The notes under the pieces were generated by a model that saw only the letters and a program-made list of their open reading frames with translations, had not been told where the DNA came from and ran no database searches. From Thauera carbonicopians (GTDB lineage: Bacteria > Pseudomonadota > Gammaproteobacteria > Burkholderiales > Rhodocyclaceae): DNA of 64,000 bases. Position 1 is the stretch's first letter, and each line of letters starts with the position of its first letter. Positions 1 through 64,000 of this stretch are shown in pieces. Position numbers and translations under genes: made by a program. The stretch spans positions 434,001 through 498,000 of the forward strand of contig NZ_JANUXN010000001.1 in NCBI RefSeq assembly GCF_025699485.1. Reading direction: 5' to 3'.

Positions 1-704
1 TAGCCCGCATCGACCGCCGCACGGCTCGCGCCCAGCGCCGCCCCCAGCTTGTCCGCCAGCGGCTCGAGCAGCGTGTGGTAGTTCTCCCCGCTGCCCACGC
101 CCCGGCCACCCGAGACGATGACCTTGGCCGCACCCAGCTCGGGGCGCTCGCTCTTGGTCAGCTCGCGGCTGACCAGCGCCGCCACGCCCAGGTCGGCCCC
201 CGCCGCCAGCGCTTCGAGCGGGGCGGCACCGCCTTCTGCGGCCGCATCGAAGGCGGTGGTGCGCACCGTGACGACCTTGATCGCATCGGCACTCTTGACC
301 GTCGCCAACGCGTTGCCGGCGTAGATCGGGCGCACGAAGGTGTCGGCCGATTCCACCGCGACGATGTCGCTGATCTGCGCCACGTCCAGCAGCGCCGCCA
401 CCCGCGGCAGCATGTTCTTGCCGTTCGGCGTCGCCGGCGCCAGCACGTGGCTGTAGTTCGGCGCGAGGCCCTTGACCAGTTCGGCCACGTTCTCGGCCGT
501 CTGCGCTTCGTAGTGCGGTGCATCGCATACCAGCACCTTGGCCACGCCGGCGATCTTCGCCGCCGCCTCGGCCGCCGCGCCGCAGCCGGCACCGGCCACC
601 AGCACATGGATGTCGCCGCCCAGCTTGGTCGCCGCGGTCACGGTGTTGAGCGTGGCGGCCTTGAGCGATTGGTTGTCGTGTTCGGCAATGACGAGAATGG
701 CCAT
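1..704 (-). CDS. etfA: Electron transfer flavoprotein alpha subunit, 3'-truncated by window edge
   Basis: Reading the minus strand from the ATG at 702-704 gives MAILVIAEHDNQSLKAATLN, the typical N-terminus of EtfA. About 234 residues are visible and the C-terminal FAD-binding half lies outside the window. EtfA pairs with EtfB to carry electrons from acyl-CoA and related dehydrogenases to ETF:quinone oxidoreductase in the cytoplasm. The start lies two bases after the etfB stop (707-709), the usual etfBA arrangement, so the two are almost certainly co-transcribed. The neighbouring TetR regulator and crotonase fit a role in fatty-acid or branched-chain acyl-CoA oxidation. Confidence 0.93.
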   Translation of the reverse strand, partial: MAILVIAEHDNQSLKAATLNTVTAATKLGGDIHVLVAGAGCGAAAEAAAKIAGVAKVLVCDAPHYEAQTAENVAELVKGLAPNYSHVLAPATPNGKNMLPRVAALLDVAQISDIVAVESADTFVRPIYAGNALATVKSADAIKVVTVRTTAFDAAAEGGAAPLEALAAGADLGVAALVSRELTKSERPELGAAKVIVSGGRGVGSGENYHTLLEPLADKLGAALGASRAAVDAG

Positions 705-706
705 GT

Positions 707-1456
707 TCAGATCACCTTCGCAACGTTCTTGAGTTTGTCGACCAGCTGGGCGACGTCCGCCACCCGCTCACCCGCGCTGCGCTTGGGTGGCTCGGCCACT
801 TTCAGCGTCTGCAGCCGCGGCGCCACATCCACGCCCAGCTCTTCGGGCTTCAGCGTGTCGAGCGGCTTCTTCTTCGCCTTCATGATGTTGGGCAGCGTCG
901 CATAGCGCGGCTCGTTGAGGCGCAGGTCCGTCGTCACCACCGCCGGCAGCGAAATCGACAGCGTCTCCAGCCCGCCGTCGATCTCGCGCGTGACCTGCGC
1001 CTTGCCGTCGGCGATCACCAGCTTCGAGGCAAACGTCGCCTGCGGCCAGCCCGCCAGCGCCGCCAGCATCTGGCCGGTCTGGTTGGCGTCGTCGTCGATC
1101 GCCTGCTTGCCGCCGATCACCAGCGTCGGCTGCTCACGCTCGGCCACCGCCTTCAGCAGCTTGGCCACCGCCAGCGGCTGCAGTTCGGCATCGGTCTCGA
1201 CCAGGATCGCACGGTCGGCGCCGATCGCCAGCGCCGCACGCAGCGTCTCCTGGCATGCGCCCACGCCGCAACTCACCGCCACCACCTCCGTGGCCACGCC
1301 CGCTTCCTTCAGGCGCACCGCCTCTTCCACCGCAATCTCGTCGAACGGGTTCATGCTCATCTTGACGTTCGCTATATCCACGCCGCTGCCGTCAGCCTTG
1401 ACGCGAACCTTCACGTTGTAGTCGACAACGCGTTTCACGGGTACGAGAATCTTCAC
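707..1456 (-). CDS. etfB: Electron transfer flavoprotein beta subunit
   Basis: A 249-residue protein, the normal EtfB length, starting [20 protein letters not shown]. It has the adenine-nucleotide-alpha-hydrolase fold of ETF beta, including the segment [18 protein letters not shown] and the AMP-site region around [18 protein letters not shown]. EtfB binds AMP and docks with partner dehydrogenases, while EtfA holds the redox FAD. It is the first gene of an etfBA operon. The 145 bp up to the divergent TetR gene should hold the promoter. An AGGAGCGCGGCAG-like Shine-Dalgarno stretch precedes the ATG on the minus strand. Nothing about it is unusual. Confidence 0.96.
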
Positions 1457-1589
1457 TCTGCCGCGCTCCTTTCATTGGTCAGAATATCTTCCGGCGATTG
1501 CGACCGGGGTGGATGATTATGTCACTGCTCCGCGGACATGACACGCGTGCCGGAGTGAAAGCCAGCGCCACGTCCCATGCTATCGGTAC

Positions 1590-1603
1590 ATACGGTAGCG
1601 TAT
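1590..1603. promoter_or_regulatory. Small palindrome at the tetR start, possible autoregulatory operator
   Basis: ATACGGTAGCGTAT is a 5-bp inverted repeat with a 4-bp spacer. It covers the first possible start codon (1602) of the TetR gene and lies in the divergent etfB-tetR region. A related CGTATGG occurs again at 1628-1634. A TetR-type operator is plausible by position only. Confidence 0.25.
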
Positions 1604-2270
1604 GGACAAAGAATCGTCAATACTATTCCGTATGGAAAAAACAGCAAAGAAGCCACGCCCCCAACTCGACCGCCAGAGCTGGATCAACGCCGCCATCGAA
1701 GTCATGGCCGAAGAAGGAATCGCCGGCCTGCGGGTCGAAGTGCTCGCCAAGCGGCTCAAGGTCACCAAAGGCAGTTTCTACTGGCACTTCGACGACCGTC
1801 GCGACCTGCTGCTGGCGATATTGCAGCACTGGAAGGAAGGCCGGATCTGCGACATCATCAAGCAGACCCGGGTGCAGCCGGGCAAGGAGCTTGCCCAGGT
1901 CTACCACGTCATCGATGTATACAGCGCAAGCCGCAACCGCCGCGGCATGATGATCGAACTCGCGGTGCGCGACTGGGCCCGCCGCGATGCCGAAGCTGCG
2001 GCGATCGTCGCCGAAGTGGATGACGTCCGCCTGCGCTGCGCGCGCGATCTCTTCCTGGCTTGCGGCGTGCCGATGGAAGAAGCCTCGAGCCGCTGCATGC
2101 TGCTCTACGCCTACGTGTTCGGCGTGTCGCTGATGATCTACGAGAAATTCGACAGCGACGTGCTGCGCCTCAAGCGCGACATCGCCGATCTGATCGCACG
2201 ATCCGGGTCCATGGCCACGCTGGCGGCTTCAGCCGAGCCGGCTGCCGGACTTCAGACGCCGACGACCTGA
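1602..2270 (+). CDS. TetR/AcrR family transcriptional regulator
   Basis: A protein of 222 residues, or 212 from the second ATG at 1632, which starts MEKTAKKPRP. The N-terminal helix-turn-helix is clear: an alanine/isoleucine-rich first helix, then AKRLKVTKGSFYWHFDDRRD, the recognition helix and its Y/F-W-H-F signature. The rest is a helical ligand-binding domain with no strong family signature. It stands divergent to etfBA, so it probably represses etfBA and perhaps itself in response to an acyl-CoA or similar ligand; that is inference from position. Its last 19 bp overlap the convergent tatD gene. The start is uncertain between 1602 and 1632. Confidence 0.85.
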   Translation: MDKESSILFRMEKTAKKPRPQLDRQSWINAAIEVMAEEGIAGLRVEVLAKRLKVTKGSFYWHFDDRRDLLLAILQHWKEGRICDIIKQTRVQPGKELAQVYHVIDVYSASRNRRGMMIELAVRDWARRDAEAAAIVAEVDDVRLRCARDLFLACGVPMEEASSRCMLLYAYVFGVSLMIYEKFDSDVLRLKRDIADLIARSGSMATLAASAEPAAGLQTPTT

Positions 2271-3046
2271 GCGCCCGCCTTGCCGGGCTGCCAGCGCAGG
2301 ACTTCAATCGCGTTGCGCCCGGTCGCCGCGATGATCTCCTCGACCGGGACCTTGCGCAGCTCGGCGAGAATCGACGCATAACGCGACAGATTTGCCGGCT
2401 CGTTGCGCTGTCCCCTCGCCCATTCCGGCGGAATGTCGGGGGCATCGGTCTCGAGCACGATCGCATCCAGCGGCAGTGTGGCGGCAAGTTCGCGGATGCG
2501 CGTCGAACCGCTGAAGCTCATCGTGCCGCCGAAGCCCAGCTTGAAGCCCAGGCCGATCAAGGCGTCCGCCTGCTGCCTGCTGCCGTTGAAGGCATGGGCG
2601 ATTCCGCCCGCCCCGCCGATGCGGCGCAACTGCTTCAGAATGGGGTCGATCGCGCGGCGCACGTGGAGGATCACCGGAAGCCCATGACGCCGGGCGAGCG
2701 CGAGTTGCGCGACGAAGAACTCGAGCTGCCGTGCATGATCGATGCCGGGGACGAAATGGTCCAGGCCGATTTCGCCCACCGCCACCGCCCCTCCTTCGCC
2801 GAGGCATTCGTCGAGCACCTCGAGGTCGTCCATCCGCGCCGGCATCACGTACATCGGGTGGATGCCGAGCGCAAAACAGGCATCGGCATTCTCCGCGGCG
2901 ATGCCCCGCACGGCATCGAAGTTGGCCCGTTCGACCGCCGGCACGACGAAGCCGGCGACCCCGCTGGCCCGGGCCGAATCGATGGCCTGCCCGCGATCGG
3001 CATCGAACTCGGCGGCATCGAGGTGGATGTGGGTGTCGATCAGCAT
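2252..3046 (-). CDS. TatD family metal-dependent hydrolase
   Basis: A 264-residue protein starting MLIDTHIHLDAAEFDADRGQ. The HxH metal motif (THIHLD) at residues 5-10 is the TatD signature. Later metal ligands are visible in VGEIGLD (Glu), VILHVRRA (His), AHAFNGS (His) and LETDAPD (Asp). The length matches the TatD/YcfH/YjjV family of magnesium-dependent DNases or hydrolases. The open frame runs further upstream, but the ATG at 3044-3046 is the only one that gives a family-like N-terminus. It follows the crotonase gene by 43 bp on the same strand and overlaps the 3' end of the TetR gene. The substrate cannot be told from sequence. Confidence 0.9.
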   Translation of the reverse strand: MLIDTHIHLDAAEFDADRGQAIDSARASGVAGFVVPAVERANFDAVRGIAAENADACFALGIHPMYVMPARMDDLEVLDECLGEGGAVAVGEIGLDHFVPGIDHARQLEFFVAQLALARRHGLPVILHVRRAIDPILKQLRRIGGAGGIAHAFNGSRQQADALIGLGFKLGFGGTMSFSGSTRIRELAATLPLDAIVLETDAPDIPPEWARGQRNEPANLSRYASILAELRKVPVEEIIAATGRNAIEVLRWQPGKAGAQVVGV

Positions 3047-3089
3047 GCTGCCATTGCGGCGGCCCTGCCCGGCCGCCGCCCGGAGAGGT

Positions 3090-3890
3090 TCAGCGTCCTT
3101 TCCACACCGGCTTGCGCTTGGCGGCAAAGGCGTCCATGCCTTCGGCCGCGTCTTCGCACATGGCGTTGCAGGCCATGGTTTCGGCCGCCATCTGGTAAGC
3201 GGCTTCCAGGCCCATTTCGAGCTGCTTGTAGAACATCTGCTTGCCCATGCGGATCGCGACCGGCGACTTGGCAACGATCGAAGCCGCCAGCCGGGCAACT
3301 TCATCGTCGAGCTGTTCGAGCGGCACCACGCGGTTCACCAACCCGCGGCGCTGGGCCTCGTGGGCATCGATGAAATCGCCGGTGACCAGCATCTCGAACG
3401 CCTCCTTGCGGCCCATGTTGCGCGACAGGCCAACCCCCGGCGTGGCGCAGAACAGGCCGACGTTGATGCCGGACACCGCGAAGCGCGCAAGGTCGGCGGC
3501 CACGGCCAGGTCGCACATCGACACCATCTGGCAACCCGCCGCGGTGGCGATGCCATGGACGCGTGCGATGACCGGCTGCGGCAGCTCGGTCAGCTTCATC
3601 ATGAACTTGCCGCACAGGCGGAACAGCCGCTGCTGGAAGTCCTTGCTGTAGTTGCCGCGCATTTCCTTCAGGTCGTGCCCGGCGCAAAAGGCCTTGCCTT
3701 CGCCCGCCAGCACGACCACGCGCACGCTGTCGTCGCGGGCGATTTCGTCCACTGCCTCGATCAGCGTCTCGAGCATCTCGAAGGACAGCGAGTTGAACTG
3801 ATTCGGGCGATTCAGCGTCAGCGTGGTGATGCCTCCATCGTCATGGCGCAGCAGCATCGGCTCGGAACTGGAAACGGGAACGGCGCTCAT
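3090..3890 (-). CDS. Crotonase-fold protein, ECHDC3-like, lacking both catalytic glutamates
   Basis: A 266-residue protein with the crotonase fold. The oxyanion-hole segments are intact (KAFCAGHDLKEM at 67-78 and IATAAGCQMVSMCD at 114-127). Enoyl-CoA hydratases need two glutamates, one in the GGGCEL motif and one in the QPEI motif. Here the matching residues are Gln121 and Gly141 (SGINVGLFCATPGVGL). This pattern is the one I recall for the ECHDC3 group, so CoA-thioester binding is likely but classical hydration is not. The ATG at 3890 is chosen because AGGAG sits just before it; an upstream in-frame ATG at 3932 lacks a good site. A palindromic operator lies about 83 bp upstream. Confidence 0.9.
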   Translation of the reverse strand: MSAVPVSSSEPMLLRHDDGGITTLTLNRPNQFNSLSFEMLETLIEAVDEIARDDSVRVVVLAGEGKAFCAGHDLKEMRGNYSKDFQQRLFRLCGKFMMKLTELPQPVIARVHGIATAAGCQMVSMCDLAVAADLARFAVSGINVGLFCATPGVGLSRNMGRKEAFEMLVTGDFIDAHEAQRRGLVNRVVPLEQLDDEVARLAASIVAKSPVAIRMGKQMFYKQLEMGLEAAYQMAAETMACNAMCEDAAEGMDAFAAKRKPVWKGR

Positions 3891-3972
3891 GAACTCTCCT
3901 TGTATGATCGATTCGGGGCGTGCGATCCGCACCGGCCAAGTGCACCTCGCCGGCCGCTGCTGCCTGGATCAG

Positions 3973-3990
3973 GTTGACGGTAACGTCAAC
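3973..3990. promoter_or_regulatory. Palindromic operator upstream of the crotonase gene
   Basis: GTTGACGGTAACGTCAAC pairs in 8 of 9 positions. It lies 83 bp upstream of the crotonase start. Aligned on the same centre, 13 of 16 bases (TTGACGGTAACGTCAA against ATTACGTTAACGTCAA) agree with a second palindrome at 17571-17590, suggesting one regulator for both. The form resembles, from memory, operators of acyl-CoA catabolic regulators such as LiuR. Confidence 0.5.
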
Positions 3991-4056
3991 TGCCGTACAT
4001 GGTACTGCTTCGCGGAGCCGGCAGCCAGTTCCCTCGGCGCCGACGGCCTGCCCCGT

Positions 4057-5559
4057 TCAGACCTCTACATTGCGTGTGCTGGGCGAACGGATATAGAGCC
4101 CTCTGCCGAGCGCGCTCCATTGCCGCTGTTCCTCGTCCAGCGCAGCGGCCGTCAGCGGCAGCTTCTGCAGCCAGCCCGGCGGCGTGTTGACGCTGAAGCC
4201 GCGCCCTTCGCGCCGAAGCACGATCGGCGGCGTGCCGCGCGCATCGCGGGCGCGATGGATGACCACGGCCAGCCGCAGACAGGCGATCAGCAGCCAGTCG
4301 ACGCTGTTCGGATCGATCGACGCCACCCGCTCGAGCTTGCCGCGATGCGACAGCACCAGGCGCGACAGGCGCCCCTGATCCATGCGCGAGAAACCCGGCA
4401 TGTCGGCGTTGGCGACGATGTAGGCGCTGTGCTTGTGATAGCTCGAATGGGCGACGGAAATGCCGATCTCGTGCAGCAATGCCGCCCAGCTCAGAAAGCG
4501 CCGGTCGAGGTTTTCCGCATCGGCCATCGCCGGCTCGACCTGGTTCAGCAGGTGGCAGGCGGTATCCGCGACCTGCTGGGCCTGGCGCAGATCGACGTTG
4601 TAGCGGCGCACGAAGGCGCTGACCGTGGCATCGCGCAGATCGTGATGGTGGTAGCGGCCGAGCAGGTCGTAGAGCACGCCCAGGCGCAACGCGCCTTCGG
4701 AGAACACCATCCGCTCGATGTCGAATTCCTTGAACACGGCGCTCATGATGGCGAAGCCGCCCAGGATCACCGGCAGGCGGTCACCCTTCAGCCCGGCGAG
4801 GTCGAGTGCATCGATGCGCCCCGCCCGCAGCAGTTCGGCCCGGAAGCGCTCCAGCCCTTCACGGGTGATCCCCGAAGGCGAGAAGCCGTTCTGCTCCAGT
4901 ATTTCGGCCAGGGCCTTGGCCGAGCCGCTGGAGCCGACCGCCTCTTCCCAGCCGGCTTCGCGATAGGCGGCGACGATGGTCTGCAGCTCGCGCCGTGCGG
5001 CCAGTTCGGCTTCCTTCAGGCTACGCTTGTCGATGCGGCCATCCGGGAAATAGCGCAGGCTGTAGCCCACACAGCCCATGTAGCGAGATTCGAGCAGCAA
5101 GGGCTCGAAGCTCTTGCCGATGACGAATTCAGTCGAGCCGCCGCCGATGTCGACCACCAGTTGCTGCTTGTGCGGATCGGGCAGTGTGTGCGCCACGCCG
5201 ACGTAGATCAGGCGGGCTTCCTCGCGGCCGGCGATGACTTCGATCGGAAAGCCGAGCGCCGCTTCGGCGCGAAACAGGAACTCGGCAGAGTTCTTCGCCA
5301 CGCGCAGCGTGTTGGTGGCCACCGCACGCACGGCGCCGGCGTCGAAGTCGTGCAGGCGCTCGCGAAAGCGCTGCAGTGCCGCCACCCCGCGCTGCTGGGC
5401 ATCGAGGTCGAGAATCTTGTCGGCAGACAGGCCGGCGGCGAGACGCACCGATTCCTTCAGCCCGTCCAGCGGATAGATCTGATCATTGACGATGCGACCG
5501 ACCTGCAGGCGAAAACTGTTGGAGCCGAGATCGATTGCTGCAATGAGGTTGCGCATCAT
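4057..5559 (-). CDS. ppx: Exopolyphosphatase / Ppx-GppA family phosphatase
   Basis: A 500-residue protein starting MMRNLIAAIDLGSNSFRLQV. Motifs of the ASKHA-fold Ppx/GppA family are clear: phosphate 1 loop DLGSNSFRL (10-18), the catalytic Glu region in VRAVATNTLRVAKNS, and the DIGGGSTEFVIG phosphate 2 loop. The C-terminal half has an HD-type helical domain (LLHEIGISVAHSSYHKHSAY), as in long Ppx enzymes. It removes terminal phosphate from polyphosphate, or converts pppGpp to ppGpp. It is divergent to ppk1 across 198 bp, so synthesis and breakdown genes share one control region. RelA lies 4 kb away, consistent with but not proof of a stringent-response link. Confidence 0.94.
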   Translation of the reverse strand: MMRNLIAAIDLGSNSFRLQVGRIVNDQIYPLDGLKESVRLAAGLSADKILDLDAQQRGVAALQRFRERLHDFDAGAVRAVATNTLRVAKNSAEFLFRAEAALGFPIEVIAGREEARLIYVGVAHTLPDPHKQQLVVDIGGGSTEFVIGKSFEPLLLESRYMGCVGYSLRYFPDGRIDKRSLKEAELAARRELQTIVAAYREAGWEEAVGSSGSAKALAEILEQNGFSPSGITREGLERFRAELLRAGRIDALDLAGLKGDRLPVILGGFAIMSAVFKEFDIERMVFSEGALRLGVLYDLLGRYHHHDLRDATVSAFVRRYNVDLRQAQQVADTACHLLNQVEPAMADAENLDRRFLSWAALLHEIGISVAHSSYHKHSAYIVANADMPGFSRMDQGRLSRLVLSHRGKLERVASIDPNSVDWLLIACLRLAVVIHRARDARGTPPIVLRREGRGFSVNTPPGWLQKLPLTAAALDEEQRQWSALGRGLYIRSPSTRNVEV

Positions 5560-5689
5560 CAGAGTTCCGGATGAATGGCACGAGGCCGATCGGCAGATTT
5601 TAGCATCGGCTCTACGCTGCGTTGCAGCAGAAATATTCTGCCGAACACATTCGCCGCCGTTCCTTGCGCTGAATCATCGAAGCTCGCCG

Positions 5690-5718
5690 CTGTCATGATC
5701 CTGCAACGAATATGTCAC
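5690..5718 (+). promoter_or_regulatory. Pho box: three 7-bp repeats at exact 11-bp spacing upstream of ppk1
   Basis: CTGTCAT (5690-5696), CTGCAAC (5701-5707) and ATGTCAC (5712-5718) repeat every 11 bp. The known PhoB box is CTGTCAT-N4-CTGTCA(C/T), one helical turn per half-site. The first repeat is perfect, the second matches 5 of 7 and the third 6 of 7. The box ends 39 bp before the ppk1 ATG. Control of ppk1 by PhoB under phosphate starvation is therefore likely. An effect on the divergent ppx is possible. Confidence 0.7.
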
Positions 5719-5757
5719 ATAATCGAGACGAACCTTCATCCGCGAACCCGGACCGCC

Positions 5758-7839
5758 ATGTACGCCCCGAAGAACGATCGCAGCTACCCCACCGACCATT
5801 TCATCAACCGCGAGCTGTCCCTGCTGCGGTTCCAGCGCCGCGTGCTCGCACAGGCCGCCGACCCGACGGTGCCGCTGCTCGAACGCCTGCGCTTCATGTG
5901 CATCGTGTCGAGCAACCTCGACGAGTTCTTCGAGATCCGCGTCTCCGGCATCAAGGAGCAGATCCACCTCGGCAGCCGCAAGACCGGCCACGACGGCATC
6001 TCGCCGCGCGACCTGCTCGAACGGGTCAGCGACGAGGTGCACGACATCATCTCGGACCAGTACGAACTGCTCAACGACGACATCCTTCCCGCGCTGGAAA
6101 AGGAAGGCGTGGTCTTCCTGCGCCGCAGCGAATGGACCGAAACCCAGTTGAAGTGGATTCGCGACTACTTCATGGACGAAGTGATGCCGGTGCTGACGCC
6201 GATCGGGCTCGATCCCGCGCACCCTTTCCCGCGCGTGCTGAACAAGAGCCTGAACTTCGCCGTCGAGCTGGAAGGGCGCGACGCCTTCGGCCGCGATTCC
6301 GGTGCCGCCATCGTCCAGGCGCCGCGTGCGCTGCCCCGCGTCATCCGGCTGCCGCGCGAGATCTGCGCCCAGGAATACACTTTCGTGTTCCTGTCCTCGG
6401 TGCTGCACTCGCATGTCGGCGAACTGTTCTCGGGCATGAACGTGCTCGGCTGCTACCAGTTCCGCGTCACGCGCAATTCGGACCTGTTCGTCGACGAGGA
6501 AGAGGTCAAGGACCTGCGGGTGTCGCTGAAGGGCGAACTGCAGCAGCGCCACTACGGCGACGCCGTGCGGCTGGAAGTCGCCGACAGCTGCTCGAAGGAG
6601 ATGGCCGCGTTCCTGCTGCAGCATTTCCATCTGGAGCCGGACGACCTCTACCGCACGCCGGGCATCGTCAACCTGGTGCGCCTGATGCAGGTGCCCGACT
6701 GGGTGGAGCGCCCCGACCTCAAGTACCCGCCCTTCGTGCCGGGCATCCCGAAACCGCTGGACAAGCGGCGGCAGATCTTCGCCGTGCTGCGCAATCACGA
6801 CGTGCTGCTGCACCACCCCTTCCAGAGCTTTGCGCCGGTCATCGACCTGCTGCGCGCGGCGGCGGACGACCCGCTGGTGCTCGCGATCAAGATGACGGTG
6901 TACCGCACCGGCACCGACTCGGTGCTGATGGAGCACTTGGTGCGCGCAGCGCAGAAAGGCAAGGAAGTGACCGTGGTGCTGGAACTGATGGCGCGCTTCG
7001 ACGAGGAGGCGAACATCAGCTGGGCCAACCGCCTGGAAGAAGTCGGCGCGCATGTGGTGTACGGCGTGTTCGGCTACAAGACCCACGCCAAGCTGCTGAT
7101 GGTGGTACGGCGCGAGGAAGACGGCCTGCGCCGCTACGTGCACCTGGGCACCGGCAACTACCATCCGCGCACCACGCGCTTCTACACCGACTTCGGCCTG
7201 CTGACCGCCAACGAGGAAATCGGCGAGGACGTCGCCACCGTGTTCAAGCAGTTGACCGGTCTGGGCACCGCCAGCGAACTGCGCCATCTGTGGCAGGCGC
7301 CGTTCACGCTGCAGCCCAAGGTCGTCGAGGCGATCAAGCGTGAGGCCGAGATCGCCCGCGAAGGCCGCCGCGGCCGCATCATCGCCAAGATGAACGCGCT
7401 GCTCGAACCGGAAACCATCGAGGCGCTGTACGAAGCCTCGCAGGCCGGCGTCGAGATCGATCTGATCGTGCGCGGCCCCTGCGCGCTCAAACCGGGCGTG
7501 TCCGGCCTGTCGGACAACATCCGGGTGCGCTCGGTCGTCGGCCGCTTCCTGGAGCACCACCGCATCTTCCATTTCCATGCCGACGGCGACGACCTGATGT
7601 TCCTGTCCAGCGCCGACTGGATGGAGCGCAACTTCTTCCGCCGCATCGAGATCGCCTTCCCGGTGCTCGATCCGAAGCTGAAGCGGCGCGTGATGAAGGA
7701 AGGCCTGCGCCCCTACCTCGGCGACAATTGCCAGGCCTGGGAAATGCATTCGGATGGCCGCTACCGCCGCCGGAATCCGCGCGGCACGCGTCGCGCCGCA
7801 CAGATGATCCTGCTGAAGGAGCTTGCCGCCAGCAGTTGA
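5758..7839 (+). CDS. ppk1: Polyphosphate kinase 1
   Basis: A 693-residue protein, the normal PPK1 length, made of N-terminal, head and two PLD-like catalytic domains. Evidence includes the N-terminal FINRELSLLRFQRRVLAQA, the segment SSNLDEFFEIRVSGIKEQ, the catalytic-histidine region KTHAKLLMVVRR and YVHLGTGNYHPRTTRFYTDF, and the C-terminal SSADWMERNFFRRIE. It forms long-chain polyphosphate reversibly from ATP, with autophosphorylation on a histidine. The ATG at 5758 is chosen because it gives the family N-terminus; the open frame extends upstream to 5575 through the Pho box. It is divergent to ppx and probably PhoB-regulated. Confidence 0.96.
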   Translation: MYAPKNDRSYPTDHFINRELSLLRFQRRVLAQAADPTVPLLERLRFMCIVSSNLDEFFEIRVSGIKEQIHLGSRKTGHDGISPRDLLERVSDEVHDIISDQYELLNDDILPALEKEGVVFLRRSEWTETQLKWIRDYFMDEVMPVLTPIGLDPAHPFPRVLNKSLNFAVELEGRDAFGRDSGAAIVQAPRALPRVIRLPREICAQEYTFVFLSSVLHSHVGELFSGMNVLGCYQFRVTRNSDLFVDEEEVKDLRVSLKGELQQRHYGDAVRLEVADSCSKEMAAFLLQHFHLEPDDLYRTPGIVNLVRLMQVPDWVERPDLKYPPFVPGIPKPLDKRRQIFAVLRNHDVLLHHPFQSFAPVIDLLRAAADDPLVLAIKMTVYRTGTDSVLMEHLVRAAQKGKEVTVVLELMARFDEEANISWANRLEEVGAHVVYGVFGYKTHAKLLMVVRREEDGLRRYVHLGTGNYHPRTTRFYTDFGLLTANEEIGEDVATVFKQLTGLGTASELRHLWQAPFTLQPKVVEAIKREAEIAREGRRGRIIAKMNALLEPETIEALYEASQAGVEIDLIVRGPCALKPGVSGLSDNIRVRSVVGRFLEHHRIFHFHADGDDLMFLSSADWMERNFFRRIEIAFPVLDPKLKRRVMKEGLRPYLGDNCQAWEMHSDGRYRRRNPRGTRRAAQMILLKELAASS

Positions 7840-7859
7840 GCAGGCGGCACGAAGGGTAT

Positions 7860-7879
7860 CGGGGGCTGCATCGCCCCCG
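7860..7879. terminator. Hairpin between convergent ppk1 and relA
   Basis: CGGGGGC-tgcatc-GCCCCCG forms a perfect 7-bp stem 20 bp after the ppk1 stop. There is no long T-run on either side. It sits where a bidirectional terminator would be expected. Confidence 0.55.
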
Positions 7880-7922
7880 TTCGCCCCACCGGCCCGGCTT
7901 CAATGCTTCCGGTAGCGGCGCA

Positions 7923-10127
7923 TCACTTGCGCTGCGCGTCGATCACGCCGGACACCTCGCGGATCAGCGTGATCGCACGCTGGACCTGCTTGATGCCGTT
8001 GACCTCCATCGTGAAGCGCATGTAGGCCGTGCCCTTCTTGGTCAGCGTATTCACCGCGATCACGTTCAGCTTCTCGCGCGACAGCACTTCGGAGATGTCG
8101 CGCAGCAGGCCCTGGCGGTCCATTGCCTGCACGGTGATGTCGACCTGGTACAGCGCCGTCTTGCTGTCGGTCGCCAAGCCGCCCCATTCCGCCGAGATCA
8201 CGCGCTCGGGATGCTTCTGCGCCAGCAGCTGGAAATCATGGCAATCGACCCGGTGAATCGAGATGCCGCGTCCGCGCGTGACGAAACCTTCGATCGCATC
8301 CGGCGGCGCCGGCTTGCAGCAGCGCGACAGCGAAGTCATCAGCTTGCCGACGCCGACGATCAGGATCTTGTCCGAGTTGTCGCCCGAGCGGCTGCGGCTG
8401 ACGACGAAATCCGGCTCGGCCGGCGCTTCCGGCGCTGGCGCGCTGCCTTCGCGCAGCGCCACCTGCACCGAACGCGGCCCCACTTCGCCACGGCCGGCGG
8501 CGAGGAAGAGCGCCTCGGCGTTCTTGAAGCCCATGCGTTCGGCGAGGCCGTCGAGATTGGCCTGGCTGTGGCCGTCGCGCTGCATCTCGCGCGCGACGAA
8601 GCTGCGGCCGCGCGCGAGCAGGTCTTCCTCGTCGAGCTGGGCGAAGTGCTGCTTGATCTTGTTGCGCGCGCGCGAAGTGTTGACGTAATGCTGGCGTGCA
8701 TCGAGCCAGTCGCGCGAAGGGCCACCCTCCTTGACCGTGACGATCTCGACCGTCTGGCCGTTTTCCAGCGGCGTGTTCAGCGGCATCAAATGGCCGTCGA
8801 TCTTGGCCCCGCGGCAGCGGTGGCCGAGGTCGGTGTGCAGGCGGTAGGCGAAATCGATCGGCGTCGCGCCGCGCGGCAAATCGACCACCTTGCCCTGCGG
8901 CGTCAGCACGTACAGCGTGTCGTCCAGCGAAACGCGCTTGAACTGCTCCATCCACTGCGCGGAGTCGGTGACTTCGTCGCGCCAGGACAGCAGGTTGCGC
9001 AGCAGCGCGATCTTTTCATCGTAGTCGGAGCCGGACTGCGAGCCTTCCTTGTAGCGCCAGTGCGCCGCCACGCCGAGTTCGGCGTGCCTGTGCATGTCGT
9101 AGGTGCGGATCTGCACCTCCAGCGCACGGCCGTCGCCCGCCAGCACCGCGGTATGCAGCGACTGGTAGTTGTTGCCCTTGGGCTTGGTGATGTAGTCGTC
9201 GAACTCCTTGGCGATCGGCTGCCAGATCTGATGCACGAAGCCGAGCACCGTGTAGCAGTCCTTGACCTCGTCGACCAGCACGCGCAGTGCGCGGATGTCG
9301 AACACCTGCGAGAAGTCGAGCCGTTTCTTGCGCATCTTGTTGTAGATGCTGTAGATGTGCTTGGCCCGGCCGGTGATCTCGGCCTTGATGCCGACCGCCG
9401 CCAGTTCGGCCCTGAGGCGCTCGATCGCGTCCTGGATGAACTGCTCGCGCTCCACCCGGCGCTCGTCGAGCATCTTGGCGATGCGCTTGTAGGTTTCCGG
9501 CTCGATGAAGCGGAAGGAAAGGTCCTCCAGCTCCCACTTGAGCTGCCAGATGCCCAGCCGGTTGGCCAGCGGCGCATAGATGTCCAGGCTCTCGCGCGCC
9601 ACATCCACCCGCGCGTCGCCCGGCAGGTCGGTGTAGAAGCGCAGCGTCTGCGTGCGCGACGCCAGCCGCACCAGCACCACGCGGATGTCCTCGACCATCG
9701 CCAGCAGCATCTTGCGCAGCACTTCGGTCTGGGCGCGGATCTCGGGCGCGGTGGCGGTGGTCGTCATGCGCGTCAGCACGCGCAGGCCGTTCAGCTTGTG
9801 CAGGCCGCGCACCAGATGGCAGATGTCGGCATCGAAGCGCGACTCGATCTCTTCGGCCGGATCGTCCACTTCGTCCCACACCGCGAACAGCAGCGCGGCG
9901 ATGCGCGTGTCCGCGTCCAGCCTCAGCGACGCCGCGATCAGCGCGGTGCCGATCGCATGGGTCCAGGCCGGCTCGCCGGTGCCGAGCACCTTGCCTTCGT
10001 ACAGCTCGGAGATCCATTCGAGCGCGGATTCGATCCTGTCGCGTTCTTCGGCCGTCAGGCCGGCAGCGAGCATGTCGACCGGGGGGGCGGTGTCGCCCTG
10101 GGAGATGGCGTGAGTGACGGAAACCAT
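7923..10127 (-). CDS. relA: GTP pyrophosphokinase RelA (ppGpp synthetase)
   Basis: A 734-residue long RSH protein. The N-terminal hydrolase region is degenerate: where active hydrolases have HD followed by an ED motif, this protein has AALLFAVWDEVDDPAEE. The synthetase domain is intact, with the EFDDYITKPKGNNYQSLHTA motif; EFDDY is the acidic ExDD type that marks RelA rather than bifunctional SpoT (RxKD). EVQIRTYDMHRHAELG follows. A TGS domain (TPQGKVVDLPRGATPIDFAY) and a C-terminal ACT domain (VDITVQAMDRQGLLRDISEV) complete the ribosome-linked regulatory half. It makes (p)ppGpp during amino-acid starvation. The start MVSVTHAISQ is the only upstream ATG in this frame. It converges on ppk1. 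Confidence 0.94.
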   Translation of the reverse strand: MVSVTHAISQGDTAPPVDMLAAGLTAEERDRIESALEWISELYEGKVLGTGEPAWTHAIGTALIAASLRLDADTRIAALLFAVWDEVDDPAEEIESRFDADICHLVRGLHKLNGLRVLTRMTTTATAPEIRAQTEVLRKMLLAMVEDIRVVLVRLASRTQTLRFYTDLPGDARVDVARESLDIYAPLANRLGIWQLKWELEDLSFRFIEPETYKRIAKMLDERRVEREQFIQDAIERLRAELAAVGIKAEITGRAKHIYSIYNKMRKKRLDFSQVFDIRALRVLVDEVKDCYTVLGFVHQIWQPIAKEFDDYITKPKGNNYQSLHTAVLAGDGRALEVQIRTYDMHRHAELGVAAHWRYKEGSQSGSDYDEKIALLRNLLSWRDEVTDSAQWMEQFKRVSLDDTLYVLTPQGKVVDLPRGATPIDFAYRLHTDLGHRCRGAKIDGHLMPLNTPLENGQTVEIVTVKEGGPSRDWLDARQHYVNTSRARNKIKQHFAQLDEEDLLARGRSFVAREMQRDGHSQANLDGLAERMGFKNAEALFLAAGRGEVGPRSVQVALREGSAPAPEAPAEPDFVVSRSRSGDNSDKILIVGVGKLMTSLSRCCKPAPPDAIEGFVTRGRGISIHRVDCHDFQLLAQKHPERVISAEWGGLATDSKTALYQVDITVQAMDRQGLLRDISEVLSREKLNVIAVNTLTKKGTAYMRFTMEVNGIKQVQRAITLIREVSGVIDAQRK

Positions 10128-10337
10128 GGCGGCTGATTATCCCATACCGGCGGGCTTTTCGAACCTGTCGTCAGGCCGCGGGAAATGTATGGAAATGCGG
10201 CATGCCGGTGCAGGCGGATCGGGCCGGCGGCGGGCATGCGCTTCGCAGCGGCATCCGTGCTGTGCGATCATCCCCGGCCTGCGGCGCGCGCCACGATCGA
10301 GTGCCGCCCCCCGAAACGACTCTAGGCCGAAGCACCG

Positions 10338-11231
10338 ATGCAGCGTCTCAACGCCAATCCCTACCTCCTGCTCACGCTCACCGCCCTGTTCTGGTCGGGC
10401 AACATGGTGATGGGCCGTGGCATCCGCGCCGACGTGCCGCCGCTCGCGCTCGCCTTCTGGCGCTGGGTGATCGCCCTCGCCCTGGTCGCGCCGTTCGCGC
10501 TGCCGCACCTGCGCGGGCAATGGGACAAGCTGCGCGCGGCCTGGCCGATCGTCGTCGTGCTCGGCCTGCTGAGTGTCGGCGGCTACAACACGTTTGCCTA
10601 TCTCGCCCTGCAGCACACCACCGCGACCAGCGCCACGCTGCTGAACTCCTTCATCCCGATCGTCACCATCGCCTTCGGTTTCCTGTTCTTCGGCAGGCGC
10701 CTGAGCCGTGCCGAGGCGGTCGGCGTGGCGGTGTCGCTGCTCGGCGTGGCCGCGATCGTCAGCCGCGGCAGCCTGGAAACCCTGCTCGGGCTCAGCCTCA
10801 ACACCGGCGACCTGTGGATGCTGGCTTCGGTGACGGTGTGGGGGTTGTACACCGTCGGCCTGCAGAAGCGCCCTGCCGGCGTCGATCCGATGCTGATGCT
10901 GGCCGCCTTCACCGTGGTCGGCCTGCTCGCGCTGGCGCCGGCCTACGCCTGGGAGCTGTCCGAAGGCCGGCACATCAACCTCAACCCGGCATCGCTCGGC
11001 GGCATCCTCTACACCGGCATCTTCCCCGGCTTTCTCGGCTACGTGTTCTACAACGCCGGCGTCGCCGCAGTGGGGCCGGCGCGCGGTTCGCTGTTCATCC
11101 ACCTGATGCCGGTGTTCGCAACCATCCTGGCGGCGATCTTCCTCGGCGAGCGGCCGCAGTGGTACCACTTCGTCGGCATCGCGCTGGTATTCGCCGGCAT
11201 TTTCCTGACCACGCGCAAACCCTCGAGCTGA
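10338..11231 (+). CDS. EamA/DMT family inner-membrane transporter
   Basis: A 297-residue protein with about ten hydrophobic segments in two homologous halves, the usual 5+5 EamA layout. The start MQRLNANPYLLLTLTALFWS matches the family, with LFWSGNMVMGR in the first helix and the LGERPQWYHFVGIALVFAGI ending of the second repeat. Members are metabolite or amino-acid exporters such as RhaT-, YddG- and PecM-type proteins; the substrate is unknown. mtfA follows after 4 bp on the same strand and then the flavodoxin-like gene, so the three look like one operon. Confidence 0.88.
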   Translation: MQRLNANPYLLLTLTALFWSGNMVMGRGIRADVPPLALAFWRWVIALALVAPFALPHLRGQWDKLRAAWPIVVVLGLLSVGGYNTFAYLALQHTTATSATLLNSFIPIVTIAFGFLFFGRRLSRAEAVGVAVSLLGVAAIVSRGSLETLLGLSLNTGDLWMLASVTVWGLYTVGLQKRPAGVDPMLMLAAFTVVGLLALAPAYAWELSEGRHINLNPASLGGILYTGIFPGFLGYVFYNAGVAAVGPARGSLFIHLMPVFATILAAIFLGERPQWYHFVGIALVFAGIFLTTRKPSS

Positions 11232-11235
11232 TCCC

Positions 11236-12033
11236 ATGTTCGAACGCATCCGCCGCTGGCTCGGTCTGGCCACCCCGCCGACTTCGGTTCCCGACAGCCA
11301 GTGGGAGCGAGTCGAGGCCTGGCTGCCCTTCCTCGATTACCTCGACCCGGACGACCGGCCTCGCCTGCGCCGGATGGCGCTGGAGTTTCTCGCCGGCAAG
11401 CAGTTCCACGGCGCCAACGGGCTCGAGCTGGACGACGACATCCTGCTCTGCATCGCGCTGCAGGCCTGCCTGCCGGTACTGAACATCGGCCTGCAGGCCT
11501 ACCACGACTGGGTCGGCGTGATCGTCTATCCGGGCGATTTCCTCATTCCCCGGCGCGAGTACGACGAGGCCGGCGTGCTGCACGAATACGAGGACGAGGT
11601 GCTGGGCGAAGCCTGGGAAGGCGGACCTGTGCTGCTGTCCTGGTTCGGCGGCGAAGGGCAGCCGGCAGGCGTCAATGTCGTGATCCACGAGTTCGCCCAC
11701 AAGCTCGACATGGAGAACGGCGGCGTCGACGGCCTGCCGCGGCTGCGCTCCGACATGTCCCGCCGGGCCTGGGCAGCCGCCTTCAGCCAGGCATACGAGG
11801 AATTCTGCGGCGAAGTGGACAGCGGCATGGAAACCGACATCGACCCCTATGGTGCGGAGCATCCGGGCGAGTTCTTCGCCGTCGTTTCCGAAGTGTTCTT
11901 CGAAGCGCCCCATGTGCTGCAGCGGCGCTTTCCGCAGGTGTATGCTCAACTCGCCCTGTTCTATGGCGTCGACCCCGCCCAGCGGGAAGCCCTGTTGAGA
12001 GGACGCGGATGGCACCAGCCAAGCGCCTGCTGA
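11236..12033 (+). CDS. mtfA: MtfA-like zinc-dependent peptidase (M90)
   Basis: A 265-residue protein with the zinc-peptidase motif HEFAHKLD at 151-158 inside VNVVIHEFAHKLDMENGG. This is the signature of MtfA, which in E. coli is an aminopeptidase that binds the glucose repressor Mlc. Further family traits are the segment VIVYPGDFLIPRREYDEAGV and the downstream acidic HPGEFFAVVSEVFFEAP, which carries the third zinc ligand. It is soluble with no signal peptide. It begins 4 bp after the EamA gene and overlaps the next gene by 25 bp, implying translational coupling. Whether an Mlc partner exists here cannot be seen. Confidence 0.9.
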   Translation: MFERIRRWLGLATPPTSVPDSQWERVEAWLPFLDYLDPDDRPRLRRMALEFLAGKQFHGANGLELDDDILLCIALQACLPVLNIGLQAYHDWVGVIVYPGDFLIPRREYDEAGVLHEYEDEVLGEAWEGGPVLLSWFGGEGQPAGVNVVIHEFAHKLDMENGGVDGLPRLRSDMSRRAWAAAFSQAYEEFCGEVDSGMETDIDPYGAEHPGEFFAVVSEVFFEAPHVLQRRFPQVYAQLALFYGVDPAQREALLRGRGWHQPSAC

Positions 12034-12473
12034 TCGTGCATCACACCCAGTCGGGCAACACCGGCATGCTGGCCGAAGCGGTGTTGCGCGGCGCCGGGCG
12101 CGTCGATGGCGTCGACACCCGGCTGATGCGCGCCTTCGACGCCGGCACCGGCGATCTGCTGGCCTGCGACGGCCTGCTGCTCGGCACGCCCGAGAACTTC
12201 GGTACCATGTCCGGCGCGCTGAAGGATTTCTTCGACCGTACCTACTACCCCTGCGAAGGCAAGCTCGTCGGCCTGCCCTACGCCGTCTTCGTCAGCGCCG
12301 GCAACGACGGCACCGGCGCGGTGCGCGAGATCGGACGCATCGCCAACGGCTACGGCTGGAAACAGATCGCCGAGGCGTTGATTGCACGCAAGGAGATCAC
12401 CGCCGGGCATCTGGATGCCGCCGAAGAGCTCGGCGAAGCGATGGCATCCGGGCTGGCGATGGGAATTTTCTAG
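12009..12473 (+). CDS. Flavodoxin-family / NADPH-dependent FMN reductase-like protein
   Basis: A 154-residue protein starting MAPAKRLLIVHHTQSGNTGM. HTQSGNTGMLAEAV (about 12-25) is the FMN-phosphate loop typical of flavodoxins, followed by DGLLLGTPENFGTMSGALKD, the second flavin-contact loop of the WrbA/flavodoxin-like group. It is shorter than WrbA and is probably a small FMN-binding oxidoreductase or electron carrier; the partner is unknown. The start overlaps the 3' end of mtfA by 25 bp in another frame, suggesting translational coupling in a three-gene operon with EamA and MtfA. Confidence 0.85.
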   Translation: MAPAKRLLIVHHTQSGNTGMLAEAVLRGAGRVDGVDTRLMRAFDAGTGDLLACDGLLLGTPENFGTMSGALKDFFDRTYYPCEGKLVGLPYAVFVSAGNDGTGAVREIGRIANGYGWKQIAEALIARKEITAGHLDAAEELGEAMASGLAMGIF

Positions 12474-12613
12474 GCGGGCTCCTGAAGCAAGGGCTCGCGG
12501 ATCGCCAGAGCCTGCGGCGCTTTGCGGGATGCAATCCGTTCATCGAAACGCGCTTCCACACTGTGATACCAAATGAGTTTGGCAGGATCGAAACGAGTGA
12601 CTAAGCTGAACGA

Positions 12614-12631
12614 GTGCCGCTCCATCGGCAC
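12614..12631. other. Stem-loop in the leader of the host-attachment-like gene
   Basis: GTGCCG-ctccat-CGGCAC is a perfect 6-bp stem followed by CCCCTTT. It lies between the flavodoxin-like gene and the next gene. It could be a weak terminator for the upstream operon or a leader structure. I see no other clear element in this 212-bp gap. Confidence 0.3.
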
Positions 12632-12685
12632 CCCTTTGGTGCATGGCACGGTACGTCATCCTTTTCACGCAACGGAGGTCGTCTC

Positions 12686-13123
12686 ATGGCAATAACCTGG
12701 ATTTTGGTTGCCAACGCCAGCCTGGCGAAGCTGTATGCGAATCTCGGTCCCAACAAGGGACTCACGCTGGTCAAGGAACTGATCCACCCGGAAAGCAGGC
12801 AGAAGAACTCTGAACTCGTCACCGACCGCTCGGGCGCGATGGGTGCCAACGGCGGTGGCGGATCGATGCAGCCACAGACACTCCCGAAACAGCACGAAGC
12901 CAGGGTCTTCGCCCAGGAGATCGCCCAGGCCCTGTACCAGGGGCGGGCGGCGAACGCCTTCAAGCGCGCCATCCTGGTCGCGCCGCCGGCTTTCATGGGC
13001 ATGCTCAACACCGTGATCGACGGCCCGACGGCGCAATTGATCAGCGACCGCTTCGAAAAGGATTACACCAAGACGACCGAGCCGGAACTGAGCCAGCGGC
13101 TCGCTTCGGCGATCTATCTGTAA
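12686..13123 (+). CDS. Host-attachment-protein-family small protein
   Basis: A 145-residue protein starting MAITWILVANASLAKLYANL, chosen because GGAGG lies just upstream. The opening WILVANASLAKLY, the middle HEARVFAQEIAQALYQG and the ending NTVIDGPTAQLISDRFEKDY match the family named 'protein required for attachment to host cells', known from agrobacteria. In most bacteria its role is unknown and it resembles an eRF1 domain 2-type or baeRF-like fold; I do not infer attachment here. It is soluble and has a glycine-rich linker (GANGGGGSM). It stands alone, and its stop codon lies in a 12-bp tandem duplication. Confidence 0.75.
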   Translation: MAITWILVANASLAKLYANLGPNKGLTLVKELIHPESRQKNSELVTDRSGAMGANGGGGSMQPQTLPKQHEARVFAQEIAQALYQGRAANAFKRAILVAPPAFMGMLNTVIDGPTAQLISDRFEKDYTKTTEPELSQRLASAIYL

Positions 13124-13135
13124 ATCTATCTGTAA
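13112..13135 (+). repeat. Perfect 12-bp tandem duplication spanning a stop codon
   Basis: ATCTATCTGTAA occurs twice without a gap (13112-13123 and 13124-13135). The first copy encodes the last residues and stop of the host-attachment-like gene. The second sits just outside it. It looks like a recent slippage or duplication event. Confidence 0.9.
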
Positions 13136-13136
13136 T

Positions 13137-13155
13137 GCCGCAGGAACGGCGTTTT
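13137..13155 (+). terminator. Short rho-independent-type terminator
   Basis: GCCG-caggaa-CGGC is followed directly by GTTTTC. It starts 14 bp after the stop of the host-attachment-like gene. The stem is short, so strength is uncertain. Confidence 0.5.
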
Positions 13156-13291
13156 CGGAGGAGGATTCATTTGAGCGGATACGACATCCCACTCGATTCG
13201 ATCTGAACCATTCCGATTCATTTCCGACAAGCCTCCGTCCAGGAGGCTCGACGGCGCAAGGGGTGCGATACCCGGCGCCGTTACGCAGAGC

Positions 13292-13323
13292 GCGGGGCCG
13301 GCGTGCCAGACACGCGGCCCCGC
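13292..13323. terminator. Long stem-loop downstream of ispF
   Basis: A 13-14-bp nearly perfect stem (GCGGGGCCGGCGTG with CACGCGGCCCCGC, one bulged base) around the loop CCAGA. It lies 8 bp after the ispF stop on the minus strand. No T-tract follows. It probably ends or protects the ispDF transcript. Confidence 0.55.
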
Positions 13324-13330
13324 TGCCGTT

Positions 13331-13828
13331 TCAGGCGGCCCCGTCGGCGCGCGCCAGCAAGGCCACGACCTGGGTCGCGATCCCTTCTCCACGTCCGGTG
13401 AAGCCGAGCTTCTCGGTGGTCTTGCCCTTGATGTTGATCGCGCTTGCGTCCATGTCGAGGTCGGCAGCGATGTTGGCGACCATCGCCGGCGCATGGGGCA
13501 TGATCTTCGGCGCGGCGCAGATGATGGTGGCGTCGATGTTGACCACCTGCCAGCCCGCCGCACGCACGCGGGCGAAGGCTTCGCGCAGCAGCACGCGGCT
13601 GTCGGCACCGGCATGCTGCGGATCGGTATCGGGAAACAGCCTGCCGATGTCGCCCAGGCCGGCCGCCCCCAGCAAGGCATCGGTGACGGCGTGCAGCAAC
13701 ACGTCGGCATCGGAGTGGCCGAGCAGGCCGCGCGGGAAGGGAATCGTCACGCCGCCGATGATCAGCGGCCGGCCGGGCACCAAGGCGTGGACGTCGAAAC
13801 CCTGGCCGATGCGGAACGGAACATTCAT
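13331..13828 (-). CDS. ispF: 2-C-methyl-D-erythritol 2,4-cyclodiphosphate synthase
   Basis: A 165-residue protein, the normal IspF length. It starts [20 protein letters not shown]; the zinc ligands Asp and His lie in GFDVHAL (10-16). [20 protein letters not shown] carries the third zinc ligand, followed by [13 protein letters not shown]. The C-terminal [20 protein letters not shown] is the family signature. It catalyses the fifth step of the MEP isoprenoid pathway, releasing CMP to form the cyclic diphosphate. Its ATG overlaps the ispD stop by 4 bp, so the two are translationally coupled and act in near-consecutive steps. Confidence 0.96.
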
Positions 13829-14547
13829 TGCCTGGCTCCTTCGCGGTTCTGCAGAATCCACTCGGCCAGGTGCAGATCGAGCGGATAGGTGACTTTCAGA
13901 TTGGTGGCGTCGCCCTGCACCAGGCGGGGGCGCAGGCCGGCGGCTTCGATCGCGCTGGCCTCGTCGGTGACGTCGGATGCGCCCTCCAGCGCCCGGCGCA
14001 GCATCACGTAGCGGAACATCTGCGGCGTCTGCGCCTGCCACAGGCTGTCGCGCGGCACCGTGGCGGCGACGTGGCGGTGGTCGTCGGCCCGTTTCAGCGT
14101 GTCGGCCACCGGCACCGCCAGCAGCCCGCCGACTTCGTCGTGCGCCAGTTCGCGCACCAGCTTGTCGATATGCCATGCCGCCAGGCAGGGCCGCGCAGCA
14201 TCATGGACCAGCACCCAGTCGGATGGCGCGGCCTCCTTCGAGATCGCACGCAGGCCGCCGAGCACGCTGTCCGCCCGCGTCGCACCGCCGCAGAACAGCG
14301 GCACGAGCTTGCCGCCCAGCACCGACCAGTCGTGCCGCGACCACTCGGCATCATCCACCGACAGCACGACGAAGACCTTGTCGATGTCCGGCGAAGCGCA
14401 CAGCACCGACAAGGCGTGATGGATCAGCGGACGGCCCAGCAGCGGCAGATACTGCTTGGGCCGCGCAGCGCCCATGCGCGAGCCGCTGCCCGCGGCGGGC
14501 ACGATGGCGAAATGGCGGGCCCGGGGGCGGGCTTGTGTGTTTTGCAT
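13825..14547 (-). CDS. ispD: 2-C-methyl-D-erythritol 4-phosphate cytidylyltransferase
   Basis: A 240-residue protein with the nucleotidyltransferase start [20 protein letters not shown] and core motifs [20 protein letters not shown] and [15 protein letters not shown], then [12 protein letters not shown]. It transfers CMP to methylerythritol phosphate in the MEP pathway. The ATG at 14547 ([10 protein letters not shown]) is preferred; another in-frame ATG nine bases upstream (14556) is equally possible and neither has a strong Shine-Dalgarno site. It forms an overlapping ispDF operon. The short gap to the divergent amrA gene should hold promoters in both directions. Confidence 0.95.
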
Positions 14548-14642
14548 GGCGCGCATTCTAACCGCGCCCGACGGCGCCGGGCCGCATTCTGCGAGGCGTG
14601 GAGGTATGATTCGGGGGCCTGCCATCCGCCCTCCTCCTTTCC

Positions 14643-15236
14643 ATGCCACTCGCCCAGCCCCGGACCGAAGCCACCCCCGACACCGACCTCGGCCCGCAAC
14701 TGCTGCGCCTGGCGCGCGAGGCCATCGCCCACCATCTCGGGCTCGGCCCCGCACCCGCGCCGGGCGATGACCCCGCGCTCGACGAACGCGGCGCCACTTT
14801 CGTAACCCTGATCGTGGCGGGCGAACTGCGCGGCAGCGTCGGCAGCATGCGGCGCAGCCGCTCGCTGGCGGCCGACGTGGTCGCCAACGCAATCGCCGCC
14901 TGCCAGGATCCCCGCTTTCCGGCGCTCGACGCGGCGGCATTCGCACAGGCGGAAATCGAGGTTTCGCTGCTGGACGAGCCCGAGTTCATCGATTTTGCCG
15001 ACGAGGCCGACCTGCTTCGCCAACTGCGCCCGCAGCAGGACGGCGTGATGCTGTTTACCGGTTGCCGTGGCGTCACGCTGCTGCCGCACATGTGGACCCG
15101 GTTGCCGCGGCCGGAGCTGTTCCTCGCCGCGCTCAAGGAGAAAGCCGGCATTCCGCTCGAACGCCCGGTGGACGGGCTGATGGCGGCACGCTACGGCGTC
15201 AGCAGCTGGCGCAGCGACGGGAAGCCCGCATCGTGA
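14643..15236 (+). CDS. amrA: AMMECR1-domain protein (AmrA-type)
   Basis: A 197-residue protein made almost entirely of the AMMECR1 domain. The family's six-residue LRGCIG motif appears as LRGSVG at 62-67, with Ser replacing the usual Cys. It is followed by DPRFPALDAAAFAQAEIEVS, a conserved stretch. In many bacteria this domain is part of the AmmeMemoRadiSam set with a Memo protein and a radical SAM enzyme; neither is present next to it here. The biochemical role is not settled in any organism. It overlaps the start of the next gene (GTG at 15233 inside the ATCGTGA junction), so the two are coupled. Confidence 0.85.
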   Translation: MPLAQPRTEATPDTDLGPQLLRLAREAIAHHLGLGPAPAPGDDPALDERGATFVTLIVAGELRGSVGSMRRSRSLAADVVANAIAACQDPRFPALDAAAFAQAEIEVSLLDEPEFIDFADEADLLRQLRPQQDGVMLFTGCRGVTLLPHMWTRLPRPELFLAALKEKAGIPLERPVDGLMAARYGVSSWRSDGKPAS

Positions 15237-15916
15237 AGCTGCGCCACACTCCGCTCAGCATTCCGGCGCATGGCGACTGGCTGACCGGCATGCTTGCCCA
15301 CGCACCGGACGTGCGGGCGCTGGCGCTGTGCATCCATTCATCGGGCCGCTCGCTGGAGCAGTCTCCGCTCGACGGCGCACCCGGACCGCTGGGGCCGGCA
15401 CTGCAGGCCGCCGGCTTCGCGACGATGACGGTCGAACTGCTGACCGGCGACGAAGCGCTGCACGATGCCGATGCCGCTTTCAACATTCCGCGCCTCACCG
15501 AACGCATCCTCGCCGCGGTGGACTGGGCCATCCACCAGCCATCGCTCGACCGCCTTCCGCTCGGCCTCGTCGCTGACGGCACCGGGTGCGCCGCGGCGAT
15601 CCGCGCGGCAGTCAACGCACCGGAAAGCTTCACCTCGATCGCCTGCCTCGGCGGACGGCCCGACCTCGCCGGCGCAGCCCCGCTGCGTGCGGTCCGCACG
15701 CCGGCACGCTTCGTCGTCGTGCCGGAAAGCCCGGATGCGCCGATGCTGGCATCCGCCTACGCGCTGCTCCAGGGCGAGCGCGACTGGCTGGCGCTGCCGG
15801 CTGCCGGCGAGCACGATCGGCAGCGGCACGCCGCACAGGCCGCCAGCGACTGGCTGGCATCCCATCTCCCGCCGGCGGACGAAACCGATCCCGGGCAGCC
15901 GCCTCGGTCCGCCTGA
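15233..15916 (+). CDS. Alpha/beta-hydrolase-fold protein, nucleophile missing (likely pseudoenzyme)
   Basis: A 227-residue protein from the GTG at 15233. It has the layout of small dienelactone-hydrolase-like proteins seen beside similar genes: ALALCIHSSGRSLEQSP near the oxyanion region, PRLTERILAAVDW, then the strand-turn-helix where GxSxG is expected. That site reads LGLVADGTGCAAAI, placing Gly116 where the nucleophilic serine should be. A late GEHDRQRH offers a possible catalytic His. The fold is likely; hydrolase activity is unlikely unless another residue serves. It is translationally coupled to amrA. Alternatives are a binding or regulatory role. Confidence 0.75.
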   Translation: MKLRHTPLSIPAHGDWLTGMLAHAPDVRALALCIHSSGRSLEQSPLDGAPGPLGPALQAAGFATMTVELLTGDEALHDADAAFNIPRLTERILAAVDWAIHQPSLDRLPLGLVADGTGCAAAIRAAVNAPESFTSIACLGGRPDLAGAAPLRAVRTPARFVVVPESPDAPMLASAYALLQGERDWLALPAAGEHDRQRHAAQAASDWLASHLPPADETDPGQPPRSA

Positions 15917-15932
15917 GCGCCCGGCATCCCCC

Positions 15933-16625
15933 TCAGTCGCGGAAGCTGACCCACTCGTCGAGCGCCATGCGTTCCGTGCGCAAGGCATTCTCCGGCGCCT
16001 CCGGATCGGCGTGGCCCATCGACATCGCGCAGATCAGGACTTCGCTGTCGGGAATGCCGAGCTCCTGCTTGATGATGCGATGGAACTGGATCGGCGCGAC
16101 CTGGGGGCAGGTGTCCAGCCCGCGCGCCTTTGCCGCCAGCATGACGTTCTGCAGCAGCATTCCGCTGTCGAGCCACGAACCCTGCTCCATGATGCTGTTG
16201 ACGCTGAAGATCAGGCCGACCGGCGCGTCGAAGAATTTGTAGTTGCGGGCGAACTGCTCGTGCATGCGCTGCGCATCGCCTTTCTGGATGTTCAGCAGGC
16301 TGTACAACTGCCTGCCGACCTGGCGGCGGCGCTCGACGTAGGGCGACACCCACTCCCTGGGGTAATAGACATAGGGCTCGACGTGGGTCGCGGCCTCGCC
16401 GGGATCGTCGAACACGGCGAGTATCTTGTCGGACACCCTGGCCTTGGTTTCCCCGGTCAGGACCCAGACCTTCCACGGCTGGATGTTGGTGCCGGACGGC
16501 GCGCGCGAAGCCACGGCGAGGATCTCGGCAATCGTCTCCCGAGGCACGGCGCGCGGCAGGAAGGCGCGGCAGGAATAACGGCTGTTGATGACTTCGTCGA
16601 CTGCTGACTGGAGGGAGCTGCTCAT
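15933..16625 (-). CDS. Nitroreductase-family FMN oxidoreductase
   Basis: A 230-residue protein with the nitroreductase fold. VINSRYSCRAFLPRAVPRE holds the RxSxRxF FMN-phosphate contact and RAPSGTNIQPWKVWVLTG is the typical second contact. QGSWLDSGMLLQNVMLAAKA and the GLDTCPQVAPI loop follow, and the protein ends with AMSMGHADPEAPENALRTER. Members reduce nitroaromatics, quinones or enones with NAD(P)H; the physiological substrate is not evident. It follows the divergent alpha/beta hydrolase gene by 45 bp on the same strand, so the two may be co-transcribed from the operator-containing promoter at 17.57 kb. Confidence 0.9.
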   Translation of the reverse strand: MSSSLQSAVDEVINSRYSCRAFLPRAVPRETIAEILAVASRAPSGTNIQPWKVWVLTGETKARVSDKILAVFDDPGEAATHVEPYVYYPREWVSPYVERRRQVGRQLYSLLNIQKGDAQRMHEQFARNYKFFDAPVGLIFSVNSIMEQGSWLDSGMLLQNVMLAAKARGLDTCPQVAPIQFHRIIKQELGIPDSEVLICAMSMGHADPEAPENALRTERMALDEWVSFRD

Positions 16626-16670
16626 GCGAGGAACCTCGGGAACGGACAGGATTGTTGAAAGCCGCCGCCT

Positions 16671-17507
16671 TCAGGCGACGCCGTCGAGAAAACGCGAAAC
16701 CAGTCGGATCACCTGCTCGGGGCATTCACGGTGAGGCACATGCCGTATGCCGGGCATGATCTCGACACGTGCCGGACCGCCGGCAAGTTCGCCGATCAGC
16801 TCCGGGTGGCGCGGGCTGCCGTATTCATCCTCCGCGCCATGAATGGCGAGCAGTGGACACTCGACCCGAGGCAGCACCGGCCTCAAGGACCAAGGCGCGA
16901 ACACGGGGCTCAGCCAGGTGCCGATCCAGGCCTCCAGCACCCACTCTGCCTTGTCTCCATGGTATTTCGCCAGCCGTTCGCGCTGCACCGGGTCCTTGAA
17001 CAGCTCGCGGGCCTCCTCGAGGCCCGCGACGGTCCGGTCCTCGACGAAAGCCTGGGCCGACTCGGTGATGAGCGCCGCACAATCACCGGCATGGCGGACG
17101 GCGCAATTCACCGCCATGCCGCCGCCGACGCTGTGGCCGAACAGGATGAAACGGCCGATCTCCAGTTGCCGCAGCAGCGCTGCAAAGCCCGTCTCCGCCT
17201 CGGCCGCGATGAAGTCCAACGGGAGTCTGCCCGAATACGCATCGGAACGGCCGAAGCCGAGGCGATCGTAGGCCAGTACCCGCCTGCCGGTGCCGGCGCA
17301 CAGGGCCGCGGGGAAATCCCGCCACAGCTCCACGCTGCCGAGCGAATCGTGCAGCAGCACGATCGGGGTGCGATCGCGGCCCGACGGGGGCGGCGACCAT
17401 TCACGTGCATACAGGCGGGCGCCGCCGGCCTCGATCCAATGGTCGCGGGTGTCGATGTCGTGAAGCACTCGAATCGTTCTCCTGGGCTGGGGGGTGGGGG
17501 GCCGCAT
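16671..17507 (-). CDS. Alpha/beta hydrolase
   Basis: A 278-residue protein with an intact catalytic set: the oxyanion-region LLHDSLGSVELWRDF, the nucleophile elbow FGHSVGGG with Ser126, AIHGAEDEY with the acid residue, and MPGIRHVPH with the likely His. It has no signal peptide or lipobox. It is probably an esterase, lactonase or C-C hydrolase acting on a carboxylic-acid intermediate. The ATG at 17507 is used; a later GTG near residue 14 would give a tighter family start. A 20-bp palindrome lies about 65 bp upstream and resembles the one before the crotonase gene at 3.9 kb, suggesting shared control with acyl-CoA catabolism. Confidence 0.88.
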   Translation of the reverse strand: MRPPTPQPRRTIRVLHDIDTRDHWIEAGGARLYAREWSPPPSGRDRTPIVLLHDSLGSVELWRDFPAALCAGTGRRVLAYDRLGFGRSDAYSGRLPLDFIAAEAETGFAALLRQLEIGRFILFGHSVGGGMAVNCAVRHAGDCAALITESAQAFVEDRTVAGLEEARELFKDPVQRERLAKYHGDKAEWVLEAWIGTWLSPVFAPWSLRPVLPRVECPLLAIHGAEDEYGSPRHPELIGELAGGPARVEIMPGIRHVPHRECPEQVIRLVSRFLDGVA

Positions 17508-17570
17508 GATGGCGCCGGCACATCATGCACCACCCTTCTTGTTTTCGTTCGCGGGATGATGTGTCGAAAA

Positions 17571-17590
17571 TTACGTTAACGTCAACGTAA
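17571..17590. promoter_or_regulatory. 20-bp near-perfect palindrome, operator shared with 3973-3990
   Basis: TTACGTTAACGTCAACGTAA pairs in 9 of 10 positions. It lies in the 200-bp divergent region between the alpha/beta hydrolase gene and mfd. It shares TAACGTCAAC and 13 of 16 aligned bases with the palindrome near 3.98 kb. Confidence 0.55.
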
Positions 17591-17707
17591 TGAAAGCAGG
17601 CAATGGCCGCTCCATGATGAAAAACCCGCTGGCGGACGAAGGCGGCGGGCAACGGCCGCCCGGGCACTCTCTATAATCGCGTCTCCAGAACGCGCAACAC
17701 CGGTGCA

Positions 17708-20700
17708 ATGCCCTCCCCTCAGTCCCCTTCCCAGCTCCCCTCCCCCCTCGATCCGCTGCTGCCCCTGCTCGCCGCCTGTGCGCTGCCCAGGCCCGGCGCC
17801 CGCCTCGAGCTTCCCGCCTTCGCCGGCTCGGCCGATGCGCTGGCGGTCGCCGCGCTGGCGGCACGCGCCGGCCGGTTGCTCGTCGTCACCGCCAACCCGC
17901 TCGACGCCCAGCGCCTGCAGGACGAGATCCGCTGGGTCGCGCCCGAACTGCGGCTGCACCTGTTGCCCGACTGGGAGACGCTGCCCTACGACAACTTCTC
18001 GCCCCATCAGGACCTGATCTCCGAGCGGCTGTCCTCGCTGTACGCGATCAGCCGCGGCGAGGCCGACGTGGTGCTGGTGCCCGCCTCCACCGCGCTTTAC
18101 CGCATGGCGCCGCCGTCCTACCTGGCGGCCTACACCTTCTTTCTGAAGCAGGGCGAGCGCCTCGACGTCGAGGCGCTGAAGGCGCAGATGACGCTGGCCG
18201 GCTACGCCCACGTCACCCAGGTGGTCAGCCCGGGCGAGTTCTCGGTGCGCGGCGGCCTGGTCGACCTGTATCCGATGGGTTCGCCGCTGCCCTTCCGCAT
18301 CGACCTGTTCGACGACGAAGTCGAGAGCATCAAGACCTTCGATCCGGACACCCAGCGCACCGTCTATCCGACCACCGAGATCCGCCTGCTGCCGGCGCGC
18401 GAGTTCCCGCTCGACGATGCCGGGCGCACCCGCTTCCGCAGCCGCTTCCGCGAGACCTTCGAAGGCGACCCGACGCGCGCGGCGATCTACAAGGATGTCT
18501 CCAACGGCATCGCCCCGGCCGGCATCGAGTACTACCTGCCGCTGTTCTTCGACGAAACCGCCACGCTGCTCGACTACCTGCCCGCCGACACCACGGTGCT
18601 GCTGCACCGCGACGTGCCGGCGGCGATCGCCGAGTTCTGGCGCGACACCCGCTCGCGCCACGACCTGCTGAAAGGCGACCGCAGCCGGCCGGTGATGCCG
18701 CCGGAACAGCTCTTCCTCAGCGACGAGGACTTCTTCGGCGCGCTGAAGGCGCGCCCCCGCCTGGTGCTGGGTGCCGTTGCCGGCGCCGAAGGCGGCGAGG
18801 CCATCGCCCGGCCGCTGCCCGAGCTGTCGGTCGAGCGCAAGGCCACCGACCCGCTGCACAAGCTGAAAGCCTTCCAGGCCGGCGACTGGTACCAGCGCGG
18901 CGGCCGCATCCTGCTGCTGGCGGATTCGCCGGGACGGCGCGAGACGATGGCCGAATTCCTCGCCGAGTTCGGCCTGAAGCCCGAGGCGATGACGGATTTC
19001 GGCGCCTTCATCGAAGGTGACGTCCGCTTCGCGCTCGGCACATCGCCGCTCGCCAGCGGCTTCCTGCTGTCCGAGGCCGGGCTGGCGATCGTCACCGAAG
19101 CCGAGCTGTACGCCGCCACCGCCCGTACCCGCACGCGCCGCGACAACCGCAAGGCGGCGACGATGGAAGGCTGGCTGCGCGACCTGTCGGAACTGAAGGT
19201 CGGCGATCCGGTGGTGCACGTCTCGCACGGCATCGGCCGCTACCTCGGCCTGATCCACATGAACCTCGGCGAGGGCGACACCGAGTTCCTGCATCTCGAA
19301 TACAGCAACGGCGACAAGCTCTACGTGCCGGTATCGCAACTGCACGTGATCACCCGCTACGCCGGCGCCGACCCGGAAGCGGTCGACCTGCACCGGCTCG
19401 GCTCCGGCCAGTGGGAAAAGGCCAAGAAGAAGGCCGCGATGCAGGTGCGCGACACCGCCGCCGAACTGCTGGCGCTGTACGCCCAGCGCGCCGCCCGTCC
19501 CGGCCACCGCTTCGACTTCCAGCAGCACGACCTCGAAGCCTTCGCCGAAGGCTTCGGTTTCGAGACCACGCTCGACCAGCAGTCTGCGATCGACGCCGTG
19601 GTGGCCGACATGAAGTCCGGCCGGCCGATGGACCGCCTGGTGTGCGGCGACGTCGGCTTCGGCAAGACCGAGGTCGCGCTGCGCGCCGCCTTCATCGCCG
19701 TGCAGGACGGCAAGCAGGTGGTCGTGCTGTGCCCCACCACCCTGCTCGCCGAACAGCACTACCAGACCTTCGCCGACCGCTTCGCCGACTGGCCGGTGCG
19801 CATCGCCGAGCTGTCGCGCTTCAAGTCGGCCAAGGAACAGGCCGAAGCCCTGCAGCAACTGGCCGAAGGCAAGGTCGACATCATCATCGGCACCCACCGC
19901 CTGCTGCAGAAGGACGTGCAGTTCAAGCGCCTGGGGCTGGTCGTCATCGACGAGGAGCACCGCTTCGGCGTGCGCCAGAAGGAGGCGCTGAAGCAACTGC
20001 GCTCGGAAGTCGACATCCTGACCCTGACCGCGACGCCGATCCCGCGCACGCTGGGGCTGGCGATGGAAGGCCTGCGCGAATTCTCGGTGATCGCCACCGC
20101 GCCGCAGAAGCGGCTGTCGATCAAGACCTTCGTGCAGCCCTCCAGCCGCGGCACGATCCGCGAGGCGGTGCTGCGCGAATTCAAGCGCGGCGGCCAGGTG
20201 TACTTCCTGCACAACGAAGTCGACACCATCGAGAACATGCGCAACGACCTCGAGGAACTGCTACCCGAGGCCCGCATCGTCGTCGGCCACGGTCAGTTGC
20301 CCGAGCGCGAGCTGGAGCGCGTGATGCGCGACTTCACCCAGCAGCGCGCCAACCTGCTGCTGTGCACCACCATCATCGAGACCGGCATCAACATCCCCAC
20401 CGCCAACACCATCATCATCAACCGTGCCGACCGCTTCGGCCTGGCGCAGCTGCACCAGCTGCGCGGCCGCGTCGGCCGCAGCCACCACCAGGCCTACGCC
20501 TACCTGCTGACCCAGCCGGGCGCCAAGCCCTCGGCCCAGGCGCAGAAGCGGCTGGAAGCGATCACGATGATGGAAGACCTCGGCTCCGGCTTCTACCTGG
20601 CGATGCATGACCTGGAGATCCGCGGCGCCGGCGAAGTGCTGGGCGAGAACCAGTCGGGCGAGATCCAGCAGGTCGGCTTCAGCCTCTACACCGAAATGCT

Positions 20701-21196
20701 CAAGCGTGCGGTCAAGGACCTGCAGGCCGGCAAGGAGCCCGACCTCAGCCAGCCGCTGGAAGTGGTGTCCGAGATCAACCTGCACACCCCGGCGCTGCTG
20801 CCGACCGACTACTGCCCCGACGTGCAGGAACGCCTGACGCTGTACAAGCGCCTGGCCAACTGCGAGACCGACGAGGACCTGCGCGCGCTGCAGGAAGAGC
20901 TGATCGACCGCTTCGGCGAACTGCCGCCGCAGACCACCGCGCTGCTCGAAACCCACCGCCTGCGCATGCTCGTCAAGGACTACGGGGTACAGAAGCTCGA
21001 TGCCTCCGACGCCCAGATCAGCGTGCAGTTCGCCAAGGACGCGCCGATCGACCCGGTCAAGGTCATCTTCCTGATCCAGAAGGACCGCAGCATCAAGATG
21101 GCCGGCCCGGAAAAGCTCGTGCGCCGCACCGCGCTGCCGAACCTGAAGGACCGCGCCAAGGCCGTGAAGGATCTACTCGACGCGGTGAAAGCCTGA
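17708..21196 (+). CDS. mfd: Transcription-repair coupling factor
   Basis: A 1162-residue protein, the normal Mfd length. The N-terminal UvrB-like module contains LLPDWETLPYDNFSPHQDLI and a SPGEFSVRGGLVDLYP loop. A CarD-type RNA polymerase-interacting domain begins at KVGDPVVHVSHGIGRYLG. The RecG-like translocase follows, with Walker A CGDVGFGKTEVALRAAF, the DEEH box in VVIDEEHRFGVRQKE, TATPIPRTLGLA and the QLRGRVGRS arginine-finger motif. The C-terminal TRCF domain ends the protein. It removes stalled RNA polymerase and recruits UvrA. It is co-oriented with corA, 16 bp downstream. Confidence 0.97.
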   Translation: MPSPQSPSQLPSPLDPLLPLLAACALPRPGARLELPAFAGSADALAVAALAARAGRLLVVTANPLDAQRLQDEIRWVAPELRLHLLPDWETLPYDNFSPHQDLISERLSSLYAISRGEADVVLVPASTALYRMAPPSYLAAYTFFLKQGERLDVEALKAQMTLAGYAHVTQVVSPGEFSVRGGLVDLYPMGSPLPFRIDLFDDEVESIKTFDPDTQRTVYPTTEIRLLPAREFPLDDAGRTRFRSRFRETFEGDPTRAAIYKDVSNGIAPAGIEYYLPLFFDETATLLDYLPADTTVLLHRDVPAAIAEFWRDTRSRHDLLKGDRSRPVMPPEQLFLSDEDFFGALKARPRLVLGAVAGAEGGEAIARPLPELSVERKATDPLHKLKAFQAGDWYQRGGRILLLADSPGRRETMAEFLAEFGLKPEAMTDFGAFIEGDVRFALGTSPLASGFLLSEAGLAIVTEAELYAATARTRTRRDNRKAATMEGWLRDLSELKVGDPVVHVSHGIGRYLGLIHMNLGEGDTEFLHLEYSNGDKLYVPVSQLHVITRYAGADPEAVDLHRLGSGQWEKAKKKAAMQVRDTAAELLALYAQRAARPGHRFDFQQHDLEAFAEGFGFETTLDQQSAIDAVVADMKSGRPMDRLVCGDVGFGKTEVALRAAFIAVQDGKQVVVLCPTTLLAEQHYQTFADRFADWPVRIAELSRFKSAKEQAEALQQLAEGKVDIIIGTHRLLQKDVQFKRLGLVVIDEEHRFGVRQKEALKQLRSEVDILTLTATPIPRTLGLAMEGLREFSVIATAPQKRLSIKTFVQPSSRGTIREAVLREFKRGGQVYFLHNEVDTIENMRNDLEELLPEARIVVGHGQLPERELERVMRDFTQQRANLLLCTTIIETGINIPTANTIIINRADRFGLAQLHQLRGRVGRSHHQAYAYLLTQPGAKPSAQAQKRLEAITMMEDLGSGFYLAMHDLEIRGAGEVLGENQSGEIQQVGFSLYTEMLKRAVKDLQAGKEPDLSQPLEVVSEINLHTPALLPTDYCPDVQERLTLYKRLANCETDEDLRALQEELIDRFGELPPQTTALLETHRLRMLVKDYGVQKLDASDAQISVQFAKDAPIDPVKVIFLIQKDRSIKMAGPEKLVRRTALPNLKDRAKAVKDLLDAVKA

Positions 21197-21212
21197 CCGA
21201 CCGGAGGCCGCC

Positions 21213-22196
21213 ATGCTCATCAACTGCACCGCCTACCAGCACGGCCGCAAGCTCGTCGACCTGCCGGTCGAGCGCATCGGCGACTACCTGACGCGGCCGG
21301 ACACTTTCGTCTGGGTTGCGCTCGAGGACGCGACGCCGGACGAACTGGCGGTGATGAAGCGCACCTTCGACCTGCACGAGCTTGCCGTCGAGGATGCCAA
21401 CCACGGCCACCAGCGGCCCAAGGTCGAGGAATACAACGATGGCGACGACGGCAGCACCAGCCTGTTCGCCGTGATGCATCTGATCGACGAGCGCGAAGGC
21501 AGCCTGCACATCGGCGAAGTCCATGTCTTCGTCGGCGCCAACTACATCCTGTCGGTGCGCAACGACAGCCCGCGCGACTTCGCCGGCGTGCGCGCCCGCT
21601 GCGAGCGCGAGCCGCGGATGCTGGCCAAGGGCCCGGGCTACGTGCTCTACGCGCTGATGGACGCGGTGGTGGATCGCTACTTCCCGCACATCGAAAAGCT
21701 CGAGACCGAAGTCGAGGCGCTGGAAGAACGCATCTTCACCAGGGGCGCCGCACGCTCCAACATCCGCCGCCTGTACCGCCTCAAGCGCAAGGTCACGCTG
21801 CTCAAGCACGCCGTCACGCCGCTGATGGAAGCCGCCGGCAAGCTGCACAGCGGCCGCGTGCCCGACGTCTGCAGCAAGAGCCGCCACTATTTCCGCGACG
21901 TCTTCGACCACCTCGTCCGCATCAACGCCTCGCTCGACGGCATCCGCGACACCATCGCCACCGCGATCCAGGTCAACCTGGCGCTGGTCACCGTCGACCA
22001 GACCGAGATCAGCAAGCGCCTCGCCGCCTGGGCCGGCATCTTCGCCGTCGCCACCGCGCTGGCCGGCATCTGGGGCATGAACTTCAAGTACATGCCCGAG
22101 CTGGAATGGAAGTACGGCTACCCGCTGGCGCTGGCCACGATCGCGGCGCTGGGCGGATTCCTGTACTGGCAGTTCAGAAAGGCGAAGTGGCTGTAG
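21213..22196 (+). CDS. corA: Magnesium/cobalt transporter CorA
   Basis: A 327-residue protein with a large soluble domain and two C-terminal membrane helices. The signature GMN is at about 288-290 in IWGMNFKYMPEL, and a positively charged tail (FRKAKWL) follows the second helix, as in CorA. The central coiled-coil region (IEKLETEVEALEERIFTR) is the long stalk helix. It is the main constitutive Mg2+ channel in many bacteria and also carries Co2+ and Ni2+. GGAGG lies 9 bp before the ATG. It starts 16 bp after mfd. It borders the metal-efflux block, but nothing shows a functional tie. Confidence 0.95.
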   Translation: MLINCTAYQHGRKLVDLPVERIGDYLTRPDTFVWVALEDATPDELAVMKRTFDLHELAVEDANHGHQRPKVEEYNDGDDGSTSLFAVMHLIDEREGSLHIGEVHVFVGANYILSVRNDSPRDFAGVRARCEREPRMLAKGPGYVLYALMDAVVDRYFPHIEKLETEVEALEERIFTRGAARSNIRRLYRLKRKVTLLKHAVTPLMEAAGKLHSGRVPDVCSKSRHYFRDVFDHLVRINASLDGIRDTIATAIQVNLALVTVDQTEISKRLAAWAGIFAVATALAGIWGMNFKYMPELEWKYGYPLALATIAALGGFLYWQFRKAKWL

Positions 22197-22208
22197 CGCC
22201 GGGCGAAC

Positions 22209-22559
22209 TCATGAGTCCCGTTTCGCCACCGTCGCACCGCAGTCCTCGATATTGACGTAGACCTTGTCGCCGACCTGCAGGCTCGCATCTGCCGCTGCCA
22301 AAGGCGCGGCGCGTGCATAGGGCCGGCCGTTGCGCAGGAAGGCGACGACGACATAGGGTTCATCCGCCTGGCCGGCAGCCGGACCGCGCCGGCAATCGTA
22401 GTACGAGGGCCGCTCCAGCGCCCGGGCCGGGCCAATCTCGACCACCGTCCCCGCACGCCAGCCCGCTTCCCGCGGATGCTTGTCCACATCGGCTCCCGCG
22501 CCGGCATGGGCGGCGAGGCCGGCCAGGACAAGGCCTCCGATCATCGATTTCATCTGCAT
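22209..22559 (-). CDS. Small exported protein of the czc cluster, function unknown
   Basis: A 116-residue protein starting MQMKSMIGGLVLAGLAAHAG, a clear signal peptide. The start is chosen for GGAGA seven bases upstream; an upstream in-frame ATG exists. The mature part is a small domain with VVEIGPARALERPSYYDCRR and a second Cys in VYVNIEDCGATV. The two cysteines could pair in the periplasm. I do not recognise a family. It is the last gene of the czc-like operon, about 50 bp after the His-rich gene upstream, and converges on corA. A periplasmic metal-related accessory role is inferred only from position. Confidence 0.7.
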   Translation of the reverse strand: MQMKSMIGGLVLAGLAAHAGAGADVDKHPREAGWRAGTVVEIGPARALERPSYYDCRRGPAAGQADEPYVVVAFLRNGRPYARAAPLAAADASLQVGDKVYVNIEDCGATVAKRDS

Positions 22560-22612
22560 TTCCGTCTCCGGTCGAGCCGCCGCCACGGTGCTCGCGTAGC
22601 GGCGGCAGGTTC

Positions 22613-23011
22613 TCAGTTCAGCGAGAAGCGCGCCGTCGCCGCCGGCTTGCCCGGCAGGCTGAGGACGGCCACCAGCTTGGTGCCGGCGCCGACGTTGAAG
22701 GTGCCCGTCGCTTCCAGGTAGTCGCCGGCCGGCTTCAGTTCGACGTCCTGCTTGCCGGCGGCGGAAAGCAGCGTGAGCTTGGCGCTGCCGCTGGAGACAT
22801 CGACCGGCGTGCCGTGGTCGCGGACGTGAAGCCGGATGCGGTCGGGCGCGGCGACGAGCTCCAGGTCGAGGCCGCGGGCCTCGGCCAGCACGCCGCCGTG
22901 CAGCGCCGCGTGCTCGTGCGGATGGTCGTGGTCGTGACCGTGGTCATCGGCGGCGAAGACCGGTCCGGCAAGCGCCAGGGCGGCGATGGCAATGAATTTC
23001 GAGAGTTTCAT
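22613..23011 (-). CDS. His-rich periplasmic accessory protein of the czc-like operon
   Basis: A 132-residue protein with a signal peptide (MKLSKFIAIAALALAGPVFA) and, straight after the cleavage site, ADDHGHDHDHPHEHAALHGG, which holds seven histidines. The remainder is a beta-rich domain (KLTLLSAAGKQDVELKPAGD). Such His clusters bind Zn2+, Co2+ or Cd2+, suggesting a periplasmic metal buffer or chaperone for the RND pump just upstream. AAAGGAGCAGAC precedes the ATG and supports this start. CzcE-type proteins occupy a similar place in other czc loci, but I see no clear CzcE homology. Confidence 0.8.
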   Translation of the reverse strand: MKLSKFIAIAALALAGPVFAADDHGHDHDHPHEHAALHGGVLAEARGLDLELVAAPDRIRLHVRDHGTPVDVSSGSAKLTLLSAAGKQDVELKPAGDYLEATGTFNVGAGTKLVAVLSLPGKPAATARFSLN

Positions 23012-23054
23012 GTCTGCTCCTTTCGGGGTCGTGTGTCGTCGGGGGGTACTGCGC

Positions 23055-26000
23055 TCAGAATGCCTCGGCGTTCCGGTCGTCCAGCAGGCGCTCGACATCG
23101 CGCCGGCCGAAGAGCCAGAACATCGCGGGGGTCAGGAAGGTGTCCAGCAGGGTCGAGCTGATCAGGCCGGAGAAGATCACCACCGCGACCGGATGCAGGA
23201 TCTCGGTGCCCGGCCGTTCGGCCTCGAACAGCAGAGGGGCCAGCGCAAAGGCCGTCACCAGCGCGGTCATCAGCACCGGCGACAGGCGTTCGAGCGAACC
23301 GCGCAGGATCATCGCGTGGTCGAAGTTCTCGCCCTCGATGCGCATCAGGTTGATGTAGTGGCTGACCTTGAGGATGCCGTTGCGCACCGAGATGCCGGCC
23401 AGCGTGATGAAGCCGATGAGCGCCGCGACCGACAGCGGCTGGCCGGACAGCCACAGGCCGATGACCGCGCCGACCAGCGCGAGCGGGATGTTGGCCATGA
23501 TCAGCGCCGACAGCCGTACCGACTTGTAGCGGCTGTAGAGCACCACGAACATCAGCACCAGCGACACGATCGACAGCATCCCGACCAGGCGGGAGGCTTC
23601 CTCCTGCGCCTGGAACTGCCCGCCCAGCGTGATGAAGTAGCCTTCCGGCAGCGTCATGCCGGCCACCGCGGCGCGGATGTCGGCGACCACCTCGGACAGC
23701 GGACGCTGCTGCGCGTTGGCCGACAGCACGATGCGGCGCTTGCCGTCGTCGCGGCTGACCTGGTTCGGACCGTCGCCATCCTCGATCGATGCCAGCTTGG
23801 ACAGCGGCACATGCCCGCTCGGCGTTTCGATGAGGATCTGCGCCAGGCCGTCGATCGAACGCGCGGATTCGGGCAGGCGCATGACCAGCGGGAAGCGCCG
23901 GCCGCCTTCGACGATCTGGGTGATGCGCTCGCCTTCGACCAGGCTTTGCAGTACAGCCAGCACCTGAGGTGCCGGCACGCCGTAGCGGGCCGCCGCCGCA
24001 TAGTCGATGCGCACCTTGATCTGCGGCGCCAGCACCTGTTTCTCCACTTCCAGGTCGGCAACGCCGGGAATGCCGGCCAGCCGCGCCTGCAGCGCATCCG
24101 CCTGGCCGCGCAGCACGTCGAGGTCCTCGCCGAAGATCTTGATCGCGATCTGCGAGCGCACGCCCGACAGCATGTGGTCGATGCGGTGTGAAATCGGCTG
24201 GCCGATGGAGATCGCGGCCGGCAGATTCACCAGCCGCGAGCGGATGTCGGCGGTGATTTCCCCCATCGAGCGGGTCAGCTCCGCTGCCGGCTGGAGGCCG
24301 ACGTCCAGTTCGCTGACATGCACGCCTTCGGCATGCTCGTCGAGCTCTGCCCGGCCGCTGCGGCGGCCGACGTGCGTGACCTCGGGCACCTGCGACACCA
24401 GCACTTCGGCCTGCTGGGCGAGCGCGGTGGATTCCGCCAGCGTCACGCCGGGGTTGAGGCGCATGCCGATCAGCAGGGTGCCTTCGTTGAACGGCGGCAG
24501 GAAAGTCGTCGGGAAGAAAGGCACCGCGGCCGCGGCGACCACGACCGCTAGCCCACCGGCCGCGACGGCCGCCCGCGGGCGATCGAGCACGCCTTGCAGC
24601 GCTGCACGGTAACGCGCTTTCAGCCAGGCCAGCAGGCGCGTATCGCCATGGTCGAGCGACTTCATCCGCGGCAGCAGATAGAAGGACAGCACCGGCGTCA
24701 CCGTCACCGAGACCACCAGCGAGGCCAGCGTCGACACGATGAAGGCCACCCCCAGCGGCACGAACAGGCGGCCTTCCATGCCCGGCAGCGCGAACAGCGG
24801 CAGGAACACCAGCACGATGATGATGGTCGCGTACAGGATCGCCGAACGGACTTCCATGGTCGCGCGCGCGACGAGCTCGATCGGGTGCAGGCGGTGGGTC
24901 GGATGCCTTGCCCGGTCCTCCTTCAGCCGCCGCAGCACGTTCTCGACGCCCACCACCGCATCGTCGACCAGCCCGCCGATCGCGATTGCGAGCCCGCCCA
25001 GCGTCATCGTGTTGATCGACAGGCCGAAGTACTTGAACACCAGCGCGGTCATGAAGATCGATACCGGGATCGCGGTGAGCGCGATCACCGTCGGGCGCAG
25101 CGTGCCGAGGAAGAAGAACAGGATCGCCGCGACGAACAGGGATGCGGCGATCAGCTTGCCCTGCAAGGTGCTGATCGAGGCTTCGATGAAGCTTGCCTGG
25201 CGGAAGGTGACCTCCGGCGCTTCCATGCCCTCGGGCAGCGAGCGTTTCATCTCGTCGAGCGCATCCTCGATCAGCCGCGTCAGGTGGATGGTGTCGGCGG
25301 TGGGCTGCTTCTGGATGCCGAGGATCACCGCCGGCTTGCCTTCGAAGCCGGCATCGCCGCGCTTGAGCGCCGGCGCGAAGGTGACGTCGGCGATCTGGCG
25401 CAGCAGGATCGGCTGGCCGTTGCGCGCCGTGATGGCGAGGTTCTTCAGGTCGTCCAGGCTGGACGTGCGGCCGAGGTGGCGAATGAGGTATTCCCGCCCG
25501 GAGAGCTCCAGGAAGCCGCCCGAGGTGTTCGACGAGAAGCCGCGGATCGCCGCTTCCAGCTGGTCGAGCGAAATCTCCAGCGCCGCCATGCGCCGGGTAT
25601 CCGGCTGGACCTGGAACTGGCGCACTTCGCCGCCGATCGGAATCACCTGCGCGATCCCCGGGATCGCCATCAGGCGCGGGCGCAGCACCCAGTCGGCGTA
25701 TTCGCGCACCTGCATCGGCGTGCTCTTCGCCGTGTCGACCGGGATCGCGATCTGCATGATCTCGCCCATCACCGAGCTGATCGGCCCCATGCGCGGAATC
25801 ACGTTCTCGGGCAGGCCTTCCTCCATCGCCGACAGACGTTCGGACACCATCTGCCGCGCCAGGAAGATCTCGGTGCTCCAGTCGAAGGTGACATAGATGA
25901 AGGACAGCCCCGCGCTCGACACCGAGCGGACGGACTCGACGCCGGGCAGGCCGTTCATCGTCGTCTCGAGCGGAAAGGTGATGAGCTGTTCGACCTCCTC

Positions 26001-26174
26001 GGCCGCCATGCCGCCCGCTTCGGTCATGATCGTGACCGTCGGCTTGTTGAGATCGGGGAACACGTCCACCGGCGTGCGCGTGAGCGTGAACGCGCCATAA
26101 GCCATCAGCACCAGGCTGGCGATGATCACCAGCATGCGGTTGCCCAGGCTGTTGTCGAGTAGCCACTTGAACAT
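23055..26174 (-). CDS. Heavy-metal efflux RND pump, inner-membrane subunit (CzcA/CusA family)
   Basis: A 1039-residue protein with the RND layout: one N-terminal helix (MFKWLLDNSLGNRMLVIIAS), a large periplasmic porter domain, six helices, a second porter domain and five C-terminal helices. It starts like other HME-RND pumps, with TPVDVFPDLNKPTVTIMTEA. Helix 4 carries proton-relay acids in AIAIGGLVDDAVVGVENVLR. Classical CzcA has DGAV..VEN and CusA has a different signature, so the metal cannot be assigned from this motif. It expels divalent cations from the periplasm or cytoplasm through the CzcC-like channel. Neighbours indicate Co/Zn/Cd. It starts 15 bp after the adaptor gene. Confidence 0.93.
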   Translation of the reverse strand: MFKWLLDNSLGNRMLVIIASLVLMAYGAFTLTRTPVDVFPDLNKPTVTIMTEAGGMAAEEVEQLITFPLETTMNGLPGVESVRSVSSAGLSFIYVTFDWSTEIFLARQMVSERLSAMEEGLPENVIPRMGPISSVMGEIMQIAIPVDTAKSTPMQVREYADWVLRPRLMAIPGIAQVIPIGGEVRQFQVQPDTRRMAALEISLDQLEAAIRGFSSNTSGGFLELSGREYLIRHLGRTSSLDDLKNLAITARNGQPILLRQIADVTFAPALKRGDAGFEGKPAVILGIQKQPTADTIHLTRLIEDALDEMKRSLPEGMEAPEVTFRQASFIEASISTLQGKLIAASLFVAAILFFFLGTLRPTVIALTAIPVSIFMTALVFKYFGLSINTMTLGGLAIAIGGLVDDAVVGVENVLRRLKEDRARHPTHRLHPIELVARATMEVRSAILYATIIIVLVFLPLFALPGMEGRLFVPLGVAFIVSTLASLVVSVTVTPVLSFYLLPRMKSLDHGDTRLLAWLKARYRAALQGVLDRPRAAVAAGGLAVVVAAAAVPFFPTTFLPPFNEGTLLIGMRLNPGVTLAESTALAQQAEVLVSQVPEVTHVGRRSGRAELDEHAEGVHVSELDVGLQPAAELTRSMGEITADIRSRLVNLPAAISIGQPISHRIDHMLSGVRSQIAIKIFGEDLDVLRGQADALQARLAGIPGVADLEVEKQVLAPQIKVRIDYAAAARYGVPAPQVLAVLQSLVEGERITQIVEGGRRFPLVMRLPESARSIDGLAQILIETPSGHVPLSKLASIEDGDGPNQVSRDDGKRRIVLSANAQQRPLSEVVADIRAAVAGMTLPEGYFITLGGQFQAQEEASRLVGMLSIVSLVLMFVVLYSRYKSVRLSALIMANIPLALVGAVIGLWLSGQPLSVAALIGFITLAGISVRNGILKVSHYINLMRIEGENFDHAMILRGSLERLSPVLMTALVTAFALAPLLFEAERPGTEILHPVAVVIFSGLISSTLLDTFLTPAMFWLFGRRDVERLLDDRNAEAF

Positions 26175-26189
26175 CGTGCGGACGCTCCG

Positions 26190-27302
26190 TCAGCGAATCT
26201 GGTTGATCAGCGTGGCCGCGCGCGTGGCGACGCGCTCGCCGGCAGCGAGGCCCGAGGTCACCGCGACGTTCGCGCCGTCGAGCGGCGCGATGGTCACGGT
26301 GCGCGGCTCGAAGCGCTCGGGCGCGGTCTTGACCCACACGATGGCCTGGTTCGCCGGGTTCTTCAGCACCGAGGCCGCCGGCACGCTCACGCCGTACTGG
26401 GTGCTGCGCGTCTGCACGATGACTTCGACCGGCTGGCCGACCGTCAGCGCATGCGCGGCTCCGTCAGCGACCGCGAAGCGCAGCGGCAAGGCCTGTTCGC
26501 GCAGGCTGCGGGCGGCACCGATGAACGACAGCGGCACGCGCCGTTCGCCGGCGGCGAGGCTCGCACCCGCGACGTCCCCGGCCAGTTCGGCGTCGTAGGC
26601 CAGCGCCTCGACGTGCAGGCGTTGCGGATCGACGATTTCGAAGATGAGTTCGCGCGCATCGACGACCTGGCCGGCCACCGCGCTGCTCGATGCCAGCACC
26701 CCCGAAACCGGCGCGGCCAGCACGTCGCGATTGCTGAGTCCGGCATTCAATACCGCCATGCGGGCGCCGAGGCTGGCGAGCTCACTTTCGGCGGCTTCGA
26801 TGTCCTTGCGCGGAACCGTATCGGCCAGGGCTTGCAGCCGTTCGGCGCGCTTCTGCGCAAGTGTCCTGGCCGATTGCAGCTCGGCCAGCTGCGCAAGCTG
26901 GTTCGAACGTTCGATCTGCCCTGCCGACGGCAGCACGTAGGCGAGGACGTCTCCCTTCTTCACTGCTTGGCCGACGCTGGGCAGCCCTTTCGGCCCTGCT
27001 TCCAGGCGGCCGGCCAGCATCGCCTGCACCCGGCCGCCGGCATTCGGGTCCATGACGACGCGGCCCGCGAGCGCGATCGAGCGTGGCAGCTCTCCGGCTT
27101 CCGTCAGCTGCGTGAGGACGCCGATCTGGCGCTGTGCAGGCTTGGGCAGAAAGACGCTGCCGTCCGGCAGCCGCCGCGGGCCATTGCCGCTGGCCTGCAC
27201 CGGGCCTTCGTCGCCGTGGTCGTGGCCGGGGCCCGCCAGGGCGTTCGACGACGCACCGGCCAGCGCCAGGCTCAGCATCGCGATCAGGATCTTCGCCTTC
27301 AT
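26190..27302 (-). CDS. czcB: RND efflux periplasmic adaptor subunit (CzcB-like)
   Basis: A 370-residue protein with an export signal ending ASSNALA, then GPGHDHGDEGPVQASG. The membrane-fusion domains follow: a barrel-sandwich hybrid (GRVVMDPNAGGRVQAMLAGR), an alpha-helical hairpin rich in Leu, Ala and Arg heptads (about 120-180), and a beta-barrel. It joins the RND pump to the outer-membrane channel. Its start codon overlaps the stop of the upstream His-rich gene by 4 bp. The His-motif GPGHDHG after the cleavage site also occurs in that upstream protein, which suggests a shared metal-binding function. Confidence 0.9.
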   Translation of the reverse strand: MKAKILIAMLSLALAGASSNALAGPGHDHGDEGPVQASGNGPRRLPDGSVFLPKPAQRQIGVLTQLTEAGELPRSIALAGRVVMDPNAGGRVQAMLAGRLEAGPKGLPSVGQAVKKGDVLAYVLPSAGQIERSNQLAQLAELQSARTLAQKRAERLQALADTVPRKDIEAAESELASLGARMAVLNAGLSNRDVLAAPVSGVLASSSAVAGQVVDARELIFEIVDPQRLHVEALAYDAELAGDVAGASLAAGERRVPLSFIGAARSLREQALPLRFAVADGAAHALTVGQPVEVIVQTRSTQYGVSVPAASVLKNPANQAIVWVKTAPERFEPRTVTIAPLDGANVAVTSGLAAGERVATRAATLINQIR

Positions 27303-27865
27303 GCCGCACCTCCGGCGGAACGCTTGGCCACAGCATCCTTGCGCAGCGCTGCCCGGGTCACGCCGCCGAGCGCCAGCAGGCCGGCCACCAGCCAGCCGGC
27401 GTAGCGGGTCATGTCTGCCGCGGTCTCCACGCCGTGTGCTTCCTCGTCGTCGTGGATGTCGAGCTCTCCGGCCAGCAGGTCGGCCTCGTCGCCGGCGACC
27501 ACCATCGCGGTCACGGGCAGCACGCCCGGCGCCGGCGGCTCGGCCAGCACGGCTGCGAAAGTCCCGTCCGGGCGGGTTTCGAGGGGGACGGGCGCGCCGT
27601 CGATCTCCAGTTCCAGCGTTGCCTCCAGCACCGGAGCGTTGTCGGCGAAATGGTCCAGGTAGAGGGTGAGGTTCCTGCCGTCGACCACGCCGACCAGTTC
27701 GAACAGCTCGGAAACGGCGGTGAAGCGCGGCAGCGCCGGGCCGGACATCCGGGCCGGCTCGTCGCCGTGGTCATGGTCGTGTCCGGGGCCGGCCAGGACG
27801 GGGGCGGCAAAACCCGCCAACGCGGCAGCCATGCTCCAGGCCGCCAGGGTATGGACGATCTTCAT
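27299..27865 (-). CDS. Membrane-anchored His-rich protein of the czc-like operon
   Basis: A 188-residue protein with a signal peptide ending FAAPVLA, then GPGHDHDHGDEPARMSG. A beta-rich periplasmic domain follows (LELVGVVDGRNLTLYLDHFA-type segments with a carbohydrate-binding-like or adaptor N-domain flavour). It ends with one membrane helix (YAGWLVAGLLALGG) and a short basic tail. The domain resembles the extra N-terminal domain of some CzcB adaptors, so it may be a split adaptor domain. It lies between the channel and adaptor genes and overlaps czcB by 4 bp. The exact role is unknown; periplasmic metal capture is inferred. Confidence 0.78.
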   Translation of the reverse strand: MKIVHTLAAWSMAAALAGFAAPVLAGPGHDHDHGDEPARMSGPALPRFTAVSELFELVGVVDGRNLTLYLDHFADNAPVLEATLELEIDGAPVPLETRPDGTFAAVLAEPPAPGVLPVTAMVVAGDEADLLAGELDIHDDEEAHGVETAADMTRYAGWLVAGLLALGGVTRAALRKDAVAKRSAGGAA

Positions 27866-27883
27866 GTGGGGAATTCCTGTCGT

Positions 27884-29128
27884 TTATCGGGGCAGCAGAC
27901 CGAGGGCCTGGCGCTGGGTGGAAATGGCGGCAGCCAGATCAATGCGGGCGCGGGCGAGCTGGCGTTCGGCTTCGTCCGCTTCCAGCTCGATGCGCAGCCG
28001 GGTCGGCAGGTCGGCCTCGCCCAGGCGGAAGGCGTTCTGGAAGAAGCCGCGGGACTCGCCGGCAAGCCGGGCGCGCCGCTCGGCGGCCGTCAGTTGCGTG
28101 CGCGCCGATGCGACGCGTACCTGCGCCAGATCGAGGTCGGCGAGCACACGCTCGCGCTCGATCAAAAGCTGGGCTTCGGCTTCGATCGCTGCGACACTGG
28201 CTTCGGCGACACGCGCACGATGGCGCGAGCCGCCGCCGAACGGAATGCTTACGGCGAGCGTCACGGTCTGCTCCCAGTCTTCGCCTGCTGCGCCCCGTTC
28301 GCGGGTGGTCGTCAGGCTCAGCTCCGGGTTCGCACGCCCCTGGATGTTGGCCAGCTGCATGGCGCGTCGCGCGACTTCGGCCTTGTCCCTCAGCTCGGCC
28401 ACGACCGGATGCGCGGCTTCGGCCATTCCGTCGACTGCGGCCGGGCCCGGGTCGGCCTCCGGCTGCGGCATGTGGCCCGCATCCAGCGTCGGCGTGATCC
28501 CGGTCAGCGCACGCAACTGCCGGATCGCCTCGGCTTGCGCACTGCCGGCCTCCGCCGCCGTCGCTTCGGCCGCCGCCACCGCACCGTCTGCCTGGTGCTG
28601 GTCGGCGCGCGCCAGTTCACCTGCCTTGACGCGGCGTGCCACATCCGCGGCCAGCTCACGCGCGCTGTCCAGCCGTTTCCGGCCCAGTTCGGCCTCGACC
28701 ACGGCGCATTGCCACGCCCAGTACGCTTCCCTGACCTCGGCCGCCGTGCGCAGGCGGGCTGCGTGGCTGCGGCTCTCGCCGGCACTCAGCTCCGCCGCGG
28801 CGAGGCCGGCCATTCTGCCGCGTTCGCCCGGCAGCCAGATCGGCATGGCGATGCCGATCTCGTATTCGCGGCTACCGTGATTGCCGTCGAAGCGATCCGT
28901 CTTGCCCGCAACTTCCAGCGCCGGCGGCTCGGCCAGCCAGTTGTCCGCGCTCTCCCGCCGTGCGCGTGCCGCCGCCTGCACGGCGTCGAACGACTGCGCT
29001 TCGGGCTGCCGCGCCCAGGCGGCTTCGAAAGCCCGTTCCAGTGTCAGCGGCGCCTGGCTCCAGGCGCCGCCGGCGGCGAGGCTCAGCAAGAGCCCCGCGA
29101 TCCAATCGATACGTTTGATTTGAAGCAT
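27884..29128 (-). CDS. czcC: TolC-family outer-membrane channel (CzcC-like)
   Basis: A 414-residue protein with a signal peptide (MLQIKRIDWIAGLLLSLAAG) and two long helical repeats typical of the outer-membrane efflux family: APLTLERAFEAAWARQPEAQ at the start and LANIQGRANPELSLTTTRER at the beginning of the second repeat. It is the exit duct for the CzcA/CzcB-like pump. The ATG at 29128 is preceded by GGAGA, and upstream in-frame residues lack family likeness. It is 129 bp downstream of czcI and 18 bp upstream of the His-rich membrane protein, so it is in the same operon. Confidence 0.92.
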   Translation of the reverse strand: MLQIKRIDWIAGLLLSLAAGGAWSQAPLTLERAFEAAWARQPEAQSFDAVQAAARARRESADNWLAEPPALEVAGKTDRFDGNHGSREYEIGIAMPIWLPGERGRMAGLAAAELSAGESRSHAARLRTAAEVREAYWAWQCAVVEAELGRKRLDSARELAADVARRVKAGELARADQHQADGAVAAAEATAAEAGSAQAEAIRQLRALTGITPTLDAGHMPQPEADPGPAAVDGMAEAAHPVVAELRDKAEVARRAMQLANIQGRANPELSLTTTRERGAAGEDWEQTVTLAVSIPFGGGSRHRARVAEASVAAIEAEAQLLIERERVLADLDLAQVRVASARTQLTAAERRARLAGESRGFFQNAFRLGEADLPTRLRIELEADEAERQLARARIDLAAAISTQRQALGLLPR

Positions 29129-29257
29129 CCAATTCTCCGCAAGGGACGAGGTACGGAAAATCGGCAAGGCACGATCATGCGGGCCGCGACGGACGCGCGG
29201 CACCACCGTCCACGACGGTCGAAGCACGGGATCGAGGAAAAAGGGATGCCCTGCCGA

Positions 29258-29608
29258 TCAGGCAGAGCGGGACCACTTGGGGCGTTCAGGCTCGGAGAAG
29301 AGCCCGGCGGGCAGCCAGGTTCGCAACTCCCCGCCGGGGAGCACGGCGACGATGCTGGCAGGCACGACGCCCACATCGGCTGATGGGACCGTCATGCAAC
29401 TGAGCGCATGGCAGAAGCTGCAGTCGGGGGCGACCCCGCTGCTCTCGCCGTCGGCGGTGCTGGCGGAGTCCGCCTGATGGGGATGGGCGTGATGCCCGAG
29501 ATGGCTGGCCGCTGCGCCGGTTTCGTGCTGGCAATACGCACTGGCCGCGGCCCAGCTGAACTGGAGCGGCAGTACGAGCAGGAAAAGGATGGAAAGCCAG
29601 CGGCGCAT
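29258..29608 (-). CDS. czcI: CzcI-like metal-efflux accessory protein
   Basis: A 116-residue protein with a signal peptide ([20 protein letters not shown]), then [20 protein letters not shown] and more histidines. This CQHE...HLGHHxH pattern is the one I know from CzcI of Cupriavidus, a small periplasmic modulator of czcCBA expression. Further cysteines sit in [10 protein letters not shown]. The ATG at 29608 gives the family start; an earlier ATG at 29641 is not needed. It is the first gene of the operon, so the promoter should be in the 130 bp upstream, where a half-palindrome ATTACG occurs. Confidence 0.85.
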
Positions 29609-29738
29609 GGTGGCGGATTGTAGCGGCAGGGACAGAAACAAAAAACTGAGTTGTCAGCGTAGTCATTACGGGTCGCCGGCAAGGCCCGGCACGTTTCCGC
29701 GACCCGGCTCCGCGCTTGTCGAAACCGGGCTACGGCAC

Positions 29739-30068
29739 TCAGGAACCGACGTAGATGCCTCTCAGTTTCACACGCTCGGACGGCGGAATGCTCTTCAGTT
29801 CGTCGAGCACTTCCTGGCGCGTCTTCCCCGGACCGGCATGACGGGACGGCACCGGGAGGCCACGCGAGACGTAGAGATAGCTCCCGTCGGCCTTCGCCTG
29901 CTCCAGCTCGCGCATTACGTCTGCGCGGGTCTTGGTGCTCTTCACGTGATTGACGAACACATGCTCGCCATTGACGACATGCCAGTCGGAATCCGCCAGC
30001 GCAGTTCCGGGCAGCAGGCAGGCGGCAGCCAGCAGCGATACGAGAGTGGATGTTCGGGCTTTGGACAT
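29739..30068 (-). CDS. DUF4148 periplasmic protein
   Basis: A 109-residue protein with a signal peptide ending LPGTALA, followed by [20 protein letters not shown]. It has two copies of a DUF4148-type motif: [20 protein letters not shown] and [34 protein letters not shown] upstream supports the start. DUF4148 proteins are small secreted proteins common in Betaproteobacteria, often next to metal or membrane-stress two-component systems; their activity is unknown. It is divergent to the CzcR-like regulator with a perfect 18-bp palindrome between them, suggesting direct control by that regulator. Confidence 0.85.
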
Positions 30069-30185
30069 GACGGGGCTCCTTTCTTCGATATGAAATGTGC
30101 GTCGCCGGCCTGGCGGTCTCGAATGCCATGCGCTGGACACGGGTCGTACTGTAGGGAAGCGTCCACGTCGAAACGCGAACAGCCC

Positions 30186-30203
30186 GATTACGAATTCGTA
30201 ATC
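30186..30203. promoter_or_regulatory. Perfect 18-bp palindrome between DUF4148 gene and czcR
   Basis: GATTACGAATTCGTAATC is fully self-complementary. It lies 33 bp before the regulator ATG and 117 bp before the DUF4148 ATG. Heavy-metal OmpR-type regulators of the CzcR/CopR/CusR group usually bind such dyads, so this is a likely autoregulatory site. Confidence 0.65.
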
Positions 30204-30236
30204 ACGAACGGCTGCATGCTCCGCGATAATCGGTGC

Positions 30237-30923
30237 ATGAAGATCCTGGTTGTCGAAGACGAGCCCAAGCTCGCCGAATACCTGCGCAAGGCACTCACCG
30301 AAAGCAGCTACATCGTCGACGTCGCGCTCGACGGCATCGAGGGGCGCTACCTTGCGCTCGATGGCCATTACGATCTCGTCGTGCTCGACGTCATGCTTCC
30401 CGGCCTGGATGGCTTCGGTCTCCTGGCCGCCTTGCGCCGCGAGAAACGCGTCCCGGTACTGATGCTCACCGCGCGCGACAAGGTCGAAGACCGCGTGCAC
30501 GGCCTGCAGGCCGGTGCCGACGACTATCTCGTCAAACCCTTCGCCCTGTCCGAATTGCTCGCTCGTGTGCAGGCCCTGCTGCGGCGCAGCGCGATTTCGC
30601 CGGCTGCACAGGATCCGACGACGCTCGAACTGGCCGACCTGGAGCTGGATCTCGTGCGGCGCAAGGCATCGCGCAGCGGACAGCGGATCGATCTGACCGC
30701 CAAGGAATTCGTGTTGTTGACCCTGCTGCTGCGCCATACCGGCCAGGTGATATCGCGCACGGCGCTGGCCGAACAGGTGTGGGACATGAATTTCGACAGC
30801 AACACCAACGTCGTCGAAGTGGCGGTACGCCGCTTGCGCGGCAAGATCGACGACCCCTTCGAGCTCAAGCTGCTGCATACGGTGCGAGGCATGGGTTACG
30901 TCCTCGAAGACCGGAGCGCCTGA
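30237..30923 (+). CDS. czcR: OmpR/PhoB-family response regulator (CzcR-like)
   Basis: A 228-residue protein with a receiver domain ([20 protein letters not shown]) holding the phospho-acceptor Asp51 in [10 protein letters not shown] and Lys in DYLVKPFAL, and a C-terminal winged helix ([19 protein letters not shown], then [10 protein letters not shown]). It belongs to the heavy-metal regulator group (CzcR, CusR, CopR). The sensor gene follows after 2 bp. It probably activates the czc-like operon at 29.6 kb and the DUF4148 gene through the palindrome at 30.19 kb. Confidence 0.9.
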
Positions 30924-30925
30924 GC

Positions 30926-32305
30926 ATGCTCCCCCGGCGCTCCCTCGGCCGCTGGCTGTCGTCCTGGCTGGCGGTACAGAGCTTCGCTGGCCTCGGGCTC
31001 GTCTGCCTCCTCGTCTACAACGCCAGCAGCTTCAGCATATCCGCCAGGCAGGCCGAGGAGCTCCAGCACAAACAGGAGCTGGTCCGCCATCTCGTCGACG
31101 AGATGGCGAGCCTCGACGATCTCCCCAGTCTGCGCCACAAGCTCGACGATTTCTTCGTGGGGCATGTCGATATCGGCCTGAGCCTGGCCGACGAAACCGG
31201 TACGCCGGTGTACCTGATGCGCCCTGTCCGGAATGCAGGCAAGGATCTGCACCGGTTCGCATTCGAAATGCCTGCGCCGTGGCTGCCGACGTCCACGCTG
31301 AAAGCAGAGTTGACGCTCGACGTCAGCGCCGACACCCGTTTGCTGAATCAGTTGGCCTGGACCCTGCTGGCAAGTGCGCTCGTCGGCGCGCTGCTCATCT
31401 CCGCGGGTGGTGCATGGCTCGTGCGGCAGGCCTTGCTTTCCGTTCATGACCTCGCCCGCCAGACTGCCGCGCTCGCCCCGGAGAACGTGGGACGGCCGCT
31501 CGACGGCTCCGCTCAGGTGGAAGAACTGCAGCCCCTGGTCACCCAGTTCAATGCGCTCCTTTCCCGCCTGGATGGGGCTTATCGGCAACTGGAGGGATTC
31601 AACGCCGATGTCGCCCATGAACTGCGCACCCCGCTGGCCATCCTGATCGGTGAAACCGAGCTTGCACTGAACCGCAAGCGCAGCACCGAAGAACTGAAGG
31701 AGGTGCTCGCCTCCAATCTCGAAGACCTCCATCGGCTCGCGAGCCTCGTCAACGACATGCTGTTCCTGTCGCGCGCGGACCGGGGGGAGCGTGCCCGTCG
31801 CAGTCCGATAGAGAGCCTCGCCGCCCTGGCGACCGATGTCGTCGACTTCCACGAGGCTGCGCTACTTGAAGCAGGCATCCGTGCTCGCGTACGTGGCGAC
31901 GCTGCCGGCACCTTCGATACGGCGCTGCTGCGCCAGGCCTTGTCGAACCTGCTCGCCAACGCGACCCGGTTCGCCCGGCACGGAAGCACGGTCGATATCG
32001 ACATCGCCACGGATCTCGCGGGAAACGTCCAGCTCTCCGTCACCAACAGCGGCCCGAGGATTCCCGCCGAGCACATCCCCCGCATCTTCGAGCGCTTCTA
32101 CCGTGCCGATCAGGCCCGCGAGCATGGCGGAAACAGCCATGGGCTCGGTCTGTCGATCGTTGCCGCGATCGCACGCATGCACGGCGGCTCGCCGTTCGCC
32201 CGCTCTGTTGCAGGCTCGACGACGATTGGTTTCAGGTTCCCTGCCCAGGCGGAAGAATCCCGTGGAGATCGCAGCCAGGCGCCCCGGCATGGCCAGGGTG
32301 CCTGA
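30926..32305 (+). CDS. czcS: Sensor histidine kinase (CzcS-like)
   Basis: A 459-residue membrane kinase. The first helix is at about 10-33, a periplasmic sensor region at 34-142 and the second helix at 143-167, followed by a HAMP region. The dimerisation box FNADVAHELRTPLAILIG puts the phospho-His at 231. The ATPase domain has the N box (LSNLLANATRFARHGS), RIFERFYRADQ and the SHGLGLSIVAAIARMHGG G2 box. It is 2 bp after czcR, forming one two-component operon, and converges on the dsbA-like gene. The periplasmic loop is His-poor, so the sensed metal cannot be guessed. Confidence 0.9.
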   Translation: MLPRRSLGRWLSSWLAVQSFAGLGLVCLLVYNASSFSISARQAEELQHKQELVRHLVDEMASLDDLPSLRHKLDDFFVGHVDIGLSLADETGTPVYLMRPVRNAGKDLHRFAFEMPAPWLPTSTLKAELTLDVSADTRLLNQLAWTLLASALVGALLISAGGAWLVRQALLSVHDLARQTAALAPENVGRPLDGSAQVEELQPLVTQFNALLSRLDGAYRQLEGFNADVAHELRTPLAILIGETELALNRKRSTEELKEVLASNLEDLHRLASLVNDMLFLSRADRGERARRSPIESLAALATDVVDFHEAALLEAGIRARVRGDAAGTFDTALLRQALSNLLANATRFARHGSTVDIDIATDLAGNVQLSVTNSGPRIPAEHIPRIFERFYRADQAREHGGNSHGLGLSIVAAIARMHGGSPFARSVAGSTTIGFRFPAQAEESRGDRSQAPRHGQGA

Positions 32306-32314
32306 ACGGTCGGC

Positions 32315-32971
32315 TCAAGGCTGAAGCTTCGCGACCTCCTCGGCCACCAGCCGTGCAAGCTGCTCCGGGCCGAAGCTGGGCAGGCTGCGTCCATTCACGA
32401 AGAAGGTCGGCGTCTTGCTGACCTGCAGCGCGTTCAGATCCTCGACGTCCTGCGCGAGCACGGCCTGGATCTCCGGGGTTTCCATGTCCTGCCGCGCCCG
32501 CTCCATGTCCAGGCCGGCCCGCGCCGCAGCCTCGAAGGCGACGCCGATGTCGGGCCTGGCGTGGTCGGCCCACTCCGGCTGCGCCGCCAGCAGCGCTTCG
32601 AGCACCGGGATGTAGAGGCCCTGCTTGCGCGCGGCTTCCAGCAACTTCACGACCTGGTCCGAACCGTGGTGGAAAGGCGCATAACGCAGCGCGAGCCGTA
32701 CCTTGTCCGGGTATTGGGCCATGATCTGCTTGACGATCGGGTAGAAGGCGCGGCAGGTCTCGCAGGCGGGATCGAAGAACTCGACGATGGTGACCGGCGC
32801 GCTCCGCGGCCCGATGATCGGCGTATGCATTCTGATGAGGCGGCTTTTTTCCGCGCCGACGCGCGCATCCTGTTCGGCCTGTGTCTGGTCGCGGTAAGCC
32901 CCCATGCCGAAGTAGAAAGCCAGGCCGAGGATGAGCAGCACACCGAGTGCCACCAGTTTTCTTGCATTCAC
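32315..32971 (-). CDS. DsbA-family thioredoxin-fold protein, membrane-anchored
   Basis: A 218-residue protein from the GTG at 32971, chosen because AAAGGA lies upstream. A single N-terminal helix (LVALGVLLILGLAFYFG) anchors it in the periplasm. The active site is Cys70-Glu-Thr-Cys73 in FFDPACETCRAFYP. A cis-Pro loop is present in SKTPTFFVNGR. This is the DsbA/DsbG-like or 'thioredoxin domain' family that forms disulfides with a DsbB-type partner. Its start overlaps the upstream dsbB-like gene by 4 bp, and it lies at the end of the cadA-dsbB-dsbA cluster. Its partners are unknown. Confidence 0.88.
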   Translation of the reverse strand: MNARKLVALGVLLILGLAFYFGMGAYRDQTQAEQDARVGAEKSRLIRMHTPIIGPRSAPVTIVEFFDPACETCRAFYPIVKQIMAQYPDKVRLALRYAPFHHGSDQVVKLLEAARKQGLYIPVLEALLAAQPEWADHARPDIGVAFEAAARAGLDMERARQDMETPEIQAVLAQDVEDLNALQVSKTPTFFVNGRSLPSFGPEQLARLVAEEVAKLQP

Positions 32972-33393
32972 GGGCGCGTCCTTTGTAGATGAACCGTCAG
33001 CGAAACGGCGATTGCGAGGAAGGCGGCCAGCGACAGCCAGGGAATCTGGATGTCGCCGAGGATGACCAGCGCCTGCCGGCTGCATGAGGGGCCGGTGCCG
33101 CAGGGGACCCACCACTGCGGCACCCAGCCGGCAATCAGCGCGCTTTGCCAGGCCGCCAGGGCGGCGCCGGCCAGGGCAAAAGGCATCGCATACACCGCAC
33201 CGCGCCGATCCCCGGCGAACACGGCGATGCCGAGGATGATGGCCAGCGGGAACATGGCGATGCGCTGGTACCAGCACAGCACGCAGGGCGTCATGCCCAT
33301 CACTTCGCCGATGAACAGGGCGCCCAGTGTCGCGGTCAGCGCGACGGCCCAGGCGGCCATCAGCCACCACCACGTCCTTGATTTATCGTGCAT
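32968..33393 (-). CDS. DsbB/BdbC-type disulfide oxidoreductase
   Basis: A 141-residue four-helix membrane protein. Its two cysteine pairs are visible: Cys37 and Cys40 in TPCVLCWYQR, the DsbB quinone-linked signature, and Cys98 and Cys104 in VPCGTGPSCSRQ. It re-oxidises a periplasmic thiol oxidoreductase by passing electrons to quinone. The partner is almost certainly the DsbA-like protein whose gene overlaps it by 4 bp. It also overlaps the metal ATPase gene by 11 bp on the upstream side. The start at 33393 (MHDKSRTWWW) is preferred to one 15 codons earlier. Confidence 0.9.
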   Translation of the reverse strand: MHDKSRTWWWLMAAWAVALTATLGALFIGEVMGMTPCVLCWYQRIAMFPLAIILGIAVFAGDRRGAVYAMPFALAGAALAAWQSALIAGWVPQWWVPCGTGPSCSRQALVILGDIQIPWLSLAAFLAIAVSLTVHLQRTRP

Positions 33394-35839
33394 CGAACCG
33401 CTCTCGCAGCTTGTATTGCGTACTGCCCTCCTCGGCATGCACGCCCCTCAGCAGGCGCAGGCCGTTGAACACCACCAGCAGGCTGGCGCCCATGTCGGCG
33501 AACACGGCCATCCACATCGTCGCATTGCCGAAGATGGCCAGCACGAAGAACACGGCCTTGATCCCGAGCGCAAGCACGATGTTCTGCCACAGTACCGCGT
33601 GGGTCTTGCGCGACAGCCGGATGGTCTCGGGCACCTTGCGGAGATCGTCGTTCATGATGAGCACGTCGGCGGCCTCCTTGGCCGTGTCGGTGCCTGCGGC
33701 CCCCATGGAGAAGCCCACGGCGGCGACCGCCAGGCTCGGCGAATCGTTCACGCCATCGCCGACCATGCCGACGGTCTCGCCGGCGCTCAACTGCGCCACG
33801 ATCTGCTGCTTGTCCTGCGGCAGCAGGTTGGCTCGTACCTCGTCGATGCCGACCTGGCGTGCGATGGCCTGCGCCGTCGAAGGGTTGTCGCCGGTGAGCA
33901 TCAGCGAACGCACCCCCAGGGCATGCAAGTCCTCGATCGCCTGGCGGCTCGTTTCCCGCGTCGTATCGGCCACCGCGAACAGCGCCAGGGCATCGTCGCC
34001 GCTGGCGAGCAGCGACAGCGTGCGGCCCTGGGCCTCCTGCGCCTGCATCAGTGCTTCCAGTTCCGGCGAACACAGGCCCCGCTCGTGAATCCAGCGATGG
34101 TTGCCGAGCACGTACTCCCGGCCATCCACCACACCGCATACGCCGCGTCCCGGCTCGGCGCCGAAGTCGCCGACGCTCAGTGGCTCGGTGCCCAGGCCGG
34201 TCGCGATCGCCTTGGACACGGGATGATCGGAACGAGCGGCCAGGCTCGCGGCGATGCGCAGCACCTGCTGCTCGGGCAAGCTGTCGGACAGGACTCGATG
34301 CGCCACCAGCGCGGGCCGGCCTTCGGTCAGCGTGCCGGTCTTGTCCAGGGCGATGACCTGCAGCTTGCGGGCCTGCTCCAGATGGACGCCGCCCTTGATC
34401 AGGATGCCCCTGCGCGCTGCAGCCGCCAGTCCGCTGACCACCGTCACCGGCGTCGAGATCACGAGCGCGCAGGGGCAGGCGATGACCAGCAGCACCAGCG
34501 CCTTGTAGATCGCCTCCAGCCAGGGCCAGCCCAGCATGAGCGGCGTGCCGACGGCCACCGCCAGGGCCATCACGAACACCGCCGGGGTATAGACGGCGGC
34601 AAAGCGATCGACGATGCGCTGGGTGGGGGCCCGCTGGCCCTGGGCCTCCTCGACCGCGTGGATGATGCGCGCCAGCACCGTGTCGGCGGCCGGCTTGGTG
34701 ACTTCGAATTCCAGCGCGCCGCTCTGGTTGATGGTGCCGGCAAAAACCTCGTCGCCGGCCTCCTTGTCCACCGGGATGCTCTCGCCGGTGACGGGGGACT
34801 GGTCCACCGCGCTGCGTCCGGCGAGCACGCGGCCGTCCAGCGCGAAACGCTCCCCCGGCTTGACGCGCGCGGTCGCGCCGACCGCCACGGCCTTCGCATC
34901 CACCAGCATCCAGCTGCCGTCGGGCTGGCGCACTTCCGTCTGCGGCGGCGACAGCGCGAGCAGGCCGGCGATGGCGTTGCGCGCGCGCTCGACCGAACGC
35001 GCCTCGATGAGCTCGGCCAGCGAGTACAAGGCCATGACCATCGCGGCTTCGGGCCACTGGCCGATCAGGAAGGCACCGATGATGGCCACGCTCATCAGCG
35101 CGTTGATGTTCAACTGCCAGTGCAGCAGCGACGACAGGCCCTTGCGGAAGACCTCCGTGCCGGCCAGGGCGATGGCCGCGGCCGCGACGCCCATGCCGGC
35201 CAGCTTCCAGACCAGCGTCTCGGGCGCGAAAAAATGGAACATCTCGGCGGCAAGCGCCACGGCGAGCGCAGCCAGCAGGCGCTGCAGCTCGGTGCGCTGG
35301 CGTCCGGCGACGTCCTCCGCACGTGGCGGTGCCGCCAGGGTTTCCACCTTGAAGCCCAAGCGCTCGATCGCGGCCACGATGGTCGCCATCGTCCCGGCGG
35401 GCGCGTCGACGGCCAGCACCCGGGCAGGCAGGTCGAAGCGCAGGCGGGCGATGTCCGGCATGCCTTCCAGCGCACGCCGGATCTGCCCCTCCTCGACGGC
35501 GCAGTCCATCGCCGGAATGCGCAGCAGCTGCATCCCCTGGGCGTCATCCATGGCAGGCGCAGCGACGGTGATGCCAGGCGCTGCGCAGCAGTGATCGTCC
35601 GGGCAGTGATCGGCTGTCGAGGAAACCGTGGCCGCTGCGGTGCCGGTGCAGCAAGCCGACTCCTGCCGGGCACGCAGCCTGGCAGGTGCCTCGCCAGCGT
35701 GGCCACCGGCCGAAGAACCGCAGCAGGTGTCCTGTGAGGCGGAAGGCGTGGAAGGACGCAGCATGGGTCGTTCACAACACGCGTCGCCGGCATTTCCAGC
35801 CTGTGCGCCCGAAGCGTATTTCGAATCTGAAGTGGTCAT
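33383..35839 (-). CDS. cadA: P1B-type metal-transporting ATPase (CadA/ZntA/PbrA-like)
   Basis: An 818-residue heavy-metal ATPase. Signature motifs: ACPCALV in helix 6, DKTGTLTEGRP, RSDHPVSKAI (the HP motif), and GDGVNDSPSLA. The last helix has FADMGASLLVVFNG, the acidic pattern of the Zn/Cd/Pb subgroup. The first 95 residues lack a usual metal-binding domain but contain four Cys-Cys dyads (CCERP, CCGSSA, CCTGTA, CCAAPG), then a degenerate HMA-like domain. It should export Cd2+, Zn2+ or Pb2+ from the cytoplasm. It is divergent to cadR and overlaps the dsbB-like gene by 11 bp. Confidence 0.94.
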   Translation of the reverse strand: MTTSDSKYASGAQAGNAGDACCERPMLRPSTPSASQDTCCGSSAGGHAGEAPARLRARQESACCTGTAAATVSSTADHCPDDHCCAAPGITVAAPAMDDAQGMQLLRIPAMDCAVEEGQIRRALEGMPDIARLRFDLPARVLAVDAPAGTMATIVAAIERLGFKVETLAAPPRAEDVAGRQRTELQRLLAALAVALAAEMFHFFAPETLVWKLAGMGVAAAAIALAGTEVFRKGLSSLLHWQLNINALMSVAIIGAFLIGQWPEAAMVMALYSLAELIEARSVERARNAIAGLLALSPPQTEVRQPDGSWMLVDAKAVAVGATARVKPGERFALDGRVLAGRSAVDQSPVTGESIPVDKEAGDEVFAGTINQSGALEFEVTKPAADTVLARIIHAVEEAQGQRAPTQRIVDRFAAVYTPAVFVMALAVAVGTPLMLGWPWLEAIYKALVLLVIACPCALVISTPVTVVSGLAAAARRGILIKGGVHLEQARKLQVIALDKTGTLTEGRPALVAHRVLSDSLPEQQVLRIAASLAARSDHPVSKAIATGLGTEPLSVGDFGAEPGRGVCGVVDGREYVLGNHRWIHERGLCSPELEALMQAQEAQGRTLSLLASGDDALALFAVADTTRETSRQAIEDLHALGVRSLMLTGDNPSTAQAIARQVGIDEVRANLLPQDKQQIVAQLSAGETVGMVGDGVNDSPSLAVAAVGFSMGAAGTDTAKEAADVLIMNDDLRKVPETIRLSRKTHAVLWQNIVLALGIKAVFFVLAIFGNATMWMAVFADMGASLLVVFNGLRLLRGVHAEEGSTQYKLRERFDAR

Positions 35840-35871
35840 GGCGAACTGATCCAGCCGTTTCGATGACAGCT

Positions 35872-35912
35872 ATTGGAAACCCTGTAGCAACTAAAGAGTC
35901 AAGCCCTATAAT
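35872..35912. promoter_or_regulatory. Divergent CadR/PbrR-type promoter and operator
   Basis: On the minus strand TTGACT (35902-35897) is the -35 of cadA, with a CCAATA-like -10 about 19-20 bp away, the long spacer typical of MerR-controlled promoters. Inside it CTGTAG-caa-CTAAAG (35882-35896) is the dyad where the regulator should bind. On the plus strand TATAAT (35907-35912) is a good -10 for cadR. The two promoters overlap, so one regulator can control both. Confidence 0.65.
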
Positions 35913-35938
35913 CCAACAGTGGATTTCTGGAGAACGTC

Positions 35939-36376
35939 ATGAAGATCGGCGAGCTTGCGGCCTCATCCGGTACGCCGGTGGAGACCATCCGCTACTACGA
36001 GCGCGAAGGGCTGCTCCCCGAGCCCGCGCGCACGGAAGGGAATTTCAGGCGCTACGAGCCGCCCCACCTGGAGCGGCTGCAGTTCATCCGCCATTGCCGC
36101 AGCCTGGACATGTCGCTCGATGAAATCCGTGTGCTGCTGGGCGTCAAGGATGGCGGCGCGGAAAACTGCGCCAACGTCAATGCGCTCATCGACGCCCACA
36201 TCGGGCATGTCTCGGCGCGGATCAGGGAATTGCGCGCACTGGAGAAGCAACTGCGTGAGTTGCGCCGGCGCTGCTGCAGCCCGAGCACCGTGGATCAGTG
36301 CGGCATCCTCGCGGAGCTGTCGGTCGCCGCGCAGGAGCCTGTCGCCGTCACGCGGCTGGGGGTGCATTCCCGCTAG
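35939..36376 (+). CDS. cadR: MerR-family heavy-metal regulator (CadR/PbrR-like)
   Basis: A 145-residue MerR protein. It starts MKIGELAASSGTPVETIRYY with the winged-helix domain, followed by the dimerisation helix LIDAHIGHVSARIRELRALE. Cysteines at 77, 112, 113 and 121 follow the CadR/PbrR spacing (Cys77, Cys112 and Cys121), ligands of Cd2+ or Pb2+. It should repress, and when metal is bound activate, the divergent cadA gene by twisting its long-spacer promoter. The small gap of 100 bp contains the operator. The C-terminus lacks the His-rich tail of some CadR proteins. Confidence 0.9.
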   Translation: MKIGELAASSGTPVETIRYYEREGLLPEPARTEGNFRRYEPPHLERLQFIRHCRSLDMSLDEIRVLLGVKDGGAENCANVNALIDAHIGHVSARIRELRALEKQLRELRRRCCSPSTVDQCGILAELSVAAQEPVAVTRLGVHSR

Positions 36377-36525
36377 CATTGCGTTCCGCCGACGGCCTTG
36401 CCAGCCGGCCGCCGCCGATCGGCGCGGAATTGGCAGAAGCCTCGCCACCTGGGCGCCTTCATGTCGCGGCGGTTCGGGAGGGCGAAGTGGTTGCGGGAAG
36501 GAAGCGGGAAGAACGGACGGCGATT

Positions 36526-36548
36526 GCGCCGGACATCAGGTCCGGCGC
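36526..36548 (-). terminator. Perfect hairpin downstream of the CoA ligase gene
   Basis: GCGCCGGAC-atcag-GTCCGGCGC forms a 9-bp perfect stem, 14 bp after the CoA ligase stop on the minus strand. No T-run follows. It also sits before the convergent cadR end, so it probably ends the catabolic transcript. Confidence 0.5.
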
Positions 36549-36561
36549 GATGGGCGGAAAA

Positions 36562-38136
36562 CTATTTCGCTGCCCTGTCCCACGCCGTGCCCGTATCGGG
36601 CGACAGCTTGTGCTTCTGGATGCGCTGGCTGGGCGTGAGATCGAAGCGGTCGATCTTCATGAAGTAGCGCGGCAGCTGGAAGGCCGCCAGGCGCGGCCTG
36701 GCCCATTCGACCAGTTCGGCCCAATCGACCGATTGGCCTTCGTTGAACTTCACGTACAGGAAGATCTCCTGCTCGCCGATGGCGCTCTTGACGCCCATCG
36801 CGGCCGACATCTCGATGCAGGGGTGGTCGGCGAACACCCGCTCGACCTCCCAGGCCGACACGTTCTCGCCGCGCACGCGCATGCTGTCCGATGCGCGGCC
36901 GATGAAGAACAGGTCGCCGTCGGCATCCTGGCGGGCCATGTCGCCGGTATAGAGCCTGCCGTTGCGCAGCGCCTTGGCGGTCGCCTCGGGGTTCTTCCAG
37001 TAGCCCGGCAGCAGCGTGCCCTCCAGACTGCTCTCCACCACGATCTGGCCCGCCGCGCCCACCGGCACCGGCTGGTCGTTGTCGTCGAGCAGGCTGAGCG
37101 TGATCCACGGCAAGGGGCGGCCGATGGAGCCCGGCTTGCCGGTCTCGTTGAGCGTGGCGAAGCTGGAGCCTTCGGTCATGCCGTAGCACTCGCGCAGCTC
37201 GCACCCCAGCCGGTCGCGGATGGGCTGCCAGTTGCTCGCCGACACGCCCGCGCCCCACGCGACGGGGATGTGCACATCGGCCGGCTTCGCGTCCTCGGGC
37301 AGTTGCATCAGGATGTCCAGCACCCCGCCCAGGTAGTGCAGATGGGTGGCGCGGGATTCCTGCCACTGGCTCCAGAAACGGCTGGCGGAGAAACGCTCGA
37401 CCACCAGCAGCGTGACCTTCTCGAGGAAGGGCATCAGCAGCATCTGGGCGCCGCCGATGTGGCACAGCGGCTCCCACAGGAAGGCGCGATCGCCCGCCTT
37501 GATGTCGGCCACGCGGATCGCCGCCTCGGTGGCGATCCGCATCATGCGATGGGTGAACACCACGCCCTTGGGCGCACCGGTGGTGCCCGAGGTGTAGATC
37601 AGGCACAGGGTGTCGCCGACTTCGCAGGGCGTGTGCGTCAGTTCGCCGGGCGGGACGGCGTCGCCGCGGCTGGACACGCGCCAGTCCTGGTCTGCGACAT
37701 TGACCACCCGTGCATTGCCTTCGAGACGCCCGCCGGGCGCCTCGGCTCCCTCGAACAGCGGCGCGAACTCGTCGTCGAGCATCAGCAGCGTCGGCTCGGA
37801 ATGCTCGAGGATGTATTTCAGCCCCATTCCGCGCAGCTTGGTGTTGATCGGCACCCACACCAGCCCGGACAGCACGATGGCGTAGATCAGCGCGATGTGC
37901 TGCACCGAGTTGCCGAGCATGACCGCCACGCGATCGCCCTTCTCCAGGCCTTCGGCCGCCAGCCAGGCCTGGAAGGCGGCGACATCCTGGCGCAAGGCCT
38001 GGGGCGACAGCTGCTGTCCCTGGAAATCGATGACGGTATGCGGATCGTCGCTCAGCAAGCCTGCGTAAAGCAGCGGCGCGACGTCGAACCGGTCGTTGTC
38101 GATGCGCTGGGGTAGATATTGAAGTCGGGTCATCAC
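36562..38136 (-). CDS. AMP-dependent acyl-CoA ligase (carnitine-CoA-ligase-like)
   Basis: A 524-residue ANL enzyme. ATP-binding motif YTSGTTGAPKGVVFTH, then YGMTEGSSFATLNETGK, GRLYTGDMARQDADGD and the hinge RGENVSAWEVERVFADHP. The catalytic C-terminal lysine is in TPSQRIQKHKLSP. The segment ERFSASRFWSQWQESRATH is shared with CaiC-type carnitine/crotonobetaine-CoA ligases. It activates a carboxylate to its CoA ester using ATP. It overlaps the end of the permease gene (TGA/ATG, 4 bp), so ligase and importer are co-expressed, and the importer probably supplies the ligase's substrate. The substrate is unknown. Confidence 0.88.
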   Translation of the reverse strand: MMTRLQYLPQRIDNDRFDVAPLLYAGLLSDDPHTVIDFQGQQLSPQALRQDVAAFQAWLAAEGLEKGDRVAVMLGNSVQHIALIYAIVLSGLVWVPINTKLRGMGLKYILEHSEPTLLMLDDEFAPLFEGAEAPGGRLEGNARVVNVADQDWRVSSRGDAVPPGELTHTPCEVGDTLCLIYTSGTTGAPKGVVFTHRMMRIATEAAIRVADIKAGDRAFLWEPLCHIGGAQMLLMPFLEKVTLLVVERFSASRFWSQWQESRATHLHYLGGVLDILMQLPEDAKPADVHIPVAWGAGVSASNWQPIRDRLGCELRECYGMTEGSSFATLNETGKPGSIGRPLPWITLSLLDDNDQPVPVGAAGQIVVESSLEGTLLPGYWKNPEATAKALRNGRLYTGDMARQDADGDLFFIGRASDSMRVRGENVSAWEVERVFADHPCIEMSAAMGVKSAIGEQEIFLYVKFNEGQSVDWAELVEWARPRLAAFQLPRYFMKIDRFDLTPSQRIQKHKLSPDTGTAWDRAAK

Positions 38137-39884
38137 CGGCTACCTTTGGATTTGATGTACGAGGACAGGAAGATGATCAGCGTGATCAGCAGAATCATGA
38201 GCGTGGAGACCGCCGCCAGCGTGGGCGATACCGCGAGCTGGATGTCGTCCCACATCTGCTTGGGCAAGGTGGTGTTGACGCCGCCGCTGACGAAGATGGC
38301 GATGGTCAGGTCGTCGAATGAGACGATGAAGGCGAACAGCAGCGCCGAGGTGATGCTGCCGGCCAGCAGCGGCAGCAGTACGGTGCGCAGGCGGGCGAAG
38401 CCGGAAGCGCCCAGAATGCGCGCCGCATCGTCCAGCCGCCAGTCGAACTGCCGGAAGCCGGCCGCCAGCGTCACGACCACGTAGGGGATGGCCAGCACGG
38501 TGTGGCCGATCACCAGCGCCACGTCGCTGCCGGTCAGGCCCAGGCTGGCGAACAGGTACAGCAGGCCGATGGCGACGACGATGCGGGGCACGATCAGCGG
38601 CGCCACGTACAGCGCGAACAAGGGCTTGACCCAGCGCGAGGACACCTTGGTCAGCGTATAGGTGGCGCCGAAGCCCAGGACCACGGCCAGTACCGCGGTG
38701 ACCGCGCCCACGCTCAGCGAACGCACCATCGCGGCATGCCAGACCGGCGATTCCAGGAAGTCCTGGAACCAGCGCAGGCTGAAGAGCTCGGGCGGGAACG
38801 CCACCACCGCGGTCTTGCTGAAGGCGATGGGAATGACGATCAGGATCGGCAGCACCAGGAAGCCCACCACCGCCAGGCAGTAGCCCACCAGCACACCGGC
38901 CTTCTGCGCGCGGATGCTGCGCGCGGCGAAGGCCCGGTCGATCAGCCCGCCCAGCGCATAACCCAGCCGCGAGAACCAGCCTGCCCCGCCGCCGCCGTTC
39001 TGGCTGGTCTCGCCGGCCAGCGAGGTCAGCCCGGCCAGCCGGTCATATACGTAGAACACGATGATCGAGCACACCAGGATCAGGATGGACAGCGCCCCGG
39101 CCATGCGCATGTCGAGCAGCTCCAGCACCGAGGAAATGACCATCTGCGCGATCATCGATTCGCGCGGCGTGCCCAGCAGCGCGGGCACGATGAAGAAGCC
39201 CAGGCAGGTGATGAACACCAGCAGGCCGGCGGCCGCCACGCCGGGCAGCGACAGCGGGAAGAACACCGTCAGGAAGTTGGTGGCACGGCCGGCGCCGAGG
39301 ATTTCCGCCGCGCTGCTCAACTGCCGGTTGATGCCCTGCATGGTCGGCAGGATGGTGAGCACGGCCAGCGGCAGCATGGCATGCACCATGCCGACCAGCA
39401 CGCCCAGCATCGAGGGCGCCAGCGTATCGTTGCCGTCGATCAGGCCCAGCAGTGTCGCCACCGTGGTCAGCAGGCCGGTCTTGGACATCAGCAGCATCCA
39501 GGCATAGGTCTTGACCAGATAGCTGGTCCAGAACGGCAGCAGGATCCACAGCACCCAGCGGTTGCGGCGGCGCTCGCTCAGCATGCTGAGCAGGTAGGCC
39601 AGCGGATAGCCGAGGGCCACCGACAGGAAAGCGGTGGCGAATGAAATGCCGAAAGTCGTCCACAGCACCTTGACGTACACCGGCGCGGACACCAGCCGCT
39701 CGAACGGCGACACGTCGAAGCCGCCCTCGTCGGCGACGAAGCCGCCCCACAGGATCTGCAGGACCGGAATCAGGAAGAACACCGCCAGGAAGGCGATGGC
39801 GGGAACGGCAGGCAGCCAGATCCGGGCGAACTGGCGCTGCGGCGAGGCCGGCGCGGCGGCCGGCGGCAATGTGGTCGTCTGCAT
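38133..39884 (-). CDS. Fused two-domain ABC permease, spermidine/putrescine type (PotB-PotC fusion)
   Basis: A 583-residue protein with two permease domains in one chain. The first half (about 20-290) carries FFPLSLPGVAAAGLLVFITC, an EAA-like loop before helix 5. A linker of Gly and Ser (SQNGGGGAGWF) follows, and the second half (about 300-570) has the loop GASGFARLRTVLLPLLAGSI. In most polyamine-type importers PotB and PotC are separate; here they are fused. The ATG at 39884 (MQTTTLPPAAAP) is chosen over an upstream start for its position after the ATPase gene. It overlaps the CoA ligase gene by 4 bp. Confidence 0.9.
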   Translation of the reverse strand: MQTTTLPPAAAPASPQRQFARIWLPAVPAIAFLAVFFLIPVLQILWGGFVADEGGFDVSPFERLVSAPVYVKVLWTTFGISFATAFLSVALGYPLAYLLSMLSERRRNRWVLWILLPFWTSYLVKTYAWMLLMSKTGLLTTVATLLGLIDGNDTLAPSMLGVLVGMVHAMLPLAVLTILPTMQGINRQLSSAAEILGAGRATNFLTVFFPLSLPGVAAAGLLVFITCLGFFIVPALLGTPRESMIAQMVISSVLELLDMRMAGALSILILVCSIIVFYVYDRLAGLTSLAGETSQNGGGGAGWFSRLGYALGGLIDRAFAARSIRAQKAGVLVGYCLAVVGFLVLPILIVIPIAFSKTAVVAFPPELFSLRWFQDFLESPVWHAAMVRSLSVGAVTAVLAVVLGFGATYTLTKVSSRWVKPLFALYVAPLIVPRIVVAIGLLYLFASLGLTGSDVALVIGHTVLAIPYVVVTLAAGFRQFDWRLDDAARILGASGFARLRTVLLPLLAGSITSALLFAFIVSFDDLTIAIFVSGGVNTTLPKQMWDDIQLAVSPTLAAVSTLMILLITLIIFLSSYIKSKGSR

Positions 39885-39903
39885 GCGAGTCTCCTTGCCG
39901 CGC

Positions 39904-40965
39904 TCAGGCGCGCAGCACGCGCGAACGCGCCAGGTCCCAGTGCAGCCCCACCCGGTCGCCCAGCGCCAGCTGGCGCTCGCGGCCGCAGCGGGCGATGAAG
40001 GCCGCGGAGGTCGCCGCATCATCGGCCTGTTCCAGCGTCACCACGGCACGCACTTCGCTGCCCAGGAACACCGCCTCGCTGACCGTGCCCGAAAGCCAGC
40101 CCTGCCCCGGCGACACCAGCTCGACCGCCTCCGGGCGCACCATCAGCGTGGCTTCGCTGCCGGCGGCAGGCGCGTCGTCCTGCGGATGGACGGGAATCGT
40201 GGCCTGGCCGACCTGGAACTGCCCGGCGGCCTGCATGTGGCCGTCGATCAGGTTGGACTGGCCGATAAAGTCCGCCGCGAAGCGCGTCTTCGGCTGGTCG
40301 TACAGGTCCATCGGCGTGCCGAGCTGCTCGATGCGCGCGTGGTTCATCAGGCAGATCCGGTCGCTCATGGTCAGCGCCTCTTCCTGGTCGTGCGTGACGT
40401 AGATGAAGGTGGAGCCCAGTTCCTGATGCAGGCGGCGGATCTCCAGCTGCATGTGTTCGCGCAGCTTCTTGTCGAGCGCGCCCAGCGGCTCGTCGAGCAG
40501 CACCACCGAGGGGTTGTAGGCGAAGCAGCGGGCCAGCGCCACGCGTTGCTGCTGCCCGCCGGACAACTCCTTGGGATAGCGGTGCCCGTACTCCTTCATC
40601 TTCACCATGCCCAGCGCGTTCTCCACCTGCCCGGCCAGTTCGCGTTCGGGCACCTTGCGCATGCGCAGCCCGTAGGCCACGTTGTCGCGCACCGTCATGT
40701 GCGGGAACAGCGCATAGCTCTGGAACACCATGCCGATGCCGCGCTCGCCCGGCGGCGCGTAGGTGGCATCCTTGCCGTCGATGAGCAGCTTGCCGCCGGA
40801 CGGGGCGACCAGTCCGGCGATCATCATCAGCAGCGTGGTCTTGCCCGAGCCGGACGGCCCGAGCAAGGTCAGGAACTCGCCTGCACGCACCTGCAGGTCG
40901 GTCGGCAGCAGCGCGTCGAAGTCGCCGTAGCGCTTGGCCAGGCCGGTGGTTTCAAGCTTGAACAT
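39904..40965 (-). CDS. ABC transporter ATP-binding protein (PotA-like)
   Basis: A 353-residue ATPase: Walker A GPSGSGKTT at 36-44, signature [16 protein letters not shown], Walker B VVLLDEPLGALDKKLREH and the H-loop VTHDQEEALTMSDR. The C-terminal 110 residues form the TOBE domain usual in importers of polyamines, iron and related ligands. With the fused permease and the periplasmic binding protein it makes one importer. The gene follows the binding-protein gene by 16 bp. A single ATPase homodimer would serve the two-domain permease. Confidence 0.94.
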   Translation of the reverse strand: MFKLETTGLAKRYGDFDALLPTDLQVRAGEFLTLLGPSGSGKTTLLMMIAGLVAPSGGKLLIDGKDATYAPPGERGIGMVFQSYALFPHMTVRDNVAYGLRMRKVPERELAGQVENALGMVKMKEYGHRYPKELSGGQQQRVALARCFAYNPSVVLLDEPLGALDKKLREHMQLEIRRLHQELGSTFIYVTHDQEEALTMSDRICLMNHARIEQLGTPMDLYDQPKTRFAADFIGQSNLIDGHMQAAGQFQVGQATIPVHPQDDAPAAGSEATLMVRPEAVELVSPGQGWLSGTVSEAVFLGSEVRAVVTLEQADDAATSAAFIARCGRERQLALGDRVGLHWDLARSRVLRA

Positions 40966-40981
40966 GGCAAAGACCCCGCGC

Positions 40982-42049
40982 TCAGGAAATCAGGAAGTTG
41001 TTGAAGCGCTCGGTCACCGCCTGGCGGTTCTCGGCCCACCACTGCGGGCTGGGCGACACCATGCCCTTGATGTTGTCCGGCGCGCTGGGCAGCACCGTGG
41101 CGCGCTGGGGATCGATGAATTCCATCGACTTGGTGTTGGTCGGGCCATACGGCAGGTCGGACGTGAACTCGGCCTGGCGCCGCGCATCGGCGCAGAAGCG
41201 CACGAACTGCTTGGCCAGCTCCGCGCGCGGCGTGCCGCGGGGGATGCCCCAGCCTTCGATCGCGTAGAGGCCTTCGTTCCAGACGATCCTGACCGGTGCG
41301 CCATTGTCGATGGCAGTCTGGGCACGGCCGTTCCAGGTGGCCACCATGTCCACGTCGCCGTTCTGGATGATCTGCATGGCCTGCGCGCCCGAGGTCCACC
41401 AGATGCTGATGTGCCGCTTGATCTTTTCCAGGCTGCGGAAGGCGCGGTCCACGTCGAGCGGATACAGCTCGCTGGCCGGCACCCCGTCGGCCATCAGCGC
41501 CTGCTCGAGGGTGTCGATCGGATTGCGGCGCAGGCTGCGGCGGCCGGGGAATTTCTCGACGTTCCAGAAATCGGCCCAGTTCTTGGGGCCGTCGTCGCCA
41601 TACTTGTCGGTGCGATAGGCCATGATCGTGGCGTACACATCCACGCCCAGCCAGTTGGGGGTGATCGCATCCGGCATCAGCTCGGGAAACTCGGCATTCG
41701 TCAGGCCGATGGGCTCGAGCAGGTTGTTCGCTTCCAGATAGGGGATGTCGGCCGACAGCGTCAGCGTGGTCACGTCCCAGATGTAGTTCTTCGACTTGAC
41801 GATGGCGCCGATCTGGGCGGTGGGCTGGGCTTCGCGGGCGACGTTGACGACCCTGATGCCCGTGGCCTTCTCGAACGGATCGTAGAAGGCGCGGCGATAG
41901 GCGGCGGTGTACGGACCGCCCGGGTCCGATACGACGATCTGCTGCTTGCCTTGCGCGAAGGCGAGCGGCGCGACCTGGGCCAGCACCAGGCCACCTGCGG
42001 TGGCTTTCAGGAATCGACGACGATCACTGCTGTTGAGAATTTTGCTCAT
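40982..42049 (-). CDS. Periplasmic substrate-binding protein (PotD-like), Tat-exported
   Basis: A 355-residue class II binding protein of the spermidine/putrescine and iron type. The N-terminus SSDRRRFLKATAGGLVLAQV contains RRRFLK, a twin-arginine export signal, ending LAFA before the mature chain. Ligand-site-like segments include VVSDPGGPYTAAYRRAFYDP and WTSGAQAMQIIQNGDVDMVA. The substrate of this protein decides what the cluster degrades, but its pocket cannot be read from sequence. Tat export suggests it may fold before export or need a cofactor-like partner, which is common in this family. It lies 118 bp from the crotonase gene. Confidence 0.9.
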   Translation of the reverse strand: MSKILNSSDRRRFLKATAGGLVLAQVAPLAFAQGKQQIVVSDPGGPYTAAYRRAFYDPFEKATGIRVVNVAREAQPTAQIGAIVKSKNYIWDVTTLTLSADIPYLEANNLLEPIGLTNAEFPELMPDAITPNWLGVDVYATIMAYRTDKYGDDGPKNWADFWNVEKFPGRRSLRRNPIDTLEQALMADGVPASELYPLDVDRAFRSLEKIKRHISIWWTSGAQAMQIIQNGDVDMVATWNGRAQTAIDNGAPVRIVWNEGLYAIEGWGIPRGTPRAELAKQFVRFCADARRQAEFTSDLPYGPTNTKSMEFIDPQRATVLPSAPDNIKGMVSPSPQWWAENRQAVTERFNNFLIS

Positions 42050-42095
42050 GGCGTACTCCTATCGACGCAAGACGTCCGGGGATCGGGGACGGCGT

Positions 42096-42113
42096 GGCGG
42101 CCCGCGGGCCGCC
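42096..42113. other. Perfect GC-rich palindrome in the crotonase to binding-protein gap
   Basis: GGCGGCCCGCGGGCCGCC is fully self-complementary. A second GC-rich stem-forming stretch follows (about 42122-42158). The gap is within one operon on the minus strand, so the structures may cause partial termination or protect the mRNA ends. Confidence 0.4.
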
Positions 42114-42167
42114 GCTGGTTGTACCGCCGCCCCGCCAGGGGGCGGGATCGGCGGCGGGTCCGGAGGA

Positions 42168-42935
42168 TTACTTTTGGCGCTTGGCCAGGAAGGCGGCCAT
42201 CATCTGCTGCGGCTCGCCGGACCTGTAGGCATCGGCGTGGATGCGGATCGCGGCGTCGATGGTCTCGCGGAAGCTCGCCTCGCTCATCTCGCGGAAGCGC
42301 TGCTTGTCCAGACGCATCGTGACGGGCGGCTTGGCAGCCAGCTCGCGCGCCACTTCGAAGGCACGGGTCATCACCTGATCCTGCGGCACCAGATGGTGCA
42401 GGATGCCGATGTGGCGGCATTCCTCGGCATCCATCAGGCGGCCGGTGAGGGTCAGCTCGATGGTGCGCGACATGCCCAGGACCAGGTTCATGATCCAGGG
42501 GCCGGTAACGCTGGCGATGCCGGAATTGATCTCGGGCTGGCCCATCTTGACGCCGGGGTGGCCGACGCGCACGTCGCCCAGCAGCGCCACCTGGAAGGCC
42601 GAGCCGGCGGCGGTGCCGTTGAGCGCCATGATCAGCGGCTTGTCCAGGCTGCGCAGGGTGTCGTAGTACTCCTCCCAGGTACGGATCCAGGCTTCGGAGT
42701 CGGTCTCGTCGAAATGCTGGGCCTCCTCCAGGTCCTGGCCGGCGCAGAAGGCACGGTCGCCGGCACCGGTCATGATGATGGCGCGGGTGGCCGCGTCGGC
42801 ATTGAAGGCGCGCAGCGCCTGCATGATCTCGGCGCGCATGGCGCCGTTCCAGGCATTGAGCTTCTCTGGACGATTGAGCCGGACCAGCCCGATGTTGTCG
42901 TGTTGCTCGGTTTCGATGAATTGATAGGTACTCAT
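42168..42935 (-). CDS. Enoyl-CoA hydratase/isomerase family protein with one catalytic Glu replaced
   Basis: A 255-residue crotonase starting MSTYQFIETEQHDNIGLVRL, preceded by GGAGAAGCAAAC. The oxyanion-hole segments RAFCAGQDLEEA and NGTAAGSAFQVALLGD are present. The first catalytic Glu of hydratases is Gln115 here; the second is kept as Glu135 in MGQPEINSGIA. This argues for an isomerase, hydrolase or other crotonase activity rather than standard hydration. It is the first gene of the operon whose ligase and importer genes follow. Its promoter region is AT-rich and divergent to an IclR regulator, probably the controller. Confidence 0.88.
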   Translation of the reverse strand: MSTYQFIETEQHDNIGLVRLNRPEKLNAWNGAMRAEIMQALRAFNADAATRAIIMTGAGDRAFCAGQDLEEAQHFDETDSEAWIRTWEEYYDTLRSLDKPLIMALNGTAAGSAFQVALLGDVRVGHPGVKMGQPEINSGIASVTGPWIMNLVLGMSRTIELTLTGRLMDAEECRHIGILHHLVPQDQVMTRAFEVARELAAKPPVTMRLDKQRFREMSEASFRETIDAAIRIHADAYRSGEPQQMMAAFLAKRQK

Positions 42936-43359
42936 GTTTGCTTCTCCGTTGCGCCGATAGAACTGTATTTTTATAAAATATAAATCTGTGTAATGGAGAT
43001 AGAAAATAAGTGAATACCCTAACGAACGGTGCGCAAAACAGGAAAACATCGCCTCACTTCGCGCCTGACAGGCATCTCGGAGGCATCTCCGTAGCCAGGA
43101 AATCCGCTAATTTATTTCTATTCACTAAAACAATACTGAATTTTCCGATGGAACAGGACATCCTTAGCACGAGCTGTGCCAGGCCTTGAATCGGCTTGAA
43201 AACCCCGTTTTCAGGGGTCGGGGCCCTGGTTCGCCAGGTGACCGATGCACCTGAGAGGTGAGTTGCAGCTCGACCGTGCCTGCTCATGGTGCAAAGGCAA
43301 GATTTATTTATTTTTATGCAATAAGATACGCACCAAGAAAGAACGCCCGATCCGAGCCC
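42936..43359. other. 424-bp divergent control region, AT-rich; no gene seen
   Basis: This gap lies between the crotonase and IclR genes. Both flanks are far more AT-rich than the rest of the window, with AGATTTAT occurring before each gene (minus strand near 42985, plus strand near 43301). These could be IclR sites or promoters. The middle holds a hairpin CCTGG-ttcg-CCAGG (43225-43238), a CACCT-gag-AGGTG inverted repeat (43248-43260), and two close copies of AGGCATCTC near 43070. I see no coding sequence with good start and codon use. Confidence 0.6.
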
Positions 43360-44205
43360 ATGCCAAGAAAGCCTTCCTCCCCTCCCCCCACGCTCTTCGA
43401 CCCTGCCGCCGGCGCCGAGGAAAAGCGCAGCAAGAGCGGCGACCCGCGGTCGTCGCCGCTCTTCGTAAACTCGGTGGAGAAAGCCTTCCAGATCCTGGCC
43501 GTCTTCGGCCCCAGCCGCAGGCAGCTCACGCTCACCCAGATCGTCGCGCAGTCGGGCATGGACATGAGCTCGGTCCAGCGCTTCACGCACACGCTGGTCA
43601 CGCTCAACCTGCTCAGAAAGGATCCCCGCAGCAAGTCGTACGAACTGTCGCCCGGCATCCTGAGAATGGCGCACCAGTACATATCGTCGAACGACCTGGT
43701 CAGCCGGGCCATGCCCTACCTCCAGCACCTGGCCATGGAAACCGAGGCGGCGGTCAACCTGACCATCCTGGACGGCACCGACATCGTCTATCTGCAGCGC
43801 ATCGTGAGCCGCTACGTGCTGTCGCCGGAAATCATCATGGGCACGCGCCTGCCCGCCTACTGCACCTCGTCGGGCCTGGCCATGCTGGCCGCGCTTCCCC
43901 GTCACGAGGCCGAGGCCATCCTGGACCGCTCCCAGCTCATCAAGTACACCCGCCACACGGTCAATGACCGCGAGCAGATCCTGGCCCGGCTCGACACCAT
44001 CCGCGACCTGGGCTATTCCCACGTGGAAGACGAGATGTACCTCGGCGACATCGCGCTGGGCGTCGCCATCACCGATTCGAGCAACAAGGTCGTCGGCGCG
44101 ATCAACATCGGCATCGCCCGCCCGCAATGGAAGGGCGAGGAAGACAAGGAGAACATGCTGTCGCTGCTGATCGCGGCAGGACGCGCGATTTCCAGCCGGG
44201 GATGA
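43360..44205 (+). CDS. IclR-family transcriptional regulator
   Basis: A 281-residue protein from ATG 43360. The winged helix begins at NSVEKAFQILAVFGPSRRQL and TLTQIVAQSGMDMSSVQRF is its recognition part. The ligand-binding domain follows, with HLAMETEAAVNLTILDG, the active-pocket region MGTRLPAYCTSSGLAMLAAL and VEDEMYLGDIALGVAITD near the end. Upstream residues to 43258 look non-native. It stands divergent to the crotonase, importer and CoA ligase operon. IclR proteins usually control aromatic-acid or carboxylic-acid catabolism, which fits the neighbours. The inducer is likely the imported acid or its CoA ester. Confidence 0.9.
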   Translation: MPRKPSSPPPTLFDPAAGAEEKRSKSGDPRSSPLFVNSVEKAFQILAVFGPSRRQLTLTQIVAQSGMDMSSVQRFTHTLVTLNLLRKDPRSKSYELSPGILRMAHQYISSNDLVSRAMPYLQHLAMETEAAVNLTILDGTDIVYLQRIVSRYVLSPEIIMGTRLPAYCTSSGLAMLAALPRHEAEAILDRSQLIKYTRHTVNDREQILARLDTIRDLGYSHVEDEMYLGDIALGVAITDSSNKVVGAINIGIARPQWKGEEDKENMLSLLIAAGRAISSRG

Positions 44206-44278
44206 CGCCGGAGGCGGCGCGTGGATGAATCTGGCGGCCGCTTGCCGACCTGCCTGCGCTCAATTCACGGTGGCGGCG

Positions 44279-45760
44279 TCAGAAGTTGTGTCGCAGCATC
44301 AGGCTGGCTTCGGTCTGGCGGAAACCGAAGGCCCAGTCCAGGTTGCTGCGGTTGATGCTGTGGCGCAGCCGCAGCTCGGGCACCAGCCCGGCGACCTTCC
44401 AGCCGTTGGCGCCCAAGCTGACGATGTAGACCTGCTGCTTGTCGTACCGCCGCTCGCCGAGAAAGCCGTCGAAGGCGTCGTTGCGCAGCGCGCGGTAGAT
44501 GCCCAGCACGTTCATGAACAGGCCCGCCTCGCCGGCAAACTGGTGGTAGATGCCGGCGCGCAGCGCCCAGTCCTTGCTGCTGGCCTGCGCCACCTCGTAT
44601 TTCTTTCGTGTCAGGTCCAGCCCGCCATAGAGCGCAGTCGCCGGCTGCGGCGAAAAGCTCGCGCTCACACCCCACTGGTACTGCTTGTAGTCCGCGCCGG
44701 CCAGTTGTCCTCGCGACGTGTACTCGTAGCGCTTGGCATCCAGGCTGGTGCCCACCTGCCATCGCGGGCTCAGCGCATGGCGCCACTCCAGTTGCAGGCC
44801 GTGCGCCAGATATTCACCATGGCGGTTGCGGTAGTAGTGCTCCAGGTAAGGCGTCAGCGTGACGTTGTCGCGCGCGTCCAGATACTGGTAGCCCGCCTGC
44901 AGGATCGCCAGGTTGGTGCTGTAGTCCTCGATCCTGGCCGTGTCCGAAGGATTGGCGCGCGAGTAGTAGTTGCCATAGCTGAGCGGACGCACATGCAGAT
45001 TGTGATTGCCCCGCAGGTTGAAGCGGCGCTGCATGGACAGCTCGTAATTCACCATCTGCGAACCGATGGCCTCCGGCATCACCCGCTCGAAGGCGCAGAC
45101 GTTCCATATCGGAATGTAGCTTTCGCAGCTTCGGTGGCCGTTGGCCTGGTTGATGTTGTCGTTGTAGCCCCAGCCCACTGCTGCGGTGCCATGCCAGCCG
45201 GCGCGGATGTCCAGGGCCTGATGGTATTGCTGCACCATCGCCTGAGCATCGGGCGGCAGACCGGCTTCGAGCGCGCGGGCAAAGCCTGCCTGCGCCCGCT
45301 TGTCCTGATTGTCCTCGAACCACAGCCGCGCCAGTTCGAGGCGGATGCGGGCATCGTCGGGCTCCAGCGCGCTGGAGTCCTGCATGCGGCGCACCGCCGT
45401 CGGATAATCGCCCCGGAAGCGCGCCAGCAGGCTGTCGGCCATCGCCACCAGGGCCGGGCGGTGCCCGCGCAGCAGGCGGTAGCGGGAGATGAAATCCGGC
45501 AGATGCGACCATTGCCCGGTGTTGATGGCCACGTAGATGGCCGGCTCCAGTTCTTCCAGCGTATTGCCGACTTCGTACACCTTGCCCTCGTACAGCAGCG
45601 AGCCCGGCGGCGCGGCCAGCGCCTCCTCGGCCTGCGACTGCTGCCCCGCAGCGCGCTGGGTCTGCTCGAGCAGAAAGCGGGTATCGTCGTCATCCGCCCA
45701 GGCGGGCAGCACGAAAGCGGCCGCCAGGGCGAACCCCAGGGCCTTGAAGCGATGGAACAT
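44279..45760 (-). CDS. slam: Surface lipoprotein assembly modifier (Slam), DUF560 family
   Basis: A 493-residue outer-membrane protein with a signal peptide (MFHRFKALGFALAAAFVLPA). The first half (about 60-190) has TPR-like helices (ALVAMADSLLARFRGDYPTA, LARLWFEDNQDKRAQAGFAR). The second half is a beta-barrel rich in alternating aromatic residues, ending SLMLRHNF with the terminal Phe of outer-membrane barrels. This domain order and length match Slam, which moves TbpB-like proteins across the outer membrane. It lies directly downstream of a gene for a TbpB-barrel protein, as Slam genes usually do. The neighbour is its predicted client. Confidence 0.85.
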   Translation of the reverse strand: MFHRFKALGFALAAAFVLPAWADDDDTRFLLEQTQRAAGQQSQAEEALAAPPGSLLYEGKVYEVGNTLEELEPAIYVAINTGQWSHLPDFISRYRLLRGHRPALVAMADSLLARFRGDYPTAVRRMQDSSALEPDDARIRLELARLWFEDNQDKRAQAGFARALEAGLPPDAQAMVQQYHQALDIRAGWHGTAAVGWGYNDNINQANGHRSCESYIPIWNVCAFERVMPEAIGSQMVNYELSMQRRFNLRGNHNLHVRPLSYGNYYSRANPSDTARIEDYSTNLAILQAGYQYLDARDNVTLTPYLEHYYRNRHGEYLAHGLQLEWRHALSPRWQVGTSLDAKRYEYTSRGQLAGADYKQYQWGVSASFSPQPATALYGGLDLTRKKYEVAQASSKDWALRAGIYHQFAGEAGLFMNVLGIYRALRNDAFDGFLGERRYDKQQVYIVSLGANGWKVAGLVPELRLRHSINRSNLDWAFGFRQTEASLMLRHNF

Positions 45761-45798
45761 CGGAATTTCCCTGACAGGAGGATGGTTGGGAAATAGAA

Positions 45799-45823
45799 TC
45801 GAGGCCGGCGGGGCCGGCCTCGA
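45799..45823 (-). terminator. Strong hairpin terminator between the client gene and slam
   Basis: TCGAGGCCGG-CCCCG-CCGGCCTCGA (minus strand) is a perfect 10-bp stem followed by TTCTATTT. It lies after the client gene stop (45857) and before the slam ATG (45760). Read-through would be partial, giving more client than Slam. Confidence 0.75.
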
Positions 45824-45856
45824 CTTGCTTACATCACTTTCCTAGTGGCGCACGCC

Positions 45857-46741
45857 TCACCGTCTGCCACCGAAAGCGACGTTGCCGCCGGCTCCGCCAC
45901 CCGTGTAGATGCCGGCCAGGGCATTGGCGTTGTTGTAGAAGCGGCCCTGGATGGTGCTGCCGTTGCTGAACGTGCCGGCGGCAGCAATGCTGGTGCCGGC
46001 GAAGTTCACGCTGTCGCTGCCACGCACAATGGAACCGGTGATCGTGCCGCTACCGCCAGCATAGTTCGCCACCAGCGCGCCGGTGTACAGCGCAGGCGCA
46101 TACGGCTGGTTGCCAGCGCTGGTGCCCACGCCGCGGATGCCCACCACGTTGTAGGTCACATTGGCCAGCGTCGGCATGCTGGTCGTCGGGTTGTCGCCCA
46201 CGTACCAGACCGTGCGGCCGCTGCTGCCCATGTTCAGGTCGGTGCTGGGCGCAGGCAGCGCGCCGCCGGTACGCGCCGGCGACCATTCGCCGAAATATAC
46301 GCCGTTGGTGTCGCCGGTGCCGGCCACACGCCCGATCACCAGGCCGCCGAAATGCGGCCAATTGGCTGCCGTCGGATAGCTCAGTTGGCGCAGGCTGAAG
46401 GTTTCCGCCGTCGCGTTGTAGCTGGTGTTGGTACGCCACACTTGCGCGATGTTGGGCATCAGGATCGGAATGCCGGCAATGTAGGTGCCGTTGGTATTGG
46501 CCGTGGCTGCGCCGATGGCGAGATTCACGGGCGCGCGCAGCGGGATGGTCTTGGACAGAACACCATCATTGCGCTTCATGGCGAGGCCGGCGTAGCCATT
46601 GGGTGCAATCGGCAGGTTGGGAAAGTCCGAGGTCCCGGGTTGGACATTGCCTGGAGTCGATGAACCGCCTGCGGGGGCGGCCCAAGCGGCCGACGTACCA
46701 ATCACGGCCAGGACGGCTGCGGCAATCATTTGCTTTTTCAT
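45857..46741 (-). CDS. Secreted TbpB-barrel/hemophilin-like protein, predicted Slam client
   Basis: A 294-residue exported protein. The signal peptide MKKQMIAAAVLAVIGTSAAW ends at an AWA site, then APAGGSSTPGNVQPGT. There is no lipobox cysteine and no Cys anywhere in the mature chain, so it is probably released rather than anchored. The C-terminal half reads like a TbpB-type eight-stranded barrel: GSGTITGSIVRGSDSVNFAG, IQGRFYNNANALAGIYTGG and the ending NVAFGGRR. Only one histidine (His130, in ANWPHFGG) is present. Hemophilin and HphA are Slam-secreted haem carriers of this kind, but haem binding is not shown here. The slam gene follows; the receptor gene precedes. Confidence 0.8.
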   Translation of the reverse strand: MKKQMIAAAVLAVIGTSAAWAAPAGGSSTPGNVQPGTSDFPNLPIAPNGYAGLAMKRNDGVLSKTIPLRAPVNLAIGAATANTNGTYIAGIPILMPNIAQVWRTNTSYNATAETFSLRQLSYPTAANWPHFGGLVIGRVAGTGDTNGVYFGEWSPARTGGALPAPSTDLNMGSSGRTVWYVGDNPTTSMPTLANVTYNVVGIRGVGTSAGNQPYAPALYTGALVANYAGGSGTITGSIVRGSDSVNFAGTSIAAAGTFSNGSTIQGRFYNNANALAGIYTGGGAGGNVAFGGRR

Positions 46742-46826
46742 CGAGAAAAGTCCTTGTAGGTTGGTTGACGAACACACTGGTTTTTCCAGAAAAACCAGCA
46801 AAAAGCCTTCAAATCCGGTCGAAGTG

Positions 46827-49800
46827 TCAGAAGCGCACATTCAGGTCGAGCATGGCGGTGCGGCCGGGCGCTGGCGCAGTCAGGCGGGTCAGCGGGTCCA
46901 TGTAGTAACGGTTGGTCAGATTGTCGACCGACAGGCGCACGGTGGCGTCGCGGGTGATGCGGTATTCGGCATACAGGTCGAGCAGCGTGACCGGATCCCA
47001 GAAATAGGGGCGGTTGTTGCCATTCAGGCCGACGATGGGGTAGTCGTAGCCATGGGCGCTGAAGCCGCCGCTCTGGTGCCGGGCCAGCATTCGATCCATG
47101 GAATCGTTTTCGGCCTTGCTGTGGTGGCGAACGCGCATGCCGAGGTCCAGCTTGTGCTCCAGCAGACGCGTGCCGAGGTCGAGGTTCACCGAATACTTGG
47201 GTTGCAGCGTCGAGTAGCTCAGGGTGCCGATCAAGCCGCCGTCCATGCACTCGGGCACGCGGTTGTAGTGCGGGTCGAGCTGGACGGCATAGTCCTTGTC
47301 GCACATCTCCTGCTTGAGGCGGTAGGTTGCGCCCAGGTTGCCGTAGAAACGTCCGGTGTCGAAACGACCCTGCAGTTCGATGCCGCTGCTGATCTTGCGG
47401 TCGAACTGAATGGTGGTCAGCGCGATGCTGCGGTCGTAGTAGTCGTGGATGGTGTTGCGGTACCAGGCCAGCTTCACGTCGGCGCGCTGCAAGTCGAACA
47501 GCAGGCCGCTCAGATCGTGGTGGTAGCCGATCTCCCAGGCCTTGTTGCGCTCCGGCCGCAGCTTCATGTCGGCGAATTCCATGTCGCCGAAACCCAGCCG
47601 GTTGGCGGTTTCGAGCAGGCTGGCGAAACGCGCCATGCTGGCATAGCGGACGTAGACGCGGGAACGCTCGGTCAGCAGGTAGGAGGCCGCCAGTTGCGTG
47701 CTCCAGGCCGTGGCTTTCTGCGTTTCCGGGCGCTTCCAGGGATCGGTATCGCTCTTGTAGGCGTAGGAGTCCTGAACGTTACTAATAGCTATGTATTTTT
47801 TATAGATGCCGGGAACGATAATGGCGGAGGAATCACTCCCTTCCATTCCCGTGGGGTTGGTGACGGTTTCCTTTATGTCGATGCTGCCGTTGTGGAACGG
47901 GTTCTGGCTGCGGTCGGCCTTGCCGTTGTTCAGTGGGATGGGGGTATTGATGCCTGCGTACAGGAGGCCGTTATTGTTCCCGTCGTTGTCGGCGCCCCAC
48001 TGTATAGCTCCGGTCATGTTGTTGGCGGCCTTGTAGGCTTCCCATTCCTCATACCTGCCAACGTCGGAGTACATCGCCAACTCGTCAGCGTTCATCAAGC
48101 GCATCATCTGCGGATTTTGCGCTACCGCTTCGTTGCGCACGCGCCATTCTTCGGTTTTGGCGGCGCGCTGCCTGGCGGTTTCGTCGTCGAAGCCCCAGTA
48201 GCCGCCGTAGCGTACGCCGGCACTCAGTTGCAGACGGTCGGTAGCCTGCCATTCCAGGTTGCTGCTGACGCCGTATTCGCTGCGCCGGCCCGAGGCCGGC
48301 CCGTAGGCCTGGGCCAGCGAGCCGTTGAGGATGACGGCCACGTCCTTCACCGGCTTGTTGTCGCGCACTTCCTCATACTGGTAGTCGATGGCGGTGGTCA
48401 GGCTCAGGCGCTCGCTCAGGCGGAAGCGGTTGCTGAGGTCGAAGCCGGTGCGCACCGCGTGGCTGTCGATGCGGTTGCCGATCTTCAGGTTGTAGCGGCC
48501 GTCGGTGTTGGGTTGGCGCTCGGGGGCCGGCCCTCCGGGGGAAATGCCGGGGCAGTACATCTCGTAATACCAGGGCATGCTCTCCCTGACTTCCAGCAGG
48601 CTCTGGTCGTAGTTGCATTGCACGTGCTGGTCCCAGGCCATGTCGCGATCAGTCACGCCGTAGGCGTAGTCGCCGGTCTGGTAGCGGCTGCTCCTGCTGT
48701 CGGTGCGCCACAGGTTGGCTTCGAGGTCGAGCAGGCGCGAGCCCGCAGGCTTGAGTTCGTAGCCGAGACGCCAGATGTCCTGTTTGACCGTGGTGTCGGG
48801 GTTGGGGTATTCGAGGTGAGTGTTGGCGCCGTCGATGCCCCGCCAGTCGTCACCGGCGGCTTGGTTAACGAAATAGTCCACCACGGGCACCGGCAGTTCG
48901 CCGAACTGAAGCTTGTTGCGGGTGTAGCCGAAGCTCAGCTTCTGGTCCTGGTCGATTTTCCAATTCGACTTCAGCAGATAGCTTTCGGTATGGCTGCTGG
49001 TATAGGGCACTTCGTAGCCGGCGGGGAAAACCTTGCCGATGTCCGGATACATGTTGCGGGTGTTGTGCACGCCAAGCTGGTCGCGCGCGGTGTTGTCGAT
49101 GTACTTGTCCGCGCCTTTTTTGCCGGCGTAGTAGTTGCCGCGTTTCTGGTCGCTGTAGGCGGCCATGACGTCGAACGCTTCGTGTTGGTAGCCGCCAGCC
49201 AGGAAAACGTTGTAGGCATCGCCGTTGAAGCTGGAGCCGCCTTTTTCGCGCGGCCGCGTCGGCGACCGATAAAACCCCACGCCCGGCGTGCCGAACAGGG
49301 TACTACCGCTTGCCGCGCCTTCGATGTCGCGGTAATCCCGGCCTTCGTAGCTGTGTGCATTGAACGATGGCTCGCGCGAGTTGTTGGCGGTGCCGGCCTT
49401 GATTTCCAGCCCCCAGCTCTTGCCGGGTTCGATGATGTCCGTCGCATCGATGGTGCGGATGTTGACCGAGCCACCGACGCCGCTCTTGATGCCGCGCGTC
49501 ATCGACGGCCCTTTCTCGACCTCGATGCTGCGGAACAGGTTGGGGTCGACGTAGCTGCGGTTGCTGATGCCATGCACCGCCTGCCACACATCCAGCGTCT
49601 GCACCGTGCCATCCACCGTGATCGGAATGCGGCCGTTGCCCGAAAAGCCGCGGATGATTGGCGACAGCGCCGAGCCGTTGCGGTTGTCGATGTTGTACAC
49701 GCCGTTGGTACCCGCGAACACGTCGCCGGTGGACACGCCCTTGTAGCGGTCCATGTACTTGCGGTCGACGTACAGGTTGGAGATGTCCTTCTCATACACG

Positions 49801-50297
49801 TTGTCATGCCCCACCTCGTCCTTGGTCCGTTCGCCCGTCACCAGAACGCTTTTCATCTCGGTCGCATTGCGGGCGGGGTCGTCTTCACCGGCAATGTCGG
49901 GCAGCAGCGGGCGCAGCATGTAGCGGTTCGCTCCGGTGGCGACGGCCTGCAGGCCGCTGCCGGCAAGCAACTGGCGGAAGCCCTCGCCCACTGCATGGCT
50001 GCCCTGCACGCCGCTGGAATGCCGCCCCTGCAGCGCCTGGGCATCGAAGGACAACAGCACGCCCGCCTCGCGCGCGAAGCGGTTGAGCACCTCGGCGAGC
50101 GGCCCGGGGCCGATGTCGTAGCTGCGCACACCCTGTTGCTGAGTCGTGCCGGCGGTTTGCGCCTGGCTGGACTCCGGGGCCAGGAAGGCCGCCAGGATGC
50201 ACAGCAGCGTGGCATTGAGGCGGAGGTTTCGCCGTCCATGGCTGGAGAAGCGGCGGGACGAAGGGTGGTGTTTGCGGACTTGGGCGACTCCGGGCAT
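46827..50297 (-). CDS. TonB-dependent receptor with STN signalling domain
   Basis: A 1156-residue outer-membrane receptor, larger than usual. The export signal region spans about residues 24-47. An STN domain follows (RSYDIGPGPLAEVLNRFARE to SGLQAVATGANRYML, about 57-125). The plug domain has GSALSPIIRGFSGNGRIPIT and NLFRSIEVEKGPSMTRGIKS. The barrel ends MLDLNVRF with the C-terminal Phe. The STN domain binds the FecR periplasmic part, as in FecA. Its ligand is probably whatever the downstream TbpB-barrel protein carries. It lies between fecR and the client gene on one strand, with a Fur-like site upstream. Confidence 0.93.
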   Translation of the reverse strand: MPGVAQVRKHHPSSRRFSSHGRRNLRLNATLLCILAAFLAPESSQAQTAGTTQQQGVRSYDIGPGPLAEVLNRFAREAGVLLSFDAQALQGRHSSGVQGSHAVGEGFRQLLAGSGLQAVATGANRYMLRPLLPDIAGEDDPARNATEMKSVLVTGERTKDEVGHDNVYEKDISNLYVDRKYMDRYKGVSTGDVFAGTNGVYNIDNRNGSALSPIIRGFSGNGRIPITVDGTVQTLDVWQAVHGISNRSYVDPNLFRSIEVEKGPSMTRGIKSGVGGSVNIRTIDATDIIEPGKSWGLEIKAGTANNSREPSFNAHSYEGRDYRDIEGAASGSTLFGTPGVGFYRSPTRPREKGGSSFNGDAYNVFLAGGYQHEAFDVMAAYSDQKRGNYYAGKKGADKYIDNTARDQLGVHNTRNMYPDIGKVFPAGYEVPYTSSHTESYLLKSNWKIDQDQKLSFGYTRNKLQFGELPVPVVDYFVNQAAGDDWRGIDGANTHLEYPNPDTTVKQDIWRLGYELKPAGSRLLDLEANLWRTDSRSSRYQTGDYAYGVTDRDMAWDQHVQCNYDQSLLEVRESMPWYYEMYCPGISPGGPAPERQPNTDGRYNLKIGNRIDSHAVRTGFDLSNRFRLSERLSLTTAIDYQYEEVRDNKPVKDVAVILNGSLAQAYGPASGRRSEYGVSSNLEWQATDRLQLSAGVRYGGYWGFDDETARQRAAKTEEWRVRNEAVAQNPQMMRLMNADELAMYSDVGRYEEWEAYKAANNMTGAIQWGADNDGNNNGLLYAGINTPIPLNNGKADRSQNPFHNGSIDIKETVTNPTGMEGSDSSAIIVPGIYKKYIAISNVQDSYAYKSDTDPWKRPETQKATAWSTQLAASYLLTERSRVYVRYASMARFASLLETANRLGFGDMEFADMKLRPERNKAWEIGYHHDLSGLLFDLQRADVKLAWYRNTIHDYYDRSIALTTIQFDRKISSGIELQGRFDTGRFYGNLGATYRLKQEMCDKDYAVQLDPHYNRVPECMDGGLIGTLSYSTLQPKYSVNLDLGTRLLEHKLDLGMRVRHHSKAENDSMDRMLARHQSGGFSAHGYDYPIVGLNGNNRPYFWDPVTLLDLYAEYRITRDATVRLSVDNLTNRYYMDPLTRLTAPAPGRTAMLDLNVRF

Positions 50298-50325
50298 CTC
50301 GATTCCAGTGAATGAGTGAAGTTAA

Positions 50326-50340
50326 TGAGAACTATTACAA
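50326..50340. promoter_or_regulatory. Fur-box-like site upstream of the STN receptor
   Basis: TGAGAAC-T-ATTACAA resembles the 7-1-7 Fur motif (TGATAAT-N-ATTATCA) in 10 of 14 arm positions. It lies about 29 bp before the receptor ATG, in a 194-bp gap that also holds an inverted repeat TGCAC-cgaaa-GTGCA (50359-50373). It is weaker than the site before fecI. Confidence 0.45.
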
Positions 50341-50491
50341 CTGAAAGGACACGCGAGCTGCACCGAAAGTGCACCCGAAGGCATCGATGATTCGAGCGGA
50401 ATTTTCTACGGCCCGGCGACGGTGCCGGGATGAGACCGCGAACCCGGCCGGCCTGCGCTGCAAAATGGTCCGGGAGACCTGCGCAGTTGCG

Positions 50492-51466
50492 TCAGGGTTT
50501 TGAAGCGGGCAGCACGGTTGCGTAATAGCGCGTGAAGCTTCGCACCCGGACGGGGAAGGCATCGGCCAGCATGGCGAGCGCCTCGTCGGTGTCGTCCAGC
50601 GGGAACACGCCGGATACGCGCAGCGGGGCAAGTCCGGAATCGAAGCCCAGGTAGCCCTTGCGGTGGCGCGAGAGTTCGGCAATGAAGTCCGGCAGCGGCA
50701 TGTTCACGACACTGAGCCGCCCCTCCCGCCAGTCGCCCGCCCCTGCCGGCTGCATGTGCGGTGCGCCGGCACTGTGGCTGTCGAAGACGATCTCCTGCCC
50801 TTCGGACAGGCGGACGGGCTGCGCCATCGACAGCAGTGGACGCACTTCGACCGCGTCCTGCAGCACCTGCACGCTGGAATGGTCGCCATGCAGCCTGACC
50901 ACGAAGCGCGTGCCCAGGGCCCGCACCCTGCCATGCGGGGTATGCACGACGAAGGGGCGCGCGGCGCCGGGGAGCTTGTCGGGCCGCGTCTCGACGAGGA
51001 TTTCGCCCGCACGCAACAGGATGCCGCGCTCGCTGGGGCCGAAGGCCAGGTCCACGGCGCTGCCGGTGTTCAGGTACAGCAGCGAGCCGTCGGCCAGCAC
51101 GTGCCGGCTGCGCTCGCCGGTGCCGGTGCGCAGGCCGGCATGCAGCTCGGGCGAGGACAACTGGCGCCAGGTCCCGGCGCCCGCCAGTCCGGCACAAACC
51201 AGCACCACCGCGCTGCGCAGCACCGCGCGCCGCGAAGTCTTTTGCGCCAGCACCGGCGAGGCAAGCCTGCCCGGGACCTTGTCGAACAGGCTGCGGACCT
51301 CCTGGATCCGCGCCCATGCCTGGCGGTTGGACGGACAGGCGTCGAGCCAGCCCTGCCAGCGGCGGCGATCCTGTTCGGTGGCGTCTTCCGCCTGCAGGCA
51401 GGCATACCAGAAGGCGGCTTCTTCGATGGAGCTGGAGGACTTATTCACACCCTGCCCCGCTTTCAC
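50492..51466 (-). CDS. fecR: FecR-type anti-sigma regulator
   Basis: A 324-residue protein. The cytoplasmic part (about 1-78) contains SSSSIEEAAFWYACLQAEDA and RRWQGWLDACPSNRQAWARI, the usual FecR N-terminal pattern. One membrane helix lies at about 79-100 (RRAVLRSAVVLVCAGLAG). The periplasmic FecR domain follows: GERSRHVLADGSLLYLNTGS, then VHTPHGRVRALGTRFVV. It ends with an STN-like C-terminal region (VSGVFPLDDTDEALAMLADA) that meets the receptor. It should hold FecI inactive until the receptor signals. It lies 40 bp after fecI and 194 bp before the receptor. Confidence 0.92.
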   Translation of the reverse strand: MKAGQGVNKSSSSIEEAAFWYACLQAEDATEQDRRRWQGWLDACPSNRQAWARIQEVRSLFDKVPGRLASPVLAQKTSRRAVLRSAVVLVCAGLAGAGTWRQLSSPELHAGLRTGTGERSRHVLADGSLLYLNTGSAVDLAFGPSERGILLRAGEILVETRPDKLPGAARPFVVHTPHGRVRALGTRFVVRLHGDHSSVQVLQDAVEVRPLLSMAQPVRLSEGQEIVFDSHSAGAPHMQPAGAGDWREGRLSVVNMPLPDFIAELSRHRKGYLGFDSGLAPLRVSGVFPLDDTDEALAMLADAFPVRVRSFTRYYATVLPASKP

Positions 51467-51505
51467 GCCGGCATGCGGGAGCGCTGCGCGAGATGGCTTT
51501 GGTAT

Positions 51506-52021
51506 TCAAGGCATCATCTCGCAGCAATGCACCATCGCGCGCGCCACGTAGTTCTTGACGGTGCGCAGCGACACGCCGAGGCGTTCGGCGATCTGCGCAT
51601 ACGGCATTTCCTCGAACTGGGCGAGCAGGAAGGCCTGCTTGACCTTGATGCCCAGGCCATCGAGCATCTGGTCGATTTCCAGCAGCGCTTCCTTCATCAG
51701 CGCCTGGGTTTCGAGCGAAGGGATTTCGTCCTGCGGCAGCGTCGCCAGCACTTCGAGATAAGCGCGTTCGATCGACTGGCGGCGGTAGAAGTTGGCCATC
51801 AGCCGTCCGGCGACGGTGGCGAGGTAGGCCCGTGGTTCGCGCAGCGCCATCTGCACATTGGCATGTGCGCACAGCACGCGGATGAAAGTGTCCTGGGCCA
51901 GGTCGTCGGCATCGGCCTTGTTGCCCATCCTGGCGCGCAGCCACGCACTCAGCCAGCGATGATTGTCGTGGTAGAGCGTTGCGACATCCTGCGCGGGCGC
52001 GCCAGCCTCGGTCATACCCAT
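51506..52021 (-). CDS. fecI: FecI-family ECF sigma factor
   Basis: A 171-residue sigma factor with region 2 (DADDLAQDTFIRVLCAHANV, YLATVAGRLMANFYRRQSIE) and region 4 (LEIDQMLDGLGIKVKQAFLL, IAERLGVSLRTVKNYVARAM). The HTH lies in region 4.2. Iron-starvation sigma factors of this group are released by FecR when the STN receptor binds its ligand. It is the first gene of the sigma, anti-sigma, receptor, client, slam series. A Fur box 27 bp upstream implies expression only in low iron. Confidence 0.93.
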   Translation of the reverse strand: MGMTEAGAPAQDVATLYHDNHRWLSAWLRARMGNKADADDLAQDTFIRVLCAHANVQMALREPRAYLATVAGRLMANFYRRQSIERAYLEVLATLPQDEIPSLETQALMKEALLEIDQMLDGLGIKVKQAFLLAQFEEMPYAQIAERLGVSLRTVKNYVARAMVHCCEMMP

Positions 52022-52047
52022 GATAGGACTGTATCAGGCCATCAAGA

Positions 52048-52062
52048 TGATAACGCTTCTCA
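52048..52062. promoter_or_regulatory. Fur box upstream of fecI
   Basis: On the minus strand TGAGAAG-C-GTTATCA matches the 7-1-7 Fur motif in 11 of 14 arm positions. It is 27 bp before the fecI ATG and within an AT-rich stretch that could hold the promoter. Iron repression of the whole locus is likely. Confidence 0.65.
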
Positions 52063-52203
52063 TTATATATCCACTTGCCGCCGCCGGCTCCTGTTTTCTT
52101 TGGCTGGAAGCCCGCCGGCAGTGTTGCAAGGATCGTACAGCAGCCACATCCGGGAGTTAGAATTTGTGGTTTTCCGTCCCAGCCGTACACCGGAGTCTCA
52201 GCA

Positions 52204-53283
52204 ATGCCCGCCGCCCTGACCGAAAACCTCAACATCGCCGCCTTCGATCACATGCCCTCGCCGGAGGAGATCAAGGCCAGCGTACCGCTCACCGAGCAAG
52301 CCGCCGCTTCGGTCGTGGCCGGACGCAGAGCGCTGATGGACATCCTCGACCGCAAGGATCCGCGCGTCTTCGTCGTCGTGGGGCCGTGTTCGATCCACGA
52401 CCCGGTGGCCGGGCTCGACTATGCGCGCCGGCTGAAGAAGCTCGCCGACGAGGTGTCGGACGTGCTGCTGCTGGTGATGCGGGTGTATTTCGAGAAGCCG
52501 CGCACCTCGACCGGCTGGAAGGGCTTCATCAACGATCCCTTCATGGACGACTCCTTCCGCATCGACGTCGGCATGGAGCGTGCGCGCAAGTTCCTGCTCG
52601 ACGTCTGCGAGACCGGCCTGCCGACCGCCACCGAGGCGCTCGACCCGATCGCGCCGCAGTACTACGGCGACCTGATCTCGTGGACGGCGATCGGCGCCCG
52701 GACCTCCGAATCGCAGACCCACCGCGAGATGGCCTCGGGCCTGTCGACGCCGGTCGGCTTCAAGAACGCCACCGACGGCGACCTCGACGTGGCGATCAAC
52801 GCGATCATCTCGGCGGCCAGCCCGCACAGCTTCCTCGGCATCAACAGCCACGGCAAGTCGGCGATCACCCGCACCCGCGGCAACCGCTACGGCCACGTCG
52901 TGCTGCGCGGCGGCGGCGGGCGGCCGAACTACGACACGGTGTCGGTGTCGCTGGCCGAACAGGCGCTGGCCAAGGCCAAGCTGCCGCAGAACATCGTCGT
53001 CGACTGCTCGCACGCGAACTCCTGGAAGAAGCCCGAATACCAGCCGCTGGTGATGAAGGACGTGATGCACCAGATCCGCGAAGGCAACGAGTCGGTGGTC
53101 GGCCTGATGGTCGAAAGCAACATCGAGGCCGGCAACCAGCCGATTCCCGCCGACCTGTCGCAGCTCAAGTACGGCTGCTCGGTGACCGACGCCTGCGTGG
53201 GCTGGGACACCACCGAGGAGATGATCCGCAATGCGGCGGCGATGCTGCGCGAAGTCGTGGGCAGGCGCGGAGCATGCGCATGA
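52204..53283 (+). CDS. aroG: 3-deoxy-7-phosphoheptulonate synthase (class I DAHP synthase)
   Basis: A 359-residue enzyme starting MPAALTENLNIAAFDHMPSP. Class I motifs are clear: VVVGPCSIHDPVAGLDYARR, RVYFEKPRTSTGWKGFINDP, the LRGGGGRPNYDT phosphate region and IVVDCSHANSWKKPEYQP. Metal ligands Cys, His and Glu lie in GPCS, CSHANS and VESNIEAGNQ, with Asp in TDACVGWD. It condenses PEP and erythrose 4-phosphate as the first step of the shikimate pathway. The feedback amino acid cannot be told. The serB start overlaps its stop by 4 bp. Confidence 0.95.
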   Translation: MPAALTENLNIAAFDHMPSPEEIKASVPLTEQAAASVVAGRRALMDILDRKDPRVFVVVGPCSIHDPVAGLDYARRLKKLADEVSDVLLLVMRVYFEKPRTSTGWKGFINDPFMDDSFRIDVGMERARKFLLDVCETGLPTATEALDPIAPQYYGDLISWTAIGARTSESQTHREMASGLSTPVGFKNATDGDLDVAINAIISAASPHSFLGINSHGKSAITRTRGNRYGHVVLRGGGGRPNYDTVSVSLAEQALAKAKLPQNIVVDCSHANSWKKPEYQPLVMKDVMHQIREGNESVVGLMVESNIEAGNQPIPADLSQLKYGCSVTDACVGWDTTEEMIRNAAAMLREVVGRRGACA

Positions 53284-54110
53284 ATCTCGTCGTGCTGGCC
53301 GAGGACGTCGACAGCATTGCGCTGAAGAACGTCGCCAAGCTGACGGGCGCGCGCGAGATCGAGCAGATCACGCCACGCTCGTTCCGTCTGGTCGCCGCCC
53401 AGGCCCATCCCGACCTGGCGAAGACCTGCGCCGCGGGCGGCCTGGACCATGCCTGGCTGCCCGACGGCCGCCAGTTGCGCGACTTCGGCCTGTTCGTCAC
53501 CGACATGGATTCGACGCTGATCAACATCGAATGCATCGACGAGATTGCCGACATGCAGGGCCTGAAAGCCCAGGTCGCCGAGATCACCGAAGCGGCGATG
53601 CAGGGCGAGATCGATTTCCGCGAGTCGCTGACCCGCCGCGTGTCGCTGCTGGCCGGCTTGCCCGAAAGCGCGCTAGAAGAGGTTTACGTCCATCGCCTGC
53701 AACTGAACCCCGGCGCCGAACGGCTGATGAAGGGCCTGCAGCGCGCCGGCATCCGGACGATGCTGGTATCCGGCGGCTTCACCTACTTCACCGAACGCCT
53801 GAAGCAGCGCCTGGGCTTCGACCATGCCCATGCCAACGAGCTCGAAGTGGCCGGCGGCCGCCTGACCGGCCGCGTGGTGGGCGGGATCGTCGACGGCGAG
53901 GCCAAGGCGCACCATCTGCTGCGCCTCCGCGATGCGCTCGGCCTGGAGCCGCGGCAGGTGATCGCGGCCGGCGACGGCGCCAACGACATCCCGATGCTGA
54001 AAGCCGCCGGCTTCGGCGTCGCTTTCCACCCCAAGCCGGCACTGCGCCAGGTGGCGGACTGCTGCATCGAGCACAGCGGGCTGGACGGGGTGCTCGACCT
54101 CTTCGGCTGA
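53280..54110 (+). CDS. serB: Phosphoserine phosphatase
   Basis: A 276-residue HAD enzyme. The nucleophile motif [14 protein letters not shown] is at about 75-88. Motif II is [19 protein letters not shown] and the last motif is [20 protein letters not shown]. The N-terminal 70 residues form an ACT-like regulatory domain. It makes serine from phosphoserine. The ATG at 53280 is chosen: its distance to GGAG upstream is right and it overlaps the aroG stop (ATGA). An alternative in-frame ATG at 53274 would add two residues. Coupling of aroG to serB is unusual but could simply be local. Confidence 0.94.
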
Positions 54111-54116
54111 GGCGCT

Positions 54117-54845
54117 TCAGCCTGCGGCCAGCGCAGCGCTGGCCGCTTCCTCGCGCAACCGCCCCGCCGTCATCCGCAGCACGCGCCCGCAGCGGCGGGC
54201 GAGCGACTCGTCGTGGGTGACGAGGATCAGCGTGGTACCGGCTTCGCGGTTGAGCGCGAACATCAGTTCGATGACGGCGCGGCCGGTTTCGGCGTCGAGG
54301 TTGCCGGTCGGCTCGTCGGCCAGCAGCAGGCGCGGATCGGGGGCGAAAGCCCGCGCCAGCGCGACGCGCTGCTGCTCGCCGCCGGACAGGTGCTTGGGAT
54401 AGTGGCGCAGCCTGCTTTCCAGGCCGACGCGCTGCAGCCATTGCGTGGCCACTTCGCGCGCCTGCGGCATCCCGGCCAGTTCCAGCGGCAGCATCACGTT
54501 CTCCAGCGCGGTCAGCGCCGGCAGCAACTGGAAGGACTGGAACACGAAACCGATGGCCTCGCCGCGCAGCGCCGCGCGCGCATCCTCGTCGAGGGCGAAG
54601 AAGTCCGTGCCCTGCAGCCTGACCGAACCGTCCGATGGAACGTCCAGCCCGGCGAGCAATCCCAGCAGCGTCGATTTGCCCGAACCCGACGCGCCGACGA
54701 TGGCGACCGACTCGCCCGCGCCGACAGCGAAGCCGACATCCTGCAGAATGTGCAGATCACCCTCGTCGTCGGCCACCTTCACGCGCTTCGACAAGCGCTC
54801 GACTTCGATGACCGGAATGGAGATTTCAATGCCGCTGCGATCCAT
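54117..54845 (-). CDS. ybbA: ABC transporter ATP-binding protein (YbbA/LolD-like)
   Basis: A 242-residue ATPase from ATG 54845. Walker [18 protein letters not shown], signature [18 protein letters not shown], Walker [18 protein letters not shown] and H-loop [14 protein letters not shown]. The [20 protein letters not shown] segment is typical of the LolD/MacB/YbbA class. The classical pairing ybbA-tesA, divergent with overlapping 5' ends, is kept here: its start overlaps tesA by 17 bp. The partner permease (YbbP) is not in this window. It converges on serB. Confidence 0.92.
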
Positions 54846-55443
54846 CGCTACCTTCTTTGTCATGCTGCTGTTCATGAGTGCCGCCCAGGCGGCGACGATC
54901 CTGGTGTGGGGCGACAGCCTGTCCGCCGGCTACGGCCTGAAACCCGGTGAAGCCTGGCCCACCTTGTTGCAGACGCGCCTGGAGGAAAAAGGGTTCCGCC
55001 ATACCGTCGTCAATGCCAGCGTATCCGGCGAGACTTCGGCCGGCGGCCGCTCGCGCCTGCCGGCCGCGCTCGAACGCCACAAGCCCGACATCGTCATCCT
55101 CGAACTCGGCGCCAACGACGGCCTGCGCGGCCTGAAGCCGCAACTGCTGGCCGAGAACCTCGAAGCGATGATCGCCGCATCCCGCGAAGCCGGTGCCCGG
55201 GTGCTGCTGATCGGCATGCAGATGCCGCCGAATTATGGTCCCGCCTACACCCGCCGGTTTGCCCAGGCTTTCGACGAAGTCGCCAAAACCCAGCAGGTGC
55301 CACTCGTTCCCTTCCTGATGGAAGGCTTCGCCGACCAGCCCGAGCGTTTCCTCGCCGACGGCATCCATCCCACGGCCGACGCGCAGCCGCTGGTGCTGGA
55401 TACGGTGTGGAACGGCCTGGAGCCGATGCTGGGCAAGCGCTAG
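54829..55443 (+). CDS. tesA: SGNH-family arylesterase / thioesterase I
   Basis: A 204-residue protein with a signal peptide ending AAQA, then ATILVWGDSLSAGYGLKPGE. The GDS nucleophile is Ser30; block III GAND is in LELGANDGLRGLK, and the His/Asp end motif is LADGIHPTADAQ. This is the TesA/ApeA/PldC family of periplasmic multifunctional lipases and thioesterases. GGAG six bases before the ATG supports the start. It is divergent to ybbA, sharing the same promoter gap. Confidence 0.93.
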   Translation: MPLRSIATFFVMLLFMSAAQAATILVWGDSLSAGYGLKPGEAWPTLLQTRLEEKGFRHTVVNASVSGETSAGGRSRLPAALERHKPDIVILELGANDGLRGLKPQLLAENLEAMIAASREAGARVLLIGMQMPPNYGPAYTRRFAQAFDEVAKTQQVPLVPFLMEGFADQPERFLADGIHPTADAQPLVLDTVWNGLEPMLGKR

Positions 55444-55450
55444 CGCAGCC

Positions 55451-56491
55451 TCAGACCACCGTCACGATCGCTTCACCCGCCACCATCCGCCCGATCACCG
55501 TGCCGGGCTCGCCCTGCGCGCCGGCGATCGCGGCCTGCACCGCGTCCAGCGCGCTCTCGTCGCAGGCGATCAGCAGGCCGCCCGAAGTCTGCGGGTCGGT
55601 GACGAGCTTTTGCTGCCATTCCGGCGCGTTCTCCGGCAAGCGCACACCGCTGCCGTAGCTGGCCCAGTTGCGCGTCGAGGCGCCGGTGGCGATGCCGTCC
55701 CTGACCAGGGCCGCGGCTTCGTCGATGAGCGGCAGCGCGTCGATGCGCACTTCCGCGCCCAGCTTGCCGCCGCGGCACATTTCCAGCAGATGGCCGGCCA
55801 GGCCGAAGCCGGTGACGTCGGTGACGGCATGCACGCCGTCCAGCTCGGCAAGCGCGGTGCCGGCGCGGTTCAGCGTGGTCGTCCAGCGAACCATCTGCCG
55901 ATAGCCCTGCGGCGACAGCAGCCCCTTCTTCAGCCCTGCCGACAGGATGCCGATGCCGAGCGGCTTGGACAGCACCAGCACGTCGCCATCGCGCGCGCCG
56001 GCATTGGTCTTGACCTTGGCCGGATCGACCACACCCAGGCCGACGAGGCCGTAGATCGGCTCCAGCACGTCGATCGAATGGCCGCCGGCGATCGGGATGC
56101 CGGCCTCGCGGCATACCTCCGCTCCGCCCTGCAGGATCTCGCCGATGACTTCGCGCGGCAGCTTGTCGAGCGGCATGCCGACGACGGCCAGCGCGAAGAT
56201 CGGCGTGCCGCCCATCGCATAGACGTCGGACAGCGCGTTGGTGGCGGCGATGCGGCCGAAGTCGCGTGGATCATCGACGATCGGGGTGAAGAAATCGGTG
56301 GTGGCGACGACGGCCTGGCGCTCGTTCAGCCGATACACCGCGGCGTCGTCCGAAGTATCGGTGCCCACCAGCAGTTCGGCCGGCACCAGGCCGGCCGGCA
56401 TCGCCGCGAGCAGTTCGGTCAGCACTCCGGGCGCGATTTTGCAGCCGCAGCCGCCGCCGTGGGAAAATTGCGTGAGTTTGATTTCGTTCAT
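55451..56491 (-). CDS. selD: Selenide, water dikinase
   Basis: A 346-residue enzyme starting MNEIKLTQFSHGGGCGCKIA. The active-site Cys15/Cys17 and Lys18 appear in GGGCGCK; it is the cysteine form, not the selenocysteine form. LVGTDTSDDAAVYRLNERQ and VATTDFFTPIVDDPRDFGR hold metal and ATP contacts. It makes selenophosphate from selenide and ATP. It is divergent to mnmH across 57 bp, giving a minimal pathway for selenium-modified tRNA. No selA/selB was seen in the window, so selenoprotein synthesis is not implied. Confidence 0.95.
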   Translation of the reverse strand: MNEIKLTQFSHGGGCGCKIAPGVLTELLAAMPAGLVPAELLVGTDTSDDAAVYRLNERQAVVATTDFFTPIVDDPRDFGRIAATNALSDVYAMGGTPIFALAVVGMPLDKLPREVIGEILQGGAEVCREAGIPIAGGHSIDVLEPIYGLVGLGVVDPAKVKTNAGARDGDVLVLSKPLGIGILSAGLKKGLLSPQGYRQMVRWTTTLNRAGTALAELDGVHAVTDVTGFGLAGHLLEMCRGGKLGAEVRIDALPLIDEAAALVRDGIATGASTRNWASYGSGVRLPENAPEWQQKLVTDPQTSGGLLIACDESALDAVQAAIAGAQGEPGTVIGRMVAGEAIVTVV

Positions 56492-56548
56492 ATCCGGAAA
56501 GAGGAGCAGCGGGCGCGCGGGGAGGATTGGAAACGTGCCTGCGAAAAC

Positions 56549-57616
56549 ATGAGAAAAGGCGTCACGACCGTAGCACAGCTATCCGGCTTTGACGAGATCA
56601 TCGATGCCCGCAGCCCGGCGGAGTTCGCCGAGGACCGCATTCCCGGCGCAGTCAACCTGCCGGTGCTGGACAACGAACAGCGCATCGCTGTCGGCACCTT
56701 GTACAGGCAATCCCCCTTCGAGGCCCGCCGGCTGGGCGGTGCGCTGGTCGCAGAAAACATCGCCCGCCATCTCCAGGGCCATCTCCAGGACAAGCCGAAA
56801 AAATGGCGGCCACTGGTGTATTGCTGGCGCGGCGGACAGCGCAGCGGCTCATTCACGACCTGGCTGCGCATGGTGGGCTGGGACGCCCATCAACTGGAAG
56901 GCGGCTACAAGGCCTTTCGCCACCACGTTATTTCCGAGATCGAACACTACGCCTCTGCGCTGCGCTGGCGGGTCGTCTGCGGCCCCACCGGCAGCGCCAA
57001 GACGCGGGTGCTGGAAGCGCTGGCGCGCGCCGGCGCCCAGACGCTGGATCTGGAAGAGCTCGCTGCCCACAAGGGTTCGGTGCTCGGCGCCCTGCCCGGC
57101 CGGCCGCAGCCCGCGCAGAAGCACTTCGAGACTCGGTTATGGGCCAGGATGGCGGCGCTCGACCTGGCACGCCCGGTGCACGTCGAAGCCGAAAGCCGCA
57201 AGATCGGCGCAGTCTTCGTGCCCGAACCACTGATCCTCGCGATGCGCCGCGCGCCCTGTATCGCCATCGAGACCAGCCGCGGGGCGCGGCTGGAATTCCT
57301 GGTGCGCGACTACGCCTACCTCGGCGACGACATCGCCCGCCTGCGGGCCAACATCGACCGCCTGACCCAGTTGCAGAGCCGCAGGACCATCGAGCACTGG
57401 CATGCGCTGGCCGAAGCCCGCGCCCTGCCCGAGCTGTTCGGCGAACTCATCGACCTGCACTACGACCCGCTCTACCGCCGCTCGCAGCACGGCAACTACG
57501 CCGGCTTCGGCGATGCGCCGCGGCTGGAAACCGATGACCTGAGTCCAGCCGGCATCGATGCGCTGGCGCGGCGGATACTGGCGCTCGGCAGCGTGGGCGA
57601 TCCGCGTTCGGCCTGA
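56549..57616 (+). CDS. mnmH: tRNA 2-selenouridine synthase
   Basis: A 355-residue protein with an N-terminal rhodanese domain whose active Cys92 is in VYCWRGGQRSGSF, and a C-terminal P-loop domain with GPTGSAKT at about 145-152. AHKGSVLGALPGRPQPAQKH and VEAESRKIGAVFVPEPLI are characteristic of SelU/MnmH. It replaces sulfur by selenium at the wobble 2-thiouridine of certain tRNAs via a geranyl intermediate, using selenophosphate from SelD. It is divergent to selD. Confidence 0.95.
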   Translation: MRKGVTTVAQLSGFDEIIDARSPAEFAEDRIPGAVNLPVLDNEQRIAVGTLYRQSPFEARRLGGALVAENIARHLQGHLQDKPKKWRPLVYCWRGGQRSGSFTTWLRMVGWDAHQLEGGYKAFRHHVISEIEHYASALRWRVVCGPTGSAKTRVLEALARAGAQTLDLEELAAHKGSVLGALPGRPQPAQKHFETRLWARMAALDLARPVHVEAESRKIGAVFVPEPLILAMRRAPCIAIETSRGARLEFLVRDYAYLGDDIARLRANIDRLTQLQSRRTIEHWHALAEARALPELFGELIDLHYDPLYRRSQHGNYAGFGDAPRLETDDLSPAGIDALARRILALGSVGDPRSA

Positions 57617-57638
57617 GCAGCCGGTCACGGCGCCTCCC

Positions 57639-57681
57639 ATGTCCCGGCCGCAGATCCCGCCAGTGCGGGGCCGGCGGACAT
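57639..57681. terminator. Imperfect inverted repeat between convergent mnmH and DUF4198 gene
   Basis: ATGTCC...GGACAT with inner CGGCC...GGCCG arms forms an imperfect stem of about 11 bp around a 19-base loop. It overlaps the end of the DUF4198 gene. A bidirectional terminator is possible. Confidence 0.3.
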
Positions 57682-58331
57682 CAGCGGGGAACTTCGAAGC
57701 TGAGCGTGGCCGTGTGGCGCACGTCGTCGTACTTCCTGCCGTCGACCGTCACGCTGCCGTTGTTAACCCGGGCGGTGACTTCCAGCACGTACAGTCCCGG
57801 GAAGGCAGGCGTGAAGCTCACCGTGCCGTCCTTGGCCGGCGTGAGCACGCGGTACCAGCCTTCGCTGGTATCCACGTTCACCTGGCTGGCTGCCACCGGA
57901 CGGCCCTTGAACATCAGGCGGAAGGTGTTGCCGCCCGGCTCGGTGGGCACGAGTTCCAGATCGTTGACGGCCTGGGTTTCCGTGCGGCCGAAGCGGGCCT
58001 GGTAGTAGGTCAGCACGCCGTCCGGCCCGGGGCGCGTCGCGGCGAAGCGCACATCGCCCGCGCCAGCCTCGGGAAGGCTGAAATGGTCGGCCGCCTGCTC
58101 GTAGGCGGCACTCCTGCCCTCGGCAAGCACTACCTTGGTGTCCTGCAACACAGGCAGCCTGCCGAGCGGCTTGTGCAGTTCGCCCGCATAGACCGTGGTC
58201 CGGCCGCCTTCGGATTGCAGCCAGAGATAGTCCGCGTGGGCGAGCGAGGCGGCAAGCGCACCGGCGGCGATGGCAAAGCACACGCCGATCCGGCGAAGAA
58301 CCTTGTGTTTGGGCGAACGGGACTGCTGCAT
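57681..58331 (-). CDS. DUF4198 periplasmic protein
   Basis: A 216-residue protein with a signal peptide ending LAHA, then DYLWLQSEGGRTTVYAGELH. DUF4198 proteins open with this pattern of an immunoglobulin-like fold and are found near metal-uptake systems (NikM/CbiM-like context). The protein ends with RHTATLSFEVPR. It is likely a periplasmic accessory of iron or metal uptake, supported by its operon with PepSY and DUF3325/3649 genes upstream. No ligand residues stand out. It is the last gene of that operon. Confidence 0.8.
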   Translation of the reverse strand: MQQSRSPKHKVLRRIGVCFAIAAGALAASLAHADYLWLQSEGGRTTVYAGELHKPLGRLPVLQDTKVVLAEGRSAAYEQAADHFSLPEAGAGDVRFAATRPGPDGVLTYYQARFGRTETQAVNDLELVPTEPGGNTFRLMFKGRPVAASQVNVDTSEGWYRVLTPAKDGTVSFTPAFPGLYVLEVTARVNNGSVTVDGRKYDDVRHTATLSFEVPR

Positions 58332-58352
58332 GGGCTCTCCTGCCTCCTGTTT

Positions 58353-58721
58353 TTACTGCGTACGCATCCAGCGCGGCACGCGGCCGGGCGGCGGTACGGT
58401 GATCTCTTCCTGTTCGACCGTGACCTGCAAGCCGGGGCCGATGTCGAACAGCACGTAGAAAGGCTGTTCAGGCTTCTTGAATGTCCACGTGGAATTCGCC
58501 CCCAGCTTGCCTTCGAGCAGCGTGCCGCCATCCACGGCGATGACTTCCATGCGCGAATCCGGCATCTCGTCGCCATCGTTGGTCGCGCCCCGGCAACGCA
58601 CGCTGCCCTCGTCGAGCAGGAAGCAGCGCGCCACCGGCTCATGGGCAGCAGCTCCCGCGCAGCCCAGCGCCAGGCCGAGGGCCAGCAGCCAGCGGGGGAT
58701 ACGGTGTTCAGTGCCTTGCAT
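58353..58721 (-). CDS. Small exported protein of the iron cluster, function unknown
   Basis: A 122-residue protein with a signal peptide (RIPRWLLALGLALGCAGA) ending AAAH. The mature chain has two cysteines (ARCFLLDEGSVRCRGATN) and a beta-rich segment YVLFDIGPGLQVTVEQEEIT. No recognised family. It overlaps the DUF3325 gene end by 14 bp and precedes the DUF4198 gene, so it belongs to the same operon. A periplasmic accessory role in iron uptake is inferred from position only. Confidence 0.7.
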   Translation of the reverse strand: MQGTEHRIPRWLLALGLALGCAGAAAHEPVARCFLLDEGSVRCRGATNDGDEMPDSRMEVIAVDGGTLLEGKLGANSTWTFKKPEQPFYVLFDIGPGLQVTVEQEEITVPPPGRVPRWMRTQ

Positions 58722-59562
58722 GTCTGCTCCGCTGTTCGTCGAACCACGCCACGGTGGCGGGAGAGGCCCGGTCCATGCGCATCATGGTCTGGTGGACGCT
58801 GCCGTCCTTGCCCACCACGGTGAGCCACAGTTCGCTGTCCGCCCGTGTCGTCGACGGCAGCGGAATCTCCACCCGCCGCTCCCAGCGCTGCCCCATGAAA
58901 GCCATGCCGGTCGCGCGCTCCGAGCGCGGCTTGTTCACCTTCAGGTAGACGCGCTGGATGTCGTCGTCGCAGGCCTCGCAGAAGCGCAGGCGGAACTCCT
59001 TCATCGGCACGTCCATCTCCATCACCTCCGGCACGTCGCGATGGGCCTCGGCAAAGGTGAACTGCCACGGCCCCACTTCGCCCTGGATCGCATCGGTGCG
59101 CTTGAGCAACTGGACTTCCTCACCGGCGAGGCCGGCCGAGAACACGGCGACCGTGGCGACCAGCAAGCCGGCGGCGATCCAGCGGCGGATACGAGGCTCG
59201 GCAACGACATCCGCCTCTGTCGGCTCGAGTTTCGCCCTGCCGCGCCCGGCGTGCTCACGTGGCTTCGGCTGCCAGGGCCACTTGGGGAAGGCGAACACCA
59301 GCGCCAGCGCCGCCACGCTCAGCCAGCCCAGCCACAGCGTGATGCCCACACCGCTGCCCAGCTCAGCAATGCCCAACACCAGTGCGACCACCAGCAGCAG
59401 CCAGCCCAGCACCCGCGCCGTGCGCTGCCAGTTCGGTGCAGGCGGGCGCCCCAGCAGGTGCCTGCCATGCCGTTCCGTGGCGAAAGCCAGCGCGAAGAAG
59501 CCCAGTCCGCTCAGCAGCAGGATGCCCAGATGCATCCCGCTCAAGCTCCATACGGCGTTCAT
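58708..59562 (-). CDS. DUF3325-type membrane protein with extra periplasmic domain
   Basis: A 284-residue protein. The N-terminal 90 residues hold three membrane helices with the DUF3325 pattern MHLGILLLSGLGFFALAFAT, ending FPKWPW. After a cytoplasmic Arg-rich linker, a fourth helix (IAAGLLVATVAVFSAGLA) leads to a C-terminal periplasmic domain with RLRFCEACDDDIQRVYLKV, containing a CxxC pair. DUF3325 proteins occur in TonB-linked iron uptake loci. The added domain may sense redox or metal state. It overlaps the DUF3649 gene by 4 bp. Confidence 0.82.
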   Translation of the reverse strand: MNAVWSLSGMHLGILLLSGLGFFALAFATERHGRHLLGRPPAPNWQRTARVLGWLLLVVALVLGIAELGSGVGITLWLGWLSVAALALVFAFPKWPWQPKPREHAGRGRAKLEPTEADVVAEPRIRRWIAAGLLVATVAVFSAGLAGEEVQLLKRTDAIQGEVGPWQFTFAEAHRDVPEVMEMDVPMKEFRLRFCEACDDDIQRVYLKVNKPRSERATGMAFMGQRWERRVEIPLPSTTRADSELWLTVVGKDGSVHQTMMRMDRASPATVAWFDEQRSRHARH

Positions 59563-59870
59563 GCGCCACCTCCCCGCTCTGCGAGCCAGAGCAGCCAGGA
59601 GATTCCGGACAGCAGCAGCGTGCCGAAAACCATGCCTGTCCAGGCACGGGCTGCGCTACGCGTGTGGAAAGCCCAGATCACCGCCACGGTGTAAACGGTG
59701 AAGCTGATCATCGTCGCCCACAGCACGCCCTGCGCCCGCGGCGCCGGCCACAGCAGCGACATCAGCACGGTGGCCGCGGAAGTGAGCGCGTAGCCGCCCA
59801 GCGCGGCGGCAGCCACGCGGGAGGCCACCGACCAGCAATAGGCCGGCGTCAAGGTGCTTTCCTTTTTCAT
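59559..59870 (-). CDS. DUF3649 iron-uptake membrane protein
   Basis: A 103-residue protein with three membrane helices: VAAAALGGYALTSAATVLMS, VLWATMISFTVYTVAVIWAF and MVFGTLLLSGISWLLWLAE. This size and pattern match DUF3649, small proteins found with DUF3325 and PepSY reductases in siderophore loci. Its role is unknown. It overlaps the PepSY gene by 4 bp at its start and the DUF3325 gene by 4 bp at its end. Confidence 0.85.
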   Translation of the reverse strand: MKKESTLTPAYCWSVASRVAAAALGGYALTSAATVLMSLLWPAPRAQGVLWATMISFTVYTVAVIWAFHTRSAARAWTGMVFGTLLLSGISWLLWLAERGGGA

Positions 59871-61513
59871 GCCACTCCCTTCCTCGGCATGGCGCCCGCC
59901 GCAGCCTGCACGGCCTGGCCCGCCGGGGCCAGGCGGCGCCGCACCTTGATCGCCGTATAGGCAAACATCGCCGCCAGCGCCCACATCGTCAGATCGAAGC
60001 CCGCCAGCACCCAATCGCCGGACGGCAGAGTCTGGCCGAGGTGGCGATCCGACGTCAGCGCATTGATCACCGGCACCAGCGCATAGGCTGCGCAGGCGCC
60101 CCACAGCAGTTCGACCCAGGCGCGGGCAAGCGGCCGCGCCCGGGCATAGAACAAGGTGCCCAGCCACACCGCGAACAGGGAGTGAAACTCCCAGGCCGCC
60201 CGATCCGCGATGTCGACCGGCAGCAGGCGGTTCGCCCAGAAGTAGGCCGCCACCGCCAGCGGCAGGCCGGCAATGGTGGCGACGTTGAGCGCCTCGACCA
60301 GCCGCACGCCGAAGTGCTCGGCACCTTCGCGGCCGCTGCCCAGGTGATGCCTGCGCCGCTTGACGCTCCACAGCACCAGCCCGGTGCCGATCATGGCGCA
60401 GCCCAGCAGGCCGGCCACGAAATACAGCCAGCGGCCCCAGATATCGGCAAACAGGCCTTCGTGCAGGTTGAACATCACGCTCTGGGTCAATCCGGCGCTG
60501 CCGCCGGGGCGGGGTTCCGGCTCCAGCCGCTCGCCCGTCCCGGCATGGAAACGCAAGGTGGCCGGATTCCAGAAATCCAGGCTGCCGCCGGGAACCTGCG
60601 CGACGAGGATTTCGGGCGGCTCGCCTTCGTGGCGCTCGATGGTCACCGAAGCCACCCGGCCCGCCCCCCATTCCGCCTCGGCCTGCGCGACCAGCGGCGC
60701 CAGCGCCACCGCCGGCTTGCCGATCGGCTCATGCTTGTGTTCGCCGCGCTCGAAAAGCTCGTCGTAATACGCCGACTGCTCCGCCGGGCCGGTGCCATAC
60801 AGCACGTCCCGGCCGGCCGGCATGTAGGTGAACAGGAAGAACACCAGCCCGCTGTAGGTGATCATCAGGAAGAAAGGCAGCGCCATCACGCTCACCGCAT
60901 TGTGCGCATCCAGCCAGCTGCGCTGGCCCTTGCCGGGGCGGAAGGTGAAGAAATCCTTGAAGATCTTCTTGTGCGTGATCACGCCGCTGACGATCGCCAG
61001 CAGCATCAGCATCGTGGCGATGCCGACAATGCGGATGGCCCAGTCGTAGGACATGTAGTGCAGCGCGTAATGCATCCGGTACAGGCCGCGGCCGCCCGCG
61101 GTTTCGCGCGGCTCCGGGCCGGCGGGCAGCAGCGCGCCGGAGGCCGGATCGAGCTTTTCGCTGCCGCTCGCGCCCCACTCATGGCCCGGCAAGGGCATCT
61201 CTTCCCAGCGGATTTCGAGGCCGCGCCACTCGCGCGGCGCCATCGCCTCGTGCGGCAGGGTGATGCGCCAGCTCGCGGCCACCGGCGCCACCTGCTCCAG
61301 GCGCTGCAGCGCGAGTTCGAGCATGTGTCCGGTCGCGACGCCCTCGCCCGGATTGTCCAGCTGCATGGTGCGCTCCGGCTCCATCCAGCGGGTGATCTCG
61401 TACTGGAAGTAGCCGGCGGTGCCGGTGACGAAAACGAAAAACAGCAACCAGCCGGCCACGAGGCCGACCCAGGTGTGCAACCAGGCCATCGACTGGCGGA
61501 GATGCTCTTTCAT
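59867..61513 (-). CDS. PepSY-associated membrane protein, probable ferric-siderophore reductase
   Basis: A 548-residue inner-membrane protein. It starts MKEHLRQSMAWLHTWVGLVA, the PepSY-TM first helix with a conserved His, and has further helices near 190-225, 245-265, 395-420 and in the C-terminal 130 residues. Periplasmic PepSY parts include ITRWMEPERTMQLDNPGEGV and LVAQAEAEWGAGRVASVTIE. Such proteins (FoxB, FegB, PiuB types) bind haem by paired histidines and reduce ferric siderophores in the periplasm. It heads the operon with DUF3649, DUF3325 and DUF4198. Its start codon lies in a hairpin. Confidence 0.88.
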   Translation of the reverse strand: MKEHLRQSMAWLHTWVGLVAGWLLFFVFVTGTAGYFQYEITRWMEPERTMQLDNPGEGVATGHMLELALQRLEQVAPVAASWRITLPHEAMAPREWRGLEIRWEEMPLPGHEWGASGSEKLDPASGALLPAGPEPRETAGGRGLYRMHYALHYMSYDWAIRIVGIATMLMLLAIVSGVITHKKIFKDFFTFRPGKGQRSWLDAHNAVSVMALPFFLMITYSGLVFFLFTYMPAGRDVLYGTGPAEQSAYYDELFERGEHKHEPIGKPAVALAPLVAQAEAEWGAGRVASVTIERHEGEPPEILVAQVPGGSLDFWNPATLRFHAGTGERLEPEPRPGGSAGLTQSVMFNLHEGLFADIWGRWLYFVAGLLGCAMIGTGLVLWSVKRRRHHLGSGREGAEHFGVRLVEALNVATIAGLPLAVAAYFWANRLLPVDIADRAAWEFHSLFAVWLGTLFYARARPLARAWVELLWGACAAYALVPVINALTSDRHLGQTLPSGDWVLAGFDLTMWALAAMFAYTAIKVRRRLAPAGQAVQAAAGAMPRKGVA

Positions 61514-61530
61514 GCCTGTCTCCAGGCATG
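61511..61530 (-). promoter_or_regulatory. Hairpin that traps the start codon of the PepSY gene
   Basis: CATGCCTG-GAGA-CAGGCATG (minus strand) is a perfect 8-bp inverted repeat. The start ATG lies in the 3' arm and the GGAGA ribosome site spans the loop. A second, out-of-frame ATG is in the 5' arm. In mRNA this would hide the start, so translation could be controlled. Confidence 0.6.
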
Positions 61531-61781
61531 GCGGGCACACCCGCGTGGGAAGAGAAATTGTCTGTGCATCGGTAATGGTGAGAAAAAGGAAGGGGCATGA
61601 ACGCCCTGGATTCGCGCGGCGGGCTCGAAGGCGACTCTTTTCGCCGTCTTCTGCGCTCTCATCTGGTATGTCGTTTGAGGCGGCAAAAAACGGACATTTC
61701 TTACTTATTGTTACAAGTACACTAGAAAAGGAATGCCTCGATGCGTATGGCAGGCGCGATTGACGGCCCCGTCTCCAGCAA

Positions 61782-62375
61782 ATGAAAATAAGAAGGATTA
61801 ACAACACCCTTCTGTGCTCGTTCGCACCGAGCAAGGGTCTTCGCCCACCGGAGCACGCCGTGCCTGTCGCCCCAGCCCACCCCGTTGCCAAGCTGTACAC
61901 CGAGCATCACGGCTGGCTGCACGCCTGGTTGCGCAGGAAGCTGGGCTGCTCGAACCACGCGGCGGACCTGGCCCAGGACACCTTCCTGCGGCTGCTCAGC
62001 CAGGAGCGCCGCGGCACGCCGGTCGAAACCCTGCGCCAGCCGCGCGCCTACCTGGCGACGGTCGCCCATGGGCTGGTGGTCAATCTGTGGCGCCGCCAGG
62101 AGATCGAACGGGCCTGGCTGGAAACGCTCGCCAGCCGGCCCGAGCCGCTTGCACCCTCGCCGGAAGAGCGTGCCCTGCTGGTCGAAGCCCTGTGCGAGCT
62201 CGACGCCCTGCTCGATCGCCTCAACCCCAAGGCCCGCAGCGCCTTCCTGATGGCACGGCTCGACGGCCTGAGCTACGTCGAAATTGCCGGGCAGCTGGGC
62301 GTTTCCGAACGCATGGTGAAGAAGTACATGGCGCAGGCCATGCTTCATTGCCTGCAGTCGGGGCTGGCACCATGA
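61782..62375 (+). CDS. FecI-family ECF sigma factor (second copy)
   Basis: A 197-residue frame; the conserved domain begins near HPVAKLYTEHHGWLHAWLRR. Region 2 shows NHAADLAQDTFLRLLSQERR and YLATVAHGLVVNLWRRQEIE. Region 4 shows LDRLNPKARSAFLMARLDGL and IAGQLGVSERMVKKYMAQAM. The ATG at 61782 is preceded by few signals; the conserved start suggests a later start near 61859 (GTG) is possible. Its stop overlaps the fecR start by 4 bp. It controls the receptor that follows and perhaps the divergent PepSY operon. Confidence 0.9.
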   Translation: MKIRRINNTLLCSFAPSKGLRPPEHAVPVAPAHPVAKLYTEHHGWLHAWLRRKLGCSNHAADLAQDTFLRLLSQERRGTPVETLRQPRAYLATVAHGLVVNLWRRQEIERAWLETLASRPEPLAPSPEERALLVEALCELDALLDRLNPKARSAFLMARLDGLSYVEIAGQLGVSERMVKKYMAQAMLHCLQSGLAP

Positions 62376-63391
62376 GCCCGGCGGCCGGGAGCAGCGGCAA
62401 TCCGCCGGATGCTTCCGACTTCGAGGTACTGCAGCAAGCCGCCGAATGGTTCGCCGTTCTCGGCGCACCTGCCGTCAGCCCCGCCCAGCGCCAGGCCTGG
62501 CAAGCATGGCGGGACGCCGATGCCCGCCACCAGGCTGCCTGGCAGCAGGTCGAGAACATCTGCGGCGCCTTCAGCCATCTCCCCACGGCCGACAAGGCCG
62601 GCGCACGCTGCGCCCTCGACACGGCCTCCGAGCGGCAATTGACGCGCCGGCGAGCCGCCAAGATGCTGCTTCTGCTGTGCGGCACCGGTACCTTGGGCTG
62701 GGCCGCCGTGCGCCACACCCCCTGGGCCACCTGGAACGCGGAATACAAGACCGCCACCGGCGAACGGCGCCAGGTCATGCTGGCGGACGGCGGCGGCATC
62801 TGGCTCAACTCCGCCAGCGCCATCGACGTCGATTACAGCGGCAGCCTGCGCCGCATCCACCTCCACGCCGGTGAAATCCTGATCCAGACCGCGCTCGACC
62901 TCCACCAGCCGCCGCGCCCCTTCGTCGTCCACACCACCCACGGCCGGATGCGCGCCCTCGGCACCCGCTTCAGCGTACTGCAGCAGGATGCGGCAACCCA
63001 GGTCACGGTGTTCGAGGGCGCGGTCGAACTGCAGCCGAAAGCAGCCAGCGCACCGGCCCTGATCGTGCACGCCGGCCAGCAAAGCCGGATGAGCCGCCAC
63101 GGCGCCTCCCCGCCCGCCGACGCCGACAGCGCCCGCCAGGCCTGGAGCCAGGGCCTGCTGCTGGCGGAGAACATCCGCCTGGCCGACTTCATCGCCGAAC
63201 TCGCCCGTCACCGCCCCGGCTATCTCGGCTGCGCGCCCGAGATCGGCGAGCTGCGCCTGGTCGGTGCCTACGAGCTCGGCGACACCGACCGCGTGCTGGC
63301 CGCGCTCGAAGCCACCCTTCCCGTCCGCGTGCGGCGCGTCCTGCCGTGGTGGGTCGTCGTCGAAGCGCGGCAGGAACCGGCCGCCAGGTAA
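62372..63391 (+). CDS. FecR-type anti-sigma regulator (second copy)
   Basis: A 339-residue protein. The N-terminal part has FEVLQQAAEWFAVLGAPAVS and RQAWQAWRDADARHQAAWQQ, then one membrane helix (MLLLLCGTGTLGWAAV, about 98-113). The periplasmic FecR domain has GERRQVMLADGGGIWLNSAS and VHTTHGRMRALGTRFSVLQQ. The C-terminal STN-like part (LRLVGAYELGDTDRVLAALE) meets the receptor. It overlaps the sigma gene by 4 bp and precedes the receptor gene by 92 bp. Confidence 0.92.
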   Translation: MSPAAGSSGNPPDASDFEVLQQAAEWFAVLGAPAVSPAQRQAWQAWRDADARHQAAWQQVENICGAFSHLPTADKAGARCALDTASERQLTRRRAAKMLLLLCGTGTLGWAAVRHTPWATWNAEYKTATGERRQVMLADGGGIWLNSASAIDVDYSGSLRRIHLHAGEILIQTALDLHQPPRPFVVHTTHGRMRALGTRFSVLQQDAATQVTVFEGAVELQPKAASAPALIVHAGQQSRMSRHGASPPADADSARQAWSQGLLLAENIRLADFIAELARHRPGYLGCAPEIGELRLVGAYELGDTDRVLAALEATLPVRVRRVLPWWVVVEARQEPAAR

Positions 63392-63483
63392 TTTTTTTCG
63401 GCGCCGAGGTTCCCTTTTCGCCCCGCTCGATTGGCTTACCGGATGAAACCCTTTCATCCACCCCTTTCGCGTGCAGGCAACTC

Positions 63484-64000
63484 ATGTTCAAGCCCTCCAG
63501 CCCCCTCCCCCCGAACCGCCGGCGCCAAGCGCTCGCCCTCGCCGTGCGTGCCGCGCTGCTCGGCTTGCCGCTGCTCATCGGCCTGCCCCAGGTACGGACT
63601 GCCGCCCACGCGGCGGAAACCATCGCCCGGCAGAGCTACGAGGTGCCGTCAGGACCACTCGCCGGCGCCCTGCTCCAGTTCGCCCGCCAAGCCGGCATCC
63701 AGCTTTCGGTCGACGCCAGCCTCACCGCGGGGCACGGCAGCAAGGGTTTGCGCGGTCAGTACAGCATCGACTCGGCCTTGAGCGCGCTGCTTGCAGGCAC
63801 GAAGCTGGAAGCGGTGAATCGGGGCGGCAACGAATACACCTTGCGCAAGCTGCCGGTACGGCAGGGAGAAACGACGCTGGCGCCCGTGGCGGTCACCGCC
63901 AGCGTGGAGCGCAGTGCCATCAGCGAAGGCACGGGCAGCTACGGGGCACGGGGTGCGAGCATCATGAAAGGGGTGCAGTCGCTGAAGGAGACTCCCCAGT
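63484..64000 (+). CDS. TonB-dependent receptor with STN domain, 3'-truncated by window edge
   Basis: The first 172 residues of a receptor. MFKPSSPLPPNRRRQALALA is a long basic export signal, with a likely cleavage after HAAE. The STN domain spans about 50-115 (YEVPSGPLAGALLQFARQAG, ALLAGTKLEAVNRGGNEYTL). VTASVERSAISEGTGSYGAR then starts the plug region with a TonB-box-like segment. FpvA/FhuE-type ferric siderophore receptors share this opening. The rest lies outside the window. With sigma and anti-sigma genes upstream it forms a complete surface-signalling set. Confidence 0.9.
   Translation, partial: MFKPSSPLPPNRRRQALALAVRAALLGLPLLIGLPQVRTAAHAAETIARQSYEVPSGPLAGALLQFARQAGIQLSVDASLTAGHGSKGLRGQYSIDSALSALLAGTKLEAVNRGGNEYTLRKLPVRQGETTLAPVAVTASVERSAISEGTGSYGARGASIMKGVQSLKETPQ

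Follow-up and report, generated by a model that had tools for sequence, protein, structure and literature searches.

Five genes on the minus strand of the window, the 64,000-nucleotide stretch of Thauera carbonicopians DNA analysed here, quite likely encode a system of the Acinetobacter hph (hemO) kind, which captures and imports a cargo and is equipped with Fec-type surface signalling. They lie in the order fecI, fecR, a gene for an STN-bearing TonB-dependent receptor, a gene for a Slam-dependent client, and a gene for a Slam exporter. The hemO cluster of Acinetobacter baumannii, in the cited parts of PMC10483418, consists of an ECF sigma factor, an anti-sigma factor, hphR, hphA, hsmA, a TonB-related protein and a heme oxygenase. 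The gene order and domain content of the window locus can be read directly from the DNA, its receptor, client and Slam genes are homologous to hphR, hphA and hsmA, and a strong Fur-like site precedes fecI. The five-gene arrangement is another example of one already published. Its probable cargo is an iron compound, heme or another, with the chance of heme itself slightly under one half.

Gene content and family assignments

The five genes, from fecI to Slam, were called as follows.

51506 to 52021, minus strand: fecI-type ECF sigma factor, 171 aa (Pfam and NCBIfam)
50492 to 51466, minus strand: fecR-type sigma regulator, 324 aa, with FecR and DUF4880 domains (Pfam and NCBIfam)
46827 to 50297, minus strand: TonB-dependent receptor, 1156 aa, with an STN signalling domain (Pfam and NCBIfam)
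45857 to 46741, minus strand: Slam-dependent client (hemophilin-family carrier), 294 aa (NCBIfam, PDB and profile matches)
44279 to 45760, minus strand: Slam/DUF560 (T11SS) outer-membrane exporter, 493 aa (Pfam)

The fecI product matched the Pfam sigma-70 r2 and r4_2 models with scores of 48.9 and 63.2. Against NCBIfam FecI it reached 193.8 bits, below the equivalog cut-off of 260, and against the PRK12528 subfamily model 189.7, above the cut-off of 184. The fecR product scored 65.6 with Pfam FecR (cut-off 24) and 264.3 bits with the NCBIfam FecR equivalog, below its cut-off of 385. The receptor matched the Pfam barrel (85.7), Plug (42.4) and STN (34.1, cut-off 28.4) models, with STN at residues 82-130, or about positions 49908-50054. 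These Fec-type signalling parts, the FecI-type sigma factor, the FecR-domain regulator and the STN receptor, adjoin one another at the locus. Slam matched SlipAM over positions 1-286 of the 288 in the model (118.2 bits, cut-off 22, 6.6e-34) and carries an N-terminal TPR_Slam domain (56, cut-off 35.2, 5.7e-15). The likely next gene past Slam is an ORF at 43258-44205 on the opposite strand. The gene identities put forward in the original prediction, and its logic of a secreted carrier, a Slam exporter and an STN receptor, agree with these family matches and with the homology to the Acinetobacter hph system, as judged from sequence.

The client and its heme ligands

Among the profile searches suggested in the original prediction, those for Slam, STN and FecR gave scores above the Pfam cut-offs, while the client reached no Pfam cut-off at all (TbpB_B_D, E 0.24; HphA_C, E 0.55). 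It passed the NCBIfam slam_lipo model (NF041636) marginally, at 80.2 bits against a cut-off of 80, and that model was matched by all 13 window-type clients at E 0.001. The client's top PDB matches, both at about 1e-7, were 9us7 ('transferrin-binding protein-like solute binding protein') and 7re4 ('hemophilin'). When the 13 window-type clients were compared with 10 HphA-type clients, profile against profile, the probability was 99.9%. The protein has a signal-peptide-like start and a single histidine, residue 130; because its first 45 residues contain no cysteine, it is more probably secreted in soluble form than as a lipoprotein. No client relatives were found in viral contigs.

To compare heme ligands, these same sets of 13 and 10 clients were aligned in three MAFFT modes. 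HphA binds heme through H43 and H106, and binding fails in the double mutant, according to the cited passages of PMC8560813. The first ligand histidine was present in all 10 HphA-type clients and in none of the 13 window-type clients, among which the C2b client has a histidine a few residues earlier. The second was present in 9 of the 10 HphA-type clients. Five window-type clients (those of the window, C6 and G557, and both from G496) have a histidine two columns away from it, and the remaining eight carry Q, E, K or N at the ligand position. These eight include the clients of G562 and G585C2, each 57% identical to that of the window.

HphA_N gave no match in the window client at E 0.1, which counts against the hph-kind reading; A. 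baumannii HphA scored 59.6 bits with this model (cut-off 22). At the same threshold HphA_N was matched by 10/10 HphA-type and 6/13 window-type clients, the best of the latter at 6e-6. Because HphA_N matches in these six but the ligand histidines differ, the N-domain of window-type clients is probably homologous to that of HphA, with changed ligands. The original description of a 'hemophilin-like' secreted protein therefore stands for the protein family and not for the heme ligands, of which the first histidine is missing. Client sets A2 and A3 leave out L050, L073, L075, L062, C33 and L053 (partial), and five Acinetobacter clients, drawn from the 22 loci plus L104, are included in A3. The L050, L073 and L075 clients keep a histidine in the second region, have none clearly aligned in the first and fit neither set cleanly; those of L062 and C33 are of a more distant type.

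The client family has a C-terminal eight-stranded barrel as its expected fold; AlphaFold models of the window client were of low confidence, with mean pLDDT 47.5 (13 sequences) and 44.9 (15 sequences), and their poor quality counts against the hph-kind reading. A PDB fold search with the first of these low-confidence models returned nothing at E 0.001; its weak matches included a meningococcal vaccine-candidate protein (prob 0.87) and, at prob 0.41, a complex of TbpA, TbpB and transferrin.

Regulatory sites and transcript layout

Four non-coding features, to which no strand was assigned, were recorded around the five genes.

52049 to 52067: Fur-box-like site before fecI, 15/19 to consensus
50321 to 50339: weak Fur-box-like site before the receptor gene, 13/19
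46777 to 46798: inverted repeat with 10-nt arms between receptor and client (hairpin search)
45799 to 45823: strong G+C hairpin in the client-Slam gap, with 11-nt arms and a T-rich stretch after it (gap z -4.4)

Sites were scored against a Fur consensus. That at 52049-52067 is the sole Fur-like site above 13/19 in the window, and 20 simulated 64-kb sequences contained none of at least 14, in keeping with the earlier proposal of five genes on one strand with a Fur box before fecI. The weak site falls in the 194-nt gap before the receptor gene, and a similar one lies at nearly equal distance in G496. Sites of 13/19 are expected 0.8 times in the simulations and occur five times in the real window (three near 38-39 kb, within an ORF), so the weak site is not significant by itself.

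The gap raises the question of transcript layout. It is about an even call whether the locus forms two transcription units, with fecIR under Fur and receptor, client and Slam read from their own promoter in the 194-nt gap. The gap and its weak Fur-like site, the similar site in G496 and the presence in G496 of an STN receptor without a neighbouring fecIR match are consistent with this layout, but the five sites of 13 in the window take weight from the one in the gap. Two units would be compatible with either version of the cargo given below.

Both gaps around the client contain inverted repeats. Hairpins similar to that between receptor and client also occur in G496, G562, G585C2, C2a and C2b. 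The hairpin between client and Slam was not among the terminators listed by a simple terminator scan, and it may lower Slam expression relative to that of the client. In a scan restricted to client-Slam gaps, in which some gaps take in bases of the Slam frame and the G585C2 entry is the wrong gap, a stem of at least 6 pairs was found in 18/20 and z <= -2 in 17/20. The Acinetobacter client-Slam hairpin differs in sequence from that of the window.

Distribution of the system and its signalling genes

The system is patchy, and its signalling genes come and go among relatives. SlipAM was matched in 63 of the 297 genomes sampled from the window's family. Apart from G000, 11 genomes of its own genus are listed there, and two of these have a match: G557 and, with weak or interrupted matches, G580. 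Five SlipAM genes, all of them close to a receptor gene, occur in the window's own genome: that of the window, C2a and C2b as neighbours on C2, C33, and C6. C2b is intact, C2a retains only a client remnant and a Slam interrupted by a stop, C33 has its client split between frames, and C6 is without STN, FecI and FecR.

We counted 22 modules with a receptor, a client or pieces of one, and Slam, leaving out Acinetobacter and C2a; calls were made with phmmer at 1e-3 and an STN model built for this analysis. FecI, FecR and STN occur together in 8/22 (window, C2b, C33, G585C5, G954, two Novosphingobium and Pseudoalteromonas), STN only in two (G562, G496) and FecI only in two (G207C10, G267). Nine have none of the three (C6, G557, G585C2, G207C15, G202, G223, G262b, G830 and gonococcus), and G348b lies at a contig end where the signalling genes are not assessable. 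Because of these nine, the pairing of signalling genes with the receptor is not obligatory, which weighs against the hph-kind reading. Uncounted were receptors without a client and Slam match (L043, L044, L046, L048, L051, L052, L054, L055), Slams without a receptor match (L060, L065-L071, L074, L076-L078), the cut second module of L064, and the E. coli plasmid L108, which has no client match. In a tree of 31 receptors, that of the window was joined firmly with G496 only. A wider window clade (94/100) and an HphR-type clade (92/98) were recovered, neither of them starred, and gains and losses of signalling genes were for this reason not counted.

The gonococcal locus (L109) has the order receptor, client, Slam, with a receptor of 1142 aa that is 35.9% identical to that of the window. 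It differs from the window, which has all three, in having no STN and no FecI or FecR match alongside. Its receptor may be TdfG, a suggestion based on size only (128.7 kDa computed against 136 kDa for TdfG, whose ligand is unknown, in the cited parts of the review PMC9519893). Within the literature collection searched, a full-text query combining TdfG and Slam yielded no paper.

Heme or another cargo

The cargo is not fixed as heme because the first ligand histidine is absent and because the window's genome gave no match to four families of heme degradation or trafficking, PF01126 (heme oxygenase), PF05171 (HemS), PF06228 (ChuX) and PF10615 (DUF2470), a result that also tells against the hph-kind reading. 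The client could nonetheless be a true hemophore that holds heme through His130 and other residues and supplies the receptor in the manner of HphA with HphR; we consider this plausible, though a little short of an even bet. Its homology to HphA speaks for it, as do the HphA_N matches in six of the 13 window-type clients and the position of His130 in a 'WPHFGG' motif whose two-column distance from the second HphA ligand is within alignment error. The receptor's 213 bits against TIGR01785 (cut-off 316.85), beside 207.6 for A. baumannii HphR, might seem to point the same way, but this score was rejected as heme evidence, since the gonococcal receptor at 213.1 is not separated from the other two. 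Against a hemophore stand the loss of the first ligand throughout the window-type clients and the presence of a nearby second histidine in just five of them, the four heme-use families not matched, and the lack of an HphA_N match in the window client itself. No receptor histidine signature that, as a heme ligand, would split HphR-type from window-type receptors was found.

Alternatively, the window's branch may have shifted to another iron-bearing or metal cargo, with its export barrel and receptor architecture retained, a possibility we rate somewhat below even. Heme ligands that are not conserved across the branch, the unmatched heme-use families and the Fur-like site before fecI all fit such a shift, and relatives include the gonococcal locus, whose receptor, if TdfG, has no known ligand (PMC9519893, in part). 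On the other side, nothing points positively to another cargo; residues other than these histidines can hold heme, families beyond the four searched can degrade it, and the TdfG guess rests on size.

The exporter, the receptor and the signalling parts are the same, yet the carrier is without a conserved heme ligand, a contrast that points to a possible change of cargo among Slam-exported carriers. For the window's branch of Slam carrier systems, which takes in relatives from the same order and a gonococcal locus, we think it rather unlikely, if worth stating, that the carrier gave up heme for another cargo and that the FecI/FecR/STN sensor was added or lost in some members. Were this true, the sensor-bearing members would offer a reporter read-out with which to look for the ligand throughout the branch, also for a receptor that has no known one. 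Because the window carrier sits with a transcriptional sensor, a reporter screen could reveal its cargo.

Proposed mechanism

Returning to the preferred reading of an hph-kind system, we infer from these comparisons how secretion, ligand binding, signalling and autoinduction would proceed at the window locus. Low iron would lift Fur repression, and Slam would carry the client across the outer membrane, where it would take up an iron-containing cargo and hand it over to the 1156-aa TonB receptor. The STN domain of the loaded receptor would then act on FecR and free FecI to increase transcription of receptor, client and Slam. In A. baumannii experiments, HphA secretion depends on Slam, HphA captures heme, and growth and heme uptake proceed via HphR (PMC8560813, cited passages); by analogy, the window client should be secreted via Slam and its cargo taken up via the receptor. 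The signalling step is suggested by the protein families present, and the cited parts of the papers contain no experiments on this step in such clusters, a point against the hph-kind reading.

Comparison with known systems

The original prediction knew of no described example of the five parts together, especially outside host-adapted bacteria, and neither part of that statement holds. Lysobacter is a soil genus. In Lysobacter sp. 3655, orf4990-4994 encode a sigma factor, FecR, a TonB transporter, a Slam-dependent lipoprotein and Slam; the genes were upregulated together, deletion mutants are described, and the authors read them as a transferrin receptor (PMC11233812, cited parts). The likeness of these five genes to those of the window is drawn from the published gene list and not from compared sequences. 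The A. baumannii hemO cluster (PMC10483418) and the Lysobacter genes refute the first part and Lysobacter the second, and the idea of an undescribed five-part operon was rejected on a ground laid down beforehand, both clusters being in print. In two surveys of T11SS (PMC12282271 and PMC8406197), the words 'FecI', 'FecR' and 'sigma factor' are all absent from the main text.

Two Novosphingobium plasmids have the window's five-gene order, G954 has it with two clients, and a Pseudoalteromonas plasmid has the same parts rearranged, with FecI and FecR after Slam. Has hemophore signalling (HasA/HasR/HasI/HasS) also joins a secreted carrier, an STN receptor, an ECF sigma factor with its anti-sigma factor and dedicated export, but differs from the window in that export is by type I secretion and the carrier is unrelated. 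The cited passages of PMC8560813 touch on HasA/HasR and on heme sensing. The neisserial TbpAB, LbpAB and HpuAB systems, like the window, combine a TonB receptor with a Slam-exported partner.

With the HphA piece from the PDB as query, 22 Acinetobacter loci were retrieved. FecI, FecR, receptor, client and Slam occur in this order with homologous proteins in 20 of the 22 named loci; the contig of L102 starts 100 bases before the receptor, and L103 has FecI and FecR downstream and inverted. Receptors of these 20 loci match either the window receptor or that of C6, both from the window's genome, at 1e-150 or better. The annotated A. baumannii locus L104 has the same five-gene order, with a Pfam STN score of 35.8 bits in its receptor, and continues with TonB and heme oxygenase. 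The window has neither downstream, its next likely gene being on the other strand, and this difference argues against the hph-kind reading. HphA keeps both heme histidines and the HphA_N match, whereas the window client is without the first histidine, and in length the window receptor exceeds Acinetobacter HphR by about 100 aa. The Acinetobacter hemO/hph cluster is nevertheless like the window in its five genes, in their order, and in its homologous STN receptor, Slam and client.

Related modules in the same genome

Two receptor modules lie side by side on contig C2 of the genome that holds the window (L041, 1-19000). The second of these (C2a) looks like a decaying copy: its two hairpins enclose no more than a client remnant, and a stop breaks the reading frame of its Slam. 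A module that includes the signalling genes is located on another contig:

L039 1712-8738, contig C33: FecI-FecR-STN receptor-client-Slam module

Its receptor is of a different, shorter kind (901 aa), and its client is split over two frames.

Variation among relatives

Receptors of the window clade at L064 (G496) and L061 (G562) carry STN, with no FecI or FecR match adjoining them. At L075 (G207) and L053 (G267), a FecI-like gene precedes a receptor that lacks STN and no FecR match was found, which makes these two loci an unusual, partial signalling set. Two neighbouring clients, flanked by an STN receptor and a single Slam, are encoded in L072 (G954, 8536-10115).

A hairpin separates client from Slam in the window (45799-45823) and also in the client-Slam gaps of relatives. 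Its sequence varies from lineage to lineage, and a possible role is attenuation of Slam relative to the client.

Slam loci on plasmids and in Neisseria gonorrhoeae

An E. coli plasmid (L108) carries the gene order Slam-receptor-TonB, with no match to the client at this locus, and 25 Klebsiella plasmid records also have Slam matches. A receptor-client-Slam locus related to that of the window, without signalling genes, is present in an N. gonorrhoeae record (L109, 5893-12280), and its receptor is possibly the gonococcal TonB receptor TdfG.
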